Of a stretch of DNA of 64,000 nucleotides, positions 1 to 64,000 are shown piece after piece. Location of the stretch: the NCBI GenBank assembly GCA_003021235.1, contig PXQR01000018.1, positions 64,205 to 128,204 of the forward strand, written 5' to 3'. Made by a program: the position numbers and the translations under genes. Position 1 is the first letter of the stretch. Each line of letters starts with the position of its first letter. The DNA comes from Halobacteriales archaeon QH_6_64_20. GTDB taxonomy: Archaea > Halobacteriota > Halobacteria > Halobacteriales > Halococcaceae. The notes under the pieces are model-generated. The model did not search any database. It saw nothing but the letters and a program-made list of their open reading frames with translations, and was not told the DNA's origin.

Positions 1-38
1 ATTGACGTAGGGGTTCGTTCGCCCCGCGGACGGTCGTC

Positions 39-593
39 TCACAGCCGGCCGGCAAGCACGAACGTCTCGCGGCGGGCGTTCGCGCTCGTGACCTCGAAGC
101 CGTGGGCCTCCAGGTCGCTAACGGCGCGCTCGACGTCGAAGCGCTCGTCGAGCGCGGGGCCGTCCTCGCCCGTGCCCGCGGCTGACCAGTCGACGATGCC
201 CACTGTCCCGCCCGGTCGGAGGACGCGGGCGAGTTCGCTGAGAGCGGGGTCGTCGGCGAACTCGTGGTAGGTCATCGTCGAGAAGGCAGTGTCGAGCGCG
301 TTCTCCTCGAACGGGAGGTCGGCGATCTCGGCGGTGATCGTCGAGACGTTCTCGGGAAGGCCCTTTTCGCGATAGTACTCGCCCATCGCCTCCTGGACGT
401 CGACCGCGTAGACGGCCTCTACATAGGGCGCGACGTCGTCGGTGTAAAAGCCGGTTCCGCTACCGAGATCGGCGACGGTATCGGTGGGGCTAGGGTCGAA
501 CAGCGCCAGCAGTTCCTCGACCGAGCAGAACTCGTACCGCCAGGAGTCCTCCAAGGCGTCGGCGCGCTCGATCGGGTAGGTGTGAAAACCCAT
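39..593 (-). CDS. class I SAM-dependent methyltransferase
   Basis: A 184-residue Rossmann-type methyltransferase. Motif I (VADLGSGTGFYT) lies near residue 40, followed by an acidic strand (AVDVQE) and the LARVLRPGGTVGIVDW segment typical of UbiE/type 11 methyltransferases. The substrate cannot be inferred. The ORF track extends further upstream, but the ATG before GFHTYP starts the family-like sequence and the extra 36 residues look like arginine-rich shadow coding, so I use the internal ATG. It sits alone, in the same orientation as the MFS gene just upstream. Confidence 0.85.
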   Translation of the reverse strand: MGFHTYPIERADALEDSWRYEFCSVEELLALFDPSPTDTVADLGSGTGFYTDDVAPYVEAVYAVDVQEAMGEYYREKGLPENVSTITAEIADLPFEENALDTAFSTMTYHEFADDPALSELARVLRPGGTVGIVDWSAAGTGEDGPALDERFDVERAVSDLEAHGFEVTSANARRETFVLAGRL

Positions 594-660
594 GTCCGTT
601 CGACGGGCGGGTCGAACACATACCCTTCGGCCCCGAAAGCCCGATACGGGTGGTCGTTCG

Positions 661-1890
661 CTACCCGTTCGGCTCCGGGCCGTAGTAGGCGAGCACGGCA
701 CCGAGTCCGACGACGACGGCCGCGTAGCCGAAGGCCGCGACGTACGTCCGGGTGGACTCGATGAGCGCGCCGGCGATCACCGGCGCACTAAACGAACCGA
801 GCGCGCTCATCGTCGTCAGCGCCGACAGCGCGGTCGCCGTGACGGTCGATCGGACCAGTTCCTGGACGTAGGTAAAGAGGATCCCTATCCCGAGCTGGAG
901 GAACAGTCCGGCGAGCAACAGACAGCCGGCCACGACCGCGGGCACCTCGGTGAGCGCGATCACCCCGACCAGGGGGAGCGTGCCGGCGAAGGCCACGGCG
1001 ACGAGCGGCCGACGACGCCGGGAGAGGAGGCGATCGGAGACGAACCCGCTCGTGCTCCGCGAGAGCACGCCGATCGCGGGGAACACCGAAACGAGCACGC
1101 CGCTCGCCGTCAGGGACAGGCCGAGTTCCGCGGTGAGGTAGGTCGGCATCCAGCTGTTGAAGAAGACGTACGCCGAGTAGACGAGAAACCCCATCGCCGC
1201 GACCGAGAGGACGTTTCGGTCGGTGAGCACGCGCCGGAACTCCGCGAGGTGTGGGGCCGCCGTGCCGCCGTCGGCGCGTTCGGGACGGCCCGAACGGCCG
1301 GACGGATCGCCGGAGGGGTTCGAACTGGCGAACCAGAAGGCGATCCCCGCGATCGCGACCGTGAGCGCGAAGACCCCGAAGGGCGCGCTCGGGCCGTACC
1401 GGGCGACGACCCGCGGGCCGGCGAACTGGCCGACGGCGAAACCGGCCGGCGCGCTCGTCGTGAACACGCCGATAGCGCTCGCCCGACTCGCGGGATCGAA
1501 CCGCCGGCCGATGAGATCGATACAGGCGCTCCAGATCAGCGGGAAGGTGAGGCCGGCGGCCGCCCGCGCGCCGAGCAACGACCAGTACGACCCACTACGG
1601 GCGGCCTGCCAGCTCCACAGACACGCACCGAACAGCACGCCCGCGGCGAGGGTCGCTGCCCGCCGTTCGTCGACCCGATCCAGGACGACTCCTGCCGGTA
1701 TGCCGACGAGAGCACCGACCGCGAAGAGCACGCTCACCAGCCAGCTGGCGGCCGTCGCGTCGATACTCAACCCTCGAGAGAGGACCGGAAAGAAACTCGC
1801 CGGCACGATGATGTACGCGTTCAACGCGGCGGCGAGCAACCAGCCGCCGCCGACGAGCGCCCACCCGCTATCGACGCGCCGACCGCTCAC
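661..1890 (-). CDS. MFS transporter
   Basis: A 409-residue major facilitator protein with about 12 hydrophobic segments in two halves of six. The loop between helices 2 and 3 reads GVVLDRVDERRAA, a version of the MFS G-x-x-x-D-R signature, and the central loop (GDPSGRSGRPERADGG) is hydrophilic. It is probably a proton-coupled exporter or nitrate/sugar-type carrier in the cytoplasmic membrane, but the substrate is not visible. The following methyltransferase is in the same direction, about 67 bases away. Confidence 0.85.
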   Translation of the reverse strand: MSGRRVDSGWALVGGGWLLAAALNAYIIVPASFFPVLSRGLSIDATAASWLVSVLFAVGALVGIPAGVVLDRVDERRAATLAAGVLFGACLWSWQAARSGSYWSLLGARAAAGLTFPLIWSACIDLIGRRFDPASRASAIGVFTTSAPAGFAVGQFAGPRVVARYGPSAPFGVFALTVAIAGIAFWFASSNPSGDPSGRSGRPERADGGTAAPHLAEFRRVLTDRNVLSVAAMGFLVYSAYVFFNSWMPTYLTAELGLSLTASGVLVSVFPAIGVLSRSTSGFVSDRLLSRRRRPLVAVAFAGTLPLVGVIALTEVPAVVAGCLLLAGLFLQLGIGILFTYVQELVRSTVTATALSALTTMSALGSFSAPVIAGALIESTRTYVAAFGYAAVVVGLGAVLAYYGPEPNG

Positions 1891-2067
1891 CGGGTGCGAC
1901 CCGCCAGTGGCTGCGGTGCTCGCGGTACTGCGACGAGTCGCCGATCGAACGGCGAGCGAACGGGACGACCGCGGTCGTTGGACACACCTCGATACGGGGT
2001 TCGGCGAGGAAAAAGCGCTCCGCTCGGTCCTCGCCCGTCCGTTCGATCCCTATTGGCCGGGGTCGGC

Positions 2068-2122
2068 TCGTTGGCCCGTCGACCCGTTAGCCCGTCGGCC
2101 CGTTGGCCCGTCACCCCGTCGG
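2068..2122. repeat. imperfect tandem GGCCCGTY repeats
   Basis: Five to six copies of a roughly 9-10 base unit of the form CCCGTCGRC/CCCGTTGGC follow one another (GTTGGCCCGTCGACCCGTTAG and onward). It lies in noncoding sequence between divergent genes. It is probably replication slippage in GC-rich DNA. I see no palindrome or origin-like structure. Confidence 0.6.
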
Positions 2123-2333
2123 CACTCGACGCGAGCCACGCTAGCGGGGTTCCGTCGAAAACGTCGAACCTCGAACGGCGAGCCCGGCAACGAGTGAAGG
2201 AGCGGAAACTGCCGGAATCGGTGTGAGGGTCCCCCGTGTTCGTCTCGACAGGTGGATAATCGTCGATTCGCCGCACGGCGTTCGAGTCCACGTCTCGGCG
2301 CTTGGGCGATCGGCGTGATCGTCTGCCGGTAGG

Positions 2334-2468
2334 GTGTCGCTAACGCTTAGTGAGCCCGGGCTCCTCGCTACGGTCGCGCTCGCGGGAATCGTCGCGGTCG
2401 GCTACGAACCGCTCCGACGTCGGTCACCGAAGAGCGCCCGGTTGCTCGACGTCGAGCGACCGAGGTAG
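2334..2468 (+). CDS. possible 44-residue small membrane ORF
   Basis: A GTG-started 44-codon frame below the ORF-track cutoff, containing one hydrophobic stretch (LLATVALAGIVAVGY) followed by a basic tail (EPLRRRSPKS). It could be a small membrane protein or a remnant of a longer gene. The end lies 55 bases before the phosphodiesterase start. Support is weak: only reading-frame openness and composition. Confidence 0.2.
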   Translation: MSLTLSEPGLLATVALAGIVAVGYEPLRRRSPKSARLLDVERPR

Positions 2469-2523
2469 GCTGTTAATAATTCATTAAACTTATCGCAGAC
2501 TGCTACAACAGCACTCGCGTGCC

Positions 2524-4149
2524 ATGAGCGATCATCGATCTTCGAGCATGGAGACGCTCCTCGTCGGGCTCGACGGGGCTTGTCTGTCCGTGCTCGAACC
2601 GCTGTTCGAGCGAAACGACCTCCCGTACCTCCGGTCCGTGTTCGCCGAGGGTGCGAGCGGTCCCTTGGAGTCACAGATCCCGCCCTGGACGCCCAGCGCC
2701 TGGCCGTCAATATACACGGGGAAGAACCCGGGCCGACACGGCGTCTTCGATTTCCTCGCCTTCGACGGGTACGATTGGGACGTCGTCAACGCGACCCACG
2801 TTCGGGAACCCTCGATCTGGGAGCTGCTCGGTCACTACGGCGTTTCGAGCGTCGTCGTCAACGTGCCCGTGACCCACCCACCGCAGCCGTTCGACGGCGC
2901 GCTCGTCCCCGGATACGTCGCCCCCGAGACGCCGGAGTGTCACCCGCCCGGACTCCTCGAAGAGATAACCGACGCTATCGGCGAGTACCGCGTGTATCCA
3001 CCCCGTGATGTCTCGAGCGACGAGCAGGTCGAGCGCTACTGTGAACTCACGCGGATGCGGGGCGATGCGTTCCGGTATCTCGCGGATCGGTTCGACCCCG
3101 GGTTCGGGTTCGTCGAGTTTCAGGGGACGGACACGGTGTTTCACGACCGGCCGGGCGACCTCGATGCCGTCCGGGCGATCTACCGGGCGGTCGATGCGGA
3201 GGTCGGCGCGATCCTCGACGAACACGATCCCGAGAACGTTCTCGTCGTCAGCGATCACGGGATCGGTCGGTACGAGGAGTACGAGGTCCGCGTGAACGAG
3301 TTCCTCCGGAACGAGGGGTTCCTCGAAGCGAGACGAGGCGGGAAGGGGATGCCGACGTGGGCGACCGTCCGGGAGAACCGACTGGTAAAAGGCGACGCGG
3401 GAACCGAACGGGAATCGGGACTGTTCGAGCGATCGATGGCACTCGCCGCACGCTTCGGTGTCACCGCCCAGCGTCTCGAACGGCTCGCCGAGGCCGTCGG
3501 CCTCGCCGACGTCATCGGCGGACGGGTCTCGAACGACGTGATCCGGGCGGCGGCCGAGCAGGTCGACTTTCCCCGCTCGCGGGCGTACATGCGCTCGCGA
3601 AGCGAACTCGGGGTTCGTATCGATCTCGAAGGGCGCGAGCCGGACGGAACGGTGCCACGAGCCGAATACGAGGGGACTCGATCGGAGCTCATCGCCGCCC
3701 TGGAATCGGTCACGACCCCGGAGGGCGACCCGGTGTTCGAGGACGTCGCCCCTCGGGAGGAGTACTTTCAGGGCCCCATGGTCGGTCGGGCGGTCGACGT
3801 CGTTACCGTCCCCCGGGAGTTCGAGCAGTTCCTGTCGGCGGAACTGGGAGGGGAGGTCTTCGGCGCGCCGAGCGAACCCTGGAACCACGAGATCGAGGGC
3901 GTGATCGCCGCCCGGGGGACGACGATCGACTCTACGGTGGATCCCGAGGGCGCTCACCTGTTCGACGTCGCGCCGACGGTTCTCGCCACGTTCGGCCTGC
4001 CCCGTGACGAGCGCATGGACGGTACCGTCCTCCCAATCGTCGAGTCCGCGGGCGAACGGGCCTACCCTGCGTTCGAGCCGGTATCGGAGACGCCGACCGA
4101 CGACAGCGCCGTCGAGAACCGACTCGCCGACCTCGGGTACATACGATGA
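2524..4149 (+). CDS. alkaline phosphatase superfamily phosphodiesterase
   Basis: A 541-residue type I phosphodiesterase/nucleotide pyrophosphatase family protein. The N-terminal LLVGLDGA carries the first metal-binding aspartate. WTPSAWPSIYTG near residue 60 is the nucleophile region, followed by the family-typical NPGRHGVFDF. FQGTDTVFH and VVSDHG provide the remaining metal ligands. There is no signal peptide, so it probably acts on a cytoplasmic phospho-substrate, perhaps a nucleotide- or lipid-linked intermediate. The ATG of the FemAB-like gene overlaps its stop (ATGA), indicating translational coupling. An AT-rich promoter block lies 30-50 bases upstream. Confidence 0.85.
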   Translation: MSDHRSSSMETLLVGLDGACLSVLEPLFERNDLPYLRSVFAEGASGPLESQIPPWTPSAWPSIYTGKNPGRHGVFDFLAFDGYDWDVVNATHVREPSIWELLGHYGVSSVVVNVPVTHPPQPFDGALVPGYVAPETPECHPPGLLEEITDAIGEYRVYPPRDVSSDEQVERYCELTRMRGDAFRYLADRFDPGFGFVEFQGTDTVFHDRPGDLDAVRAIYRAVDAEVGAILDEHDPENVLVVSDHGIGRYEEYEVRVNEFLRNEGFLEARRGGKGMPTWATVRENRLVKGDAGTERESGLFERSMALAARFGVTAQRLERLAEAVGLADVIGGRVSNDVIRAAAEQVDFPRSRAYMRSRSELGVRIDLEGREPDGTVPRAEYEGTRSELIAALESVTTPEGDPVFEDVAPREEYFQGPMVGRAVDVVTVPREFEQFLSAELGGEVFGAPSEPWNHEIEGVIAARGTTIDSTVDPEGAHLFDVAPTVLATFGLPRDERMDGTVLPIVESAGERAYPAFEPVSETPTDDSAVENRLADLGYIR

Positions 4150-5171
4150 CCGTTACCGTCACCGTCGCGGACGCGAGCGACCGTGAAGAGTGGAACGGGC
4201 ACCTCGAACGATCGCCGTACGGGGGGCCGTTCCATCGGTACGAGGCACTACAGGCTCAAGCGAAACACGCCGGAGCGACGCTCCATCCGCTGGTCGGCCA
4301 CGTCGGCCAGGAACCGATCGGCATCCTTCCCGTGTTCGAACTCCGGAAGGGGCCGATCACGGGAGCGTTCTCCCCGCCCCCGTATCTCCACGTGTTCTAT
4401 CTCGGACCGGTGTTACTGAACGTCGATAAACTGAAAGTACGGAAAGCGGAACGGCGTCACGAGCGGTTCATCGACGGCTGTTTCGAGCAGGTGAACGAAC
4501 GGATCGGTCCACAACACGTTCAGGTACGGACCAGCGATCGACACGGCGACGTCCGTCCCTTCGAGTGGAACGGCTGTACGACGACCCCCTGGTACACGTA
4601 CGTGGTCGATCTGACCGGCGGCGAAAAAGCGGTACTGGCGGCGTTCAGTAGCGACGCTCGAAGCAACGTCCGTTCCCCCGACGACGGGAGCTACACGATC
4701 CGGGAGGGCGGCACCGAGACGATCGAGCGCGTTATCGGCCAGGTGAGAGAACGCTACGAGGCGCAGGGGCGATCGTACGGCGTTCCGCCCGATTTCGTCA
4801 CGGAACTGTACTCCCGGTTGCCCGACGGACGGGTACGGCCGTACGGGCTTCGCATCGACGGCGAGTTCGTCGGTGGGATGGTCGTGCTCGAACACGGCGA
4901 TACGGTCTATCGCTGGCAGGGAGGCGTGAAACCGGCCGCGGACGTCGACGTACCCGTCAACGATCTGCTCGACTGGCGGGTCATGCGGGACGCGATGGCC
5001 CGCGGGATCGAGCGATACGATCTCGTCGGCGCGGGTAATTCGCGCATCAACCGGTACAAATCGAAGTTCGGCCCGAACATCGCGACGTCGTACGAGATCG
5101 AAGGCGGGGATCAAGCGGTGAACGCGCTCGTACAGCTCTACAAGTGGGGCTCGGCGAAGATCCCCTCGTAG
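4146..5171 (+). CDS. FemAB/GNAT-fold peptidyl- or acyl-transferase-like protein
   Basis: A 341-residue protein with the FemAB (double GNAT) pattern: an N-terminal YGGPFHRYEALQAQAKHAG segment, a middle GCTTTPWYTYVVDLTGG block, and a C-terminal NDLLDWRVMRDAMARGIERYDLVGAG block ending in NRYKSKFGP. FemAB proteins transfer aminoacyl groups in bacteria; haloarchaea lack murein, and related genes there lie in surface-polysaccharide or exosortase loci. By inference it decorates a surface glycan or lipid, working with the overlapping phosphodiesterase gene. Confidence 0.75.
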   Translation: MTVTVTVADASDREEWNGHLERSPYGGPFHRYEALQAQAKHAGATLHPLVGHVGQEPIGILPVFELRKGPITGAFSPPPYLHVFYLGPVLLNVDKLKVRKAERRHERFIDGCFEQVNERIGPQHVQVRTSDRHGDVRPFEWNGCTTTPWYTYVVDLTGGEKAVLAAFSSDARSNVRSPDDGSYTIREGGTETIERVIGQVRERYEAQGRSYGVPPDFVTELYSRLPDGRVRPYGLRIDGEFVGGMVVLEHGDTVYRWQGGVKPAADVDVPVNDLLDWRVMRDAMARGIERYDLVGAGNSRINRYKSKFGPNIATSYEIEGGDQAVNALVQLYKWGSAKIPS

Positions 5172-5277
5172 ACGCGTTTTCGGCGGGTATTTCGTGCGAT
5201 CGATCGGTATCTACGACGGCTCCCCCCTGTCCGCTCCGAAGCGTACGAGTCGTCGCCCTCGGAGACGACCGCCGCGA

Positions 5278-5324
5278 TAGTTGCCAATGCAACTAACCGA
5301 AGCGGTTAAGTTGCGGTAGCAACT
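5278..5324. promoter_or_regulatory. paired MarR-type operators around a TATA-like box
   Basis: Two inverted repeats with 4-base spacers, TAGTTGC-CAAT-GCAACTA (5278-5295) and AGTTGC-GGTA-GCAACT (5309-5324), have centres 30 bases apart and flank the AT element GGTTAAG near 5304-5310. The element lies about 27 bases before the GTG at 5335, as expected for a leaderless transcript. Almost the same arrangement lies at 13463-13509 before the intact MarR gene, which argues that these are the operators of this regulator family. Confidence 0.7.
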
Positions 5325-5334
5325 ACTTTGTCGT

Positions 5335-5580
5335 GTGAGCAACGGACCGACCGCCCGGCGCGTCTCGCTCGACGGGCGAACACCGAGTGCCCGCATCGGG
5401 CCGGCCTCGGTCGTTCGGTTCGACGCGTCTCATACCCGGGTGATGGAGATAGGAGATTTGCACCAACGGTACGAACGGACTGTACAGGACGGACGATCGA
5501 GGACAGGGAACGCTCGGAACGCCACGGGAGACGAGTACCGGCGGGCGATGCCCGGAGTCGAGAACGGTAATCGAGCGTGA
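5335..5580 (+). pseudogene. MarR-family regulator remnant
   Basis: The first 25 or so codons from the GTG (SNGPTARRVSLDGRT) align with the start of the intact MarR gene at 13520 (SNGSIAWHVSLAGRA), and the promoter is also conserved. After that no winged-helix sequence is recognisable, and the 81-codon frame is short against about 146 for the intact gene. The frame ends in TGA overlapping the GTG of the ABC gene, mirroring the TAGTG overlap at the second locus. I read it as a MarR gene with its core lost. Confidence 0.6.
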
Positions 5581-7446
5581 GCGGGGAGACGAGCGGCGGG
5601 TCCGCCGAAACGGACACGGACGGCGGCAACTCGATGTGGCGTCTCTACGCCGAGTACGGCCGGGACAACGCCTCGAAGGGCGTCGTCGGCGTGCTCGGCA
5701 CGGTGCTCGCACGCTCTCTGGGTCTGATCCCGGCGTTCGTCCTGGGGCTCGCGATCGACGCGATCTTCCTGGATCAGCGGCCCTTTTCGCTCCCGTTAGT
5801 CCCGAGCGAGTGGATTCCGACGGGAGCCGACGGCCGACTCGTGTTCGCGATCGGCCTGATCGTCGGCGCAACAGTCTTAGGAGCGGCCGTTACGTGGGCG
5901 CAGAACTGGGGCTGGAACGCTTTCGCCCAGCACGTCCAGCACGCCTTACGCGTCGATACCTACGAGGCGATGCAGGGCCTCGATATGGGCTTTTTCGACG
6001 AGCGCCAGACCGGCGAACTGCTGAGTGTTCTCAATAACGACGTCAACCGACTGGAGAGCTTTCTCAACGACGGGATCTCCTCGGCGTTGCGTATCGGGAG
6101 TATGATCGTCGGGATCGGCGCGATCATGCTCGTCATCAACCCCCAGCTCGCCGCGGTCGCGTTGCTCCCGGTACCCGTGCTCGCCCTGTTCACCTACGTC
6201 TTCGGCAAGCGGATCCGCCCGAAGTACGCCGCGATGCGCGAAAGCGTCGGGACGCTCAACGCCCGCATGGAGAACAACGTCGGCGGCATGCAGGTCATCA
6301 AGACCGAAACTGCGGAGGACTACGAGGCAGAGCGTGTCGAAGGAGCCTCGCAGGGCTATTTCGACGCGAACTGGGACGCGATCACGACCCGGATTCGCTT
6401 CTTCCCGGGATCACGTGTGATCTGAGTGGGATTCGCGCTCACCTTCGCCGTCGGGGTTTTTGGGTGCTTTCGGGACCGCCGCTCGGCCTCTCGGGGACGC
6501 TCACGGCGGGATCGTTCGTCACGTTCATGATCTACACTCGCCAGTTCATCTGGCCGATGGCCCAGTTCGGCCGGATCATTAACAACTACCAACGCGCGAA
6601 AGCCTCCAGCGAACGGGTGTACGGGTTGATGAACGAACCCGGCCGTCTCGACGACGCCGGTTCGGAGGGAAACCGGGACGACGGAGCCGGCCTCGACTTC
6701 GACGGCAGCGGCGGCGTCGAGTTCGACGACGTGACCTTCGGCTACGACGAGGATCCGGTCGTCACCGACGTCGATCTGCGCGTCGAAGCGGGCGAGACGA
6801 TCGGCTTCGTCGGCCCGACCGGGCGGGCAAATCCACCCTCCTCAAGCTACTGGTTCGGATGTACGACCCCGACGACGGGGCGATCCGGATCGGCGGCACG
6901 GACGTCCGTGACGTCTCCTTGCGGACTCTCAGGGAGTCGGTCGGCTACGTCAGCCAGGAACCGTTCCTCTTCGGCGGCTCAGTGAGAGAGAACATCGTCT
7001 ACGGCACCTTCGACGCGACCGACGAGGAGGTAGAAGACGCCGCGCGGGCCGCCCGGGCACACGAGTTCGTTACCAATCTGCCCGAGGGCTACGAAACGAC
7101 CGTCGGCGAGCGCGGCGTCAAACTCTCCGGCGGTCAGCGCCAACGCCTCTCGATCGCTCGGACGATCCTCAAGGACCCCGAAATACTACTACTCGACGAG
7201 GCGACGAGCCACGTCGATACCGAGACCGAGGCGCTGATCCAACACAGTCTCGATGCCTTCGCCGCCGACAAAACCACCTTCGCGATCGCCCATCGCCTCT
7301 CGACCATCAAGGGAGCCGATGAGATCGTCGTGCTCGAAGACGGACGGGTTAGCGAACAGGGCACTCACGAGGAGCTACTGGCCGCCGACGGACTGTACGC
7401 GAACTTCTGGCGGGTTCAGGCGGGCGATGCCGGCGCGCTTCCCTAG
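5577..7446 (+). pseudogene. ABC multidrug/lipid exporter (fused permease-ATPase), disrupted
   Basis: The combined frames make a type-1 exporter half-transporter of normal size (about 620 residues): N-terminal permease (LSVLNNDVNRLESFLNDG), then ATPase. There are three lesions. A TGA at 6423 follows RFFPGSRVI. The frame changes in the GGGGTTTTTGGGTG stretch near 6460. One base is missing in the Walker A codons near 6820, where GPTGR-ANP replaces the expected GPTGAGKST. Beyond that the ATPase is intact (VKLSGGQRQRLSIAR, ILLLDEATSHVD). It is either a real pseudogene or, for the G-run lesions, sequencing error. The GTG start overlaps the MarR remnant. Confidence 0.75.
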
Positions 7447-7877
7447 GACTTTCTCGAACGGACGAACCGACGGCGAGCCGAGGTCAACGGATAGACCACG
7501 GTCGGTGCGGGACCCGGCAATCGCACGCAATCACGGGCGGGTTCGAACCGACGTGGCCTCGCAGTTTCGTTCCTGTCCCCTACTGTAGCCGAACGAGTCC
7601 GATCGGTCGCTAATCCGTATGCACCGCGACCCCCCGATAACGAGAGCGCGGGCGTAGTGTAACTACTCCGTACGTCGGCGTGGCTCCGGCGCTCGTCCCG
7701 ACGACTCGACTCGCTCCGACGAGACCGACGAACGGGCACCACGAAACGACCCGGACGGATCGAGGGGTTCGACGAACGAACCGGCGGCGAGCAACTCGGA
7801 TCGAACGCTAACTCGGGCTCCGTGTGCAGAAACGGCAACGTATTTGTTGAGAGGGGTTCTCGGCGCGGAGTGACAGT
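7447..7877. other. intergenic region, no gene seen
   Basis: About 430 bases between the broken ABC gene and the FG-GAP gene. The ORFs here are arginine/serine-rich shadows. An AT-rich element (AACGTATTTGTTGAG near 7839) lies about 30-40 bases before the ATG at 7878 and is the likely promoter. Confidence 0.5.
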
Positions 7878-9041
7878 ATGCAACCCTACGAACACGAGTT
7901 CGTCGATGCACAGGGCGGCTACGACGAGTGGGGGGCAGCGGCCGTCGCGGACTTCGACGGCGACGGCGTCCCCGAGTTCGCCACCGGCGGCCGCGGCGGC
8001 GGGTTTCTACACCTGTACGATTACGACGGCTCGTGGTGTCGCTACGAGGTCACCCACGCGGTGAGCCCGAACGTCGGAGCGGCCCCCATCGATGTCGACG
8101 GCGACGGACGACCGGAGCTCGTGTTCGGCGAGTGGGGACCACAGGTTCGCGGCGAGTCCCGGGGTGGCACCGCGGGCACCTCCCGGTACCCGGGTGACGA
8201 AGGGAAGCGGTTGTTGTGGGCACCGATGGACCCGTCGCGGGACGACTTCGGCGAGGTTCACGCCGTGGGCGGTGGTTTCGACGATCCACACGACGTCCTC
8301 GCCGGCGACCTCGACGGGGACGGCGACGAGGAGGTCGTCGTCCGCGAAAAGGACGGCCCGCTCTCCGTCTACGACGTTCCCGCGGATCCGACGGTCGAGT
8401 GGGAACAGCGACAGCTAACCGACCGTCTTCACGGGGACGGGACGTCCCTCGCCGATCTCACGGGCAACGGACGTCTCGATATCGTCACGAACCAGGGTTG
8501 GTACGAGAACGACGACGGCCAGTTCGACCGGCACGACCTTCCCCTCTCCGAGGACTGGGATCACGAGACGCGCCTGGCCGTCGGCGACGTCGACGACGAC
8601 GCCATTCCGGAGGTAGTCGTTACCGAATCGGAGGTCGATCACGAGGCTCGGATCGCCGTTTTGAGCCACGACGGAGCCGGCCGGGACTGGGAGCGCGAGA
8701 TCGTGATCGAACGATCACGCGACCGGCGTGGCCTTCATTCGCTACAGATCGCGGACGTGGACGGCGACGGGAGAACCGAGGTCTTCAGTGCCGAGATGGA
8801 AAACGGAAAGACCGACGGACAACACACCACGCCCGAGTGGTTCGTCCTCTCCTACGACGGCGAGTGGACCGAGGAGGTCGTCTTCGACGCGAACCTCGGT
8901 GCCCACGAGGCGAAGGTCGCGGACGTAGACGACGACGGTGACCTCGAGATCGTCGGGAAGATCTGGCACCCGAACCTCCCGAACGGCAACGGGACCGACC
9001 ACCACGTCAGCTGCCTCGATCCGATCCCTCCGAAGGGGTAA
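7878..9041 (+). CDS. FG-GAP/VCBS repeat protein
   Basis: A 387-residue protein built from FG-GAP repeats: AAAVADFDGDGVPEF, PIDVDGDGRPELVFG, AGDLDGDGDEEVVVR, LADLTGNGRLDIV, VGDVDDDAIPEVVV, IADVDGDGRTEVF and VADVDDDGDLEIVGK. The Dx(D/N)xDG loops are calcium-binding blade motifs, and seven repeats fit a seven-bladed integrin-like propeller. No signal peptide or membrane anchor is visible, which is unusual for this fold in bacteria but common in haloarchaeal genomes. The binding partner is unknown. It is monocistronic. Confidence 0.8.
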   Translation: MQPYEHEFVDAQGGYDEWGAAAVADFDGDGVPEFATGGRGGGFLHLYDYDGSWCRYEVTHAVSPNVGAAPIDVDGDGRPELVFGEWGPQVRGESRGGTAGTSRYPGDEGKRLLWAPMDPSRDDFGEVHAVGGGFDDPHDVLAGDLDGDGDEEVVVREKDGPLSVYDVPADPTVEWEQRQLTDRLHGDGTSLADLTGNGRLDIVTNQGWYENDDGQFDRHDLPLSEDWDHETRLAVGDVDDDAIPEVVVTESEVDHEARIAVLSHDGAGRDWEREIVIERSRDRRGLHSLQIADVDGDGRTEVFSAEMENGKTDGQHTTPEWFVLSYDGEWTEEVVFDANLGAHEAKVADVDDDGDLEIVGKIWHPNLPNGNGTDHHVSCLDPIPPKG

Positions 9042-9503
9042 ATCCCCACTGCCCCCCGACTGCGCCTTACCCGCTCCGCACCGGTGTTTCCTCGACTTCG
9101 CGATCACGCGAGACGAGCCGTGGTCGTCCCCTCGCATCGTCTCCCTGAAGGAGGATACGGCGAGGGAGTCGTGTAGCAAGTCCCTCATCGCCCTGTACGA
9201 AACGCTACTGCTTCGAATACAGCTACCACCGTGTGCGACCCACGAACGAGTCCGCGGTCTCAGTGCGGGTCTCCTCCCGGTGGACGCCCGCCGATACGCT
9301 CGTCGCTCGGCTCACCAGTCGAGGCGCTGTTCGTCGCGCCGGAACAACCGCTCGGACTCTCCGGGGTGAATCACGCGAGTCGGACGGGCGTTTCGGCTCC
9401 CTTCCCGGGACACTGCGGTACGTCACCGCTGACGGACGACTATCACTTCCGAGCGATGCTGACTGTACTGACCGGGGCGATCGTCCCGGCTACCACGAGG
9501 CGT
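9042..9503. other. intergenic region, no gene seen
   Basis: About 460 bases between convergent genes (the FG-GAP protein and an ABC permease). I find no RNA gene, no hairpin with a T-tract, and only short arginine-rich frames. Confidence 0.5.
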
Positions 9504-10289
9504 TCATCGGACTAAGCGCCGTTCGAGTCGTTCAGCGGCACCGACGGCGAGCACGCCGACGGCCGAAAGGGCGACGATCCCCGCCAACAGGCGCGCGATC
9601 CGGAACGTCGCGCCGCTGTCGATGAGGTATTGGCCCAACTGATCGGCATAGAGGAACAGCTCGGCTGCGACCATCCCCCGGATCGCGCGCCCGGCACCGA
9701 GGCGAAGCCCGGTGAGGACGTACGGAAGCGCGTGCCGGAAGTGAACTTTCGAATAGACCTGTCGATCGTTCGCGCCGAAGGTACGGGCGGCCTCGATCAG
9801 TCCCTCGGGCGTCTCGGTGACGCCGGCTTCGGTGTTAATGATTATCACGAACACGGCGAAGACGAACACGAGAAAGACCTTCGCGACGACCGTGAGCCCG
9901 AACCAGATGATGATCAGCGGGGCGAGCGCGACCATCGGAGTCGCGTACAGCGCGTCGACGATCGGGTCGAGGACGTCCCGAGCGGGCGTCCAGAAGCCGA
10001 CGAGGAAGCCGACCGGGACGCCGACGGCGACCGCCAGCGCGTAGCCGAGCGCCGCCTGGCGGAGGGCATCAACGATCGCCCGGAGAAGCGTCCGGTCGAC
10101 GAAGACCTTCGCGAGCAACACCTCGAACACCTCGGTCGGCGGAGCGAGAAGGATCGTCGACCGCGTCGCTACGGCCTGCCAGCCCGCGAGGAGCGCCACC
10201 ACCGCGAGGAGCCGGAGCCCCCAGCGTCGCGCCGGAAGCATCGAGCGGGCCGAGTCGCTGCCGGCGTCGAGAACGCGGTTCCCGCTCAT
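9504..10289 (-). CDS. ABC transporter permease (SsuC/TauC/ThiX type)
   Basis: A 261-residue inner-membrane permease with about six hydrophobic segments and the cytoplasmic EAA-loop sequence EAARTFGANDRQVYSKVHFRHALPYVL. This family serves nitrate, sulfonate/taurine and pyrimidine-precursor importers. The track start at 10334 lies inside the upstream gene; the ATG at 10289 overlaps the previous stop (TGATG), so I use it. It is the last gene of a four-gene operon: binding protein, ATPase, permease, permease. Confidence 0.85.
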   Translation of the reverse strand: MSGNRVLDAGSDSARSMLPARRWGLRLLAVVALLAGWQAVATRSTILLAPPTEVFEVLLAKVFVDRTLLRAIVDALRQAALGYALAVAVGVPVGFLVGFWTPARDVLDPIVDALYATPMVALAPLIIIWFGLTVVAKVFLVFVFAVFVIIINTEAGVTETPEGLIEAARTFGANDRQVYSKVHFRHALPYVLTGLRLGAGRAIRGMVAAELFLYADQLGQYLIDSGATFRIARLLAGIVALSAVGVLAVGAAERLERRLVR

Positions 10290-11143
10290 CAGGACGTCCC
10301 TCCCTCCCACCCGGCGTACCGTTCTTCGAGCCACCGGAGGACGCGGACGCCGAGCACCGCGATGACCATGACGTGAACCACGACTGCGAAGACGTAATCG
10401 GCCTGTGCGTACCGCTGGTAGCTATGCAGGAGGCTCCCGAACCCGGCGTAGATCCATAGCTCGGCGACGACGACGCCCTTCACCGCTCGGTTGAACCCGA
10501 TCCGGAGCGCCGCGATCGCGAACGGCAGGGCCGCCGGCAGTAACACGTACCGATAGCGCCGCCAGTTCGTCGCGCCGAAGGTACGGGCCGCCTCGACGAG
10601 ACCGGGACCGACGTTCGCGGTGCCGGCTCGGACGGTGAGGATCATGTGAAACACACAGAAGAGGAACACGACGGCGACGTAGAACCCGAGGCCGGTGCCG
10701 ACGACGATGATCAGGAAAGGCAACAGGCTCGCGACGGACGTCACGAACATGATCGTCACGTAGGTGCCGAGCAGTTCGTCGAGGGTTCCCGAGACCCCCA
10801 TGACCGCGCCCACCGGGACTGCGACGGCGACGGCGAGCGCGTAGCCGATCAGCAGGCGGACGACGGTCTCGACCAGCGGGCCGTAGATCGCGCCGGAGGC
10901 GTAGAGGTCGACGGTCGCGACGAGGATCGACGACGGGGGCGCGATCCCGAGGCCGGTAGCGCTGAGGCGGCCGACGAACTCCCAGAGCCCGACGATGAGG
11001 AGGCCGCCGAGGAGCCGGTTCCGGCGGCGCTCCCGGGTACGGGTCGCCGTTCGAGAGCGTTCCCGGTTCGCGCTCGCGTTCCTGGGCTCGGACTCGGTGT
11101 TCCGGGCTTCGCTGTCGGTACCCGAGCGGGTCACACGGCTCAT
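10289..11143 (-). CDS. ABC transporter permease (SsuC/TauC/ThiX type)
   Basis: A 284-residue permease paralogous to the next gene, with about six membrane segments and the EAA loop EAARTFGATNWRRYRYVLLPAALPF. The first 40 residues are a charged, low-complexity cytoplasmic tail (SGTDSEARNTESEPRNASAN). It overlaps the ATPase gene by 4 bases (start 11143, ATPase stop region 11140). Two permeases suggest a heterodimeric channel. Confidence 0.85.
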   Translation of the reverse strand: MSRVTRSGTDSEARNTESEPRNASANRERSRTATRTRERRRNRLLGGLLIVGLWEFVGRLSATGLGIAPPSSILVATVDLYASGAIYGPLVETVVRLLIGYALAVAVAVPVGAVMGVSGTLDELLGTYVTIMFVTSVASLLPFLIIVVGTGLGFYVAVVFLFCVFHMILTVRAGTANVGPGLVEAARTFGATNWRRYRYVLLPAALPFAIAALRIGFNRAVKGVVVAELWIYAGFGSLLHSYQRYAQADYVFAVVVHVMVIAVLGVRVLRWLEERYAGWEGGTS

Positions 11144-12036
11144 GAGTTCTCGGAGACGGTGGTAACGGCGTCCGGGTCCCCGCTCGACTCCACGTCCGCC
11201 CCGTCGTGCTCGTTCGTCGCTTCTCGATCGCCGGTCGTTTCCTGCTCGTCGGTCGTTTCGTCGTCCGGTCCCTCGTCGCGGAGCACGGACCGGACGCGGC
11301 GTTCGAGCGCGGTGAATTCGGCCGTCGTTTCGAGGCCGCGGCCGTATCGCGGCCGGTCGAAGGGCACGTCGATCGTCGCCGCGATGCGGTTCGGGTCCGC
11401 CCCCATGACGAGCACTCGATCGGCGAGCACGAGCGCTTCGTCGATGTCGTGGGTAACGAAGAGGATCGTCTTCCGATCCCGTTCCCGGATCCGCAACAGT
11501 TCGCGCTGGAGGGTCTCGCGGGTCCGAGCGTCGACGGCTCCGAAGGGTTCGTCCATCAACAGTACGGACGGGTCGACGGCGAGCGCCCGCGCCAAGCCGA
11601 CACGCTGGCGCATACCGCCCGATAGCTCGTCCGGGTACCGACCTGCGAACCCGTCGAGCCCGACCAACTCGATGTATTCGCCGGCGATCCGGTTACGCTC
11701 GGCCTCGGGGACGCCGCGCATCTCCAGCCCGAAAGCTACGTTCCCCCGCGTCGTTCGCCAGGGAAAGAGGTTGAACTCCTGGAACACCATTGCACGGTCC
11801 GGGTCCGGTCCGGTAACCGGTTCGCCGTTGGCTATCGCCGCCCCCGAGGTCGGCTCGATCAGGCCGGCGAACAACCGTAACAGGGTACTCTTCCCGCAGC
11901 CGGAGGGGCCGACCACGACGACGAACTCGTCTCGCTCGACGGTAAACGAGACGCCATCGAGCGCCCGGACGGCCTGCTCGGGCTCGTCGGCGTCGTACAC
12001 CCGCGAGAGCTCGCGGGCTTCGAGGACCTCAGACAC
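11140..12036 (-). CDS. ABC transporter ATP-binding protein (SsuB/TauB type)
   Basis: A 298-residue ATPase with Walker A GPSGCGKST, Q-loop FQEFNLFPWR, signature LSGGMRQRVGLARAL, Walker B VLLMDEPFGAVD and H-loop FVTHDIDEAL. The last 50 residues are an acidic, Thr/Glu-rich tail (DDETTDEQETTGDREATNEH) of the sort haloarchaea add. It starts with GTG; the eight-base overlap with the in-frame end of the binding-protein gene (GTGTCTGA) shows that the full-length upstream frame is the ancestral operon structure. Confidence 0.88.
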   Translation of the reverse strand: MSEVLEARELSRVYDADEPEQAVRALDGVSFTVERDEFVVVVGPSGCGKSTLLRLFAGLIEPTSGAAIANGEPVTGPDPDRAMVFQEFNLFPWRTTRGNVAFGLEMRGVPEAERNRIAGEYIELVGLDGFAGRYPDELSGGMRQRVGLARALAVDPSVLLMDEPFGAVDARTRETLQRELLRIRERDRKTILFVTHDIDEALVLADRVLVMGADPNRIAATIDVPFDRPRYGRGLETTAEFTALERRVRSVLRDEGPDDETTDEQETTGDREATNEHDGADVESSGDPDAVTTVSENS

Positions 12037-13084
12037 GGCCGAGAGCCCCGAGCGCGTCGTCGAGCGGTCCGCGGCGGAACACCTCGTCGGTCGGTATCCG
12101 TTCGTCGGTTACGCCGAGGCGTCGCGAGAGGCCGAGCATGAAATCCACGTCCGAGCGTCGCAGGCCGCCGTTCGGCGGCCAGATATCGATCCCCGAGAGG
12201 AACTCGTAGGTCGGTCGGAGGACGTCGGTGCCGGGGCCGCCGCCGGGAACGTACTACTTGACGACGCCTCGATAGCGATCGAACCCGTCGTACAGCGCTC
12301 GGTTCGCTCGAAGCTGTCCCTTGATGAACGCGGTGATCTCGGGTCGTTTCCGTTCGAGCGTCTCCCGAGGAATCATGAAGGCCTCCTGGACCCATCGGTC
12401 GAGGCGCTCGCCGAACGTGAGTAGCCTGTTGAGATCGGGGTTCGCCGAACGCATCCCCAACCACTGGGCGAAGTGCTGTGGGGAGACGTCGATCTCGCCG
12501 TTGCGGATGGCCGTTCGACGGGCGCTCGAATAGCCGACGCGCTGGAAGTTCAGTCGATCGATGCTGTCGATGACGCCGGCCTGTAGCATGACCGCGGCCA
12601 CCTGCACGGCGTCTAGGCCGGTCGGTGCGGACATGCCGATGACGGCGTCCTGTTCGACGATGTCCGCGAGCGACTCGATACCCGGTCGCGTAACGAGCAC
12701 GTAATCGGTGGTCTCGACCGGCGACATGACGAATTCGAAGGGCCTTCCGGCCGCGATGATCGATGCGGCCGCCGGGATCGAGCCCCGAGCCATGTCCGCT
12801 TCGCCGCCGAGAACGGACTGGACGGCCAGGTCGATGCCCTCGAAGACGTCGATCGACGTACTCAACTCGTAGTCGTTCGGCGCGAACCGCTCGGCTCCGA
12901 GCCACGTGTTCACGTCCGTCGTTTCCGCCGGGGCCTGGAACGCGATATCCAGCGAACCGACGCCGTCGTCCGACCCGCCGTCGGACCCGCCAACGGGACG
13001 ACCGACACATCCCGCTCCGAGAGCGAGCGACGCGCTTCCGGCGGCCCCGATTCGAGACAGGAGGTCTCTCCGTGTACGACCCAT
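12029..13084 (-). pseudogene. ABC substrate-binding lipoprotein (NMT1/SsuA-like) with an in-frame amber codon
   Basis: A periplasmic-type binding protein. It opens with a twin-arginine signal (GRTRRDLLSRIGAAG) and lipobox (LGAGC), so it is a Tat-exported lipoprotein. The family core includes MSAPTGLDAVQVAAVML. A TAG at 12254-12256 stops the frame at 276 residues, yet the same frame continues for 74 more codons with plausible family sequence (YEFLSGIDIWPPNGGLRR) to a TGA that overlaps the ATPase GTG. The intact product would be about 350 residues, normal for the family. It may be a nonsense pseudogene, a shortened working protein, or an amber readthrough. Confidence 0.75.
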
Positions 13085-13519
13085 TGATTTGTGTTGTGTC
13101 TGCGGATTTAAGACGTAATCGACAGAGTGGTTCTTTGCCGGCTATTGAAGAAGTTTGTTCTTCACGCGCGGCTCCGTCGTCCGGCCGGGCGCGAACCGTA
13201 TCGACCGCTCGTCGTCGGAGTCGTCGGTCGTGACTTGATGCCTTAGCTCGCGTTGGCCGTCGAATCGAACGAGCGCGAGCGTGTGGCGTTCCTTCGACGG
13301 ATCGGGGATCTCGAACCGGCCGGCGAGCCGGCCGTCCAACGAGTCGTACAGATCGACGCCCGTGCTCGTAGACGCACCGAGAGCGGAGAACGGGTAGCTT
13401 GCTTGCCGATCAACGAGGAGGGGTTGGCATACGGTTCAGTCCGTCTCGAACGGTCACGACAGTAGTTGCACAAGCAACTAATCGGAGCAATTAAGTTGTG
13501 CCAGCAACTACTCTCGCGC
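13085..13519. other. intergenic region upstream of the MarR gene; possible coding remnant
   Basis: About 435 bases. One minus-strand frame (13142 to about 13440) has a coding-like composition (GRFEIPDPSKERHTLALVRFDG) but no convincing start and no family I recognise. It runs into the MarR operator region. I treat it as a possible decayed gene only. The divergent promoters of the binding protein and MarR genes lie at either end. Confidence 0.3.
13463..13509. promoter_or_regulatory. paired MarR-type operators around a TATA-like box
   Basis: TAGTTGC-ACAA-GCAACTA (13463-13480) is a perfect inverted repeat. A second site with one mismatch (AGTTGT-GCCA-GCAACT) covers 13494-13509. Their centres are 30 bases apart, and the TATA-like CAATTAAG (13488-13495) lies between them, about 27 bases before the GTG at 13520. 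Binding would block promoter access, which fits autorepression. The layout is the same as at 5278-5324. Confidence 0.75.
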
Positions 13520-13960
13520 GTGTCCAACGGATCGATCGCCTGGCACGTCTCGCTCGCCGGGCGGGCGCTGAGCACCCGCATCGAGCAGGGCCTCGCGCCG
13601 CACGGCATCGGCCGCGGGGAGTACCGGGTTCTGTCCGCGCTGTACAACGAGGAGGGCGTCTCACAGACGACGCTCGCCGACGACCATCACCTGGACAAGG
13701 GCGTCATCGCCCGCGTCGTCCGCCGGCTCGAGGAAAAGGGCTACGTCGAGCGCCGGCCCGACCCCGAGGACAAACGCCGGAAACTCCTCTATCTCACCGA
13801 GGAGGCCGAGGGACTCCGCGCCGAGGTCGGCGATCTGAAGGCGACCGTCGACGCCGAGATAGCGGACGGGCTTTCGGACGAGGAGGTCGGGACGCTGATC
13901 GACGGACTGGAGACCGTCTGTGAGAACTTGGGCATCGCTACGAGCGGGGACGGAGCGTAG
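13520..13960 (+). CDS. MarR-family transcriptional regulator
   Basis: A 146-residue winged-helix regulator: helix 1 (HVSLAGRALSTRIEQGLAPHGIG), the recognition region (EEGVSQTTLADDHHLDKGVIARVV) and the wing/linker (RRLEEKGYVERRPDPEDKRRK). I choose the GTG at 13520 (VSNGSIAW) because it lies 27 bases from the TATA-like box and matches the remnant at 5335; the track start lies inside the operator. MarR proteins sense small aromatic ligands and derepress efflux genes. Its stop overlaps the GTG of the MFS pseudogene (TAGTG), so the two were an operon. Confidence 0.9.
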   Translation: MSNGSIAWHVSLAGRALSTRIEQGLAPHGIGRGEYRVLSALYNEEGVSQTTLADDHHLDKGVIARVVRRLEEKGYVERRPDPEDKRRKLLYLTEEAEGLRAEVGDLKATVDAEIADGLSDEEVGTLIDGLETVCENLGIATSGDGA

Positions 13961-15009
13961 TGGCCGAACCCTCCGGCGAGGCGCTCTCCGAGCGTCGAAG
14001 CGAGAACTCGTTACTGTCGCGCTCGCCGGCGACGGCGCTATGGGTGATCGCTGCCTCTGGGACGCTCACCGTGATGGCGGGGGCGATCCTCGGTCCGATG
14101 GTCAACGGATTGGGGCCGGACTCGGCGTCCCGGGGTCGCTCGCGGGGCTGATCATCACGACCCACGGACTGTTCGTCGTGCTCACGAGCCCGCTCGCCGG
14201 CGCGCTCATCGATCGCTACGGTCCCCAGCGGCCGTACGCGCTCGGTCTGGTGCTGTATGCCTTCGCCGGCGGCGCTCTCGAAACCGTCTCCTGGCAGCTT
14301 CCCTTCGGCGTCTACCTGCTTGCCCTCCCGCTCGGCGCGCTTGCTTTCCTTCCCGTTCCGGAGCCGGCGGTCGCTACTAGTGATCGGGAGTCCAACGGCG
14401 GCCCCGGAAACTCCGAAAGCGGGATCGGCGGCGTGGTGAACGCCTTCCGGGGAACGCCGTTGTTGATATTCGTCTACGGGCTGCACTTCGCGGCCAATGC
14501 CCTCTGTACGCGATCGTGGTCTACCATCTGCAGTTGCTCGCTGGCTTCGGGATGACTTCTGCGCTCGTCATTAGCCTCTACCTCTCGGTGCTGGGGATCG
14601 CTGGCGGGTTGAGTGCGTGCTTTACGGTCGCATCGAGCGTCGCTTTACTTACCGCTAGCTCACCTTCGTCGCGCTCGACCTCTGGGTAGCGGGCTTTTCG
14701 CTCGCGGTGGTCGCCTCGACGCGGGTACTCGCCCTCCTCCCGGTCGTCCCGTTCGGTCTCGGCCAGGGACTCGTCTTCCCGACCGTCTTGCTCTGGGTCG
14801 AGGAGTTGGTCCCCGCCGATCGACAGGGCCGGTTCAGTTCCTACGTCGCGATGGCCGGCTACATCGGCCGGTTCCTTTCACCCGTGTTGTTCGGCCTCGT
14901 CGCCGAACCGTTCGGAATCCGTACGGGGTTCGCTGTGGCGGCGGGATGCGCCGGCGTCGCGCTCGCAGTCTCCAGCAGTGGATACGTAGCACGACAGCAC
15001 ACGCTGTAA
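13960..15009 (+). pseudogene. MFS efflux transporter, heavily decayed
   Basis: Pieces of one MFS carrier appear in successive frames. From the GTG at 13960 comes TALWVIAASGTLTVMAGAILG. After a shift near 14113 comes LIITTHGLFVVLTSPLAGAL. After another near 14500 comes LYAIVVYHLQLLAG. A TAG near 14657 precedes LTFVALDLWVAGF, and the tail runs to 15009. AFAGGALETVSWQLPF joins helix 3 directly to the helix 5/6 region, so about 70-80 residues are deleted as well. Several independent lesions make sequencing error unlikely. It was the presumed target of the adjacent MarR regulator. Confidence 0.85.
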
Positions 15010-15049
15010 GAATCTGCGGGGAGGCCTTTGATATCGCCAGTCGATTCAA

Positions 15050-15709
15050 TTAGTGTCGTTCCCGCTCGAACCTTTCGATCGATTCTGGAATCCGGTCGTA
15101 TCGGTCGTCAGCGGTCGCCCAGTCGAGAACGTTCCACCACGCCTCGACGTACTCGTCCCGCCGGTGCCGATAGGAGAGGTAGTAAGCGTGTTCCCAGCAG
15201 TCGAGAACGAAGAGCGCGCCACGACCGTCCGTAAGCGGGTTATCGTTGTTCGCTGTCGCCTCGATCCGGAGCGTGCCCTCTTCATCGGTAGTAAGAAAAG
15301 CCCAGCCGCTACCGAAGACGCTCAGTGCCGCGTCGGTGAACGCCTCGACGAACGCGTCAAGTCCGCCGAAGGCCTCGTCGATCGCGTCGGCGAGCGCGCC
15401 GGTCGGCGCGTCGGCGGCCGCCAACGCAGGAGCCATGACTTTCCAGAACAGCTGGTGGTTCGCACAGCCGCCACCGTAGAAGCGTGCGAGCGGGTAGATC
15501 TCCTCGGGGACGCGATCGAGGTTCCACAGCAGGGCTTCGATCGAATGGTTGGCGAGGCCGGGGTAGTCTGCAAGCACTTCGTTGAGGTCGTTAGCGTAGC
15601 GACGGTGGTGCTGGTCGTGATGGATGCGTAGCGTCTCGGCGTCGATGTGTGGTTCTAACGCGTCGTAGTCGTAGGGTAGTTCCGGGAGTTCGTAGGCGAT
15701 TGCAGGCAT
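15050..15709 (-). CDS. sod: superoxide dismutase [Fe/Mn]
   Basis: A 219-residue Fe/Mn superoxide dismutase that converts superoxide to peroxide and oxygen in the cytoplasm. Visible metal ligands lie in RIHHDQHH (first His), GGGCANHQLFW (second His) and LDCWEHAYYL (Asp and third His). The C-terminal YVEAWWNVLDW is a family hallmark. The sequence (NDLNEVLADYPGLANHSIEALLWNL) resembles bacterial SodA/SodB more than the usual haloarchaeal enzyme as I remember it, suggesting transfer. It lies at the edge of a decayed zone, with peroxiredoxin and DsbA-like genes 3 kb away. Confidence 0.92.
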   Translation of the reverse strand: MPAIAYELPELPYDYDALEPHIDAETLRIHHDQHHRRYANDLNEVLADYPGLANHSIEALLWNLDRVPEEIYPLARFYGGGCANHQLFWKVMAPALAAADAPTGALADAIDEAFGGLDAFVEAFTDAALSVFGSGWAFLTTDEEGTLRIEATANNDNPLTDGRGALFVLDCWEHAYYLSYRHRRDEYVEAWWNVLDWATADDRYDRIPESIERFERERH

Positions 15710-15847
15710 GATCGACTGTATTCGTCGAGATTGGTGTCGATCTCGGAGGCTGTCGGGGGCCGACCTCGATCGGTGCGGATAGTCCTCGTAGTCGTTCGTA
15801 TCTCCACGAGCAGGACGTATAGCTATTCGCGGCGAGCGATCGTAACT

Positions 15848-15885
15848 CCCCTGTTCGATCTAAACTACCGTGTTCGAGACGCTAT
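15848..15885. repeat. FilR1-associated direct repeat, copy C
   Basis: On the minus strand this reads CTCGAACACGGTAGTTTAG followed by ATCGAACAGGGG: two TCGAACA half-sites 19 bases apart. Related copies lie at 17021-17062 and 17709-17746. It sits just downstream of the HTH/FilR1 fragment and about 140 bases upstream of the sod start, so it may be an operator or a duplicated promoter element. Confidence 0.4.
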
Positions 15886-15956
15886 CGAAGAGTCAGGTAG
15901 CGAACGCGTCGGCATCGGTCGGTTCGGCTTCGCGCCTGTGGTGCTCGTAGGCTTCT

Positions 15957-16577
15957 TCAGGCCCATGTGAGAACTGCCTCGTCGTCAGTTTCGATGAACG
16001 CCGGGACGAAGCCACTGCCGTCGTTCAGTTCGAAACCGACAGTGCCGTCGAAGAGTCCGAACGTCATCGAGGCCTCGCTGTTATAGTGATACATCTCGAC
16101 TCCGGCTTCGATGTATTCGATGGCACCTTCTCTCATCGTCGGATCGGCCAGGACTGCCTCCATCACGTCGGCTGTGAGGATTCCTTCGACGATCGGTGTC
16201 CTCCGAGCTAGTTCTCCGACTTCCCGGGCATGTAGTTGATCGTATGCAGCAACGAACATTTGCATCCGTTCAGTGGATGCCGTCAAGAGTTCGGCCGAGC
16301 GGCGTAGCGGTGCCTGCGTGTCGCTCTTCGTCGGCCGGGTGATTCGAGCGCCCCCAAGCCGTCGGAGGTCGAACTCGAACTCGAACTCCTCGGTCGGGAG
16401 GTACTGCTGGATGTCGCTCAGTTTCTCGGCTGTGTCGGTTGTTTCGAGCAACTGGTCGAGGTCCTCGGCGATGAGCCTCCCACATGGGGTGATCTCGTGC
16501 GTCTTCTCGAGTCGATCTCCTTCGATCCATCCTCTGTCTTCAAGGGCTTTATTGAGATGTGCGTAGCGAGTCGAACA
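15957..16577 (-). pseudogene. HTH regulator with FilR1-like C-terminal domain, N-terminus missing
   Basis: The frame reads from the end of a winged helix (LNKALEDRGWI, HEITPCGRLIAEDL) through AEKLSDIQQYLPTEEFEFEF into an effector domain ending NDGSGFVPAFIETDDEAVLTWA. The paralogue at 17742-18493 has the same landmarks plus a full HTH, showing that about 50 N-terminal residues are gone here. The upstream end runs into the luciferase-like gene, which overlaps it by 29 bases in another frame. The protein is probably not made from a normal start. Confidence 0.6.
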
Positions 16578-16968
16578 CCGCTGAGAGGTCCTCGTTTAGA
16601 TCCATCGACGCTACCTCCTGCTCGACGTCAATGGTATCGAGTTCGCCGTCGGCCGCGCCCTGGTTGTTCAGGATGGCGACGTTGTAGAGATACGAGAGCC
16701 GTAGCAGCCAGACCGCGTGCTCCCGGTCGGCGTCCCCCTCAATACGGAACGATATCCAGCCCGACTCCGGGATGACGTGGTGCTCTTGGGCCTCGCCTTC
16801 TTCGACGAGGACGTCCCTAATGCGCTTTGCGAAGGGAATATCGAGCAGTCGCTCGCCGTGGACGTGGCCGACCTCCCGTGCGCCGAGGGTGAACTCCCGC
16901 CCGTTGAAGCGATGCGGTTCGGCGGCGATTCCAGGCCATGCGGACACTTCGTCTTCGATGGATGCCAT
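16549..16968 (-). CDS. luciferase-like domain protein (DUF5519 type)
   Basis: A 139-residue protein with the DUF5519 'luciferase' pattern: VSAWPGIAAEPHRFNGREF, LGAREVGHVHGERLLDIPF, RIRDVLVEEG, and HHVIPESGWISFRI then LLRLSYLYNVA. These small proteins resemble part of non-flavin luciferases, and their biochemical role is unknown. I use the ATG at 16968, since the family usually begins near the WPG block. The last dozen residues run over the truncated HTH gene, so the C-terminus may be a product of the rearrangement. Confidence 0.65.
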   Translation of the reverse strand: MASIEDEVSAWPGIAAEPHRFNGREFTLGAREVGHVHGERLLDIPFAKRIRDVLVEEGEAQEHHVIPESGWISFRIEGDADREHAVWLLRLSYLYNVAILNNQGAADGELDTIDVEQEVASMDLNEDLSAVFDSLRTSQ

Positions 16969-17020
16969 ACGTATCCCGAGACGGGGGAAGCCGGGATAGC
17001 TGTTCTCGACGTACGGTCTG

Positions 17021-17062
17021 AACACCCTTGTTCGATGCTAAACCGTGTGTTCGATGCTTAAC
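17021..17062. repeat. FilR1-associated direct repeat, copy A
   Basis: On the minus strand ATCGAACACACGGTTTAGC is followed by ATCGAACAAGGG, giving two identical ATCGAACA half-sites with a 19-base period. It lies about 55-95 bases upstream of the luciferase-like gene start, where an operator/promoter would be expected. It is related to copies at 15848 and 17709. Confidence 0.45.
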
Positions 17063-17740
17063 TAGCGAGTTCGCCGGTACCATTGAAGCGGAAGGAATCC
17101 GGGACTACCGGTCTGTCAGTATCCGACGTCGAGTTGCCCATGAACCGCCTCGTCATTTTGGGCCATCACCGAACGCGACGGCGAAGCCCTCCATCGAAAC
17201 GCGACTGGGTGAGTATAGTGCACTCACTCGCGAAGCTGTACATCAGCGTTCGGATGCTGGTCGGGATAGACGGCTACTTCGCCCTGTTGCTTGAGATCGT
17301 ATATCTGCTGGTCCGCGGCCGTGTAGGAGTGCTAACCGCATAGTACGGCGAGAGTAGCACGCAGAAGTGATTTGGGGACCCCCGCTGCGTGGAGACTTCC
17401 GTCGGTGCCGCGGTAGCCGGACGCATCGCTCCGGATGAACCTGATGTGCTCTCGAACGTCCGCCTCGTCGGTGAGGTCCTCGTGTCACCGTATCGGAAAC
17501 GTACTCATTGAGGTCGATCATTGCAGTAGCCCCCTCCGAAACGAGTTGCTGAGCGATCCGATGGTGTTCTACTTGATTCGAGTAGCGATGGTTTGTATCG
17601 CTCCGGGTCGCTCCGGGTCGCGCCGTTGTTGCTGGCATCTGATCGTGTCCTCCGTGCTTCGAAGAACGAAATGAGCGATATAACTACTCTCGATGAACGG
17701 GTGTGATTCCCTCTTTAGATGCTAAGTTCCGCGTTCATCG
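17063..17740. pseudogene. region of decayed coding sequence, family not recognised
   Basis: About 680 bases with no intact gene. On the minus strand, coding-like pieces appear in different frames: HHRIAQQLVSEGATAMIDLN (from an ATG near 17638, after a TATA-like AGTTATATCGC), then after a shift EADVREHIRFIRSDASGYRG ending in a TAG, then IYDLKQQGEVAVYPDQHPNA interrupted by a TGA. The pieces do not overlap one another and look like one or two genes eroded by frameshifts. The base composition is less GC-rich than the flanks. Confidence 0.35.
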
Positions 17741-17746
17741 CTCAAC
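17709..17746. repeat. FilR1-associated direct repeat, copy B
   Basis: On the minus strand GATGAACGCGGAACTTAGC is followed by ATCTAAAGAGGG. It is the most diverged of three related elements but keeps the 19-base period and the TTAGCATC core. It overlaps the end of the damaged HTH/FilR1 gene and lies upstream of the decayed coding region at 17063-17740. Confidence 0.35.
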
Positions 17747-18493
17747 TGGAGAACACATCAGTATCGAGAGGGTCCGCTTCGTTCCTGTATCGCTCGAAGC
17801 GCTCTTCGGCCCACGCCAGTACTTCTTCATCGTCGCTGATGACGGTCGCAGGAACGGCTCCCTGACCGTCGTTCAGTTCGAGCACGACCGTCTCGCCGAA
17901 GATCGACAGTGCGTATAACCATTCATCTGGATGGTAGTAGTACTTACACGATGTGCGGTCAGCCACCTCTCGGAATCCGTGAGCCATGTCCGAGTCAGCG
18001 GCGATCGCATCGAGCGAGTCGCCTAAGAACACGAGCTGAATGGGATATAGTCAGCATCGAGAGCGAGGTCTGCCGAGGATTTCAGCGGCGCAACGGTATT
18101 GGTTCGCGTCGGCGTGACGACCTCTGCGTTCTCGAGTTGACGGAGGTCGAAATCAAATGACTCGACCGGAAGATATTGTTGGACATCGCGCAGTTTCCGG
18201 GCGGTCGCTACCGCGTCGAGCGCCTCGGCTATCTCGTCGATCACGAGGCGACCACAGGGAGTAATTCGGTGTTCCTCGGTTCGACTAGCTCGCACGAGCC
18301 AGCCGTGTTCTTCGAGATCGTCGAGCATTCGGTTCATCGTCACTCGCGAGACGCCGATCGCGTCCTGTAGCTCCGCATACTCGCGTGGTTCCGCCGCCAG
18401 CAATTCGAGTACCGTGACGCGGTTTTCCGAGCGAGTGAGCCAGTCGAGGTCACCGAGCGGACCGCTCATCCCTAAACCACTTTGCGCGCTCAC
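17742..18493 (-). pseudogene. HTH regulator with FilR1-like domain, internal deletion and frameshift
   Basis: The N-terminal part is a full winged helix (LLAAEPREYAELQDAIGVSR, MLDDLEEHGWLVR, HRITPCGRLVIDEI) followed by the linker LRDVQQYLPVESFDFDL. After PLKSSADLALDADY the frame breaks near 18030 and resumes as LGDSLDAIAADSDMAHGF, ending at DDEEVLAWAEERF. Compared with the paralogue at 15957, about 50 residues of the middle domain are missing. Such regulators repress metabolic or stress genes in haloarchaea. It is probably nonfunctional as a full-length protein, but the 156-residue HTH half could still be made. Confidence 0.7.
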
Positions 18494-18799
18494 ACAAAGA
18501 ACTGTCCCAGGTCGGCGGAGAACTCCCTACGTGTGGTATATTTCTCCCGAATTCGACCGAACGTCCGACTCGAAGGGGACGAACCGTTGTCGATCGCTAT
18601 ACAGCGGGCAGGCGAGCGGCAATTCTTCGCACTGTGAGCGTCGAACAGGGTGGTTAGCACCGAAAGCGGGGGTTCACACCGGACACCGGGAACAGTTATT
18701 CCGGCTCTGCCCGTCCCAGCCACCGCGGAGGAAACCAATGAAAAGCCAAACGGAATCGGTCGTCTCGTCGCGTAGCTACGACCCACAGGGGTGTACTCG
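18494..18799. other. intergenic region between divergent genes
   Basis: About 306 bases separating the damaged HTH regulator (minus) from the peroxiredoxin operon (plus). It contains a T/A-rich patch (GTGGTATATTTCTCCCG near 18535) that could serve as a TATA element. I see no ORF with family similarity. Confidence 0.45.
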
Positions 18800-19324
18800 A
18801 TGAGCGAAAACGCCTATCGGACACCGGACTCGGACACCGAGCGCTCGATCGTCTCGGTCGGCACGGAAGCACCCGCGTTCACCTTGCCGACGACGCCGGA
18901 TCAAAGCGTCTCGCTCGATGACTTTCGCGGCCAGCCGGTCGTCCTCGCCTTTTACCCGGCGGACTGGAGTCCGGTCTGTGGCGATCAGATGGGCGTCTAC
19001 AACGAACTCCTCGCGGAGTTCCAACGCTACGACGCCCAACTGCTCGGCATCTCCGTCGACGGTGTCTGGTGTCACGACGCCTTCGCCGCCGATCGCAACC
19101 TCCACTTCCCGTTGCTCGCGGACTTCGAGCCGAAGGGCGAGGTCGCCCGCGCGTACGGCGTCTACCGCGACGACGCCGGCACCACCGAACGTGCGCTGTT
19201 CGTGATCGACGGTGAGGGGGTCATCCAGTGGAATCACGTCTCGCCGGTCGGCGTCAACCCGGGAGCCAACGGGATCCTCACCGCGCTCGACGACATGCAG
19301 GGAGAAGGGGAGGAGGCAGCCTGA
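18800..19324 (+). CDS. peroxiredoxin (AhpC/TSA, AhpE-like)
   Basis: A 174-residue thioredoxin-fold peroxidase. The peroxidatic site is YPADWSPVCGDQMGVYNEL (the S-x-x-C form of the P-x-x-x-T-x-x-C motif), and a second cysteine occurs in SVDGVWCHDAF. It reduces peroxides in the cytoplasm using thiol donors. I choose the ATG at 18800 over the GTG three codons upstream because GGGG lies about 8 bases before it. The stop overlaps the ATG of a DsbA-like protein (TGATG), which may supply or exchange reducing equivalents. Confidence 0.9.
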   Translation: MSENAYRTPDSDTERSIVSVGTEAPAFTLPTTPDQSVSLDDFRGQPVVLAFYPADWSPVCGDQMGVYNELLAEFQRYDAQLLGISVDGVWCHDAFAADRNLHFPLLADFEPKGEVARAYGVYRDDAGTTERALFVIDGEGVIQWNHVSPVGVNPGANGILTALDDMQGEGEEAA

Positions 19325-19869
19325 TGGCTCGATCGTCGGCTGTCGAACTCACGCTGCCGGTCGATAGCGACCGCGATCACATTCAAGGGCCAGTGGACGC
19401 CCCGGTGACGCTCGTCGAGTACGGCGACTACGAGTGCCCGTACTGCGGGCAAGCGTACCCGATCGTCAAGGAGGTGCAAGAGGAACTCGGCGACGACCTG
19501 CGCTTCGTCTTCCGAAACTTCCCGTTGGGGGATATGCACCCACACGCGCGCCGCGCGGCCGAGGCCGCCGAGGCGGCTGCGACGCAGGGCGAAGAGGCGT
19601 TCTGGGAGATGCACGACTACCTCTACGAGCATCAGGACGCACTCGACGACGATCACCTGGTCGAGTACGCCGATGAGGTAGGTCTCGACGTTGAGCAGTT
19701 CGAAGGGGAGCTAGCCGAACGGACCAACGAAGAACGCGTCCAAGAGGACTTCCTGAGCGGCGCGCGAAGCGGCGTCAACGGGACGCCGACCTTCTTCATC
19801 GACGGCGAGCGCTACGATGGCGAGTGGAGCGCTGAACGGCTTACGACCGCACTACGAGAACGCCTGTAA
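19324..19869 (+). CDS. DsbA-family thioredoxin-fold protein
   Basis: A 181-residue DsbA-like protein with the redox motif YECPYCGQAYP near residue 36 and the cis-proline segment GVNGTPTFFIDGERYDG near the end. There is no signal peptide, so unlike bacterial DsbA it should act in the cytoplasm. Related haloarchaeal domains also occur fused to NhaA-type antiporters. It is translationally coupled to the upstream peroxiredoxin (TGATG). A role as its reductant or as a stress-linked disulfide exchanger is inference from this coupling. Confidence 0.88.
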   Translation: MARSSAVELTLPVDSDRDHIQGPVDAPVTLVEYGDYECPYCGQAYPIVKEVQEELGDDLRFVFRNFPLGDMHPHARRAAEAAEAAATQGEEAFWEMHDYLYEHQDALDDDHLVEYADEVGLDVEQFEGELAERTNEERVQEDFLSGARSGVNGTPTFFIDGERYDGEWSAERLTTALRERL

Positions 19870-20089
19870 CGAAATGACCTGCTCGCTCGTCCGCTCACCG
19901 TGTCAGCACCTCATTAGTCCGGCTGGTCTTCCGTTCGTGGACTGTAGCGAACCCCAACTCCGCTCGCGACTCGTTGCACCGCATCAACCAGGCGGTGTGA
20001 GGCCGAGCCGGTCTCTCAGGTCGGGAACACGGTGCATCGAGAGCGTCAGAGTCGAGGCGGATTTCAGTAGCACTCCGGGGTAGCCCTGT

Positions 20090-20881
20090 ATGTCGCCCGG
20101 CGTCTCAACAGTAGTGTTGATGGCTATCGGAATCGTCCTGTTCTGCGGTGGCACGGTCAAAGGCGCGGCCGGCTTCGGCTACGGAATGGTGAGCCTGTCG
20201 TTGCTGACGGTGGTCGTCGACCCACAGGTAGCGGTGGTGTTGATGATCGTCCCGCCCATCGCGGCGAACCTCGACCTCGTGCGCGAACTCGGCCGAGACG
20301 ACGTGAAGCGCTGTGGCCAGCGCTTCTCGTTGTTCATCGTCGGCGCGATCGGCGGCACGCTCCTCGGAATGGCGCTTCTCACGCGGCTCCCGACCGCCGC
20401 GCTCACGTTCGTGATCGGGCTGATCGTGCTCACCTACGTCCTGTTCCGACAGGAGGCGATCGCCCTGCCACTGCCGCGAACCGAACACCTCGGGCTCCGG
20501 TACTTCCGGCCGAGCGAGTCCACCAAAGCCGGCTTCGGGTTCGTCGGGGGCGTGGTGTTCGGCGGGGCGAGTCTCGCCGTTCTGATGGTCACCTATCTCG
20601 ACAGCCTCAAACTCGAACGCTCGCTGTTCGTCGGGACCGTGGCGATGATCCTTCTCGGCATCTCGACGGTTCGCATCGGGACGGCCTGGGTGCTCGGACT
20701 CTATGGCTCCGCTGCGCTCCTGGTACTATCGGCCGGAGCGGCCGTGCCGGGAGTGCTCGGCGTCGCGACCGGCGCGCGCATCCGTCACAAGCTTTCGGAC
20801 CGATACGTCGAGACGGGCGTCCACCTCCTCCTGACCGTCGCCGGCCTCAAATTGACGCTTGGAGGCTTAGGGTTACTCTAA
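20090..20881 (+). CDS. TauE/SafE-family membrane exporter
   Basis: A 263-residue membrane protein of the TauE/SafE family with about eight hydrophobic segments in two repeats. The first repeat opens with GGTVKGAAGFGYGMVSLSLL, the usual family start, and the second with AGFGFVGGVVFGGASLAVL. Relatives export sulfite, sulfoacetate or other organosulfonates. The sulfonate-type ABC importer at 9.5-13 kb is a loose thematic match, but no direct link is visible. It is followed at 60 bases by the LtrA gene in the same direction. Confidence 0.85.
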   Translation: MSPGVSTVVLMAIGIVLFCGGTVKGAAGFGYGMVSLSLLTVVVDPQVAVVLMIVPPIAANLDLVRELGRDDVKRCGQRFSLFIVGAIGGTLLGMALLTRLPTAALTFVIGLIVLTYVLFRQEAIALPLPRTEHLGLRYFRPSESTKAGFGFVGGVVFGGASLAVLMVTYLDSLKLERSLFVGTVAMILLGISTVRIGTAWVLGLYGSAALLVLSAGAAVPGVLGVATGARIRHKLSDRYVETGVHLLLTVAGLKLTLGGLGLL

Positions 20882-20940
20882 CGAGTCATACACATGAGAC
20901 GTATTCACCACCGCGCGGATATCGGGAGCAAACGACGACG

Positions 20941-22137
20941 ATGAGCAACGACGAGCGACTCATGGGGTGGGTACAGTTCCCCCGATTACGAATGGGAGAG
21001 GGCGAGCGAAGCGCGACCTGGTTGGAGTTGTTCTACGATCTCGTCTTCGTCGTCGCGGTCGCCGAGCTCGCACACGTCTTAGAGGGCGACGTCTCGATTA
21101 CCGGAGTACTCGGGTTCGTCGTGCTGTTCGTCCCCGTCTGGTGGGCGTGGATCGGCTCGACCTTCTACGCGACGCGCTTCGACACGGACGACCTCGGCCA
21201 CCGACTGTTGACGATCGTCGAAATCTTCGCCGTCGTCGCGTTCGCCGTCGAGATCCACGCCGGCCTGGGCGCGACCTCCGGCGGGTTCGCGCTCGGCTAC
21301 GCGGCCGTCCGAGCGATTCTCGTCGGCAAATACCTCGGCGCGCATTGGAACGTTCCCGAGGCACGGCCGCTTACTCGTCGATACATGCTCGGGTTCGGCG
21401 CGGACGCAACGCTCTGGTTCCTTTCGGCGTTCGTCCCGACGCCGTACCGCTTCGGCTTATGGATCATTGGCCTGCTCGTCTCGTTCGGGACGCCGCTGAC
21501 CGCCGGTCAGCTACACAGCGAGATCCCACCGCACAGATCACACCTGCCCGAGCGCTTCGGGCTGTTTACCATCGTCGTCCTCGGCGAATCGGTGGTCAGC
21601 CTCGTCGGCGGAGCGGTCGAGCAGACCTGGACGATCCGGTCGTTTCTCGTCGGGGGCTTCAGCCTCGCGATCATTTTCTGTCTGTGGTGGGGGTACTTCG
21701 AGGACCTCGACGGCTCGGAAATCCGGGCGGCGGCGGAGGCGGGCCGAACCGGCGTCTATCAGGGCTGGCTCTACGCGCACCTCCCGCTCGTGATCGGCCT
21801 CACCGCCGTCGGGATCAGTATCGAGCGCGTGTTGCTCGCTTCCCCGGGGTCGAGCATCCCGACCACTAGTCGATGGTTGCTCTGTGGCGCGCTCGCGACC
21901 TGTCTGTTCGCGCTGGGGGCGATCCGCTACACTGCCGGCGCTCGCGTCGATCGGAGTTTCACCGTCTCGTGGACCGGCCGGATCGGTGCCGGTGGAGTTG
22001 CTCTGCTGCTCGGCGCTGTCGGTGGGAACCTCTCGCCGGTCGTGCTCTGTGGGGTGCTCGTCGTCGTCTGTATCGCACCGATCCTCCTCGACTTCCACGA
22101 ACAGTACGTCTACCGCTCGCACGAGGTCGAAAGCTAA
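20941..22137 (+). CDS. low temperature requirement protein A (LtrA) family
   Basis: A 398-residue polytopic membrane protein with about eleven hydrophobic segments and LtrA landmarks: the early TWLELFYDLVFVVAVAELAH, then HRSHLPERFGLFTIVVLGES. The LtrA name comes from a Listeria cold-growth mutant, and the molecular function is unknown. The residues ERFGLFTIVVLGESV form the best-conserved patch of the family. It stands between TauE and MATE genes on the same strand, with spacing (about 60 bases each side) compatible with one transcript. Confidence 0.88.
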   Translation: MSNDERLMGWVQFPRLRMGEGERSATWLELFYDLVFVVAVAELAHVLEGDVSITGVLGFVVLFVPVWWAWIGSTFYATRFDTDDLGHRLLTIVEIFAVVAFAVEIHAGLGATSGGFALGYAAVRAILVGKYLGAHWNVPEARPLTRRYMLGFGADATLWFLSAFVPTPYRFGLWIIGLLVSFGTPLTAGQLHSEIPPHRSHLPERFGLFTIVVLGESVVSLVGGAVEQTWTIRSFLVGGFSLAIIFCLWWGYFEDLDGSEIRAAAEAGRTGVYQGWLYAHLPLVIGLTAVGISIERVLLASPGSSIPTTSRWLLCGALATCLFALGAIRYTAGARVDRSFTVSWTGRIGAGGVALLLGAVGGNLSPVVLCGVLVVVCIAPILLDFHEQYVYRSHEVES

Positions 22138-22199
22138 CACGAAATGACCGACTATCTGCCCAGTACGAGCGGTCATCAGCAACGAGGGAGCCGAGAACT

Positions 22200-23708
22200 G
22201 TGAGTTCCGAGTCGAAACGCGGTGTCGATCTCACTGAGGGCGACGTCTTCAGACCGTTGATGTTGCTCTCGGTGCCGATCGTGCTCTCCCAGTTGCTCCA
22301 GGTCGCGTACAATCTCATCGACACCTACTGGGTCGGCCAGCTCGGCGCGGCGGCGGTGAGTACCATCTCGTTTTCCTGGCCGGTCATCTTCCTTATGATT
22401 AGTCTCGCCAGTGGCTTTACCGTGGCTGGGACGACGCTCGTCTCCCAGAACGAGGGCGCGAACAACCATGCGGCTGTCAACCACGTTGCCGGCCAAACGG
22501 TCGCCTTCACCTTGGGTGGATCGTTACTCGTCGCTTCCCTCGGCTACCTGCTCGCGCCCACCCTCATCACGCTCGTCGGCGCGACGCCCGGATCGGAGGT
22601 ATTCACCGGCGCGGTCACCTACACCCGAACGATGTTTCTCGGCATCTATCTCATGTTCGGCTTCTTCATGTTCCAGGCCCTGCTCCGGGGCTACGGCGAT
22701 ACGGTCACGCCGATGTACTTGATGGCCTTCGGCGTCGTCTTCAATACGATCCTCGATCCGTTCCTCATCTACGGCTTTACGAACAACGCGCTGTTCGGGC
22801 TGGTCGGCCTCGGCGGCCTCGAAGAAGCTCTGTTCAGTCTGACTGGCTTTGCAGGCTTCGGCGTTCAGGGCGCGGCGATCGCGTCATTGATCGCCCGCGG
22901 GACTGGGGCAATCATCGGCCTCGCGCTTCTCTTTTCGGGGTGGGTCGGTATCGAGATCACACTGGCCGACCTCTACCCGGACCTCGATACGTTCCGACAG
23001 ATCGTCCGGATCGGTGCACCGTCGAGCGCTGAACAGAGCATGCGCGCGCTCGGCGTCACCGCGCTCACGGCGCTGATCGCGATCGCCGGACCGGACGCCG
23101 TCGCCGCGTTCGGCATCGGCAATCGGCTCAATTCCCTCGTCTTCCTGCCGGCGATCGGCCTCGCCCAGGGAACTTCGACCGCCGTCGGCCAGAACCTCGG
23201 CGCGGCAAAGATCGAGCGCGCCAAGCGCTCAGTGCTTCTCAGTTCGGAGGTCATCGCGGTCGCGCTCGTGGTCCTCAGCGTACTTGCCTTCCTGTTCGCC
23301 CGTCCGATCGTCGCGATCTTCGTCGCAGGACCGCAGGCCGAGACGGTCATCGAGGTCGGCGCGAGCTACCTCCGGATCATCGGGCCGACGTTTCTGTTCT
23401 TAGGAGTGTTCCGTGTCATCAACGGCGCGTTCAAAGGCAGCGGCAATACGGGAACGTCGATGGGGCTCTCGATCCTCTCACTGTGGGTATTCCGGCTCCC
23501 GGTCGCGTATGCGTTGTTAATCCGGCTCGACATGGGTGCGATCGGCGTCTGGTACGCGATCGCCTTTTCGAACGTCGCGAGCGCCGCGGTCGCGGGTGCG
23601 TGGTTCCTTCGCGGAACCTGGACCGAAAGCGTGATTGAAGAACACACCGAAGGAAGGGGATCAGCCGAATGCGAAGCCGACTGTCTCTCCGATCACCATA
23701 TGAACTGA
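22200..23708 (+). CDS. MATE-family multidrug/sodium efflux protein
   Basis: A 502-residue MATE transporter with about twelve hydrophobic segments. Typical segments are MLLSVPIVLSQLLQVAYNLI and QLGAAAVSTISFSWPV near the start, and SAEQSMRALGVTAL plus RVINGAFKGSGNTGTSM in the second half. It exports cationic organic compounds using sodium or proton gradients. The track ORF begins 109 codons earlier inside the LtrA gene; the GTG at 22200 (VSSESKRGVDLTEGDV) gives the normal family length, so I use it. Confidence 0.88.
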   Translation: MSSESKRGVDLTEGDVFRPLMLLSVPIVLSQLLQVAYNLIDTYWVGQLGAAAVSTISFSWPVIFLMISLASGFTVAGTTLVSQNEGANNHAAVNHVAGQTVAFTLGGSLLVASLGYLLAPTLITLVGATPGSEVFTGAVTYTRTMFLGIYLMFGFFMFQALLRGYGDTVTPMYLMAFGVVFNTILDPFLIYGFTNNALFGLVGLGGLEEALFSLTGFAGFGVQGAAIASLIARGTGAIIGLALLFSGWVGIEITLADLYPDLDTFRQIVRIGAPSSAEQSMRALGVTALTALIAIAGPDAVAAFGIGNRLNSLVFLPAIGLAQGTSTAVGQNLGAAKIERAKRSVLLSSEVIAVALVVLSVLAFLFARPIVAIFVAGPQAETVIEVGASYLRIIGPTFLFLGVFRVINGAFKGSGNTGTSMGLSILSLWVFRLPVAYALLIRLDMGAIGVWYAIAFSNVASAAVAGAWFLRGTWTESVIEEHTEGRGSAECEADCLSDHHMN

Positions 23709-23907
23709 GATGCACGGAGCTACCTACGCTAAAGGGTTCGAGGCTCAGGCATCGTACCGCCGCTGTATCCGCTGTCCATGACAGTTCTACAGCGAACGTC
23801 TTCTTCCAGCAGTGGACAGCCCAATGACCTAACCCGGATAGTCAAACTCGTTCTCGACTCCATTCTGAGCAACCGATTGAACTGACCTCGGAAATGAACG
23901 GCCGGAC

Positions 23908-24165
23908 ATGGGTTATCAGACCGCCCCTTCAGCGGATGTCGATTCGGCGATTCCCGACGGATAAGGCGAGCTCTGGCTGCTTCGCGAGGCGCTCAACGCC
24001 GAACACCTCGGTATCAGTATTCTCGAACTAAATTCCGGAGCCAGCAGCATGGAGCACGATCACGAAGACGACAGCCAAGAAGGGGTCTACTACGTTATCG
24101 AAGGGCGAGTCGACGTCGAACTCAACGACGAGACGGTCACGCTCGAACCCAACGAACCCCGTGAC
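23908..24165 (+). pseudogene. cupin-domain protein remnant
   Basis: The frame from the ATG at 23908 reads YQTAPSADVDSAIPD, meets an in-frame TAA at 23962, and continues as ELWLLREALNAEHLGISIL then EGVYYVIEGRVDVELNDETV. This is a cupin beta-barrel with the EHDHEDDSQEGVYYV metal-site segment. After LEPNEP the sequence loses similarity, so the second half of the barrel is also gone. Upstream (23709-23907) and downstream (24166-24293) I see nothing further. Confidence 0.55.
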
Positions 24166-24293
24166 CGGACCTCCGCGTCCCCAACCGCTCAGGACGTACA
24201 GCAGTGTCGGGCCGCCGTCTCGATCGTCCCGGAGTGCGATCGAAGCCCGTACCCGCTGTGGGTTTTTATTACACCGCCACATGACGAAGTGGT

Positions 24294-24884
24294 ATGGCAC
24301 GCACACACGTCGTCGGCGTCGTCGGGAGCTTGCGTGACGACAGCTACGCACGCCGGGCGCTCTCCCGTGCGCTCAACGCCGCCGAGGAGTCCGGCGCGAC
24401 GACCGACCTGCTCGATCTCCGCGAGTACGATCTATCGGTGTTCGATCCCGATCGCGAGGACCCGGTCGATGCGACCCGTCTCACGGAGGCGATCGAGGCG
24501 GGCGACGCCGTTGTCCTCGCGACGCCGGTCTATCACGGCTCGTATTCCTCGCCGCTGAAACTCGCGCTCGATTACTGTGGGTTCGACGAGTTCGAGGACA
24601 CCACTGTCGGGTTGCTCGCCGTCGCGGGCGGAGGGTTTCCGGTCACGGCCCTGGAACACCTCCGGTCGGTCTGTCGGGCGCTCAACGCTTGGGTGCTTCC
24701 CCATCAGGCGGCGATTCCACGCGCACGAAACGCCTTCGAGAACGGCGCGCTCGTCGACGAGGACATCGCCGATCGCGTCGATACGCTCGGCGAACGAGCC
24801 GTCGAGTTCGCCCACATCGAACCCGACCCACCCTGTCCCGAGAGCCTCGAAAACGTCGGCGCACACATCCAACCGGACCGATGA
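24294..24884 (+). CDS. NADPH-dependent FMN reductase family protein
   Basis: A 196-residue flavodoxin-fold reductase. VVGVVGSLRDDSYARRAL at the N-terminus is the phosphate-binding loop for FMN, and ATPVYHGSYSSPLKLALDYC is the second flavin loop of the azoreductase/SsuE-type family. It would reduce FMN or quinones with NADPH in the cytoplasm. There is a TATA-like element (TTTTTATTAC near 24265) about 25 bases upstream of the ATG, suggesting a leaderless transcript. It converges with the deaminase gene. Confidence 0.88.
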   Translation: MARTHVVGVVGSLRDDSYARRALSRALNAAEESGATTDLLDLREYDLSVFDPDREDPVDATRLTEAIEAGDAVVLATPVYHGSYSSPLKLALDYCGFDEFEDTTVGLLAVAGGGFPVTALEHLRSVCRALNAWVLPHQAAIPRARNAFENGALVDEDIADRVDTLGERAVEFAHIEPDPPCPESLENVGAHIQPDR

Positions 24885-24891
24885 AACGAGG

Positions 24892-25422
24892 TCAGTCGCC
24901 GTTGAGCGTCTGCCAGCGTTCGTACACCGAGACGGCGTCGTCGTTCCGTTCGTCGTCGAAGACGAGCGGCAGGTTCCGCTCGTCCCACTCTTTTCCGTAC
25001 TCGTCGTAGAACTCGCCGAACTCGAAGTACCGCGTGCCGTCGGTGTAGTACTGTTCGTACTGATCGCGCTGGGTGAGAAAGATCACCCGATCGGGTTCGC
25101 AGTAATACAGCGCCCCGAGACACATCGGACACGGGTGGGCAAGCACGTAGACGTCACAGCCGGCGAGCGATTCGCTCCCGACGCGCTGGCAGGCCTGGCG
25201 GATCGCGACGGTTTCTGCGTGGGCCGTCGGGTCGTTCGACTGCTCGACTAAGTTCGGGCTCTCCGCTAAGACCTCGCCGTCGCGGACGACGAGACAGGAG
25301 AAGGGTCGCCCGCCGTCCTCGACGTTCTCGCGGGCGAGTTCGATCGTCCGCTCGACGAACCGAGAATCGGACTCCAGGTCACTGTTCGATGACACGGTTC
25401 GCCGAAACGCGCTAACCCGCAT
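24892..25422 (-). CDS. nucleoside/base deaminase (CDA fold)
   Basis: A 176-residue zinc deaminase with the catalytic TAHAET and the zinc-binding HPCPMCLGALYYCEPDR. The length and the C-terminal YTDGTRYFEFGEFYDEYGK resemble guanine deaminase or tRNA-adenosine-deaminase-like proteins more than cytidine deaminase. The next gene upstream on the same strand is a cytosine-deaminase-like amidohydrolase, so a role in purine/pyrimidine base salvage is a reasonable inference. Confidence 0.82.
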   Translation of the reverse strand: MRVSAFRRTVSSNSDLESDSRFVERTIELARENVEDGGRPFSCLVVRDGEVLAESPNLVEQSNDPTAHAETVAIRQACQRVGSESLAGCDVYVLAHPCPMCLGALYYCEPDRVIFLTQRDQYEQYYTDGTRYFEFGEFYDEYGKEWDERNLPLVFDDERNDDAVSVYERWQTLNGD

Positions 25423-25446
25423 AACGGTTCGCCAATCCGCAAATCA

Positions 25447-26715
25447 TTAGTTCGCTGGCGCGTCGGTGATCGTTCCGTCCGTTGCGACGACCCGGCCCTC
25501 CTTGAGTACGTATCGCGGGTCGGCCCGTTCGAGGATCGCCCACTGGGGCGAGGGCGTCCGGTGGACGACGAGATCCGCGGGGGTTCCCGGCTCGATCCCG
25601 TACGAATCTTCGCGGCCCAGTACGGTCGCTCCCTCGGTCGTGATGAGCCGCCAGAGATGGCCCAAACCGCTGTTGGTCGAGTAACCGTCGAGCTTGATCG
25701 ACTCGACGCCCATCGCTTCGAGCGCGTTGACGTTGCCGCGCGGCCGCCACAGGTCCCGAACCTGATCGGTGCCGTGTGCCATCACGAGCCCCCCGTCGTG
25801 GAACTCCCGGACCGGCATCCCTCGTCGCGTGCTTCCATAACAGGTGACGAATCGGAGATCGGCCGCATCGAAGGTCTCCATCGCGGCGTCGAGCGGGTCA
25901 TCCCCGCTATCGTCCGGGTTCGCGTCCCCGTCCTCGCTCGCGGTCGCGGCGTCGGCGAGCGCGTAGGCGTGACTCGCCGTGACCCGGTCCTCGTAACCTC
26001 GATCGACGGCTTCCCCGGCGAGTCGTTCGAGGGTTCCCATGCCCGTTTCCCCACGCTCGTGGATGTGGACGTCCACGTCCGCGTCGTGCTCTTTTGCGAT
26101 ATCGAACCAGGTCCCGATTACCCCCTCGCGGTCGTCGTTGAGCGTAGCCGGGTCGAGGCCGCCCACGAGATCAGCGCCGGCGTCGAGCGCGGCGTTTAAA
26201 GCGTCGGCCGAGCCCTCGTCGCGGCGGATGCCACGCTGGGGGAACGCGACGATCTCGGCGTCGAGGCGGTCGTCGAACGCCTCCAGTACTTCGGCTACCG
26301 TCTCGACGACGCTCGTCCCGACGACGCTATCGACGTAGGTATGCGCCCGGAGATGGAGCACGCCGTTCGCGATCGCCCTGTTCGCGACTTCGCGGACGTT
26401 CGCGGCGATCTCCGCTTTCTCCGTGTCGGCGAAGTACGCCGCAGTCCGCTCGATTGCGTCGATCCGGCCGGTCCACTCCTCGTTGTTTCGCGGCAGGCGG
26501 TCGCCGGTCGCCGACAGCGCCATATCGAGGTGGACGTGTGCGTCGATCAGTCCCGGCGAGACGAGCGCGCCCTCGGCGTCGAGTTCGGTTTCGCCGGTCG
26601 TCGCTATCCCCGGACGGATCGCCTCGATGCGACCGTCGGCGACGGCGATATCGACGACGGCGTCCCGCTCTGGGAGGTACGCGTTCCGAACGACGGTCTC
26701 GGGACTATCGTTCAT
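25447..26715 (-). CDS. cytosine deaminase-like amidohydrolase (CodA family)
   Basis: A 422-residue metallo-amidohydrolase: metal site LIDAHVHLDMALSATG, further ligands VDVHIHERGETG and TASHAYALAD, and the late Asp in KLDGYSTNSGLGHLW, a CodA-family landmark. It deaminates cytosine or a related ring in the cytoplasm. A Ser/Asp-rich insert (ASEDGDANPDDSGDDP) is a haloarchaeal loop expansion. It lies 25 bases from the smaller deaminase, likely in one transcript. The substrate is not certain; N-isopropylammelide and creatinine hydrolases belong to the same group. Confidence 0.8.
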   Translation of the reverse strand: MNDSPETVVRNAYLPERDAVVDIAVADGRIEAIRPGIATTGETELDAEGALVSPGLIDAHVHLDMALSATGDRLPRNNEEWTGRIDAIERTAAYFADTEKAEIAANVREVANRAIANGVLHLRAHTYVDSVVGTSVVETVAEVLEAFDDRLDAEIVAFPQRGIRRDEGSADALNAALDAGADLVGGLDPATLNDDREGVIGTWFDIAKEHDADVDVHIHERGETGMGTLERLAGEAVDRGYEDRVTASHAYALADAATASEDGDANPDDSGDDPLDAAMETFDAADLRFVTCYGSTRRGMPVREFHDGGLVMAHGTDQVRDLWRPRGNVNALEAMGVESIKLDGYSTNSGLGHLWRLITTEGATVLGREDSYGIEPGTPADLVVHRTPSPQWAILERADPRYVLKEGRVVATDGTITDAPAN

Positions 26716-26850
26716 GACTACCGACCACGGGAGGAGCCGGCAAGTCCGTATCGATCGGCAGTCGTCGTTTTTCGAGGGATTCGACCGCTTCGATCCGTTC
26801 GATCACCGAATATATCGATCCAGTGGGTTCGATCAGTCGAGGGAGACCGA

Positions 26851-27126
26851 ATGAGTTGGACCGATAACGCTGAATCGGATGAGACGTACGGGACGGCGCG
26901 GCTCAACGATCGAGGGCGACTGACGATTCCGAAGGGGCTTCGGGACGATCTCCACCTCGACGATGGCACCGAGTTCGCGGTCGTACGTGACGAAAGGGAC
27001 ATCCGCCTCGTACGACGACTGCCGGAACTCGAAACGCTGACTCGGGGCGGAGAGTGGGGCACTGAATCCTTTCGAGACGCGGGCGAGGCGACCTTCGGCG
27101 GGACGATGACGGACGAACAGCCGTGA
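26851..27126 (+). CDS. AbrB/SpoVT-family DNA-binding protein
   Basis: A 91-residue swapped-hairpin AbrB protein: GTARLNDRGRLTIPKGLRDD followed by GTEFAVVRDERDIRLVRR. AbrB-like proteins act as dimeric transcription factors or antitoxins. No PIN-domain toxin follows within the window, so a stand-alone regulator is more likely. The ATG at 26851 is 35-40 bases after a clear TATA-like GAATATATCG (26807-26816). The track start is much further upstream and in sequence antisense to the amidohydrolase. Confidence 0.85.
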   Translation: MSWTDNAESDETYGTARLNDRGRLTIPKGLRDDLHLDDGTEFAVVRDERDIRLVRRLPELETLTRGGEWGTESFRDAGEATFGGTMTDEQP

Positions 27127-27250
27127 TGGGACACCGAAGCGGTGGGGCCACCGCTTCGGAGGAGATCGGTATAACTCGCCATCGCCGGACCGTCGGCTTC
27201 CACGAGGAGCTCTCCCATCGGTTTATGTTCAGGGGGACGAACGGAACGCG

Positions 27251-27766
27251 ATGACAGGGGACACGCCGATGCGCGTCGATCACGTCGGGATCGCCGTCGA
27301 GTCGATCGAGGAGGCCGAACCCGTACTACGAGCGTTCGGCGTCGAGAAGCTCACCGACGAACGCACGACGGAGTTCCGGTGGGCGTACTACCGTCTCGGC
27401 AACGGTTCGCGGCTCGAACTGATCGAACCGGCCGATACCGGAGAGAACGGTGATGGTGACGGTGACGGGAGCGACGAGTCGTTTCTCACCGACTTCCTCG
27501 ATCGACACGGGCCGGGGCTCCATCACGTCACGCTCGAAGTCGCGGACTTGGACCGGGCCATCGAGCGGGTCGAGGCGGCCGGCCTACGCGTCGTCGACCG
27601 GGCGGACGAGAGCGACTGGCGCGAGGCGTTCGTCTCGCCGGCCAACCCCACAGGTACCTTGTTCCAGCTCATGGAGTACCGCGAGGGATTCGCCGAAAAC
27701 CGCGACACAGGGGCCGAACTGTTCGTCAGCGGACGGGCGCTCGCCGAGGAAGAAGGGCAGAGGTGA
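27251..27766 (+). CDS. mce: methylmalonyl-CoA epimerase (VOC fold)
   Basis: A 171-residue vicinal-oxygen-chelate protein with two beta-alpha-beta modules: RVDHVGIAVESIEEAEPVLR, then GPGLHHVTLEVADLDRAIER, and SPANPTGTLFQLMEYREGF near the end. The His in DHVGIA and HHVTLE and the Glu in LELIEP and QLMEY are the family metal ligands. It interconverts (R)- and (S)-methylmalonyl-CoA, the step next to the B12-dependent mutase. The mutase is not in the window, but the cobamide cluster at 35-45 kb would serve it. An acidic insert (GENGDGDGDGSDES) enlarges a loop. Confidence 0.88.
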   Translation: MTGDTPMRVDHVGIAVESIEEAEPVLRAFGVEKLTDERTTEFRWAYYRLGNGSRLELIEPADTGENGDGDGDGSDESFLTDFLDRHGPGLHHVTLEVADLDRAIERVEAAGLRVVDRADESDWREAFVSPANPTGTLFQLMEYREGFAENRDTGAELFVSGRALAEEEGQR

Positions 27767-27900
27767 ACATCCGGGAACTGATTAAGGACGAGAGATCCGA
27801 TTCGGAGTGTCGTTCGGCGAGAGCTACGCGCTCGGACAACGGTCGAGGAGCTTCGACGCCTGCCGGCATCGGAGGGTCCCCGAGAACGGAGCGACACCGA

Positions 27901-28277
27901 TCAGACGACGATCGAGGTGGCGACGACGAGCGGGACTAATACGGCGAGATAGGCCGCGGCTTCGAGCGCCCACGCACGGGCGATGGTCAGGCGTCGCTCC
28001 CGTGAGGTCCCCCGCGAGCGCGGGAGCACGACGAAAACGAAGAATGGACCACTGCGGCCAAGCGTCGGGGCGCATTATCAGGACGGGTCTCGGTGAGGAC
28101 GCCGCTGGCGACGCGCGGCGGTGTCGATCCCTCGTCGATGCGCGCCATGACGAGGTCCATTGCGAGCGTCGCGAGCACGCCGGCGACGACCCCGAAGAGG
28201 ACGCGAAGCGGCGTCGCAAGCGAGGGCGAAGCGACGAGCACGGGCGAGAGGTCGAGCGAAAGCGCGAGTCGAGCCAT
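27901..28277 (-). pseudogene. small membrane protein, frameshifted
   Basis: From the ATG at 28277 the frame reads RLALSLDLSPVLVASP, then a membrane helix (VLFGVVAGVLATLAMDLV) and PPRVASGVLTETRPDNAPRR. Near 28045 the frame breaks. Another frame continues with FFVFVVLPRSRG and a further helix (AAAYLAVLVPLVVATSIVV), ending in TGA at 27901. Together they would make an integral membrane protein of about 125 residues. The family is not recognised. Some sequence may also be deleted at the junction. Confidence 0.5.
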
Positions 28278-28458
28278 GGTCGGACGTAGGGCGTCGGTCA
28301 CATATCGGTTCCCGCCGGCGATCGCCGACGTCCCACCCCGTCTTCCCCTCCCGGGGACGCTGCTCGCGCGGATCGCTTTCGTGCCACTCATGTAGACTGC
28401 CTCCACGCCGTCCGGGCGACGGCGAGTGATTCATTAGCGAGCACGGATCAGGGAGGGT

Positions 28459-28632
28459 ATGTCAAACCGAATCATCGTTCCGCCACGGAAACGCGAGTGC
28501 GAGCGGTGCGGGCGACGGGACGTCTGGGACGACGACGCAGAGGGATGGCTGATCGCGAGCGGGTCGCCTGCCGATCCGTACTGCATCCACGAGTGGGATA
28601 TTAACGGTCAGTACGATCCGTTCGGCGAGTAG
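28459..28632 (+). CDS. HEWD-family small protein
   Basis: A 57-residue protein too short for the ORF track. It has a CxxC pair (RECERCGRRDVWDDD), a central WLIASGSPADPYCIHEWDIN with the eponymous HEWD, and a short tail QYDPFGE. HEWD proteins are short, haloarchaea-specific and of unknown function; the two or three cysteines could bind zinc. The ATG follows GGGAGGGT, a plausible ribosome-binding site at about 4-10 bases. About 165 empty bases follow before the CBS gene. Confidence 0.82.
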   Translation: MSNRIIVPPRKRECERCGRRDVWDDDAEGWLIASGSPADPYCIHEWDINGQYDPFGE

Positions 28633-28799
28633 TCGGGTCGGTTGTGTGCAAACGTCTCACGCGTCACGTATCCATTCAATCAGCGCCCGTACGCGTACCA
28701 CCGACTCGCACGAGGTATGTTGAAAAGCGACTCGAAGTACGGGCCGGGAGACCGAACGCAGAGAGATGCGGCCACATCGGCCGATAGCTGTCCATAGCC

Positions 28800-29939
28800 C
28801 TACAGTTCGTTCAGCTTTCGCAATAACTGGCCGCGTTCTTCCTCGTCGCTACGCCGGCCCTTGAGTTCCAAGACGTTGCGCTCTAACTTGTCAAGGGCGA
28901 TTCGTAGCGCCTCGTCGGCACCGTACCCCTCACCGGTGCCCGCGACTTCCTCCTGATCCGTTCGGAGTCGGATTTTACACTGAACGAGCGGGTCGCCGCG
29001 GAGCTCCTCCTCGTGTTCGTGAAAGCGGACGTGAGCGTGGAGTACATCCATGTCCTCGTGGCGGCCGGCGATCTCCTCGACGCGTTCGGCGACGTCGGCC
29101 TTCGAGGCGCGCCGGAGGAGGGAAACGTTCGTGATCTGGACGTCCATCGTCTCCTCCTGGGTGTACGAAAGCGCACGGAGCACGTCGGTCTTCGTGAGCA
29201 CGCCGGTCGGACGGTCGGCGTACTCGGGCACGACGATCAGTCCGTCGCGGTCGACCGCTAACATCCGCTCGGTGGCCTCTTTGACCGTCTCGTCCGGCGA
29301 GGCCGTCGGCGGGGCGTCGTCCATGGCGTCACGAACCGGAAGATCGAGCATCCGAGTCGTATCGCCCGTTCGGTCGCCGGAACCCTGTTGAGTCGTCTCG
29401 CGCAGTACGAACTCGGTCATATCGTTCGTCGTCAATACACCGACGAACTGCCCGCCATCGTCGGTGACCGGCAAGCGCGAGACACCGTTCTCGCGAAGTG
29501 TGTTGACCGCTTCACCCATCGTTGCGTCGGGCGCGATGTCCACGACATCGGCGCTCGCGATCTCCCCGACCGAGAGCACGTCAAGGTCGTCGAGCACTGC
29601 GTCGAGGATCGCGTTGGCAGTGACGCTGCCCCAGAGTTCACCTCCTTCTCGTACCGGGACGACCGACGACTCGCTCTCGACGAGCAGGCGACAGACCTCC
29701 CGGACGTCCGCCGTTCGATCGACCGTCGGAACGGGTTTCGCGAGCGCGTCGGCGCTCGTACTGTCGCTACGGTGGGAGTTGAGCACCTCCCGCGGCGTGA
29801 TCACCCCGAGCGCATCGTCCCCGTCGAGTATGAGGATCGTGCTCCGGCCCTCCGATTCGAGCACCGAGCTGAGTTCGCCGAGGCGCTCGTTGGGGCTCGC
29901 GTCGAGAAAGCCTTCGGTCGCGATGTCGGTGATATCCAT
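28800..29939 (-). CDS. four-CBS protein with a ribosome-hibernation-like C-terminal domain
   Basis: A 379-residue protein. Four CBS modules occupy about residues 1-260, with clear examples VSRLPVTDDGGQFVGVLTTN and DRDGLIVVPEYADRPTGVLT. The last 115 residues (VQITNVSLLRRASKADVAER, HAHVRFHEHEE, KIRLRTDQEEVAGTGEGYGA, ALRIALDKLERNVLELKGRR) have the beta-alpha-beta pattern of HPF/YfiA-type factors. CBS-containing ribosome dimerisation factors are known from archaea. By inference it is an adenylate-sensing hibernation factor in the cytoplasm. Confidence 0.75.
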   Translation of the reverse strand: MDITDIATEGFLDASPNERLGELSSVLESEGRSTILILDGDDALGVITPREVLNSHRSDSTSADALAKPVPTVDRTADVREVCRLLVESESSVVPVREGGELWGSVTANAILDAVLDDLDVLSVGEIASADVVDIAPDATMGEAVNTLRENGVSRLPVTDDGGQFVGVLTTNDMTEFVLRETTQQGSGDRTGDTTRMLDLPVRDAMDDAPPTASPDETVKEATERMLAVDRDGLIVVPEYADRPTGVLTKTDVLRALSYTQEETMDVQITNVSLLRRASKADVAERVEEIAGRHEDMDVLHAHVRFHEHEEELRGDPLVQCKIRLRTDQEEVAGTGEGYGADEALRIALDKLERNVLELKGRRSDEEERGQLLRKLNEL

Positions 29940-30072
29940 GGACGTAACGGACGTCGGGACCTAAGAGTGTTAAAGCGAAGCCTGCGCTCGCAGGTGAATC
30001 AACCCCGAACATCGTATTCGGCTATCGAGTCCCGCCGAGCCTTCGATCGCCCGATCGAGGCCGTTCCCTCGG

Positions 30073-30504
30073 TTAGTCGCGCTCGGGGACCTCTTCCTCG
30101 TCTATCTCGTCCATCTCCTCGGCGAAGTCGAGCAGGTGACCGTAGCCCTCGTCCTGGGGGAGGTGGGTAACGACCTCCTGGAACTGGCCGGTATCGGTCG
30201 CGTCGGCGACGACGCTCATGACTGCTTGGGCGAGCTGGCCGGGCCGGTCGGCCAGCGAGTCGAGTTCGACGCGCTCGGCGACACGGGACGCGAACTCCTC
30301 GAAGTCGAACTGTTGGCCGGAGTCGGCTTCTTCCAGGTGGCGGTCGATCTCGATCGGGAGCTGGGAGGCGAGATCGTTGGCTTCCCCGCCCTGAATCCGT
30401 TCGCCGAGGGTCGTAAGAACGGCCCTGGTGGCCGTATCGGCTTCGCCGCGGCTCGATAGGTCCGCCCGTTGCTGTACGGTGCCGAGGAAATCATCGTGAT
30501 CCAT
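30073..30504 (-). CDS. DUF2267 domain protein
   Basis: A 143-residue all-helical protein with the DUF2267 pattern: the early EADTATRAVLTTLGERIQGG, LASQLPIEIDRHLEEAD, FEEFASRVAERV and LAQAVMSVVADAT. Two tandem helical repeats are apparent. The function is unknown; such genes are common in haloarchaea and actinobacteria and often look stress-related. The acidic tail (EEMDEIDEEEVPERD) is typical of halophiles. It is monocistronic, with a TTATTA element about 30 bases upstream of the ATG. Confidence 0.8.
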   Translation of the reverse strand: MDHDDFLGTVQQRADLSSRGEADTATRAVLTTLGERIQGGEANDLASQLPIEIDRHLEEADSGQQFDFEEFASRVAERVELDSLADRPGQLAQAVMSVVADATDTGQFQEVVTHLPQDEGYGHLLDFAEEMDEIDEEEVPERD

Positions 30505-30630
30505 GTAGGAAAACGGGACGGGACGGTAATAACGGCCAGGCCTGCATGCGCGAGTGGAGGGTTCGAGCGTGACAGTCGGTTCGCGGACCTCTCCGTGATC
30601 GCCGGACGGTGCCGGATCGAACGTCAGGAG

Positions 30631-31407
30631 TTATCCGGCACCGACCTCCGTATCGGCTTCCGTGACGAGTTCGGGCGCGTCGTTCGACGGGTCGTTCACC
30701 GCACGCGAGACCGGGTAGGCGCGCATGTCACCCTCGTAGGGCGTGAGCAGGTCTTCCACGTCGTCGGGATCGTCGTCGAGCCACCGTCGCTCGGCGTCTC
30801 GTGGGAGTACGACCGGCATCCGGCGATGGAGTTCGCCAACGACGTCGTTCGGCTCGGTCGTCACGATCGTAAAGGTCTCTACGGGGTCGGGCTCGGACTC
30901 GTCGCTTCGGGCCCCGGTGTCGTCGCCGCCGTCGATACCGCCGCCGGAACTGGGGTTGCCGTCCTCAGCGCCACCATTAGTGAACGCCTCGAGGTCGCTC
31001 TGGGTTTCGTCGGGGGTCCAGCGCTCCCAGAGCCCGGCGATGCAAAAGGGATCGTCCCCTTCGAGCGTGACCCGGTAGGGCTGTTTGCCGGTTTCGGTCT
31101 CGGCCCACTCGTAAAACCCGTCGGCGAGCACGAGACAGCGCCGCTGTTCGAAGGGTTCGGCGAAACTGCGCTTCTCACGAAGCGTCTCGGCGCGGGCGTT
31201 GATGAAGTCCGTGCTACGGTCGTCGGCCCACCGCGGGATCAGCCCCCAACGCAGGTGCGTGATCTCCGCGGGCGAGTCGTCGCGGATCACCGGTAGGTCC
31301 TGGTTCGGCGCGGCGTTGTATCGCGCGTCGAGCGGCGTTCGGGGAACCGCTCCGAAGCGCTCCTCGAAGTCCGTATCGAGCATGAAGATCGTGTAGCGCC
31401 CACACAT
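30631..31407 (-). CDS. SOS response-associated peptidase / HMCES-YedK abasic-site protein
   Basis: A 258-residue protein of the SRAP family. Cys2 in MCGRYTIF becomes the catalytic nucleophile after Met removal. NAAPNQDLPVI holds the conserved Asn, CLVLADGFYEWAE the catalytic Glu, and HRRMPVVLPRD the catalytic His. It crosslinks to abasic sites in single-stranded DNA and shields them. A Gly/Ser/Asp insert (NGGAEDGNPSSGGGIDGGDD) interrupts the C-terminal half. The gene stands alone. Confidence 0.92.
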   Translation of the reverse strand: MCGRYTIFMLDTDFEERFGAVPRTPLDARYNAAPNQDLPVIRDDSPAEITHLRWGLIPRWADDRSTDFINARAETLREKRSFAEPFEQRRCLVLADGFYEWAETETGKQPYRVTLEGDDPFCIAGLWERWTPDETQSDLEAFTNGGAEDGNPSSGGGIDGGDDTGARSDESEPDPVETFTIVTTEPNDVVGELHRRMPVVLPRDAERRWLDDDPDDVEDLLTPYEGDMRAYPVSRAVNDPSNDAPELVTEADTEVGAG

Positions 31408-31690
31408 ACCCGGAAGCGGACCTCCACGTCGATAAACGCCCCGTCCCGGCTTCGTCGCCCCGTCCTCGATCGATCACGTCGATCGTGTCGATCACATCGA
31501 TCCACCGGCTCCAACGACCGCTTCGACGTCCGGGACAACCGACAACCGGGACGGGCGAGACGGTAGCGGGGACGAGGAGCGGCGAGCGAGCGGGTTCGGA
31601 TTTCCTCGTTCGGAATCGAGAACCGCGTTCGGAGGGCACGGTGGCGCGCCGGCACCACCGTTTTGTGACTCGCAGTACGATCGGAACGTA

Positions 31691-32086
31691 ATGGCGAACG
31701 ACAGGTCGAGACCGGACGACCGGGCGACGAGCGGGGGGAGCGAGGACGCCACGGACGCCGCCGGACGGCGACGACGCGAACGCGCGAAGAGCGCCGAACG
31801 CGCCTCGCGGGAGTTAGAGGGGTACTTCGGCGAGTTCGAGTACCCCGTGTCGAGCGAGGACTTGGCGATCGAGTACAGCGGCCAGGAGATCGACGTGGCG
31901 AACGAGACCGAATCGCTCGGAAGCGTCTTCGACCGCTTGGCGGGCGAGGAATACGACTCACCGGAGGAGGTCAGAGAGGCCGTCCGCGGCGAGATCACCG
32001 GCGAGGCAGGTGGCATAGGAGAGGCGAACGCCGAACGGGACCTCGGAACGGTCGACGAGCGCGACCCCGAGGACGTCGCGGACTAA
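31691..32086 (+). CDS. DUF5789 family protein
   Basis: A 131-residue acidic protein. The segment ELEGYFGEFEYPVSSEDLAI followed by SLGSVFDRLAGEEYDSPEEV matches the haloarchaeal DUF5789 layout, which is usually under 130 residues and of unknown function. The first 40 residues are a charged, disordered-looking extension. It converges with a small membrane gene, overlapping its stop by 4 bases. Confidence 0.75.
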   Translation: MANDRSRPDDRATSGGSEDATDAAGRRRRERAKSAERASRELEGYFGEFEYPVSSEDLAIEYSGQEIDVANETESLGSVFDRLAGEEYDSPEEVREAVRGEITGEAGGIGEANAERDLGTVDERDPEDVAD

Positions 32087-32526
32087 AACGAAGCGTCGAA
32101 CGATCGCGGAAGAACCGAGTCGGGGGCCGAAACGGAACGTCGGCCGTCGACCGCCCGGTTAGCCCGTACCCACGTGTTCGCGGCAGCCGCGACGAAACGC
32201 GAGCCCCGCACGGAAAGGAGCCAGCCGAGCACGTCGGCGAGGAACACCACGGCCACGACGAGCCCCGAGAGAACCGTTGCTCCGACGGAGGCGTATCGTA
32301 TCGCGCACCGGGATCGACCGCCTCGATCGAGCACGGCGAACCCGTGGAGGCGAACGGCGGCGGTCTCAGCGGCGACTTCGAGACCGACGACGGCGGCACC
32401 GAGGGAGACGAGCAGGCCGACCGAGCCGTCGAGGGCAACGCCGACGAAGCCTGCTAACATGTCGACGGCCGCGACGGTCAGCGCGGCCGAGAGCGGAGCG
32501 ATCAGCAGGAGTGCACCGAGCAACAC
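32083..32526 (-). CDS. small membrane protein, unknown family
   Basis: A 147-residue protein with four hydrophobic stretches (LLGALLLIAPLSAALTVAAV, MLAGFVGVALDGSVGLLVSL, ATVLSGLVVAVVFLADVLGW and a weaker one), then a basic cytoplasmic tail. I do not recognise the family. Coding is supported by the hydrophobic pattern and the tight convergent ending with DUF5789, but no homologue is known to me. Confidence 0.55.
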   Translation of the reverse strand: MLLGALLLIAPLSAALTVAAVDMLAGFVGVALDGSVGLLVSLGAAVVGLEVAAETAAVRLHGFAVLDRGGRSRCAIRYASVGATVLSGLVVAVVFLADVLGWLLSVRGSRFVAAAANTWVRANRAVDGRRSVSAPDSVLPRSFDASF

Positions 32527-32671
32527 CGCCCCGGCCGCCGGCGAGCGTCGATCAAGGGCGGTCGTACTGAAACAGTGGCGTTGTCAAGCCGTAAATACCC
32601 CGACTCGATCGACGTAGCCCGGGCACGGATCACGGGGCGAAACGCGAGAGTAACGAGCGTGCGTAACCGGC

Positions 32672-33154
32672 TCAGTTATCGAACGGTTCCTCGTCGCGGT
32701 GCGCGTCGGGGTTCGACGAGTCGCGGGCGGCCGCCTCGCGTTCGATCGACTCCTCGACTTCCTGTTCGGCTTCCGATTCGCGCGCAGCCGCCTGTGCTTC
32801 CTCGTCGGCCTCGTCGGTTCGCTCGTCCTCGGCTTCCCTGGCGGGCGTGACGTCGGCGTCGTGTGCGCTCTCCGCGTCCGATCGATCGACGTCGCTGTCG
32901 CCGCGGCGCAGCCGGATCTCCTCCTCGCTTACCGAGTCGATGGCCGTCCGCGGGAGCGGGTAGGGGGCGTCGTCCGCGTCGTTTCCGCTCTCCCGTCCGT
33001 CCCACCCGAGCGTCGCCGTAAGGGTATCGGGTGCGTCGGGGTTGGGTTCGACGTAGGCGACACTCTCCTCGACGCGCGCGACGGTCCCAACGGCCTCGCC
33101 GCCCGCGGTTACGACCGTCGCGTCCGCCTGCGCGTCAGTGATGTCCGTTGGCAT
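32672..33154 (-). CDS. PRC-barrel-like haloarchaeal protein
   Basis: A 160-residue protein. The first 85 residues (VVTAGGEAVGTVARVEESVA, YPLPRTAIDSVSEEEIRLR) show the PRC-barrel pattern, a small beta barrel for RNA- or protein-binding. The rest is an extremely acidic, repetitive tail (EADEEAQAAARESEAEQEVE). I use the ATG at 33154, since upstream sequence is arginine-rich shadow. It stands alone between the membrane gene and tfb. Confidence 0.72.
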   Translation of the reverse strand: MPTDITDAQADATVVTAGGEAVGTVARVEESVAYVEPNPDAPDTLTATLGWDGRESGNDADDAPYPLPRTAIDSVSEEEIRLRRGDSDVDRSDAESAHDADVTPAREAEDERTDEADEEAQAAARESEAEQEVEESIEREAAARDSSNPDAHRDEEPFDN

Positions 33155-33548
33155 GTGTAACCGAATGGGGACGGAGTAATTGTGAGTACTGCCTGCCCGT
33201 GCAGGCAACGGCGGTAAACCGTATGCAACCGCCATATCGGGACGAGAGGCCGAAAGCGGGACCGGCCCGCATGCACGAAAGCGCCCGTCGATCGGCGCTC
33301 TCCGGCCCCTCTCCGGTCCCCTCGACGACCGGTCGTCTCGACCGGCGAGAAGGAGCCCGTGAGAACCCCGAAACGACCCGTCGAGCACGGTGACAGGTAT
33401 GTGAGGTAAATCGGGTCGATATAGCGGAGTGAAACGACGAAGCATTTAAGTGAGACAGAACCGTTTCATTAGATACGAAGCTTGGCTTCCGGTTTCTCCG
33501 TGCGTCCTGACCTGGAGTCAGAACCCTACCTCGAACGGTGACGAAATC

Positions 33549-34541
33549 ATGACAGACACTCGATTCAGAACGCGATCAGAGCGCACCGACGAGCGCGGAC
33601 AGAGCGAGGGCGAACGCACCGACCAGGACCAGCAAACGGAGATGACCTGCCCGGAGTGTGGCGGTCGGTTGATGACCGACGCCGAACACGGCGAGACCGT
33701 CTGTGAGGACTGCGGGCTGGTCGTCGAGGACGAGGCGGTCGATCGCGGCCCGGAGTGGCGCGCCTTCGACTCCCGGGAGAAGGACGAGAAGAGCCGGGTC
33801 GGCGCACCCACGACGAAGATGATGCACGACCAGGGCCTGTCGACCAACATCGACTGGCGCGACAAGGACGCCTACGGCAACACGCTCAGTTCGCGCCAGC
33901 GCGCGAAGATGCAACGGCTTCGCACTTGGGACGAGCGCTTCCGGACCCGGGATGCCAAGGAGAGGAATCTCAAGCAAGCGCTCGGCGAGATCGAGCGGAT
34001 GGCGAGCGCCCTCGGACTGCCCGAGAACGTTCGCGAGACCGCGAGCGTGATCTACCGCCGAGCGCTCGACGAGGACCTCCTTCCGGGGCGGTCGATCGAG
34101 GCGATCGCGACGGCCTCGCTACACGCCGCGGCGCGTCAGGCCGGCGTGCCCCGCAGTATCGACGAGGTCGCCGACGTCAGCCGGATCGAACAGATGGAGT
34201 TCGAGCGGGCCTATCGCTACATCGTCCGTGAACTCGGCCTCGGGATCAAACCCGCGGACCCGACGAGTTACGTCGGCCGCTTCGCCTCCGATCTCGACGT
34301 CTCGGACGAGGTCGAACAGCGAGCGCGCGAACTGCTCGAAACCACGAAACGCGAGGGTGCTCACAGCGGCAAGAGTCCCGTCGGACTCGCGGCCGCCGCG
34401 GTCTACGCCGCCGCCTTGCTCACCAACCAGCGGGTGACCCAGAGCGAGGTCAGCGAAATCGCGGACGTGAGCGAAGTCACGATCCGCAATCGCTACAAGG
34501 AACTCTTAGAGGTCGAAGGCGACGCACGAGCGATCGCCTGA
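33549..34541 (+). CDS. tfb: transcription initiation factor IIB (TFB)
   Basis: A 330-residue TFB. An N-terminal zinc ribbon (CPECGGRL, CEDCGLVVEDEAVD) is followed by the B-finger (DRGPEWRAFDSREKDEKSR) and two cyclin-like repeats with a C-terminal helix-turn-helix (NQRVTQSEVSEIADVSEVTI). It bridges TBP-bound promoters and RNA polymerase. The ATG at 33549 is in-frame with the track start but gives the standard N-terminus. A TATA-like GCATTTAAG lies near 33443, implying a leader of about 75 bases, long for a haloarchaeon. Haloarchaea have several tfb genes, so the letter cannot be assigned. Confidence 0.93.
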   Translation: MTDTRFRTRSERTDERGQSEGERTDQDQQTEMTCPECGGRLMTDAEHGETVCEDCGLVVEDEAVDRGPEWRAFDSREKDEKSRVGAPTTKMMHDQGLSTNIDWRDKDAYGNTLSSRQRAKMQRLRTWDERFRTRDAKERNLKQALGEIERMASALGLPENVRETASVIYRRALDEDLLPGRSIEAIATASLHAAARQAGVPRSIDEVADVSRIEQMEFERAYRYIVRELGLGIKPADPTSYVGRFASDLDVSDEVEQRARELLETTKREGAHSGKSPVGLAAAAVYAAALLTNQRVTQSEVSEIADVSEVTIRNRYKELLEVEGDARAIA

Positions 34542-34877
34542 TCGGAGCCTGATACTCCCGGACATCGCGTCTTTTTCGCTCGAGCACGTTCGGGTTCACT
34601 TCGGGAGCTACAACGACAACGACGGTTCTTACGAACCGTCGGACGTGAGATTTGGACCATGGTCGCTTCGCTCCACTCCCTGATTCAAATCTCACGCCAA
34701 AGCGACTTCGACAGCGCACCGCGACACGGGGCGGTCGCGAGGGCACCGTTAACGTACCCAATTACCCGCCAAACAACCACCGCGAGCGGAAGGGCGGGGC
34801 TGAAAGGGGCCGACCGCTCGGCGAACCCCGGCGAAGTAAGCACTGGAGCGGAGTGAAGCGCGCAACGAGCCGCGGGA
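34542..34877. other. intergenic region between tfb and tRNA-Ser
   Basis: About 335 bases. It has a T-run, a perfect 9-bp hairpin and a short copy of the tRNA T-arm sequence (all listed separately). The rest (GGTCGCGAGGGCACCGTTAA and onward) holds no supported gene. Confidence 0.5.
34570..34641 (+). terminator. tfb terminator candidate: T-run and hairpin
   Basis: CTTTTTC about 30 bases after the tfb stop is a typical archaeal oligo-T terminator. At 34620-34641 a perfect inverted repeat CGACGGTTC-TTAC-GAACCGTCG could form a hairpin, although it is not followed by a T-run. Confidence 0.45.
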
Positions 34878-34960
34878 GCCGGGGTGAGATTTGAACTCAC
34901 GAGTCCGTGAGGACAGTTGCTTTCGAGGCAACCGCCTTGGCCAGGCTAGGCTACCCCGGC
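34878..34960 (-). tRNA. tRNA-Ser (CGA)
   Basis: A class II tRNA on the minus strand: acceptor GCCGGGG, U8-A9, D arm (GCC-TAGCCTGGCCAA-GGC), anticodon arm GTTGC-CTCGAAA-GCAAC with anticodon CGA, long variable arm TCC-TCAC-GGA, T arm GTGAG-TTCAAAT-CTCAC. It decodes UCG. One oddity: after the T stem only CCCGGC then T remain, so the 3' acceptor strand is one C short and the discriminator would be U, not the G expected for serine. The 5' flanking A could pair instead in a shifted acceptor stem (AGCCGGG/CCCGGCU). See findings. Confidence 0.85.
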
Positions 34961-35034
34961 TTCGATTCGACATTGGACGATCGGTTCTTATTCGTTTCGG
35001 TTCGCTCGACGGGAACGGAAGCGATCGACGACGG

Positions 35035-36702
35035 TCAGAGGCCGAGCGCATCGAGCGCGACGTGTTCGTCGAGGAGCGCGGCCGCCCGGTCGTACGGCGA
35101 CCGTCTCGCCCCGCCGGGAGCCGGCCGGGGTTTTCCGGCGTTTTCGAACACTCGATCGAGGAAGCCATCGCGAGCGATTCGGTTCTCGAACAGTCCGTGC
35201 AAGTAGGTGCCGAGAACGCGATCGGTCGCCGCGCCTTCGCTCTCGTTCCCGTCCTCGCTGATTCCTTCTCCCTCGAAGGGGCGGTCGGCCGGCCCGACGA
35301 GCTCGGTGTGACCGTGGTGGATCTCGTAGCCGGTCACCTGTCCACTCACGCCGGCGAGCGGACCGCATCCCCGGAGATAGCGGGTGGCTGGCGTGACGGT
35401 CTTTTCGTCCTCGAAGCGCGTCTCCGTCGGTAGTAACGAGAGGCCGTCGAGGACCTCGATTTCACCTGTGCCCTCCCGGGCGGCGTTCGTGAGGCGCTCG
35501 CCGAGCATCTGGTAGCCGCCACAGAGCCCGACGATCGGTCCGTCGAACCCATGCAGGTACTCGTCGAAACCCGCCTCTCGGAGCGCGAGCAGGTCGTCGA
35601 CGGTATTTTTACTGCCCGGAATCACGACCGCGTCGACGCTACCGGGATCGTCGAACCCATCGACATTATCGACGCCGCCGAGGCCGTCGGTCGAGAACTC
35701 GTCATCCGTCGAAGCCCCAGCCCCGGCCCCGGTCCCGTTCTCGTCCGCAGTCGCGCTCGCCCGGTTCGTCTCGTGTCTCTCGTCGATCGAAGGCGTTTCG
35801 GGAACGGTGTCGAGCGGGAGATACGCGACGCGAACGCCGGGTTCGCGGGCGAGCGGTTCGACGTCGGTGAAGTTCGAGATTCGGGGCAAGCGCGGAACGG
35901 CGATCGTGACAGCTCTCCTGGGGGGAACGCTGTCGTCGGCACCGATGATCGATCGCTCGCCCGCCGACGGCAACGAGAGGCTGTCCTCGGCGGGTAAGCC
36001 CGGATCATCGTAGGGCAGTACTCCGAGCACCGGCACGCCGGTCCGGGCTTCGATCCCCTCGATGCCCGGTTGCAGGAGAGCACGGTCGCCCCGGAACTTC
36101 GTGATGACGGCACCGCGGAGGCGTTCACGAAGGTCGTCGGGTAGCAGCTCGATCGTGCCATACAGGCTCGCGAAGGCTCCGCCGCGCTCGATGTCGACCA
36201 GCAGGCAGATTTCGGCGTCGGCGAAGCGGGCGGTCGCGACGTTCGCGAGGTCACGATCGTGGAGGTTGATCTCCGCGATGGAACCTGCTCCCTCGGCGAT
36301 AACCACTTCGTGTTCGGCGGCGAGGCGCTCGAAGGATTCGCGGGCCGCCGCTCGTGCGCGCTCCCAGTACTCGTCGTAGTACGCGCCGACGCCGAGATGC
36401 CCGACCGCCTCGCCTTGAATCACCAACTGGGATTCGCCGTCCCCGCGCGGTTTGAGTAGTACGGGGTTCGTGTCGGTCGTCGCGGGGATTCGGGCGGCGT
36501 TCGACTGTGTGTACTGCGAGACGCCGATCTCGCCGAATTGCCCTCCGGGTGTAGCGACCGCACGGGCGTTGTTCGACATGTTTTGAGCCTTATATGGTGC
36601 GACGCTCACCCCACGGTCGGCGAGCAGGCGACAGAGACCGGCGGCGACGGTGCTCTTGCCGACGTGGCTCGCGGTGCCGGCGACGAGGATCGTCCGGGTC
36701 AT
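35035..36702 (-). CDS. cbiP: cobyric acid synthase
   Basis: A 555-residue amidotransferase that adds four amide groups to adenosylcobyrinic acid diamide. The N-terminal ATP-binding half has [34 protein letters not shown] and [14 protein letters not shown]. The glutaminase half has [13 protein letters not shown], the nucleophile Cys in [13 protein letters not shown], and the late [10 protein letters not shown] His. A loop of about 60 residues rich in Gly/Asp/Thr ([20 protein letters not shown]) separates the halves. I use the ATG at 36702, giving the family-like start MTRTILVAG. It lies in the same direction as the main cobamide cluster but is cut off from it by an unrelated plus-strand gene. 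Confidence 0.92.
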
Positions 36703-36840
36703 ATCGCGGTTCCGATGGCTCATTGGAGGGCGAGGGAGCCACTGTGGGTAAGCGTTCCGCCGACGAGGGGATCCCCACCGGAACGCCGGGACGGTCGAGC
36801 GAATCACACCGGCCGCTCGTCGAGGAAACCACGTACGAGT

Positions 36841-36851
36841 GGTTATATAGG
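36841..36851 (+). promoter_or_regulatory. TATA box of the beta-sandwich/TIR-like/PQQ gene
   Basis: GGTTATATAGG lies about 40-50 bases upstream of the ATG at 36891, giving a predicted start near 36870-36875 and a leader of roughly 20 bases. It stands out clearly in GC-rich surroundings. Confidence 0.55.
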
Positions 36852-36890
36852 TCACAGGTTATATGCGCCACCGGTGTGTGCCGAGGTATC

Positions 36891-38156
36891 ATGGGTGAGC
36901 TGCAGTGGCGCGTGGGGGTGTGTGAACCGGACGCCCTCCCACCGGACTCGACCGTCGAACTGGTCCTCCAGTACACCAATCGCAACGACTACCCTCACCA
37001 CGTTCAATCGGCGTTCCTCGCACGGACGTGGGATTCGAGCCACGTATCGCACCATTCCGTCGATCGCGAGATCGCGCCGGGGGCAACCGAGCGCCTCGCG
37101 CCGATCAGACTGACCACCCCCCGGGGAATCGGCGGGAACCAAGGGGTTCGGATCGGCTTCGACGTGGGTGAGGCTACCGATCGGGAAACGACGGACTACG
37201 AGCGGAAGTGGGGGGAGGCTCCCCTACGGCTGGACGTGCCTGGGGCCGCCGAATACCGTCCCGTATACTGTGTGTCGGGGAGCGGGGACGATTCGGCGGT
37301 ACGACGGCTGGTTCACGACTGGGGGTTCGACGTCCGTGAAGTACACGACCCCGAGGGCGTCGTCGACGCGTTCGAAGCGACCGAAACGACGCCGATAGCC
37401 GTCTTCGGGGTAGTGCTCCCGAGCGGCGACGGAGCTTCGAGCCGGGGACTGGTGAGCAGCGCGGCGACGGCTGCACGCAATGAGAACAGAATACCGCTCG
37501 TGTTCAGACACGAGGGCATGGAGGACGCTGCCATGCCCGATCTGCCCGACCAATGTATCGTCATCGAATTCGACCCGGATGATGAACCACGTCTCGAGGA
37601 AGCCGCCGGACGTGTACTCCTCGGTATTCGACACCTGGAAGAGGCGGGTCGGACGAACCGATTCGTGGGGATCGTCTCGCAGTATATCGACGAATCGAGA
37701 GAAAAGGCGGCGAAGGCGTCTCGACGAGCGGGACAAGAGCTCAGGAACGCTCCGAAGCAGCTATTGTGGGCGTGGGTCGGACACGTCGTCCTTTCGGCAA
37801 CCGGCGCGGATGAGGCAACTGACGACCTGATCGAGGAATTCCAGGAGAGAACGAGCGAGGTAGTCGCGAGCGAGCGCCCGCCCGAGTCTCCGACGCGGGG
37901 TCAGGACCGGCAGCAGAAAGAGAAATCACACGCCGAACTGTCGTCCGAATCTACCGCGGCACTCGGCGGCTGGCCGCTGTTTCGGGCCGACGCCGCCAAC
38001 ACCGGCCACGCCCCCGACGAAACCGGACCGACCTGGATCGCCAGACAGCGGTGGCGCGTCGAGACTGGAAGTCCGGTGTACTCCTCGCCGGCGGTGGTCG
38101 ACGGCACCGTCTACGTCGGCAGCGACGATAACAACGTGTACGCGTTGACCGAGTGA
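36891..38156 (+). CDS. unfamiliar multidomain protein: beta-sandwich, TIR-like alpha/beta domain, one PQQ-propeller repeat
   Basis: A 421-residue protein. Residues 1-115 are beta-rich (DSTVELVLQYTNRNDYPHHV), suggesting an Ig-like sandwich. Residues 118-235 are alpha/beta (SAVRRLVHDWGFDVREVHD, ATTPIAVFGVVLPSG-like strand, NRIPLVFRHEGMED, CIVIEFDPDDEPRLEEAAG), a pattern like TIR or nucleoside-deoxyribosyltransferase-like sensors. Then comes a helical region, and finally one PQQ/beta-propeller repeat (GWPLFRADAANTGHAPDETG, SSPAVVDGTVYVGSDDNNVY). One repeat cannot close a propeller, so the C-terminus may be truncated or may oligomerise. No signal peptide is seen. It interrupts the cobamide cluster. 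Function unknown. Confidence 0.7.
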   Translation: MGELQWRVGVCEPDALPPDSTVELVLQYTNRNDYPHHVQSAFLARTWDSSHVSHHSVDREIAPGATERLAPIRLTTPRGIGGNQGVRIGFDVGEATDRETTDYERKWGEAPLRLDVPGAAEYRPVYCVSGSGDDSAVRRLVHDWGFDVREVHDPEGVVDAFEATETTPIAVFGVVLPSGDGASSRGLVSSAATAARNENRIPLVFRHEGMEDAAMPDLPDQCIVIEFDPDDEPRLEEAAGRVLLGIRHLEEAGRTNRFVGIVSQYIDESREKAAKASRRAGQELRNAPKQLLWAWVGHVVLSATGADEATDDLIEEFQERTSEVVASERPPESPTRGQDRQQKEKSHAELSSESTAALGGWPLFRADAANTGHAPDETGPTWIARQRWRVETGSPVYSSPAVVDGTVYVGSDDNNVYALTE

Positions 38157-38182
38157 CCGCCGCTCCCGGCCGAGCGGCGGTC
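38155..38182 (+). terminator. perfect 11-bp hairpin at the end of the 36891 gene
   Basis: GACCGCCGCTC-CCGGCC-GAGCGGCGGTC starts inside the stop codon and could form a very stable hairpin. There is no T-run after it, so it is either a terminator-like/RNA-stabilising element or a repeat. Confidence 0.45.
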
Positions 38183-38806
38183 GGCCCGCTCGCCGCCGTT
38201 CCGTGACACCTCCTCCGGGGGTGGCGGGTCGCGATCGATACCGCCTCCGTGCCCGACCGCCGATCGAACCGCACCGACGCCCTCTACCGGGGGCGTACGG
38301 AAACACGCGGGAGCGAACGCCGGCCCGCTCGGCGACCGGTACTCGGTGCCACGCCGGGCGCGCCGGCCGGCGTCGAGCAGGTTGGTTTCACTTCCAGACT
38401 CCGGTGACAGGGGGCCGATCGCCGCCACGAACGGTCGCCCGTTCGTGGGCGAGCAGTACGTCGCGGTCACGCTGACGAGGAAGGCGTGGTACGGCGGACC
38501 GATCCAACTGCCCGAGGAGGGGTCGTCGGAGGGAGAGGTCCGAGGGACGGTTCCGTCGTCCGTGAGGTGTCGTCTCGCCCGCACACGAGGACGTCACGGA
38601 CCCGTTCGAGCGCGTCGAGCGAGCGGCAGAGCGGGAGGGCGGTAGAGCGGTAATCGGCGAGGCCGTGACGGCGTCGATCGGTTACCGACGGCGAGCGAGC
38701 GTTGGCACCGACCGGGAAGGCCGGGTCGTCCGGTGCCGTCCCGTCGCCAGTTTCGCCGTCGCTCCGGATCGGGATCGGTCGGTGTCACTGACCGACGACT
38801 CGGGAG
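38157..38806. other. 650-bp intergenic region with a cobA-tail duplication
   Basis: No intact gene. Beyond the hairpin at its left end, the segment 38338-38383 repeats the 3' end of cobA (see repeat entry). The remaining sequence is GC-rich with short arginine-rich frames and no recognisable RNA. Confidence 0.5.
38338..38383 (-). repeat. duplicate of the 3' end of cobA
   Basis: The minus-strand translation gives DAGRRARRGTEY followed by sense codons, against DAGQRARRGTEY-stop at the true cobA end (38807-38850). About 37 of 42 bases agree. The neighbouring sequence on either side does not match cobA, so only the tail was duplicated, or the rest of a second copy has been lost. Confidence 0.6.
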
Positions 38807-39541
38807 TCAGTATTCGGTGCCGCGCCGAGCGCGCTGGCCGGCATCGATCGGGTGTCTTTCTTTGCGTACCTGGGTCACGAGATCGGCGTGTTCGATAACG
38901 TACTCCGGAGTACTGTGTCCGCCGGTCAGTACGAGTTCTAACCCGTCGGGCTTCGAGTCGATCAGCTCGACGAGGGCTTCACGGTCGATCAGCTCGCGGT
39001 TCGCCGCGTAGAGCACCTCATCGAGGATCAGCATGTGGGTTCCGTCGTCGGGCGGACCGTCGAGGTCAAACGGCGAGTCGAGGTCGGCTTCGGCCGCCGC
39101 GTCGACCAGCTCGCGGGTTCGTCGGAGCGCTCCTCGTGCGCTCGCGGCATGGTCGTCGTCCTCGGAGCCGTCGGGCAGGGCGTGCCAGCCGTAGTGTCCG
39201 GAGTTCTCGTACGAAAAACCCGGCATGGCGGCGATCGCGTTGTACTCCCCGCGGACGTCCTCGACGCTCGATGCCCCTCCCTTGAGGAACTGGAGCATGT
39301 GGACCCGGTAGCCATGACCGGCGGCACGAAAGCCCATGCCCATCGCCGCCGTGGTCTTTCCCTTGCCGTCGCCCCACCAGACCTGTACCAGGCCGAACTC
39401 CTCGGGGGTGCTCGCCTCGATCGAGCGGGCCTCGGGGGTACGACCCTTTCCGGGCGTTCGAGCCTGGGGGTCCTCGGCGGTCGTCGCGTCGTCGTGGCTG
39501 TCAACGTCGTCGGTTCCGGCTCCCCGGTGGTCGTCGGACAT
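38807..39541 (-). CDS. cobA: cob(I)yrinic acid a,c-diamide adenosyltransferase
   Basis: A 244-residue CobA/CobO/BtuR-type ATP:corrinoid adenosyltransferase. The P-loop VWWGDGKGKTTAAMGMGFR, then RVHMLQFLKGG, ILDEVLYAANRELI, VLTGGHSTPEYVIEHADLVT and the C-terminal DAGQRARRGTEY all match the family. It transfers adenosyl from ATP to reduced cobalt. The first 50 residues are an acidic disordered extension not found in bacterial enzymes. I use the ATG at 39541. It is the last gene of the cobamide run, 68 bases after cbiZ. Confidence 0.93.
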   Translation of the reverse strand: MSDDHRGAGTDDVDSHDDATTAEDPQARTPGKGRTPEARSIEASTPEEFGLVQVWWGDGKGKTTAAMGMGFRAAGHGYRVHMLQFLKGGASSVEDVRGEYNAIAAMPGFSYENSGHYGWHALPDGSEDDDHAASARGALRRTRELVDAAAEADLDSPFDLDGPPDDGTHMLILDEVLYAANRELIDREALVELIDSKPDGLELVLTGGHSTPEYVIEHADLVTQVRKERHPIDAGQRARRGTEY

Positions 39542-39609
39542 ACTATTGGCCAGGAAGGGCATCGGTATCAGTGTACGGCCGCCTGAGAGAGGCGATTACG
39601 GGGAGACGA

Positions 39610-40485
39610 TCACGGGTCCGACGGACGAAACGGCTCGGTCGAACGAGTGGTTCTGACGCCGTACTCGGCTTCTGCGACCGTGTTCGGGAACCCGTCGTCG
39701 GGATAGCGCGACCGGAGACTCCCAGTCACTGCGGCCCTGACACACGCCCGCGTCGCCGCGCCGACCGGCGTTGCGCTCCCGGTGAACTCCTCGTACTCGC
39801 CGTCCGGATCGCAGCCGACGACGATCGCATCGGAGGTCGTTCCCGGAAAGCCCGTTCTCCCGAGCAGGGTTGCCGTCTTGGCCTCGACGGCGGTCGCGAG
39901 CAGGGTCGCAAGGCCCGCGTCGTCGAGCGCGCGGTCGGTGGTGACGAGGAGGTTCACCGTCCCCAGCGGGGGCGAGTCGTCCGTTTCGGTGGCGTTGTCC
40001 GAACGATCGTTCCCGCTGACCGATCGAGCGTGCGAGCTCGATTCCGGCTCTGATTCGGTACTAGTATCGGAATCGAAGGCGGGGTCGGGCTCGGAGTCGG
40101 GAGCTAACGGGAGCGCTGCGGGGTTCGATAGCCCGGCGGTCGCGACCGCACACACCGGATCGTGCCGAGCGCCGCGGGCGTGTGACAACGAGAGCCCGGT
40201 CAACAACGCCGGTCCCGGCTCGGGAAAGGCCGCTTCCCGGCGTCGCTCCTCGACGTAGGTGCTGAGATCGGTGCGAGAAAACCCCGTGGGAACCGAGACG
40301 TTGTACGCCGCGTCGGCGACCCGAAACCCACCATCCGAACCCGAAGAGAGCCATTGCGTTCCCGGCCGACGAACCTGTAGGACTCCCTCGCGGATCGTCG
40401 CGTCGACGATCGGAGTTTCGGGGTTTCGATCGGCTCCGTCGCCGGGTTCGTCCCCGATGTCGCCGTCGCTCGTCCGCTCATCCAT
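39610..40485 (-). CDS. cbiZ: adenosylcobinamide amidohydrolase
   Basis: A 291-residue CbiZ, which removes the aminopropanol arm from salvaged cobinamide so archaea can rebuild it through CbiP and CbiB. Family blocks: WLSSGSDGGFRVADAAYNVS, GLSLSHARGARHDPVCAVAT, GTVNLLVTTDRALDDAGLAT, and ATLLGRTGFPGTTSDAIVVG. A Ser/Glu/Asp-rich insert of about 40 residues (DSDTSTESEPESSSHARSVS) is a halophile expansion. I use the ATG at 40485, which overlaps the upstream cobD stop by 8 bases. Confidence 0.88.
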   Translation of the reverse strand: MDERTSDGDIGDEPGDGADRNPETPIVDATIREGVLQVRRPGTQWLSSGSDGGFRVADAAYNVSVPTGFSRTDLSTYVEERRREAAFPEPGPALLTGLSLSHARGARHDPVCAVATAGLSNPAALPLAPDSEPDPAFDSDTSTESEPESSSHARSVSGNDRSDNATETDDSPPLGTVNLLVTTDRALDDAGLATLLATAVEAKTATLLGRTGFPGTTSDAIVVGCDPDGEYEEFTGSATPVGAATRACVRAAVTGSLRSRYPDDGFPNTVAEAEYGVRTTRSTEPFRPSDP

Positions 40486-41521
40486 CGGCGAGGACCTCGT
40501 CGAGAGCCGTGAGGAGCCGATCGTTCTCCGCGCGGGTGCGCACCGCGACCCTGATATGTGAATCGAGTCCCCGAAAGGTCGTCGCGTCCCGCAGTGCGAT
40601 CCCCCGCTCGCGGGCGGCGACGACGACGGCCGCGGGATCGCGCTCCCCGAGGTCACAACACAGGAACGGGGCGTCGGAAGGGTAGACCTCGACGGAACCC
40701 GAGAGCGCGGCGAGGCGCTCCCTCAAGCGAGGGCGTTCCCGTTCGAGGTGGCCGCGGGTCTCGCGGACGAACTCGCGATCGCGCATACAGTGAGCGCCCA
40801 CGCGGGCGGCGGGCGTACCGAGCGCCCAGGCGCGCCGGGCGTTCGCGAGCCGCGCTCGGCAGTCGCCGCTCGCAACGGCGAACCCTGCCCTGAGCCCCGG
40901 CAGGCCGAACAGTTTCGTGAGCGAGCGCGCGACGATCACGTTCTCGAAACCCGAGACCGCGGCGGCGAGCGAGTCGCGGTCGGTAAAGCCCGAGAAGGCC
41001 TCGTCGACGAGCAGTACCGTCCCGGCGTCCGAACAGTGCCGTGCGAACGCCCGTAGCGCCTCGGGATCGTACGCGTCGCCGGTCGGGTTGTTCGGCGTAC
41101 AGCCGATCGCGAGTCCATACCCATTGGGATCGGCGTCACACAGCGCGTCGTACGGAACGAACTCGGGCGTCGCGCCCTGCAATCTGACCTCGCGGGCGTA
41201 CTCGCCGAAGCTCGGGTAGGGAACGAGGACCGAATCACCCCTCTCGACGACGACCTCGATCGCGAGTCGGATCGCCGCCAGTCCCCCCGGTGTCGGGATC
41301 ACTTCGGAGGGCTCACAGCCGACGTGTGTAGCGCCCGCTTCCCGATAGTCGGGGTAGTCGTCGGGCGGGTACCGTCGGGCACGATCGAGCGCATCGGCGT
41401 AGATCGCACGAACGCCGTCGGGAACCCGAGGGTTGACGTTCGCGCTGAAGTCCAACAGGTCGAAGTCGTCGCTGCTTCCGTGAGGCACCCGGCCGACGCT
41501 CGCGGTAGCCTCAGGATCCAT
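40478..41521 (-). CDS. cobD: L-threonine-O-3-phosphate decarboxylase-like PLP enzyme
   Basis: A 347-residue fold-type I aminotransferase-like enzyme: LLDFSANVNPRVPDGV at the N-terminus, CTPNNPTGDAYDPEALRAFA, the VDEAFSGFTD aspartate, and the PLP lysine in RSLTKLFGLPGLRAGF. The sequence class includes both histidinol-phosphate aminotransferase and CobD; the position between cbiZ and cobY strongly favours CobD, which makes aminopropanol phosphate for the cobamide side chain. It overlaps cbiZ by 8 bases. Confidence 0.87.
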   Translation of the reverse strand: MDPEATASVGRVPHGSSDDFDLLDFSANVNPRVPDGVRAIYADALDRARRYPPDDYPDYREAGATHVGCEPSEVIPTPGGLAAIRLAIEVVVERGDSVLVPYPSFGEYAREVRLQGATPEFVPYDALCDADPNGYGLAIGCTPNNPTGDAYDPEALRAFARHCSDAGTVLLVDEAFSGFTDRDSLAAAVSGFENVIVARSLTKLFGLPGLRAGFAVASGDCRARLANARRAWALGTPAARVGAHCMRDREFVRETRGHLERERPRLRERLAALSGSVEVYPSDAPFLCCDLGERDPAAVVVAARERGIALRDATTFRGLDSHIRVAVRTRAENDRLLTALDEVLADG

Positions 41522-41609
41522 CAGCGATCGCCCCCCGGTCGCATCGAACCTCGATGATCCCCTGCTTCGGAGGCCGAAGCACGTTCGATCACACCGATCC
41601 CGACGACGG

Positions 41610-42431
41610 CTACTCGCATAACGCCTCCGCGACCGCCAGGTCCGTAGGTCGGTTGACGTTCACCGCGAGGCGGACGTCGTGGCTCACGTAGGTCGTCTCC
41701 TTCGGGTCGTCGTCTTCGAGGGAATCGGTCGTCGTAGCCGGCTGTCCGGCGGCCTCGGTGTCGGTGTCAGTATCAGTGTCGGTATCGGTATCGGTCGCCG
41801 AACGATCACAGTCACGCTCCGGGTTCCCGCTCGTTTCGTGTCCGCCACGAGCCTGTGCGACGACGTTGAGACCGGTCGGCGCGAGTTCGCGCCTGCCGTG
41901 TGTCCAGGTCGCATCGGTGCTCAGGCCCAACTGTCGTTTCAGCGCCGCAGGTACGTACACCGCGAGCGACCCACGGACCCCCTCGGCGCGATCGAGTACG
42001 CGATCGATTACCGCCGGCGCGAGGAGTGGTAGGTCACAGGCGACGGTGAGTACGGGGGGATGGACTCGATCGAGAGCGTATCCGAGGTCCGAGACGTAGC
42101 CCTCGCCGAGCGCGTCGACGACCGCAACGGCGGCCGGACGAGCGTTCTCACTGTTGCGATCGGAGTCGATGGAATCGGCGAGTTCGGGGTCAACGGAGTC
42201 GGAACGAGAGCCGTCCCCATCGAGCAGGCTCACGAGGTGGGTGCGTGTCTCAGGGGCGTGTGGCGACGTCACGAGGTGGATTCCCTCGACGCGACTGCCG
42301 TACAGCGCACCCAATACGCGATCGATCATCGTGGTTCCACACACCTCAACGAGGGGCTTTTCCTCACGGTGGGAGTCACTACCCTGATCGAGCCGGGCAC
42401 CCCGTCCGCCACACATCAAAAGAGCGTCCAC
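41610..42431 (-). CDS. cobY: adenosylcobinamide-phosphate guanylyltransferase
   Basis: A 273-residue nucleotidyltransferase of the archaeal CobY type, the non-orthologous replacement of bacterial CobU. The N-terminal MDALLMCGGRGARLDQG and EEKPLVEVCGTTMIDRVLGA form the GTP site, VLTVACDLPLLAPAVIDRVL the metal site, and TGLNVVAQA comes later. A long Thr/Asp dipeptide run (six or more TD units, then EAAGQPATTTDSLEDDD) interrupts the C-terminal third. It overlaps the upstream cobS gene by 16 bases. Confidence 0.88.
   Translation of the reverse strand: MDALLMCGGRGARLDQGSDSHREEKPLVEVCGTTMIDRVLGALYGSRVEGIHLVTSPHAPETRTHLVSLLDGDGSRSDSVDPELADSIDSDRNSENARPAAVAVVDALGEGYVSDLGYALDRVHPPVLTVACDLPLLAPAVIDRVLDRAEGVRGSLAVYVPAALKRQLGLSTDATWTHGRRELAPTGLNVVAQARGGHETSGNPERDCDRSATDTDTDTDTDTDTEAAGQPATTTDSLEDDDPKETTYVSHDVRLAVNVNRPTDLAVAEALCE
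41755..41800 (-). repeat. (Thr-Asp)n coding microsatellite in cobY
   Basis: Plus-strand GGTGTCGGTGTCAGTATCAG and onward encodes seven tandem Thr-Asp dipeptides. The six-base unit (GTATCN) varies in the third positions, so it is an old or selected array. Slippage here would change length by two residues without breaking the frame. Confidence 0.7.
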
Positions 42432-43210
42432 GCCACCACCCCCGCGTGGACTCCACCCACTCGCCCGAGCTCGTTCGCCGCGCCGAGCACGTCGCCGGTG
42501 ACTCCGCCCAACTGTCGGTGCGATCGGATTAGTAGTACGAGGGCGACCGCCGGTCCCGTGAGCAAGGTCGCGAGCAGTGCCGGCCCGCCGCCGATCGGCG
42601 CAAGCAGGAGTACCGGGGCCGCGGCGGTCACGACCGGGACGAACGAGCGCGGGGCCGACCCGGCAACGAGCTGGGAGCCGAGCCCCTCGTGGGCGGCGCT
42701 CCCGAAACAGACGAGCGTCGCCATGCCGGTCTTCGCGCCGACCTCCGCACAGAGCGCCACCGCGAAGGAAAGCGCGGGACCGGCCCCGGCGAGCGCGAGC
42801 GCACCGAGCGCGAGCGCCACTACGACCACCGAGACGGCGAGCGTGCCGGCCGCCCCGGTAGAAGAATCGGCCATGACGTCGAGGCGCTCTTCTGAACTAC
42901 CGTGGATCGCCGCCCCATCGGCTAAGTCGGCCAGGCCGTCGACGTGAGCGATGCCGGTCACGAGATAGACGGCGATGAGATACAGGACGGCGGCGGTCGG
43001 GAGCGGCACGCCGATGCCCAAGAGCGCAGTGACGGGCGCGCCGGTGAGCAAGAACGGGGAAGCGACGATCACGCCGATCACGTAGCCCGCGAGCGGAAAG
43101 GTAAGCGGCGCGCGTCGAAACGCGTCCCACGCGCTCTCGGAGCGTCCGACCGGTAACCGCGAGAGCGCGCCGAGCGCGCCGCTGAGCGCGGTCACGACCA
43201 CCCGACCCAC
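42416..43210 (-). CDS. cobS: adenosylcobinamide-GDP ribazoletransferase
   Basis: A 264-residue membrane protein with about seven hydrophobic segments. RLPVGRSESAWDAFRRAPLT near the start and HVDGLADLADGAAIHGSSEE (the metal-binding DGxADxxDG motif) define CobS. It joins alpha-ribazole(-phosphate) to adenosylcobinamide-GDP at the membrane, the last step of cobamide assembly. It overlaps both neighbours (cbiB by 19 bases, cobY by 16), so all three should be on one transcript. Confidence 0.92.
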   Translation of the reverse strand: MGRVVVTALSGALGALSRLPVGRSESAWDAFRRAPLTFPLAGYVIGVIVASPFLLTGAPVTALLGIGVPLPTAAVLYLIAVYLVTGIAHVDGLADLADGAAIHGSSEERLDVMADSSTGAAGTLAVSVVVVALALGALALAGAGPALSFAVALCAEVGAKTGMATLVCFGSAAHEGLGSQLVAGSAPRSFVPVVTAAAPVLLLAPIGGGPALLATLLTGPAVALVLLIRSHRQLGGVTGDVLGAANELGRVGGVHAGVVAWTLF

Positions 43211-44376
43211 CTCGATACGTTCGACACGTTCGATAGGCTCGGCGCGCGCGATACGATCGCATCGAGGAGCCTCGGCAGTCGCGCTCGTGAGTGCTGTGGC
43301 CGTCGGCGATCGCGGTCGCCCGAGCGCTTCGACCCTCGTAGTTCGTTGTCGTCGGTGGCGGTGTCATCGTCGTCGCCGAAGAGGGACCTGGCGACGAGGG
43401 CGAGCGAGCACACGGAAGCGGCGAGAACGGCGGCCCGGTCAACGAGGTCGATACCCCTGTTCGCTTCGTCGATCGTCGGAAGCTCCTCGGAGGCACCGAG
43501 CGCGTAGACGCCGGGCTTTTCGAGTCGGACGTCGAGGGCGGCGGCGAGCGTCGCCATCGGCCAACCGGCGTTCGGCGAGGGGGGTTCACCCGCCCACACG
43601 GTGGCCCTGCGAAGCGCGGTTGGATCGGCCGCTACGAGCGCGAGACAGGCGGCGGTGAGGCGGGCGGGTACCCACATGGCACAATCGTCGAGACGGGCGG
43701 GTGCCCAGCCGGTAGGAGTCGATCGGTAGCCGAGCATCGAGTCCATCGTGTTCACCGCCTTGACCCACGCCGCTGCGCCCGCCGCCGCGGGCAACGAGAC
43801 TCGTGTGAGAAACGCGAAGGCGCACAACGGGGCGAGCAGTCCGTCGGCGAGGTTCTCGCCCGCCGACTCGACGGCCGCGCTCCTGACTTCGCTGGCCGAC
43901 AGGTTCCTACTATCGCGTCCGGCGAGCGCTCGTAAGTCCCGGCGAGCCCGCGAGAGATCACGTTCCGTGTCAGCGACGACCGAGCGCGCGGTGTCGGTCA
44001 ACATCCGGCGACTCGTCGTTACGAAGAGCACGCCCGCCCCGACGAGCGTCCCGGGTATGGGTGATCTTCGACCAGTGAAGACACCGGTAGTGACGCCGTC
44101 AGCGGGGCGGGGGGGCGAACACCGACCGGCGATGGCGACCGCGCCGGCCGCGATCCCGGCGGCCGCCAGCGGGAGACAGACGCTCGCGAGCGCGCCGACG
44201 GCACGGGGAGCGGCCCACGCGCGATCGAGCGGGGCGACGAACCGGCCGAACAGCGCCACCGGATGCACCCTACGGGGGGGTTCGGAAACGAGGGCGTCGA
44301 GCGCGAACGCGAGACTGATCGCGGCGGCACCGCGAGCACCCGACCGATCGCCGACGGTCAGTTCTTCCGGTCGCAT
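43192..44376 (-). CDS. cbiB: adenosylcobinamide-phosphate synthase
   Basis: A 394-residue membrane protein that couples aminopropanol (phosphate) to adenosylcobyric acid. The landmarks EPPRRVHPVALFGRFVAPLD near residue 35, ESAGENLADGLLAPLCAFAF, and AAAWVKAVNTMDSMLGYRS are typical of CbiB/CobD. The last 70 residues are a hydrophilic tail (DDTATDDNELRGSKRSGDRD). It overlaps the HAD gene by 19 bases and cobS by 19. Confidence 0.92.
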   Translation of the reverse strand: MRPEELTVGDRSGARGAAAISLAFALDALVSEPPRRVHPVALFGRFVAPLDRAWAAPRAVGALASVCLPLAAAGIAAGAVAIAGRCSPPRPADGVTTGVFTGRRSPIPGTLVGAGVLFVTTSRRMLTDTARSVVADTERDLSRARRDLRALAGRDSRNLSASEVRSAAVESAGENLADGLLAPLCAFAFLTRVSLPAAAGAAAWVKAVNTMDSMLGYRSTPTGWAPARLDDCAMWVPARLTAACLALVAADPTALRRATVWAGEPPSPNAGWPMATLAAALDVRLEKPGVYALGASEELPTIDEANRGIDLVDRAAVLAASVCSLALVARSLFGDDDDTATDDNELRGSKRSGDRDRRRPQHSRARLPRLLDAIVSRAPSLSNVSNVSRWVGWS

Positions 44377-44999
44377 CTCGCCTCCAGATAGGTCGGGAGG
44401 TCGGCGAGCGAGACGTCCGCCAGGAGGACAGCAGTCGCGCCGACCGCCTCGGCTCCGCCATCGTCCTCGGGGTCGTCGCCGACGTGGACTATATCGGTAA
44501 GCGAAACGTCGAGTCCGGTTGCAATGCCCCGAAAGGCCCGTTCGTGGGGTTTGCGCCAGCCGAGATCGACGCTCGAGACGATCGCGTCGAACCCGTCCGT
44601 GTCGATCGCGGATCGCTCCAGGATCCGCTCGACGAGGCCGGGCACGCTACAGTTAGACAGTACGCCGACCGGCCCCTGGGAGGCGGCAACGGTCACCGCT
44701 TCGACGGCTCCCTCGCGGGTCTCGACCGGCCGGTCGAAGGCGGCGAGCACGGCGTCGTCGATCACCCCTTCATCGGGGTGGACGTCCCGGCTCGCGAGCG
44801 CACGGGAAACGTAGGTCGTGATCGGGACCTCCTCGCCGTCGGCGGCGTCGATGTCGGCGGCGGCCTCGCGGCCGGCGGCGTCCCAGTCCGTCGGAACGGG
44901 GACGTTCCGGGTGCGGAGTTCGTCGGCGATCGCTTCGGGGGTGTTTTCGGGACGCGGGACGGAGACGAGCGTGTCGAACAGATCGAACGAAACGGCCAC
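44358..44999 (-). CDS. HAD-superfamily phosphatase at the head of the cobamide operon
   Basis: A 213-residue HAD hydrolase: motif I SFDLFDTLVS, motif II VLSNCS, motif III lysine in GWRKPHERAF and motif IV VGDDPEDDGG. I use the GTG at 44999; upstream codons are arginine-rich shadow. The first aspartate is kept but the second is replaced by Phe-Asp spacing typical of class I enzymes. A TTTAC-like element lies about 25 bases upstream. Its position suggests a phosphatase step, perhaps of alpha-ribazole phosphate, which archaea lacking CobC need; this is inference from location. Confidence 0.8.
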   Translation of the reverse strand: MAVSFDLFDTLVSVPRPENTPEAIADELRTRNVPVPTDWDAAGREAAADIDAADGEEVPITTYVSRALASRDVHPDEGVIDDAVLAAFDRPVETREGAVEAVTVAASQGPVGVLSNCSVPGLVERILERSAIDTDGFDAIVSSVDLGWRKPHERAFRGIATGLDVSLTDIVHVGDDPEDDGGAEAVGATAVLLADVSLADLPTYLEARCDRKN

Positions 45000-45302
45000 G
45001 GTGAACGAGACAGGGGAGCGGTGGTAAAGAGGTTGGTCCTGTCGGTAGGCTACAGCGAGGTAGTCGCGGTGAGCACGAGGACGGCTGCTCGGCGAGCACA
45101 TAACTCGCCGCTGGTCGAATCGTGGCAATGGTCGTGTTCGCGACCGATCGACGGCCGCTACACCGTCATGCCGAGTGACGGAGGACCGATCCGAGGGTAC
45201 GTTCTCACGGCCCGACCGACCCGTCCGTTCGGCGACCGACCGCTCGCATAGGGACTCGTTAGAAGGCTTTATTCGGCGCTGTCACGTTAGTTTCGGGTGT
45301 TC
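45000..45302. other. intergenic region between divergent genes
   Basis: About 300 bases. It holds the divergent promoters of the HAD-cobamide operon and of the small membrane protein pair (GCTTTATTCGG at about 45264-45274, 30-40 bases before the ATG at 45303). I see no additional gene. Confidence 0.5.
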
Positions 45303-45536
45303 ATGATCGAGCAGCTCAAACGCGTTGATCGTCAGACCCGTGTCCAGTACGGGCTGATGATAGTCTTCGGCGGGCTGTGTCTCGTCGCCGCGCTCGCCCC
45401 GCTCGACGACCTCACTCGCACCGCAGCGGTCGGCACGACCTTCGGGTTTACCGCCGGGCTCTGGGTTTCGCACCTCATCGGGGTGCTCCAGCGTGCCGCT
45501 GAGGACAGCGTCGACAGCGCCCTCGCTTCGGACTGA
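45303..45536 (+). CDS. small two-helix membrane protein
   Basis: A 77-residue protein with two hydrophobic segments (YGLMIVFGGLCLVAALAPL and TAAVGTTFGFTAGLWVSHLI). The N-terminal IEQLKRVDRQTRVQ is cytoplasmic and amphipathic. The family is unknown. The stop overlaps the ATG of the next membrane protein (TGATG), suggesting that the two products work together. Confidence 0.7.
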   Translation: MIEQLKRVDRQTRVQYGLMIVFGGLCLVAALAPLDDLTRTAAVGTTFGFTAGLWVSHLIGVLQRAAEDSVDSALASD

Positions 45537-46465
45537 TGGCGGCCGACGACTCGACATCCGACGGAGAGGCTTCGAGCGAGGCCTTCGAGATCGTTGCGCC
45601 CCTCACCGGCGAGGACCCGAACCTCGGCTCGTTCTTCCTGGTCGTCGGGGCCGTGACCTGTGTGTTCATCGCCGTCTTCCAGTTCACGCTCCCGGAGGGA
45701 GTTCGCTTGCTCCTCACCGGCGGGGTGCTGCTGGTCACGATCCTGAGCGCCATCGTGGCCTCGTTGCTCGAAACCCTGGGGTACTTCGACCAGGAGTCGG
45801 CGGCCGACGAAGGAAGCGAACGTACCGATGGGACGACGACGGAAGGGGCGGAGGGAAAGCCGTGGACGCCGACCGCCGATACCAGATATCCACTCCCGCC
45901 GATCGTCAACTTCGACGACGAGCTTCGGACCTACCAGGAGATGTTCGATGGAGACCTCCCCGGAGAGTTCGACGAGTTCGTCGCCGAGTACAAGCGGTTG
46001 AAGACGACGAAGGGAAACCGCGTCAACATCGCAAGCGACCTTCGGGCCGACCTGAACCCCATCGGCGTGCTGTTCGACGAGGGCTCGCGCGGCGCGGAGA
46101 TCCACGACGACATCGGCGACCGACTGTTGCGCTACATCAAAAACGACGCCGTCGAGTACCTCTCACTGACCGACGTGGGTTTCTACGACGACGGCAACGA
46201 GGTCGACGTAGCGTCGGTCGACGACGGGGTCATACGTGCCGAGGCGAGTGTCGAGAACGAAGGCGAGGCGACGACAGTCGAGGTGATCGTCGAGTTCTTC
46301 GATAGCGACGGTACGAGTCTCAGGCGCGATACCTCCCCGGTCGGGGAGATCAGCCCGGGCGCCACCGAAACCTTCGACGCCGACGTCTACGTTCCCTCGG
46401 CCGCCGAACGCGCGACCACCACGCTTCAGGTCACGAACCCCGGCACCCGCGTCGCCAGCACGTGA
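45536..46465 (+). CDS. membrane protein with FxLYD-like C-terminal domain
   Basis: A 309-residue protein. Two N-terminal membrane helices (FFLVVGAVTCVFIAVFQFTL and LLLTGGVLLVTILSAIVASL) are followed by an acidic linker, an alpha-helical region (DDELRTYQEMFDGDLPGEFD) and a C-terminal beta-sandwich (GVIRAEASVENEGEATTVEV, FFDSDGTSLRRDTSPVGEIS) of FxLYD/CARDB type. Beta-sandwiches of this type are usually extracytoplasmic. It is translationally coupled to the small membrane protein upstream. Function unknown. Confidence 0.68.
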   Translation: MAADDSTSDGEASSEAFEIVAPLTGEDPNLGSFFLVVGAVTCVFIAVFQFTLPEGVRLLLTGGVLLVTILSAIVASLLETLGYFDQESAADEGSERTDGTTTEGAEGKPWTPTADTRYPLPPIVNFDDELRTYQEMFDGDLPGEFDEFVAEYKRLKTTKGNRVNIASDLRADLNPIGVLFDEGSRGAEIHDDIGDRLLRYIKNDAVEYLSLTDVGFYDDGNEVDVASVDDGVIRAEASVENEGEATTVEVIVEFFDSDGTSLRRDTSPVGEISPGATETFDADVYVPSAAERATTTLQVTNPGTRVAST

Positions 46466-46605
46466 GCACTTATCATAGTGTTGCTCTCCGACTCCGTTCT
46501 GTTCGATAATCGCTCGGATCGATCGATCCCGATTTCGGACCTCGTATAACGGTCGGAGAGCAGTACCGCGAGAATTCATCACATAGTGGAGGATCAGACA
46601 GTCCC

Positions 46606-47145
46606 ATGCGAAGAGGGGGCCATCCGGACGATCGGGCCGACCGGAGAAAGCGGGTACTCAGGCGAGACGATCATCAGTGCCGGAAATGCGGCGGATCGAG
46701 GGAGTCGCTTCACGTTCATCACGTCCGACCGATTTCTCAGGGTGGGAGCCACGACATCAGCAACTTGGAGGCGCTCTGTCGGAGCTGTCACGCCAAGGAG
46801 CACCCGACGAAAGTGAAACTCAGCTCCGCAGTGTCCGATCGGCGGCGTGTTCGGATGAACTACCGTTCGTCCAGCGTGACCAGGGTACGCGAACCGGATC
46901 CCTACGCGATCGAAACCCACGACGGAATACAGTATCTGGTCGGCCACGATTACTACCGAAACGAGATCCGGGTGTGCAGACCGAAGCGCATCGTGTGGTT
47001 GGACGTATTGGAGACGTCCTTCGCTATACCGACGAGTTTCGACGCTACGGAGTATCTGGCCCGAAGACTGCGACCGAGAAGGCGATCGAGACGAAGGCGG
47101 GAGTCGGCTATCGGACGAATCCTGCGGTCGATCTTCGGACGATAA
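46606..47145 (+). CDS. HNH nuclease fused to a WYL-like domain
   Basis: A 179-residue protein. Residues 1-70 are an HNH nuclease: CRKCGGSRESLHVHHVRPIS then SNLEALCRSCHAKEHP, with two zinc Cys pairs and the HH metal site. Residues 80-152 look like WYL: RRRVRMNYRSSSVTRVREPD, PYAIETHDGIQYLVGHDYYR, VCRPKRIVWLDVLETSF. WYL domains bind nucleic acid or nucleotides and normally regulate defence operons. The C-terminal 25 residues are strongly basic (RRLRPRRRSRRRRESAIGR). It may be a nucleic-acid-sensing nuclease. It stands alone on the plus strand. Confidence 0.72.
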   Translation: MRRGGHPDDRADRRKRVLRRDDHQCRKCGGSRESLHVHHVRPISQGGSHDISNLEALCRSCHAKEHPTKVKLSSAVSDRRRVRMNYRSSSVTRVREPDPYAIETHDGIQYLVGHDYYRNEIRVCRPKRIVWLDVLETSFAIPTSFDATEYLARRLRPRRRSRRRRESAIGRILRSIFGR

Positions 47146-47161
47146 CCGTTCGACGTTGGGG

Positions 47162-48358
47162 CTACTCGCGGGCGACGACGTTCGACTCGATGTCGCGCGG
47201 AAAGTACGTGAGCGTCTCGGTGCCTTCCTCGGTCACGAGCACGGTATCGGAGTGGCGATAGCCCTCGGTCTCGGTGTAGAGACCGGGTTCGATCGTGTAG
47301 ACCTGTCCGGGAGCGATCTCGGCGTCGCCGGCCTCACCGTGTTCGTCGACGTGTGCTTCCCAGCCCCGATCGAGGTAGGGCGGTTCGTGGGCACCGAGGC
47401 CGATGTTGTGCCCGACGTGATGGCGAAGGAGGTCGGTAATCCCCTGTTCGTCGGCGTACGAAAAGACCGCCTCGTCGATCGCGCTCACCGGCACGCCGGG
47501 TGCGATCGCGTCGATGGCGATCTCCTGGGCTTCTTTCATCAACTCGAAGTAGTAGGCCTGCTCGTCGGAGTACTCGCGGACGAACATCGTCCGTTCGAGT
47601 TCGGCGTAGTAGCCGTCGACGTTCGCCGTCGCGCCGGTGATCAGGGCGTCGCCCGCCGAGAGGCGCTCGTTCGGAGTGTGACCGTGCGGGAGGGCGGTTT
47701 CCGCACCCGAAATATACCCCGCATGCACCGGGCCGCCGCCGCGGGTCCGCACCGCATAGCGCTCGCCGAGCGTATCGAGCATGGCTCGTGAGGCATCCGT
47801 CGAGGCCTGCTGACTTACCGTGACTGGGTGAGCGCCGACGTCGGTATAGTCGGCGAGGTAGCGATGGCCGAGGTTCGCCCAGCGGGCGGATTCCCTGACG
47901 AGGTCGACCTCGACGGCGGATTTCTCCCAGCGCATCCGCGAGACCCACTCCTGGGACTCGACGTCGAGGAAGTCCGACAGCGGCGGGCCGTCGTAGCCCA
48001 TCGTACCCGGCGCGCCGTCGGCGTCGGCGGCGACGGTTTCAGTACCCATGTCCTCTACCATCCCGGCGACGACCTCGATCGGAGCCCCGCCGGGGTAGTC
48101 GAAATACGAGTGTACCGCGTCGATCCGTGGGTTCGGCGCGACCCGCTCGACTTCGAGGCGCGGGACCGTGATCGAGACCGCATCGGGCGAAACGGCGAGA
48201 CAGACCGGCCGTTCGGTCCGGATGTGGTGAAAGCCGGTGAGGTATTCGATGGCCGTCGCGCCGAAAAAGACCCCAGTATCGGCGTCGCTTTCGGCGAGGC
48301 GGTCGCGGATCGCTACGAGTCGATCGTCGAACTCCGCTTCGGGAACGCGCGTCGTCAT
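47162..48358 (-). CDS. M24 family Xaa-Pro peptidase
   Basis: A 398-residue pita-bread metallopeptidase. The N-terminal domain (IEYLTGFHHIRTERPVCLAV) precedes the catalytic domain, with metal ligands in ITGATANVDGYYAELERTMF, GHNIGLGAHEPPYLDRG, and VYTIEPGLYTETEGYRHSDT. It would act as an aminopeptidase P or proline dipeptidase on cytoplasmic peptides. The metal aspartate pair appears as GATANVDGY, so the first of the usual two Asp may be altered to Asn; activity should be checked. It converges with the HNH-WYL gene. Confidence 0.86.
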   Translation of the reverse strand: MTTRVPEAEFDDRLVAIRDRLAESDADTGVFFGATAIEYLTGFHHIRTERPVCLAVSPDAVSITVPRLEVERVAPNPRIDAVHSYFDYPGGAPIEVVAGMVEDMGTETVAADADGAPGTMGYDGPPLSDFLDVESQEWVSRMRWEKSAVEVDLVRESARWANLGHRYLADYTDVGAHPVTVSQQASTDASRAMLDTLGERYAVRTRGGGPVHAGYISGAETALPHGHTPNERLSAGDALITGATANVDGYYAELERTMFVREYSDEQAYYFELMKEAQEIAIDAIAPGVPVSAIDEAVFSYADEQGITDLLRHHVGHNIGLGAHEPPYLDRGWEAHVDEHGEAGDAEIAPGQVYTIEPGLYTETEGYRHSDTVLVTEEGTETLTYFPRDIESNVVARE

Positions 48359-48446
48359 AGGGAGTCTGTGCGACCCGGGAACAAAAACCGGACGCCACGC
48401 GGGCGAAAGACCGTTGCTCGGCGCGCCCGTAGCGAAGACGAAAGTC

Positions 48447-48863
48447 GTGACCCAGAAGGACGCCGATCCGGACGGAGGAACTGAGGAGGACGAACACGGA
48501 GCCGAAGCGAAGCGAACGCACGGATCCGAGGCCGAACACGGACCCGGAGATCGGGCGGAGGGAGACGAAAGCGAAGAGGGGAACGGAGATCGAAACGAAG
48601 GCGGAGACGGGGATGGGAACCCCGAGACCGAGCCGGAAGGCGACCTCGGAGAGCGGGTCGCGACGCTCGAACGGACGGTCGGGGATCTCCGGGAGGAACT
48701 CGATCGTCGGGAGCGAGTCTTGCGCCTGCTCGCCGGGAGCGTCGACGTCGCGCCCGTGACCGCCCAATGTCCCGAGTGCGAGACGGGCGAACTCTACCGC
48801 GAATCAGGTCTGAGTTGGGCGAAGCTTCACTGTCAGGACTGTGGGGCGAGGTGGGAACTCTGA
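48447..48863 (+). CDS. acidic zinc-ribbon protein with a coiled coil
   Basis: A 138-residue protein. Residues 1-65 are extremely acidic and Gly-rich (EHGAEAKRTHGSEAEHGPGD). A short coiled coil follows (RVATLERTVGDLREELDRRE), then a C-terminal zinc ribbon (AQCPECETGELYRES, KLHCQDCGARWEL). I use the GTG at 48447. The zinc ribbon resembles those that dock to RNA or polymerase partners, but the family is unknown. It is divergently placed from the M24 peptidase. Confidence 0.62.
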   Translation: MTQKDADPDGGTEEDEHGAEAKRTHGSEAEHGPGDRAEGDESEEGNGDRNEGGDGDGNPETEPEGDLGERVATLERTVGDLREELDRRERVLRLLAGSVDVAPVTAQCPECETGELYRESGLSWAKLHCQDCGARWEL

Positions 48864-48954
48864 GTGACTGAAGGGGGCCGTGCGTCACCGCGTTCCGAGT
48901 CGCCGGCCGCGTTCCGCTACGATTCCGCTACGAGCGCCAGCGATCGACGCACGA

Positions 48955-49030
48955 CGCCCGGTGCTCGGTGCTCGGTGTTCGGTATCCGGTGCTCGTATCC
49001 GATAGTCGATCCTCGGTGCTCAGTGCTCAG
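48955..49030. repeat. GGTGCTC-like short tandem repeats
   Basis: Degenerate repeats of GGTGCTCGGTGCTCGGTGTTC type run downstream of the zinc-ribbon gene into the 3' end of the cupin gene. They are noncoding except for the last bases. It is probably slippage; no inverted symmetry is evident. Confidence 0.55.
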
Positions 49031-49488
49031 GCGGGTGCGTCCATCTCGACGCCGCATTCGGGGCATTCGAGCGTCATACCGTCCTCGCCCATGTGAACGG
49101 CCATCGAATCGCTCTCGCCGCATTCCGGACACTCCATCGCGACCCGGGTCTCGGTGCTTTCCTTCGGCGCGCCGAGCGCGAGCGCACTGAGTACCGAATC
49201 GCCCTCGTTCTTGCCCTGTTGGTAGTCGCCGGGGGCGAATCGAATCACCTCGCCGGCGTCGACCTCCTGAGAGCCGTCGGGAGTCTCGAACGTCGCGGTG
49301 CCCTCGATCACGTAGAAGACTTCCTCCTGGTCGAAGTGGGCGTGCATCCCACCGGTGAAGCTCTGGCCCGGTTCGAGGCGAAAGCGGTTCATCGCGAGGT
49401 CCGTCGTCCCGAGCGCGTCGGCGACGTTTCTGACGTCGGCTTCGCCCGTCTCGCTTCCGGCGATCTCGTCGATCGTGACTTTCTCCAT
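49027..49488 (-). CDS. cupin with C-terminal zinc ribbon
   Basis: A 153-residue protein. Residues 1-105 form a cupin barrel with GGMHAHFDQEEVFYVIEGTA (first metal motif) and GEVIRFAPGDYQQGKNEGDS (second motif). A zinc ribbon follows (MECPECGESDSMAVHMGEDG, LECPECGVEMDAPA). The fusion is unusual for a stand-alone cupin and suggests a nucleic-acid or protein docking role. I use the ATG at 49488. Function unknown. Confidence 0.8.
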   Translation of the reverse strand: MEKVTIDEIAGSETGEADVRNVADALGTTDLAMNRFRLEPGQSFTGGMHAHFDQEEVFYVIEGTATFETPDGSQEVDAGEVIRFAPGDYQQGKNEGDSVLSALALGAPKESTETRVAMECPECGESDSMAVHMGEDGMTLECPECGVEMDAPA

Positions 49489-49624
49489 GGACCCACGATC
49501 GACGCCCCGGAACAAGGTAGTGCCGATAGCGGCGAGACGGGGGTTGGAACTCGGAAGCTGGGAGCGACGAAGCGAAAGCCGAGAGCGATGAGACGGGTTA
49601 CGTCGGCGACCGACGACGTATGGC

Positions 49625-50614
49625 TTACCAGCGGTGATGGACCGACTCGGCGACGTGTTCCTCGTAGACGTCGTGCATCGCGCCGTGTTCCCGCCCGGTG
49701 AGCGAGGGGGCCTCGGAGACGGCGGCGTTTCCCTCGATGTGATCGGGGTTCACCGATCCGGGGATCACCGACGAGACCGCGTCGTGATCGAGGATCCACC
49801 GGAGCGCGAACTCGGCCATCGTGCGCTCGTCGGGAACGTACGACCGAAGCGCCGAAACGGCGTCGAGCCCCCGTTCGAAGGGCACGCCGGCGAAGGTCTC
49901 CCCGCGGTCGAAGGCCTCGCCCTCGCGGTTGAAGTTCCGGTGATCGTTCTCCGGGAACTCGTCGTCCGCCGAGAGCGCACCTGTAAGCAGACCCGACGCG
50001 AGGGGCACCCGGACGATCACGCCGATATCCCGGCGTTTGGCCTCTCGGAAGAACAGTTCGGCGGGACGCTGACGGAAGGGGTTGAAGACGATCTGGATCG
50101 TCTCGACGCCGGGATACTCGATCGCTTTAAGCGCCTGTTCTACCTTCTCGACGCTCACGCCGTAGCCATCGATCGCGCCTTCCTCGCGCAGTCGCGTGAG
50201 CGCGTCGAAGGTCTCGGGTCGGTAGTACGCCGGCCAGGGCGGACAGTGCAGTTGGAGTAGGTCGACCGCTTCGACGCCCAAGTTCTCGCGGCTCCGATCG
50301 GCGAATTGCGAGAGGTGCTCGTAGTCGTAGCCCGCCGCCTCGTGTGGATCAAGGCGGCGGCCGGCTTTCGTGGCGACGATCACGTCCTCGCGGGCCTCGC
50401 GCTCGTCGAGCACGCTCGCGATGTGGCGTTCGCTCCGGCCGTCGCCGTAGACGTCGGCAGTGTCGAGAAAGGTAACTCCGGCGTCCAGTGCGGCGCGGAT
50501 CGCCTCCTTACCTTCTTCGTCGGACACGTCGCCCCAGTCGGAACCGATCTGCCAGGTGCCGAGCCCGATCTCGCTGACTTCGTATCCCGTGCTACCGAGG
50601 TCGCGGTGGTTCAT
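49625..50614 (-). CDS. aldo/keto reductase
   Basis: A 329-residue TIM-barrel oxidoreductase: catalytic Asp/Tyr in TFLDTADVYGDGRSERHIAS, Lys in VIVATKAGRRLDP, His in VDLLQLHCPPWPAYYRP, and the NADPH site near the C-terminus (HDAVSSVIPGSVNPDHIEGN). It reduces carbonyl compounds with NADPH in the cytoplasm. The substrate is unknown. I use the ATG at 50614, matching the usual start MNHRDLGSTGYEVSEIGLG. It stands alone. Confidence 0.92.
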   Translation of the reverse strand: MNHRDLGSTGYEVSEIGLGTWQIGSDWGDVSDEEGKEAIRAALDAGVTFLDTADVYGDGRSERHIASVLDEREAREDVIVATKAGRRLDPHEAAGYDYEHLSQFADRSRENLGVEAVDLLQLHCPPWPAYYRPETFDALTRLREEGAIDGYGVSVEKVEQALKAIEYPGVETIQIVFNPFRQRPAELFFREAKRRDIGVIVRVPLASGLLTGALSADDEFPENDHRNFNREGEAFDRGETFAGVPFERGLDAVSALRSYVPDERTMAEFALRWILDHDAVSSVIPGSVNPDHIEGNAAVSEAPSLTGREHGAMHDVYEEHVAESVHHRW

Positions 50615-50788
50615 AGCCGCCCGGCGTAGCCGACCGGTTGTAAGTCCCCGCATCACGGCAGGTAGTGGAGGTCAAGTAATCGAACCGTAGGCAAGCACGC
50701 CCGGACTGGCCGAACACTCGGAACGCGAATCGAAGCAACGGATACGACGCTCGTCGTCCGTACGTCGCTCGGAGTTCGAGCGGAGAAA

Positions 50789-50862
50789 TCCGCACTCCCC
50801 GATTTGAACGGGGGACAAGCCGATCTACAGTCGGCTGCTCTGCCGGGCTGAGCTAAGCGCGG
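50789..50862 (-). tRNA. tRNA-Tyr (GTA)
   Basis: A class I tRNA on the minus strand: acceptor CCGCGCT pairs with AGTGCGG (one G-U), U8-A9, anticodon arm GCCGA-CTGTAGA-TCGGC with anticodon GTA, T arm CCCCG-TTCAAAT-CGGGG, discriminator A. C1-G72 with A73 is the archaeal tyrosine identity. No intron is visible. Confidence 0.92.
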
Positions 50863-51128
50863 ACACCTGTAGGTAGGCCCGTCGCCGGACTTAACCGTTT
50901 CCTTCGGCCCGGAACTCCGAGAACGGACAGCGAGCGCCAGCGCCGACGGCGAGCGCGGACGACGTGTCCGACGGCGGCCACCGACCGAAAGGGAGGCGTC
51001 TGTCGTGGCGTGAGACGGTCGGACGACGACCCAGAGCGGAGGCGACGGGCACCGAGTGGACGGCCGTCAGACATCCGTCAGCCGGCGCGGAAGATACAAG
51101 CCTATGGGAGACGAGGGGTACGACAGCG

Positions 51129-51674
51129 GTGAGCAAGATAACGTTCCGGGCCGACGACGACCTCATCCGCCAGCTGGAGTCGTTCGACGCCTCGAAGAGC
51201 GAACTCATGCGCGAGGCACTGCGCGAGTACCTCGCGGACGGCCCGGAGCGATCGCACACCGACCGTAAAAACCCTTCAGGGGACGAGTCGAGCCTCGACG
51301 ATCTCCTCGCGGAACGGATCGACGCCCTCGTAGACGAGCGACTGTCGACGGCGTTTACGCCCACACAGCCTTCAGATGTCAACGTAAACATCACGCTCGA
51401 CGGCGGAGACGCCGATTCGATCGAGGTGTCCGACGAAGACGTCCCCAAGCGTAAGACGGCCCGCGAGGAGCCGGCGCACACGTCCGACACCGGCCGTAAG
51501 ACGTGTGGCCAGTGTGGCGAAAAAATGGACTCAGAGCACGTTTACTGTCCGAACTGTGGCGCAAACACGAGCAAGGCGTTCTGTGAATGCGGCGAGGAAC
51601 TCAGGTCCGACTGGGCGTTTTGTCCTGCATGCGGAGCCCGAACCCCGGCCGCGGACGTGCTCGACAGGTCATAA
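51129..51674 (+). CDS. ribbon-helix-helix protein with double zinc ribbon (CdrL-like)
   Basis: A 181-residue protein. The N-terminal RHH DNA-binding fold (KITFRADDDLIRQLESFDAS, ELMREALREYLADG) is followed by a linker and a C-terminal double zinc ribbon (CGQCGEKMDSEHVYCPNCGA, CECGEELRSDWAFCPACGAR). In Haloferax a longer RHH protein next to cdrS, named CdrL, regulates cdrS-ftsZ2; size, domains and position fit. I use the GTG at 51129 since KITFRADD is the natural RHH start. Two GTAAGACG sites lie inside its own 3' half. Confidence 0.8.
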   Translation: MSKITFRADDDLIRQLESFDASKSELMREALREYLADGPERSHTDRKNPSGDESSLDDLLAERIDALVDERLSTAFTPTQPSDVNVNITLDGGDADSIEVSDEDVPKRKTAREEPAHTSDTGRKTCGQCGEKMDSEHVYCPNCGANTSKAFCECGEELRSDWAFCPACGARTPAADVLDRS

Positions 51675-51679
51675 CGGGC

Positions 51680-51879
51680 GTGAGACGGCGTTTACCTGGC
51701 GTAAACCGCTCGTTTGCACTCCGTCTTACTCAGTCCGGAAGTTTTATTACAATACAATCAGAGCATACGACTGCGTAAGACGGTCGTCTTACACAGAGTC
51801 GATCCGAGTCGGATCGTGCCGCCGTACGGCGGTTTTCGCGTGTAAGACGCGCGGGTGTACGAAACCGTCGCCGTCTTAC
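51680..51879. promoter_or_regulatory. cdrS-ftsZ2 promoter with repeated GTAAGACG/CGTCTTAC operators
   Basis: TATA-like GTTTTATTACA (51741-51751) predicts a start near 51773-51776. Exactly there lies an inverted repeat GTAAGACG-GT-CGTCTTAC (51775-51792). Further single sites are CGTCTTAC (51722), GTAAGACG (51842), CGTCTTAC (51872) and the variant GTGAGACG (51680). The last pair forms a second inverted repeat in the leader. The leader would be about 125 bases. Sites this dense are likely targets of CdrS and/or the RHH-zinc-ribbon protein. Confidence 0.75.
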
Positions 51880-51899
51880 CGGAAAGGGGATAGCCAATC

Positions 51900-52106
51900 A
51901 TGGAGCGTGTGACACTACGGATTCCGAAACAGCAGATCGAGGGCGTCGAGCGAATAGTCGAAACCGGCGAATACCCGAACCGGAGCGAGGCGATCCGTTC
52001 GGCCGTTCGCGAGATGCTCGCCGAAGAGGACGACGGGCCCGAGCGACCCTCCGAGCGCCGCCGGGGCGAGCGCCGTCAGGCCGAACGCAACTGGGCGAAG
52101 GTGTAG
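51900..52106 (+). CDS. cdrS: CdrS ribbon-helix-helix regulator of cell division
   Basis: A 68-residue RHH protein: the strand [10 protein letters not shown], then [20 protein letters not shown] and [14 protein letters not shown], with a basic tail. In haloarchaea the cdrS-ftsZ2 pair is co-transcribed and CdrS coordinates the division program. The stop is 3 bases from the ftsZ2 ATG, so the two are tightly coupled. It likely autoregulates through the operators upstream. Confidence 0.9.
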
Positions 52107-52109
52107 CTC

Positions 52110-53300
52110 ATGCAGGATATCGTCCAGGAGGCCTTAGAGAACGCGGAACGCGAGGAGCAGGCCAGAAGCGAGGCCGACACTGGTATCGACGAGTTCGGCG
52201 ACCCGCGCATCGTCGTCGTCGGCTGTGGCGGCGCTGGTAACAACACCGTCAATCGCTTGTACAACATGGGTATCGACGGTGCGGAAACCGTCGCGGTCAA
52301 TACCGACAAACAGCACCTGCAGATGATCGAGGCCGACTCGCGGGTGCTCGTCGGCAAATCCCTCACTGGGGGCCTCGGAGCGGGCGGTGACCCCGAGATG
52401 GGCGAGCGCGCGACCGAGATGGCCCGAGGCACCGTCAAGGACGTCCTCGGCGATGCGGATCTCGTCTTCGTTACCGCGGGCATGGGCGGCGGGACGGGCA
52501 CCGGCGCAGCGCCCGTCGTCGCGAAGATCGCAAAGGAATCCGGCGCGATCGTCGTCGGGATGGTCTCGACGCCCTTTACCGTCGAGCGTGCCCGGACGGT
52601 GCGCGCCGAAGAAGGCCTCGAGGACCTCCGCGGGGAGGCCGACTCGATCATCGTGCTCGACAACAACCGCCTGCTTGATTACGTGCCCAACCTGCCCATC
52701 GGCAAGGCCTTCTCGGTGATGGATCAGATCATCGCCGAGACGGTCAAGGGGATCGCAGAGACGATCACCCAGCCCTCCCTCATCAACCTCGACTACGCCG
52801 ACATGACCGCCATCATGAACCAGGGCGGCGTGGCGGTCATGTTAGTGGGCGAGACTCAGGACAAGAACAAGAGCGAGGAGGTGGTCCGCGACGCGATGGA
52901 TCACCCCCTGCTCGACGTCGATTATCGGGGTGCCTCCGGAGGATTGGTCCACATTACTGGCGGACCTGACCTCACCCTCAAGGAGGCAGAAGGCATCGCC
53001 CAGGACATCACCGAGCGCCTCGAAGCCGACGCGAACGTTATCTGGGGCGCACGCATCCGCGAGGAGTACAAGGGCAAAGTGCGAGTCATGGCGATCATGA
53101 CCGGCGTGCAGTCCGCCCAGATCCTCGGGCCCGACGCCCAGCAACAAGCCGACCAGTCCCGCCAGGCCCTCCAGCACGGCGACGGCGGCTACGGCTTCGT
53201 CGACGCCACAGGGGACGTTCGAGGGAAAAACAACGCACAAAGCGACGGTGGCCGCGACACGGAGGGCGAACGGAGTTACGGCCTCGACGTCGTCCGCTGA
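52110..53300 (+). CDS. ftsZ2: cell division protein FtsZ, type 2
   Basis: A 396-residue tubulin-like GTPase: the N-terminal [20 protein letters not shown], nucleotide loop [15 protein letters not shown], tubulin signature [12 protein letters not shown], and T7-region [11 protein letters not shown]. Together with FtsZ1, FtsZ2 drives constriction at the haloarchaeal division site. The short [20 protein letters not shown] tail follows a Gln/Gly-rich linker. The cdrS-ftsZ2 order and the facing ncsA gene are conserved in Haloferax. Confidence 0.95.
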
Positions 53301-53518
53301 GTACACCGGTTTCCCTCCCGCCGCCCGATTCGAAGGGGTCCCGGCTAACGACGAATCGGCCCTCCATCAGCGTATCTCGACGGGAGTTGCTCGTCGGAGC
53401 GCCACGCCCTGGGTGCGCTCGTTTTCGTTTCCATCGAAACGCGATCAATCGGACGAGTAGCCGCCGCTCCGGAGGAGGGCCAGGCATGAGAACACGCCGA
53501 TTCGGTCGTTCGGAGCCG

Positions 53519-54526
53519 TCAGTCGGCGGCGTGAACGCTCTCGACGAGCTGGCACTTCCGACAGACCTCCCGCGTGGTCGCCGCACCGCACCGTTCGCAC
53601 TCCCCGAGGCCGTCGTGACTGTCGTCGGCGGCGTCGTTGCTGTCGGCGCCTTCCTCGCCGTCGCGGCGGTACTCGCGGGCGGCGAGCGCGGCGAGGTCCT
53701 CGTAGCCCGAGAGGATCGAGTGACGCGTCCCGGGGTGGTTCTCCTCGAGACCTAAGAGGAGGTCCTTGATCTCCCCGCGGTAGGCCTCGCTCGCGTGGGG
53801 ACACTCTGCCATGTGAACCGGTAGGTCACGCAGATGGGCGTACAGCGCGACTTCCTTCTCTGGGACGTCCCGCAGGGGTTTCGCGCGCGGGACGAACGTC
53901 TCCGATTCGCCGCGCTCGTCGAACCCGCCTAAGCTGGCGTCGAAGTGTTTCGCGACCTGGCGGACGTCGCCCTCGAAGAGGTTCATCAGCGCCGTTTGGG
54001 TCTCGTCGTCTAAGTTGTGACCGGTCAGTAGTTTGTCGGCGTCGTACTTTCTAGCACCGCGTTCGAGCAGGTTCCGGCGAAAGACCCCACAGTACGCACA
54101 CGGAGCCATCCCTTCCGGGTCGTCGCGCGCGACGTCGTCCATCTCCAAGTCGAACTCCTCGGCGTAGCTCAGTCGTTCGTGTTCGATCTCCAACTTTTCG
54201 ACGAGTTCGATCGAGGCGTCGAGACTCGCGTCGCGATAGCCCTCGATCCCCTCGTGGATCGTGAGACAGACCAGGCGAATCCGGGGATCGTCGGCGAAGG
54301 TCTCGTGGAGGACCTGGGTGAGGACGACGCTGTCCTTCCCGCCGGAGAGGCCGATCAGCCAGGTTTCGGGGTTCTCCGGCGTGGCGTCGCGGCCGATCAA
54401 GCCATCCGAACGGATCCGACGCCGGACCCGCTTTTCGACCGACCGACGGAGGTGGCGCTCACAGAGGTGACCGCCCGAGTACGCCGCGAAGTGGACTGCC
54501 GGGCGAGAACACCGATCGCACTCCAT
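53519..54526 (-). CDS. ncsA: tRNA 2-thiolation protein NcsA/TtuA family
   Basis: A 335-residue PP-loop enzyme. The N-terminal zinc finger (CDRCSRPAVHFAAYSGGHLC), ATP pyrophosphatase loop LIGLSGGKDSVVLTQ, central CxxC APCAYCGVF, GHNLDDETQTALMNLFEGD and C-terminal zinc ribbon (CERCGAATTREVCRKC) match TtuA/Ncs6. It activates U34 in tRNA(Lys, Glu, Gln) for 2-thiolation using a ubiquitin-like SAMP sulfur carrier. A Glu/Asp/Ser insert precedes the last zinc motif. It converges with ftsZ2. Confidence 0.92.
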   Translation of the reverse strand: MECDRCSRPAVHFAAYSGGHLCERHLRRSVEKRVRRRIRSDGLIGRDATPENPETWLIGLSGGKDSVVLTQVLHETFADDPRIRLVCLTIHEGIEGYRDASLDASIELVEKLEIEHERLSYAEEFDLEMDDVARDDPEGMAPCAYCGVFRRNLLERGARKYDADKLLTGHNLDDETQTALMNLFEGDVRQVAKHFDASLGGFDERGESETFVPRAKPLRDVPEKEVALYAHLRDLPVHMAECPHASEAYRGEIKDLLLGLEENHPGTRHSILSGYEDLAALAAREYRRDGEEGADSNDAADDSHDGLGECERCGAATTREVCRKCQLVESVHAAD

Positions 54527-54795
54527 CGATGCCTACTGTGTCCGAAGCGGGTTTGTGGGTTTCGAAACGGACCTTTTGCTCTGCGCTCGCGGCCGAAGGC
54601 TGCTCGCTCGGCAAAATCTCCACCAAAATAGCGCGTGCTCCCTCCGGCACTCGCTCCCTCCGGTCCCTCGTGCCTCCCGTCCGTGCGCGCTACTGCTCCC
54701 TCGCGCCGGTTGGCGCTCGGTCGCAGGGAACCGCTCGCTCGTTCGCTCGCGGACACGAGTTCGAAGCGAAACGGGCCCCAAGAGGATCTCGAATC

Positions 54796-56892
54796 TCACT
54801 CGGCTTCGATCGCGTCATCGAACCCCATCGGATCGGGGCCCGATGCCTCGCAGCCGAGCGCACGACCGAGATACAGCGCGGAGTTGATCAGGCCGATGTG
54901 GCTGAACGCCTGCGGGAAGTTCCCGAGATGCGCGCCGGTGTCGGGGTCGACCTCCTCGGCGAGCAAGCCGAGCGGGCTGGCGTAGGAAAGCAGAGTCTCG
55001 AACAGTTCGCGAGCCTCCTCGATCCGGCCGGAAAGAGTCAGTGCGTCCACGAGCCAAAACGAACAGAGCACGAACGCGCCCTCTTCGCCCTCCAGGCCGT
55101 CCTCACCATTGTAACGGTACACCAATCCGTCTTCACCCGTCAGGTGGGTGAGAGTGGCGTCGATCGTCCCGCTAACCCGTCGATCGTCGAACGGTAGAAA
55201 GCCGACGATCGGGAGGAGCAATCCAGTGGCGTCGAGTTCGTCACCGTCAAGCGTGCGAGTGAAACTGCCGTGCTCGCCGATTTCCTCGTCGAAACCGCGT
55301 TCGAGCACTACCTCACGGATCTCGGTTCTCGTCTCGCGCCACTCACAGAGCGGCGCGTCGAACTCGCGGGTTTCGGCCATGTCGATCCCCCGATCGAGCG
55401 CCGCCCAGCACATCACCTTCGAGAAGACGAACTGTTTGGGCTCACAGCGCACCTCCCAGATGCCCTCGTCGGGTTGGTCCCACACCTCCCGGACGTGCTC
55501 GACGACCGCCCGGATCGCCGACCACTCCCCGGCGTCGAGTTCGGTGCCGCCGTCGGTCGTCTCGTGGATCGCTACGAGGAGTTCGCCGAAGATATCGAGC
55601 TGGCGCTGGTCGCGCGCGGCGTTACCGACCCGTACTGGGTTCGATCCGCGATACCCCGAGAGGTGCTCCAAGGTCTCCTCGTCGAGGTCGATCTCGCCGT
55701 GCAGGCCATACAGCGGCTGGAGGTCGGCCGGATCGGTGTGACACAGGCCGCGGAACCAAGTGAAAAAATCCCACGCCTCCTCGCGGTGCCCGAGATTGGA
55801 GAGCGCCTGAACGGTGAAGGCACCGTCGCGAAGCCAGCTGAAACGGTAGTCCCAGTTGCGTTCGCCGCCGATCTCCTCGGGCAACGAGGTCGTCGGGGCC
55901 GCCGCGATCGCCCCCGACTCACGGTGGGCAAGCAGTTTGAGCACCAATCCCGACCGGGTCGTCAGGTCGTGCCACGGTCCGTCGAAGACACAATCTCGAT
56001 CGTCGCAGTCGTGGGTCCACTCGCGCCAGTACCGAATAGTCTCACTGAGGCGGCGCTCGGGCACGAGCGAGGCGGCGAAGTCAGCGACGACGCCGCGCCC
56101 GTCGGCGTCCGCCGCATTGGATAGGTCCGACGAGTCCGCCGGGTCGACCGACTCGGCCGAACTAGTCGCGTCCGTCGAACCCCCCGATTCGTCGGCGCCG
56201 ACCTCCCGGTAGCCGAGGACGAACCAGGCCTGATCGCCCGCGGGAAGCGTCACGCGGGCCGTCGCCGTGTCGGCTTCGACGTCGAACGCGGGGGCAGCCG
56301 CGAGCAGGAGCGCTTCGTCCTCGGCCCGGGCGAGAAGACCACCCTCGACCGCTTCGATCGCCGCCTCCGCCCGGGCGAAGTCCGGTCGTGGAGCGAACTC
56401 GACGCCGAGGTCGACCTCCCCGGCGACGCACTCGACCTTCCGGTAGATCGCCCGCTGTGAACCGGAACCGACGCTGCTACCAGCAGTGTCGACGCTATCG
56501 GAGTCGCCGACGTCCCCGTTGTCGCTGTTACCGGAACCGCGGGAATCATCGGAGTCGTCGGAGCCATCAGGGCCACCGGTGTCGTGGGAGTCCTCGGTGT
56601 CGTCGCCGCCGGCCGGCATGAAGTCCGTCAGAACACACGTCCCCGAATCGGTCCGAAAGGTCGTCCGGAGCACGTTCGTCCGTTCGATGTACTCGTGGGT
56701 CGCCTCGAAGGGGACGAGCGGCCGGATCGAAAAGCGCCCGCCACGATCGGCGTCGAGGAGCGACGCGAAGACCCCGGGAGACTCGACGTGAGGGGCCGGG
56801 AACCAGTCGATCGAGCCCCGTCGGCTCACGAGCGCACAGGTCTCTTCGTCCCCGATGAGACCGTACTCCTCGATCGGCGTGTACCCGCTCAT
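54796..56892 (-). CDS. glycoside hydrolase family 15 protein (glucoamylase/trehalase-like)
   Basis: A 698-residue GH15 enzyme. The N-terminal beta-sandwich (LIGDEETCALVSRRGSIDWF, VFASLLDADRGGRFSIRPLV) precedes an (alpha/alpha)6 catalytic barrel (SLPEEIGGERNWDYRFSWLR, GYRGSNPVRVGNAARDQRQL). The late GLLAEEVDPDTGAHLGNFPQ carries the presumed catalytic base; the acid lies in the earlier Glu-rich block. It should release glucose from starch-like glucans or trehalose in the cytoplasm, as no signal peptide is visible. Two Asp/Ser/Gly-rich inserts distinguish it from its tandem paralogue. Confidence 0.88.
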   Translation of the reverse strand: MSGYTPIEEYGLIGDEETCALVSRRGSIDWFPAPHVESPGVFASLLDADRGGRFSIRPLVPFEATHEYIERTNVLRTTFRTDSGTCVLTDFMPAGGDDTEDSHDTGGPDGSDDSDDSRGSGNSDNGDVGDSDSVDTAGSSVGSGSQRAIYRKVECVAGEVDLGVEFAPRPDFARAEAAIEAVEGGLLARAEDEALLLAAAPAFDVEADTATARVTLPAGDQAWFVLGYREVGADESGGSTDATSSAESVDPADSSDLSNAADADGRGVVADFAASLVPERRLSETIRYWREWTHDCDDRDCVFDGPWHDLTTRSGLVLKLLAHRESGAIAAAPTTSLPEEIGGERNWDYRFSWLRDGAFTVQALSNLGHREEAWDFFTWFRGLCHTDPADLQPLYGLHGEIDLDEETLEHLSGYRGSNPVRVGNAARDQRQLDIFGELLVAIHETTDGGTELDAGEWSAIRAVVEHVREVWDQPDEGIWEVRCEPKQFVFSKVMCWAALDRGIDMAETREFDAPLCEWRETRTEIREVVLERGFDEEIGEHGSFTRTLDGDELDATGLLLPIVGFLPFDDRRVSGTIDATLTHLTGEDGLVYRYNGEDGLEGEEGAFVLCSFWLVDALTLSGRIEEARELFETLLSYASPLGLLAEEVDPDTGAHLGNFPQAFSHIGLINSALYLGRALGCEASGPDPMGFDDAIEAE

Positions 56893-57111
56893 CGGTCGTT
56901 CCCGCTACGGGTCGCGGCACTTCGGGACGAGACGTCGGGCGAACGAAGCGAGAGCGCGCGACGATCGATCAGGAGCCGTCGCGCTAAAAGCGAAGGCGCT
57001 GTCGGCGAGGCGAAGGGCGTCATTCGTCCTGCGATACGGGCGAGCGAGTCAAAAGCCCCCGGTAATCGTGCGACTGCGGTGCCATCGCGTACGACTCGGA
57101 GCGCAAGGGCC

Positions 57112-59076
57112 TCAGTCCGAGTGACCCGGTTCACCCTCGGCGTCGTCGGCCTCGAAGTCGGAGTCGGGGTCGGGGCCGATCGGACCCGGCGCGCGCCCGG
57201 CCGACTCGGTCGGACTGAAGGGTGCGTCGAGCGTGTTCGCTTGTAATGCTCGCTCGCGGGCCTCGCTCAGGTATAGCGCGGAGTTGATCAGTCCGATGTG
57301 ACTGAGCGCCTGGGGGAAGTTGCCCCGGGCCTCGCCGGTTTCGGGATCGACCTCTTCGGCGAGCAGGCCGAGCGGGCTGGCGAACTCGACGACGGCGTCG
57401 AACAGTTCGGTCGCCTCCTCGACCCGGCCCGACAGCGCCAGTGCGTCGACGAGCCAGAACGAACAGAGCAAGAAGGGGTTGTCCCCGCCGGCGACGCCGT
57501 CCTCGCCGTCGTAGCGATACACTAGCCCGTCGTCGGTCGCGAGTTCTTCGATCACGGCGTCGATCGTGCCCTGTACCCGCCGGTCGGAAACGGGCAAAAA
57601 GCCGACGACCGGGAGGAGGAGGCCGGTAGCGTCGAGGTCGGTCTCGGTTTCGAACGCTCGGACGAAGCTTCCCTTCGCGCCGATATCGGGGTTGAACCCG
57701 TGGTCGAGCACTGCCGTTTTGATGTCGGCCCGCACCGCACGCCACTCAGAGAGCGGCGCGTCGAGGTCGTTCGAGACGGCCATGTCGATCCCGCGGTCGA
57801 GCGCGACCCAGCACATCACCTTCGAGAACACGAACTGGCGGGGCGGCGAGCGGACCTCCCAGATCCCGCTTCCGGGTTCGTCCCAGACCCGACAGACTCG
57901 TTCGACCACCCGACGGACGGTCGCCCAGTTCTCCGCGGAGAGGGCCGCACCGCGCCGGGAGGTCTCGTGAACGGCTAAGAGGAGTTCGCCGTAGACGTCG
58001 AGTTGGCGCTGGTCGCGCGCGGCGTTGCCCACTCGTACCGGGCTCGACCCCCGGTAGCCCTCGAACCCGTCGAGGACTCCCTCTTCGAGGTCGATTTCAC
58101 CACGCATTCCGTACAGCGGACGATAGATCGGCTGGTCGAGCGCGTCGGGATCGTCCTGAGCTAGGTTCAGACACCACGAGAAGTACTGCTCGGCCTCGGC
58201 GGTGTTGCCGAGCCGGTAGAGCGCCTGAACGGCGAAGGCGGCGTCGCGAAGCCAACTGAAACGGTAATCCCAGTTTCGCACCCCGCCGATCTCCTCGGGC
58301 AACGAGGTCGTCGGGGCCGCCGCGATCGCGCCGGTCGAGTGATGCATCAACAGTTTGAGCGCCAGCCCGGAGCGCACCACCAGATCGTAGCGCGGACTGT
58401 CGAGAACACATCGGGAGGGATGGGTACACCGGCGCGCCCACTCGCGCCAGTACGAGATCGTCCCCGCGAGGGCACCTTCGAACTCGGCGGTAGCAAGCGG
58501 GTCGTAGGTGCCGTACTGGAGGCTCAGGACGCGACGATCGCCCGCCGAGAGCGTTTCGGTCGCTCGCGCGCGAGTGTCTCCGTCGTCGATCGCGAGGTCG
58601 ACGGGGCCGGACAGAAAGAGGCGCTCGCCGTCCGCCCGGGCGACGACGCCCGTCTCGGTGGCGTCGATCGTCGTCTCGGCGCGTGCGTAGTCGAAGCGAG
58701 GGTCGAACTCGACGCCGAGTTCGATAGTTCCCTCAGTACACTCGATCCCCCGGTAGATCGCTCGTGAGGGAGTCTGGGGGGTGCGCTCGTTGCCCGTGAC
58801 GGGCATGAAGTCAGTGAGCGTTACGCGTCCCGAGGCGGTCTCGAAGACGGTCTCTACCACGTTGGTGCGGGGGACGTACGACTGTGTAGCGGTGTACTGG
58901 CCCGTGAGCCGAACCGCGAAGGACCCGCCACGGTCGGCGTCGAGGAGCGACGCGAACACGCTCGGGGAGGCGAGTTCGGGGACCGGAAACCAATCGATCG
59001 AGCCGTCGCTTCCGACGAGCGAACACGTCTCTAGGTTTCCGATGAGAGCGTACTCCGCTAGCGACTTGTATTCCAT
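57112..59076 (-). CDS. glycoside hydrolase family 15 protein, tandem paralogue
   Basis: A 654-residue GH15 protein about 220 bases upstream of the first on the same strand, with the same blocks (LIGNLETCSLVGSDGSIDWF, SLPEEIGGVRNWDYRFSWLR, GYRGSSPVRVGNAARDQRQL, GLLAEEVDPETGEARGNFPQ). It lacks the long acidic inserts of its partner, so those are recent additions to the other copy. I use the ATG at 59076; a TATA-like TATTAAGTA (about 59112-59120) lies 35-40 bases upstream. Confidence 0.88.
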   Translation of the reverse strand: MEYKSLAEYALIGNLETCSLVGSDGSIDWFPVPELASPSVFASLLDADRGGSFAVRLTGQYTATQSYVPRTNVVETVFETASGRVTLTDFMPVTGNERTPQTPSRAIYRGIECTEGTIELGVEFDPRFDYARAETTIDATETGVVARADGERLFLSGPVDLAIDDGDTRARATETLSAGDRRVLSLQYGTYDPLATAEFEGALAGTISYWREWARRCTHPSRCVLDSPRYDLVVRSGLALKLLMHHSTGAIAAAPTTSLPEEIGGVRNWDYRFSWLRDAAFAVQALYRLGNTAEAEQYFSWCLNLAQDDPDALDQPIYRPLYGMRGEIDLEEGVLDGFEGYRGSSPVRVGNAARDQRQLDVYGELLLAVHETSRRGAALSAENWATVRRVVERVCRVWDEPGSGIWEVRSPPRQFVFSKVMCWVALDRGIDMAVSNDLDAPLSEWRAVRADIKTAVLDHGFNPDIGAKGSFVRAFETETDLDATGLLLPVVGFLPVSDRRVQGTIDAVIEELATDDGLVYRYDGEDGVAGGDNPFLLCSFWLVDALALSGRVEEATELFDAVVEFASPLGLLAEEVDPETGEARGNFPQALSHIGLINSALYLSEARERALQANTLDAPFSPTESAGRAPGPIGPDPDSDFEADDAEGEPGHSD

Positions 59077-59484
59077 GTGGAGGGCGACGTAACTAATAGG
59101 ATCTTTCATTACTTAATACTGTTGGTCGGTGCGAACACGACACGTACACGGCAACGAACCGGCGAGCGTTCGGTGACGATCCGGTCGCTACGCCGTCGGG
59201 CGATTCGGAGATTCGGATCCCGACGGCCGATCATAGCGATCGATCGTGATGGTTCCCAGTCACTGTCGGTCGTAGCAGTCGATCGTGACAGTCATGACGA
59301 CCGAGTCGGTCCGGAAGTACTCTGTCCGACGCTCCGGTCCTGACACCGATTCCGGGTTCAGTCCGTTCCGGGCTCGGCCCGGTTCGGGTTCCGGTCCCGG
59401 CGACCGCTACTCGGAGAGGAGCTCTGAAGGGACAAGCGGGCGGTAGCGGAAACCGTTTTGCGCGCGGAGCGGGTACCATCGACG
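59077..59484. other. intergenic region between divergent genes
   Basis: About 400 bases holding the TATA-like TATTAAGTA of the GH15 gene. The segment 59234-59300 has two loosely repeated GATCGTGA/CAGTCA blocks. No gene is supported. Confidence 0.5.
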
Positions 59485-60147
59485 ATGGACGACTCGACGG
59501 GAATCGAACGATCGGCGGCGGTAACGCGGCTCTCCCGGCTGGTCGAGACGGTCGAAGAGCAACTCATGCCCGTTCCCGTCCGCGAGCTGTGGGTGTACGG
59601 CGACCTGGCGCTCGGTCTCGATCCGGTCGAGCGTCTCGACGTCTACCTCACGAAGGACCTGCTGTTTCACGGCGACGGGGATCGAGAGGAGGAGTTCGTC
59701 GAGTCACACGGCGTCGAGGGGGTCGGCAAGACCGTGCGCGCGAAGTGGGCCGATCGGTACCCCGAGTACGTCCGGGCGAACTCCAATGGCCACATCGCCC
59801 CGGAGAAGTGCCTCGCGGCTCATCTGGTGGGGAGCGACGAACCGATCCACCTGGAGGTCTGTAACGCGAGCTTCGAGGACAACGTCACCCAGCGACTCCG
59901 CGGGGCGATGGCCCGGGAGAACTACGAGCAGGTCCTTGACCCACGCGGGGTGTGTCTCTGGGCTGAGGGTGCTCGGAGCGAGACGGCCTTTGAGAAGCTC
60001 CGCGACGGCGAGTTCGTCTTCCCAACGCTCGCGGAGGCGCTGACGATGATCGGTATGGACGATCAAAAGGCCGAGGAAGCCGCTGCGGCGATCTCGGCGT
60101 ATCGGGCGGACCAGGAGGGCGCGACCGTCCGCGGCGACGTCGTGTAG
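59485..60147 (+). CDS. DUF7095 family protein
   Basis: A 220-residue protein: TRLSRLVETVEEQLMPVPVR, then ELWVYGDLALGLDPVERLDV and YLTKDLLFHGDGDREEEF, GHIAPEKCLAAHLVGSDEPI, and FVFPTLAEALTMIGMDDQKA. The layout matches a haloarchaeal conserved family listed as DUF7095; function unknown. The YGDLALGLDP segment recalls a nucleotidyltransferase-like strand, but catalytic aspartates are not obvious. I use the ATG at 59485. Confidence 0.75.
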   Translation: MDDSTGIERSAAVTRLSRLVETVEEQLMPVPVRELWVYGDLALGLDPVERLDVYLTKDLLFHGDGDREEEFVESHGVEGVGKTVRAKWADRYPEYVRANSNGHIAPEKCLAAHLVGSDEPIHLEVCNASFEDNVTQRLRGAMARENYEQVLDPRGVCLWAEGARSETAFEKLRDGEFVFPTLAEALTMIGMDDQKAEEAAAAISAYRADQEGATVRGDVV

Positions 60148-60287
60148 GTCGTACAGATCGCACGATGTGATCGTCGCCACAACCCGGACGACGATCCCGT
60201 GACTATCGCCGATAGCCGACGTAGGGCACGAAGCACGCACTAGCAGACACATACTACTTACTCGCGGCCGGTGAGGGAGGAATCGAG

Positions 60288-60491
60288 ATGGACAGCGATC
60301 GCACGGCGACACGACGACGCGCGCTCCGCACGACCGGACTCCTCGTGACAGCGGGACTCGCCGGCTGTGGAGCCCCTGGCGGCGGTGGCGAAGGCGGCGA
60401 AGGCGGTGAGGGCGGCGAAGGAGGGGAACAGGAAGGCGGCGGCGAAGGTGGAGAAGGTGGCGAGGGAGGCGAAGGCGAGGAAGGCGGCTGA
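60288..60491 (+). CDS. tiny Tat lipoprotein with GGE repeats
   Basis: A 67-residue frame. Residues 1-27 are a twin-arginine signal and lipobox (ATRRRALRTTGLLVTAGLAG then C). The mature part is only Gly and Glu with one Gln (EGGEGGEGGEGGEQ and similar). Lipid anchoring plus a 40-residue acidic Gly chain suggests a surface brush or metal/cation-binding tail. The GGTGAGGGAGG upstream is a plausible ribosome-binding site. The repeats could expand or shrink by slippage. Confidence 0.7.
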   Translation: MDSDRTATRRRALRTTGLLVTAGLAGCGAPGGGGEGGEGGEGGEGGEQEGGGEGGEGGEGGEGEEGG

Positions 60492-60504
60492 GAGAACGAT
60501 CGGT

Positions 60505-61362
60505 TCAGTCGCGTTCGCCGCGTAGCTCCCGCACGCGTTCGACGTTCCAGGCGTAGCTACGATCGTCTTCGGTCGGAGTTTCGAGGATCAGCGGGAGGGT
60601 TCCTATGGTCTCGTGGGTAACGATCGCCTGCATGCCCGCGTCGCCGATCTCGCCCTCGCCGATATGGGCGTGTTCGTCGGCGTTCGAGCCACAGGGGTGC
60701 TTCGAGTCGTTGAGGTGAATGCATTCGAGATGATCGAGACCGACGACGGTGTCGAACGCCTCGATAGCGTCCGCCACGCCGTCGGGGGTCGAGAGGTCGT
60801 AGCCCGCGGCGAAAGTGTGGGCCGTATCGAGACAGACTCCAACGTCGGCGGTCGTTCGGTCGAGGACCGCCTCGAGGTGGGCGAAGTCGCCGCCGAGCTT
60901 CGTCCCGCTACCGGCGTCGCTCTCGACGAGGAGCGTTACCCCGTCGGGAATATCGAGTTCGTCGATCACGCTCGCGGCGTTTTCGAGTCCGGCTTCGACG
61001 CCGGCACCGGTGTGCGCGCCGAGGTGGACGTTCACGTACTCGATTCCCAGTTCCTCCGCGGCGTCGAGTTCCTTCCCGAGGCTCGAAATCGACTTCTCGC
61101 GCAGGTCGTCTTTGGGGGTTGCGAGGTTCACGAGATAGGAGGCGTGGATCACCCATGGGCCGTCGAGTTCCCTCGAACTTTTCTCGCGGAAGCGTTCGGC
61201 CCGTTCGGCCTCGATCGGCGGCTGTTTCCAGACCTGTGGGGAGTGGGTAAAGACCTGCCCGCAGTTGCCGCCGACATCGCGCTGGCGTGAAACGGCGTTG
61301 TCGATACCGCCGGCAATCGAGACGTGCGCGCCGATACGCGTCGTCGAGGGAGGTGAGGACAT
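60505..61362 (-). CDS. nfo: deoxyribonuclease IV (endonuclease IV)
   Basis: A 285-residue TIM-barrel AP endonuclease: [20 protein letters not shown] at the start, [58 protein letters not shown] and [20 protein letters not shown] carry the three-zinc site. It cuts 5' to abasic sites in base excision repair. I use the ATG at 61362; the TATA-like GATATTTGA (about 61411-61419 on the minus strand) would give a short leader. A solitary CRISPR repeat lies about 105 bases further upstream. Confidence 0.93.
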
Positions 61363-61467
61363 GGCGATGCTTCGATCGTCGGAGACATAGTGACTTCGAC
61401 TTCCAGAGTTCAAATATCGCTATCAGGAGCGTTCGATAACGTTCGTGACCGTCTCGATGTCGATGTC

Positions 61468-61497
61468 GCTTCAACCCCACAAGGGTTCGTCTGTAAC
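61468..61497 (-). CRISPR. solitary haloarchaeal type I-B CRISPR repeat
   Basis: The minus strand reads GTTACAGACGAACCCTTGTG followed by GGGTTGAAGC: 30 nt and, as I recall it, essentially the haloarchaeal I-B repeat consensus (GTTTCAGACGAACCC...). Only one copy exists in the window, and there are no cas genes. After the repeat comes GACATCGACATCGAGACGGT, spacer-like, then GTTATCGAACGCTCCTGATA, a possible degenerate second repeat. It lies between nfo and a redoxin. Confidence 0.75.
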
Positions 61498-61523
61498 CAT
61501 ACCCAGTTCGGCGGGCATAGTGC

Positions 61524-61533
61524 CTATATTTAC
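61524..61533 (-). promoter_or_regulatory. TATA box positioned to start transcription at the CRISPR repeat
   Basis: The minus strand reads GTAAATATAG. Its centre is about 28-30 bases before the repeat's first base (61497), the normal archaeal TATA-to-start distance, so a transcript could begin at or just before the repeat. Confidence 0.5.
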
Positions 61534-61686
61534 TGCTGGGCGCGTAATGTTTCGGTCGACCTCCAATACCCGCTCAGCCCCGAAGAGTCGACGATCGGCG
61601 ACAACGGAGACCGCCCTATCGACAACTCGAACGGCCTCGACACGTCGGCCGAGGATACAAGTACCGGTACGAAACCAGGGAACACA

Positions 61687-62223
61687 ATGACAGAATCGGT
61701 CGGCCTCGCTGTCGGCGAGCAAGCCCCCGACGTGACCGCGACGCTCGTGCGCCCGACCGGCGCGACCGAACCGGTATCGCTCGCGGAACTGGTCGGCGAA
61801 CGGCCCGTGTTGCTGTCGTTTTACCCGCTCGATTTCAGCCCCGACTGTATCCGGGAGTGGTGTGCCTTCCGGGACTTCGAGTGGTTCGCGAGCGACGATC
61901 ACCTGCAGGTCGTCGGCGCGAGCCGGTCGAGTCCACGAATTCATCAGGAGTTCATCTCGCGGTTGGACCTCGGCTTTCCCCTCTTCGCCGACACGGACCT
62001 CGCGCTCGCGGAAGCGTTCGGCGTGCGGTATCGGGCTCTCGGTATCTCGGCGCGCGCCCGGCGGTCGTGTTTCCTCCTCGACGAGGATCGGGAGATCAGG
62101 TATCGCTGGGTCGGCGAACACTGGCTCGACCCGACGCGGGATGTCCCATCGATGACGGAGTTGGCGAGCGCCTTCCGCGAGGAACTCGACGTGGCCGAGG
62201 CCGACCGCTTCGGCATGGCATGA
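61687..62223 (+). CDS. peroxiredoxin-like redoxin (BCP/PrxQ type)
   Basis: A 178-residue thioredoxin-fold protein. YPLDFSPDCIREWCAFRDFE carries both the peroxidatic Cys (SPDC) and a resolving Cys five residues later, as in BCP/PrxQ. LGFPLFADTDLALAEAFGVR and SCFLLDEDREIRYRWVGEHW follow. It should reduce peroxides. I use the ATG at 61687; a TACAAGTACC element about 25-30 bases upstream recurs before the paralogue. Confidence 0.83.
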   Translation: MTESVGLAVGEQAPDVTATLVRPTGATEPVSLAELVGERPVLLSFYPLDFSPDCIREWCAFRDFEWFASDDHLQVVGASRSSPRIHQEFISRLDLGFPLFADTDLALAEAFGVRYRALGISARARRSCFLLDEDREIRYRWVGEHWLDPTRDVPSMTELASAFREELDVAEADRFGMA

Positions 62224-62349
62224 GCGGCGAGCGTCGCCGGGCACGACGGCTCGAAGCCGGCGATCCGAACGGTGGGGGGGCCGGGTCGGGGACGGTCGGG
62301 TCCGAACGGCGGCGAAGGTACAAGTACCGAAGCGGGACGAACGCTGACC

Positions 62350-62880
62350 GTGAACGAGCCACACGGTCTCGATGTCGGCGGGCGGGCACCGGAGTTCGGT
62401 GCCTCGCTCGTGCGGAGCGATGGGACCGTGGCCGAGGTCACGCTGTCGGAGTGTCTCGGAGACGGACCGGTCCTGTTGACCTTCTGTGCGCTCGACGCCG
62501 TGCCGAGGGACCCCGAGGGGTGGTGTGCGCTCCACGACGTCGGGTGGTTCGCGAGCGACGAGAACCTACAGGTCGTCGGCGTCAGTCGGGCCGACACCCG
62601 AACCCACTGTCGATTTATAGAGCGTTTCGACCTCGGCTACCCGCTCGTCTCCGATCGAGGCGGCGAGGTGGCCGATCGCTACGGCGTGTGCTACCGGGAT
62701 CCGCGGTCGGCAACGAGCGCCGTCCGGTCGTGTGTCCTCGTTGACGAGGATCGAGAGATCAGGTACCGGTGGGTTGGCGAACACCGACCCGAGCACACGA
62801 GTACGCCCCCGCTGGGCGAGATGCACGGGGCAATCCGCCGGGAGGTGAGCACGCCGGCCGAGACGTTCGGCCTCGTCTGA
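62350..62880 (+). CDS. redoxin paralogue lacking the peroxidatic cysteine
   Basis: A 176-residue paralogue of the previous protein (QVVGVSRADTRTHCRFIERF, SCVLVDEDREIRYRWVGEHR). The active-site segment reads FCALDAVPRDPEGWCALHDV: the resolving-type Cys stays, but the peroxidatic Cys is replaced by Asp. It may be a thiol adapter or a partner of the active paralogue, or decaying. I use the GTG at 62350. TACAAGTACCG again lies about 20-30 bases upstream. Confidence 0.78.
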   Translation: MNEPHGLDVGGRAPEFGASLVRSDGTVAEVTLSECLGDGPVLLTFCALDAVPRDPEGWCALHDVGWFASDENLQVVGVSRADTRTHCRFIERFDLGYPLVSDRGGEVADRYGVCYRDPRSATSAVRSCVLVDEDREIRYRWVGEHRPEHTSTPPLGEMHGAIRREVSTPAETFGLV

Positions 62881-62970
62881 AGTCATGATCGCCAAAGGGA
62901 GCGTGCGTCGTAGTCGGACACGTCGATCGCCGAACGCCGTCGTGCCGGAGCCGACGGAGGCGCAGTAGAC

Positions 62971-63789
62971 TTATCGCGTCGCCCGGCCACTCGTCTGACC
63001 GCGGTTCCACGCCTCGCTTGCGTACTTCCCGCTCGCGCGCTCGCGTGCGCGAGAGAGTTCGTCGTCGGTCCAGTCACCCTCGTCGGCGTTCGCCCAGTCG
63101 CCGAGGGTATCGGCGAGCGTCGTGACCGCCGCCGAACGACCCGTATCGGTGTGATCGTCGATCCCGGTAACCCGCTCGCGGAACTCCCGGGGGCTCACGC
63201 CGGAGTCGGCGAAGACCGCGAGGTGGCGCTCGGCGTCGACCGAGTACGTGAGCGAGCCGTGCTGGACGACCGCGTCCCGTCGGCGGTACTGGGCGTTGCC
63301 GCTTACCTTCCTCTCGTCGGCAACGACGTCGTGCGCCGGGTGCAACCCCCTGAGATAGCACGCCGGCTCGTAGATCGCCGGCCGGGATTGCTCGGCGAAC
63401 TGTGCAGGAACGCCCAGCCGCGAGAGGGCTTCCAGTACCGGTTCACATAGCAGTTCGTAACACTCCATGAGGTCGCCCGGGAGTTCGGCGGCGGGCGCGA
63501 CGATCGAGTAGGAGATGTCGCCCCACGAGTCGTGATAGATCCCGCCGCCGCCGGTCTGACGGCGCACGACGTCGATGTACTCCCGGTCACAGAAGTCCCA
63601 GTCGACGGTCTCAGGGTCTTGATGGTAGCCGAGCGAGAGCGTCGAGGGCTCCCATCGATAGACCCGGAGGGTTCGTGGTCCGCCCGCGGCAGCGGTCTCG
63701 GCGGCGATCTCGTCGAGCGCCATGTTCATCGCCCCGTCCCGAACGTCTTCGGCGATGAGCCGCCAGTCCTGGTCGGCGAGCGTCGTCAT
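62971..63789 (-). CDS. lipoate-protein ligase A family protein
   Basis: A 272-residue biotin/lipoate transferase fold: NMALDEIAAETAAAGGPRTL, LRVYRWEPSTLSLGYHQDPE, RRQTGGGGIYHDSWGDISYS (the lipoyl/ATP loop) and the catalytic lysine in ADERKVSGNAQYRR, then QHGSLTYSVD. It attaches lipoate (or octanoate) to E2/GcvH domains. In archaea a separate small LplB-type subunit completes the ligase; the C-terminal DDELSRARERASGKYASEAW here might replace that role. Confidence 0.87.
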   Translation of the reverse strand: MTTLADQDWRLIAEDVRDGAMNMALDEIAAETAAAGGPRTLRVYRWEPSTLSLGYHQDPETVDWDFCDREYIDVVRRQTGGGGIYHDSWGDISYSIVAPAAELPGDLMECYELLCEPVLEALSRLGVPAQFAEQSRPAIYEPACYLRGLHPAHDVVADERKVSGNAQYRRRDAVVQHGSLTYSVDAERHLAVFADSGVSPREFRERVTGIDDHTDTGRSAAVTTLADTLGDWANADEGDWTDDELSRARERASGKYASEAWNRGQTSGRATR

Positions 63790-63944
63790 GACTCGTTCGA
63801 GGGACCGCGACCCGAAAGCAATTATGACGCTGTCGGAGTCGTCATGATCGTCGAGACTATTAGACTCGTCGAGTTCTCCGTAGTCGCGAGCCGTGGTCTC
63901 AAGTCGGTGCCGACCGTTGGGAAGACCGACCGGAGGAACGACCG

Positions 63945-64000
63945 ATGGCTGAGGGACTACGGATCAGGCGATACGACCCGCACGACGCCGACCCGGTGTG
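63945..64000 (+). CDS. start of a GNAT-like acetyltransferase (partial)
   Basis: The ATG at 63945 begins AEGLRIRRYDPHDADPV, a typical GNAT N-terminal strand and helix (IRxYxPxDAxxV), and runs off the window end. Only 18 codons are visible, so the family is a guess from this motif. Confidence 0.35.
   Translation, partial: MAEGLRIRRYDPHDADPV

Follow-up and report, generated by a model that had tools for sequence, protein, structure and literature searches.

The window, by which we mean the whole 64-kb stretch of DNA that was analysed (65% GC), contains an intact CRISPR repeat, here called R1, in the intergenic region between an endonuclease IV-like gene (nfo) and a divergently oriented redoxin-like gene (Table 1). 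On the minus strand a TATA-like octamer is followed by R1, a spacer-like stretch and then nfo, the start codon of which is at 61362, and the redoxin-like gene points the opposite way. Just downstream of nfo (60288-60491) there is a short open reading frame with a lipoprotein-like start and GGEGGEGGE repeats, without a Pfam match. There are no cas genes near R1, as an earlier note on this DNA had reported; cas6, cas8b and cas7 are found on another contig.

Table 1. Features of the locus and their positions in the window (G002 is another genome of the genus; C29 is another contig of the host genome)
Feature	Position	Strand	Basis or remark
nfo, endonuclease IV-like (AP_endonuc_2)	60505..61362	-	Pfam PF01261, 141 bits; downstream of the array, same direction
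Possible degenerate terminal repeat GTTATCGAACGCTCCTGATA	61421..61440	-	Position weakly supported by homology to the sequence downstream in G002
Eroded spacer, 27 nt	61441..61467	-	Homology with the G002 array's leader-distal spacer
Intact CRISPR repeat R1 GTTACAGACGAACCCTTGTGGGGTTGAAGC	61468..61497	-	Type I-B, Rfam CRISPR-DR24
CRISPR leader, type I-B haloarchaeal family	61498..61602	-	Homology to the leaders of C29 and of relatives
TATA-like TAAATATA	61526..61533	-	28 nt upstream of R1; sequence
Redoxin-like gene	61689..62223	+	Open reading frame, no Pfam match; divergent upstream neighbour
AhpC-TSA gene	62350-62880		Pfam; tandem neighbour of the redoxin-like gene

The identification of R1 as a haloarchaeal type I-B repeat, first made from the sequence alone, is borne out by its agreement with the common haloarchaeal repeat GTTTCAGACGAACCCTTGTGGGGTTGAAGC at 29 of 30 positions (one mismatch; chance expectation in the window, 0) and by its match to Rfam RF01337 at 49 bits, where the gathering score is 35. 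A repeat identical to R1 over all 30 positions is present in at least 24 copies in an array of another genome of the order (G196), which adjoins a complete I-B cas operon (cas8b, cas7, cas5, cas3, cas4, cas1 and cas2); since an array of that size carries this very repeat, the T-to-A difference at position 4 is a normal array variant and not a mark of decay. With the functional positions of the repeat taken from PMC9458426, R1 begins with GTT as expected, has its 8-nt handle and retains both anchors, AACCC and GTGGG. It departs nowhere from the other repeats' consensus, where a rough neutral model, which assumes the ancestral state, expects about 6-7 substitutions, so that an unchanged R1 under no constraint has a probability of about 0.001-0.002 by this rough calculation.

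The earlier note had described the repeat as lacking a leader, and this was wrong. Directly upstream of R1 lies a recognisable I-B leader of about 105 nt, immediately before the first repeat as in a CRISPR array, and homologous to the leaders of arrays elsewhere. In a search with 421 bases around R1, the upstream stretch was 69-78% identical to a second locus of the host, on contig C29, and to loci in relatives, the aligned portion running from TCGACCCCCTGGGG and GGTATTGGAGGTCGACGGAAACAYTATGTG to the repeat in the manner of a typical leader. A model of the leader and first repeat, built on sequence only, matches 119 of the 245 genomes of the order; among the 30 of these loci that were read, most of those from beyond the genus stand at the head of arrays with 10 to at least 24 repeats, the long arrays being truncated by the length of the locus. 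In the host's copy the leader motif TATGTG, conserved elsewhere, reads TACGCG. Over its full length the leader has diverged at roughly the rate of fourfold-degenerate sites, and its core alone looks slower. The TATA-like box was rightly noticed. The window has just five AT-only octamer runs, of which this is one, and it is specific to this genome, being absent from the other aligned leaders. We also considered that the leader might have been retained as the promoter of nfo, and did not adopt this idea; nfo seems to own a conserved promoter-like stretch (GATA...).

Comparative genomics places R1 at an established array site. In all three other genomes of the genus examined (G001, G002 and G003) a leader-headed orthologous array sits between lplA and the pair nfo-orf59458, with the nfo orthologue coming after the array, and a GH15 gene beyond orf59458 is clearly conserved in two of them and partially matched in G003; the synteny that the earlier note proposed to check is present in these genomes. 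The repeats themselves vary in number and state: G003 has one, diverged; G002 has three that are intact, together with further degenerate repeats; and G001 has three that are non-canonical and yet nearly identical to one another, which suggests that new units were copied from a first repeat that had already mutated and, so far as sequences can tell, that the G001 array grew at the lplA-nfo site. The G001 repeats (GTTACAGACGAACTATAGTGGGATCAATGT; L040:8646-8810, G001:C15) end in the eight bases ATCAATGT in place of the usual handle GTTGAAGC, and their processing or binding by Cas5 may be altered. None of ten more distant nfo loci carries a repeat. The claim that there is no array here thus holds for the host, which has one intact repeat and not the two or more separated by a spacer that an array requires, but not for the orthologous sites of G001 and G002, where arrays of several repeats are found.

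This setting also bears on a reading of R1 as an RNA anti-CRISPR (Racr), the kind of solitary repeat unit found in prophages that is transcribed, is bound by Cas6/Cas7 and inhibits immunity. Racr anatomy, with a lone repeat downstream of a promoter-like element (PMC10651486), is matched by R1, but Racr units reside in a virus, prophage or plasmid, and this site lies among housekeeping genes, in an lplA-nfo-orf59458-GH15 order shared by four genomes (GH15 partial in G003). The CRISPR leader, the multi-repeat arrays of relatives at the same place, and an immediate neighbourhood in which no gene of a mobile element was recognised all count against it, and we regard it as exceedingly improbable.

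What follows R1 is probably inherited in part. The 27 nt after the repeat match the third, leader-distal spacer of the G002 array at a level that 0.01% of random haloarchaeal 36-mers attain, so that the sequence after the repeat is conserved, in eroded form, in one relative. It is about 9 nt shorter than the G002 spacer (27 against about 36 nt) and has a different seed; this agrees with an oldest spacer that was inherited and is now eroding, and not with a guide under selection. The spacers of G001 and G003 differ from it; a resemblance to the G003 spacer is tempting by eye, and was set aside when 17% of controls did equally well. The degenerate second repeat that had been proposed (GTTATCGAACGCTCCTGATA) does not stand on its similarity to R1, against which the downstream stretch scores no higher in alignment than 74% of the random 105-nt segments drawn from the window, though its position is weakly backed by the alignment with the G002 array. 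None of the spacers tested has a target above chance among viruses or plasmids: exact 20-22-nt pieces of five spacers had no match in IMG/VR, and twelve spacers searched against phages gave a marginal match to a Corynebacterium phage alone (E 0.7). The host's spacer matches the Halopiger plasmid pHALXA01 at 26 of 27 positions (E 0.2) without an accepted PAM, and we took this as chance because 12 random 36-mers of the window matched plasmids equally well or better (E 0.01).

A regulatory role had been suggested for R1, in which a CreA-like or mini-CRISPR RNA would use its seed to guide Cascade to a host promoter, for example that of nfo, the redoxin gene or a toxin, and repress it. Such RNAs have a precedent in haloarchaea, where CreA guides require pairing of nucleotides 1-5 and 7-11 beside a TTC PAM (PMC8501985); the TATA-like box 28 nt ahead of R1 and the Cascade genes of the host are in keeping with the idea. 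However, the search for TTC and seed that the earlier note had called for returned no site in the whole 3.6-Mb assembly (90% complete). Seven more sites have the seed preceded by three bases beginning with A, C or T, none of them a PAM on the Haloferax list (PMC4946936), and the window holds no TTC-flanked seed match even with up to one mismatch. CreA is also associated with a creT toxin RNA; near R1 there is no seed target that would point to one. The seed is not conserved in G002, and G001 and G003 have other spacers. Moreover, CreA repeats are degenerate and lack the AACCC and GTGGG adaptation anchors (PMC9458426), both of which R1 retains. The regulatory reading is largely refuted for nearby targets and for targets with a TTC PAM, and overall we consider it very unlikely. 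In a variant to which we give slightly less credence still, the stub, once contracted, would have lost the standard leader motif, gained a TATA box from which transcription begins at the repeat itself, and become a one-repeat guide RNA, with a target that lies in the unassembled tenth of the genome or is recognised by looser pairing than that of CreA.

The machinery and the other arrays of the host are only partly visible. Its I-B genes cas6 and cas8b lie on contig C26 together with the beginning of cas7, within which the contig breaks off. Cas1 was not found in the four assemblies (77-90% complete), nor Cas3 in the host's own (90% complete), the host operon being cut by the contig end; with C26 ending where it does, the absence of cas1 is not established. 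Comparison with the host's own arrays was another of the checks proposed. The array on C47 (L005:1373-1576, G000:C47), which runs off the contig end, has a different repeat, GTTTCAGAAGTACCAGGCTRGTGTTGAAGC, with the same 8-nt handle. C29 carries a second leader and array. This second leader and mini-array (L007:5010-5300, G000:C29) recurs in G002 (L042:165-500, G002:C55), in both cases immediately before an MNT-like nucleotidyltransferase gene and then a HEPN-like reading frame, as read from the translations; the two copies are 93-99% identical through to the first repeat and 72-82% identical in the genes that follow. A truly solitary repeat, GTTACAGACGGACCTCCGTGGGGTTGAAGC, is found elsewhere on C29 (L007:4095-4124, G000:C29:34094-34123, minus strand), without a recognisable leader and near a PIN/AbrB-like gene pair. 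In G001 a full array with the same leader family (L108:1-900, G001:C29; about 12 copies of GTTATAGACGAACTCTAGTGAGGTTGAAGC) starts at a contig end.

Our essential contention is that the locus is most likely an orphan type I-B CRISPR array next to nfo that has contracted but kept its leader. The leader, the intact repeat, the three orthologous arrays, the leader-distal spacer shared with G002 and the partial I-B cas operon of the host support this, and the earlier suggestion of a last remnant of an array is upheld by the leader, the synteny and the old spacer. Against it stand the single intact repeat, which is not an array by definition today, the failure to find Cas1 and Cas3 in these incomplete assemblies, the divergence of the whole leader at about the rate of fourfold-degenerate sites, the different repeat of the host's other array and the spacers without targets. 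We propose that the array site was already present between lplA and nfo in the ancestor of the genus, and that after contraction there would remain the leader with a single intact repeat and the oldest spacer in eroded form. The leader could still be transcribed, and cleavage by Cas6, 8 nt from the end of the repeat, would produce an RNA with a 5' GTTGAAGC handle and what is left of the spacer. With its first three bases and both anchors intact, the repeat would allow Cas1-Cas2-Cas4, should the host have them, to insert new spacers, and relatives do seem to have gained spacers here in this way. Judged by these features, the stub is possibly still able to take spacers, and would be expected to do little else now.

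The same origin would also suit an inert, decaying remnant, neither usefully transcribed nor able to gain spacers. The spacer shortened to 27 from about 36 nt, a full leader at near-neutral divergence, the change of TATGTG to TACGCG and the lack of Cas1 from four incomplete assemblies all point that way; but R1 is unchanged where the rough model expects some 6-7 substitutions, the TATA-like box is plausibly placed, and relatives have gained repeats at this site. We consider inertness a real possibility, albeit one that we lean against.

With the contracted array as the preferred reading, a suggestive 'solitary repeat' is settled as a leader-bearing array stub, and a practical rule follows: the leader and the orthologous site in relatives should be checked before a regulatory role is proposed. 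The genus offers, at a single site of the chromosome, a small natural series in which arrays grow, their repeats drift and arrays contract. The locus has similarities with the solitary repeat units of the Racr type, in having one isolated repeat after a promoter-like element, but differs from them in its chromosomal housekeeping site, its true leader and the arrays of relatives in the same position. It resembles CreTA in that a TATA-like box precedes an ectopic repeat and a spacer-like stretch, and in that the haloarchaeal host has I-B Cascade genes; unlike CreTA, it has no target for its seed and PAM in the assembled genome, its repeat is not degenerate and keeps both anchors, and it has a true leader and does not lie beside cas6-cas8b. 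From haloarchaeal orphan type I-B arrays (CRISPR-DR24) it differs in having one intact repeat, an eroded spacer and no adjacent cas genes, yet it shares with them the leader family, the repeat (30/30 to G196), the orientation and the spacer-like stretch after the repeat, and it is to this known kind that the locus belongs.
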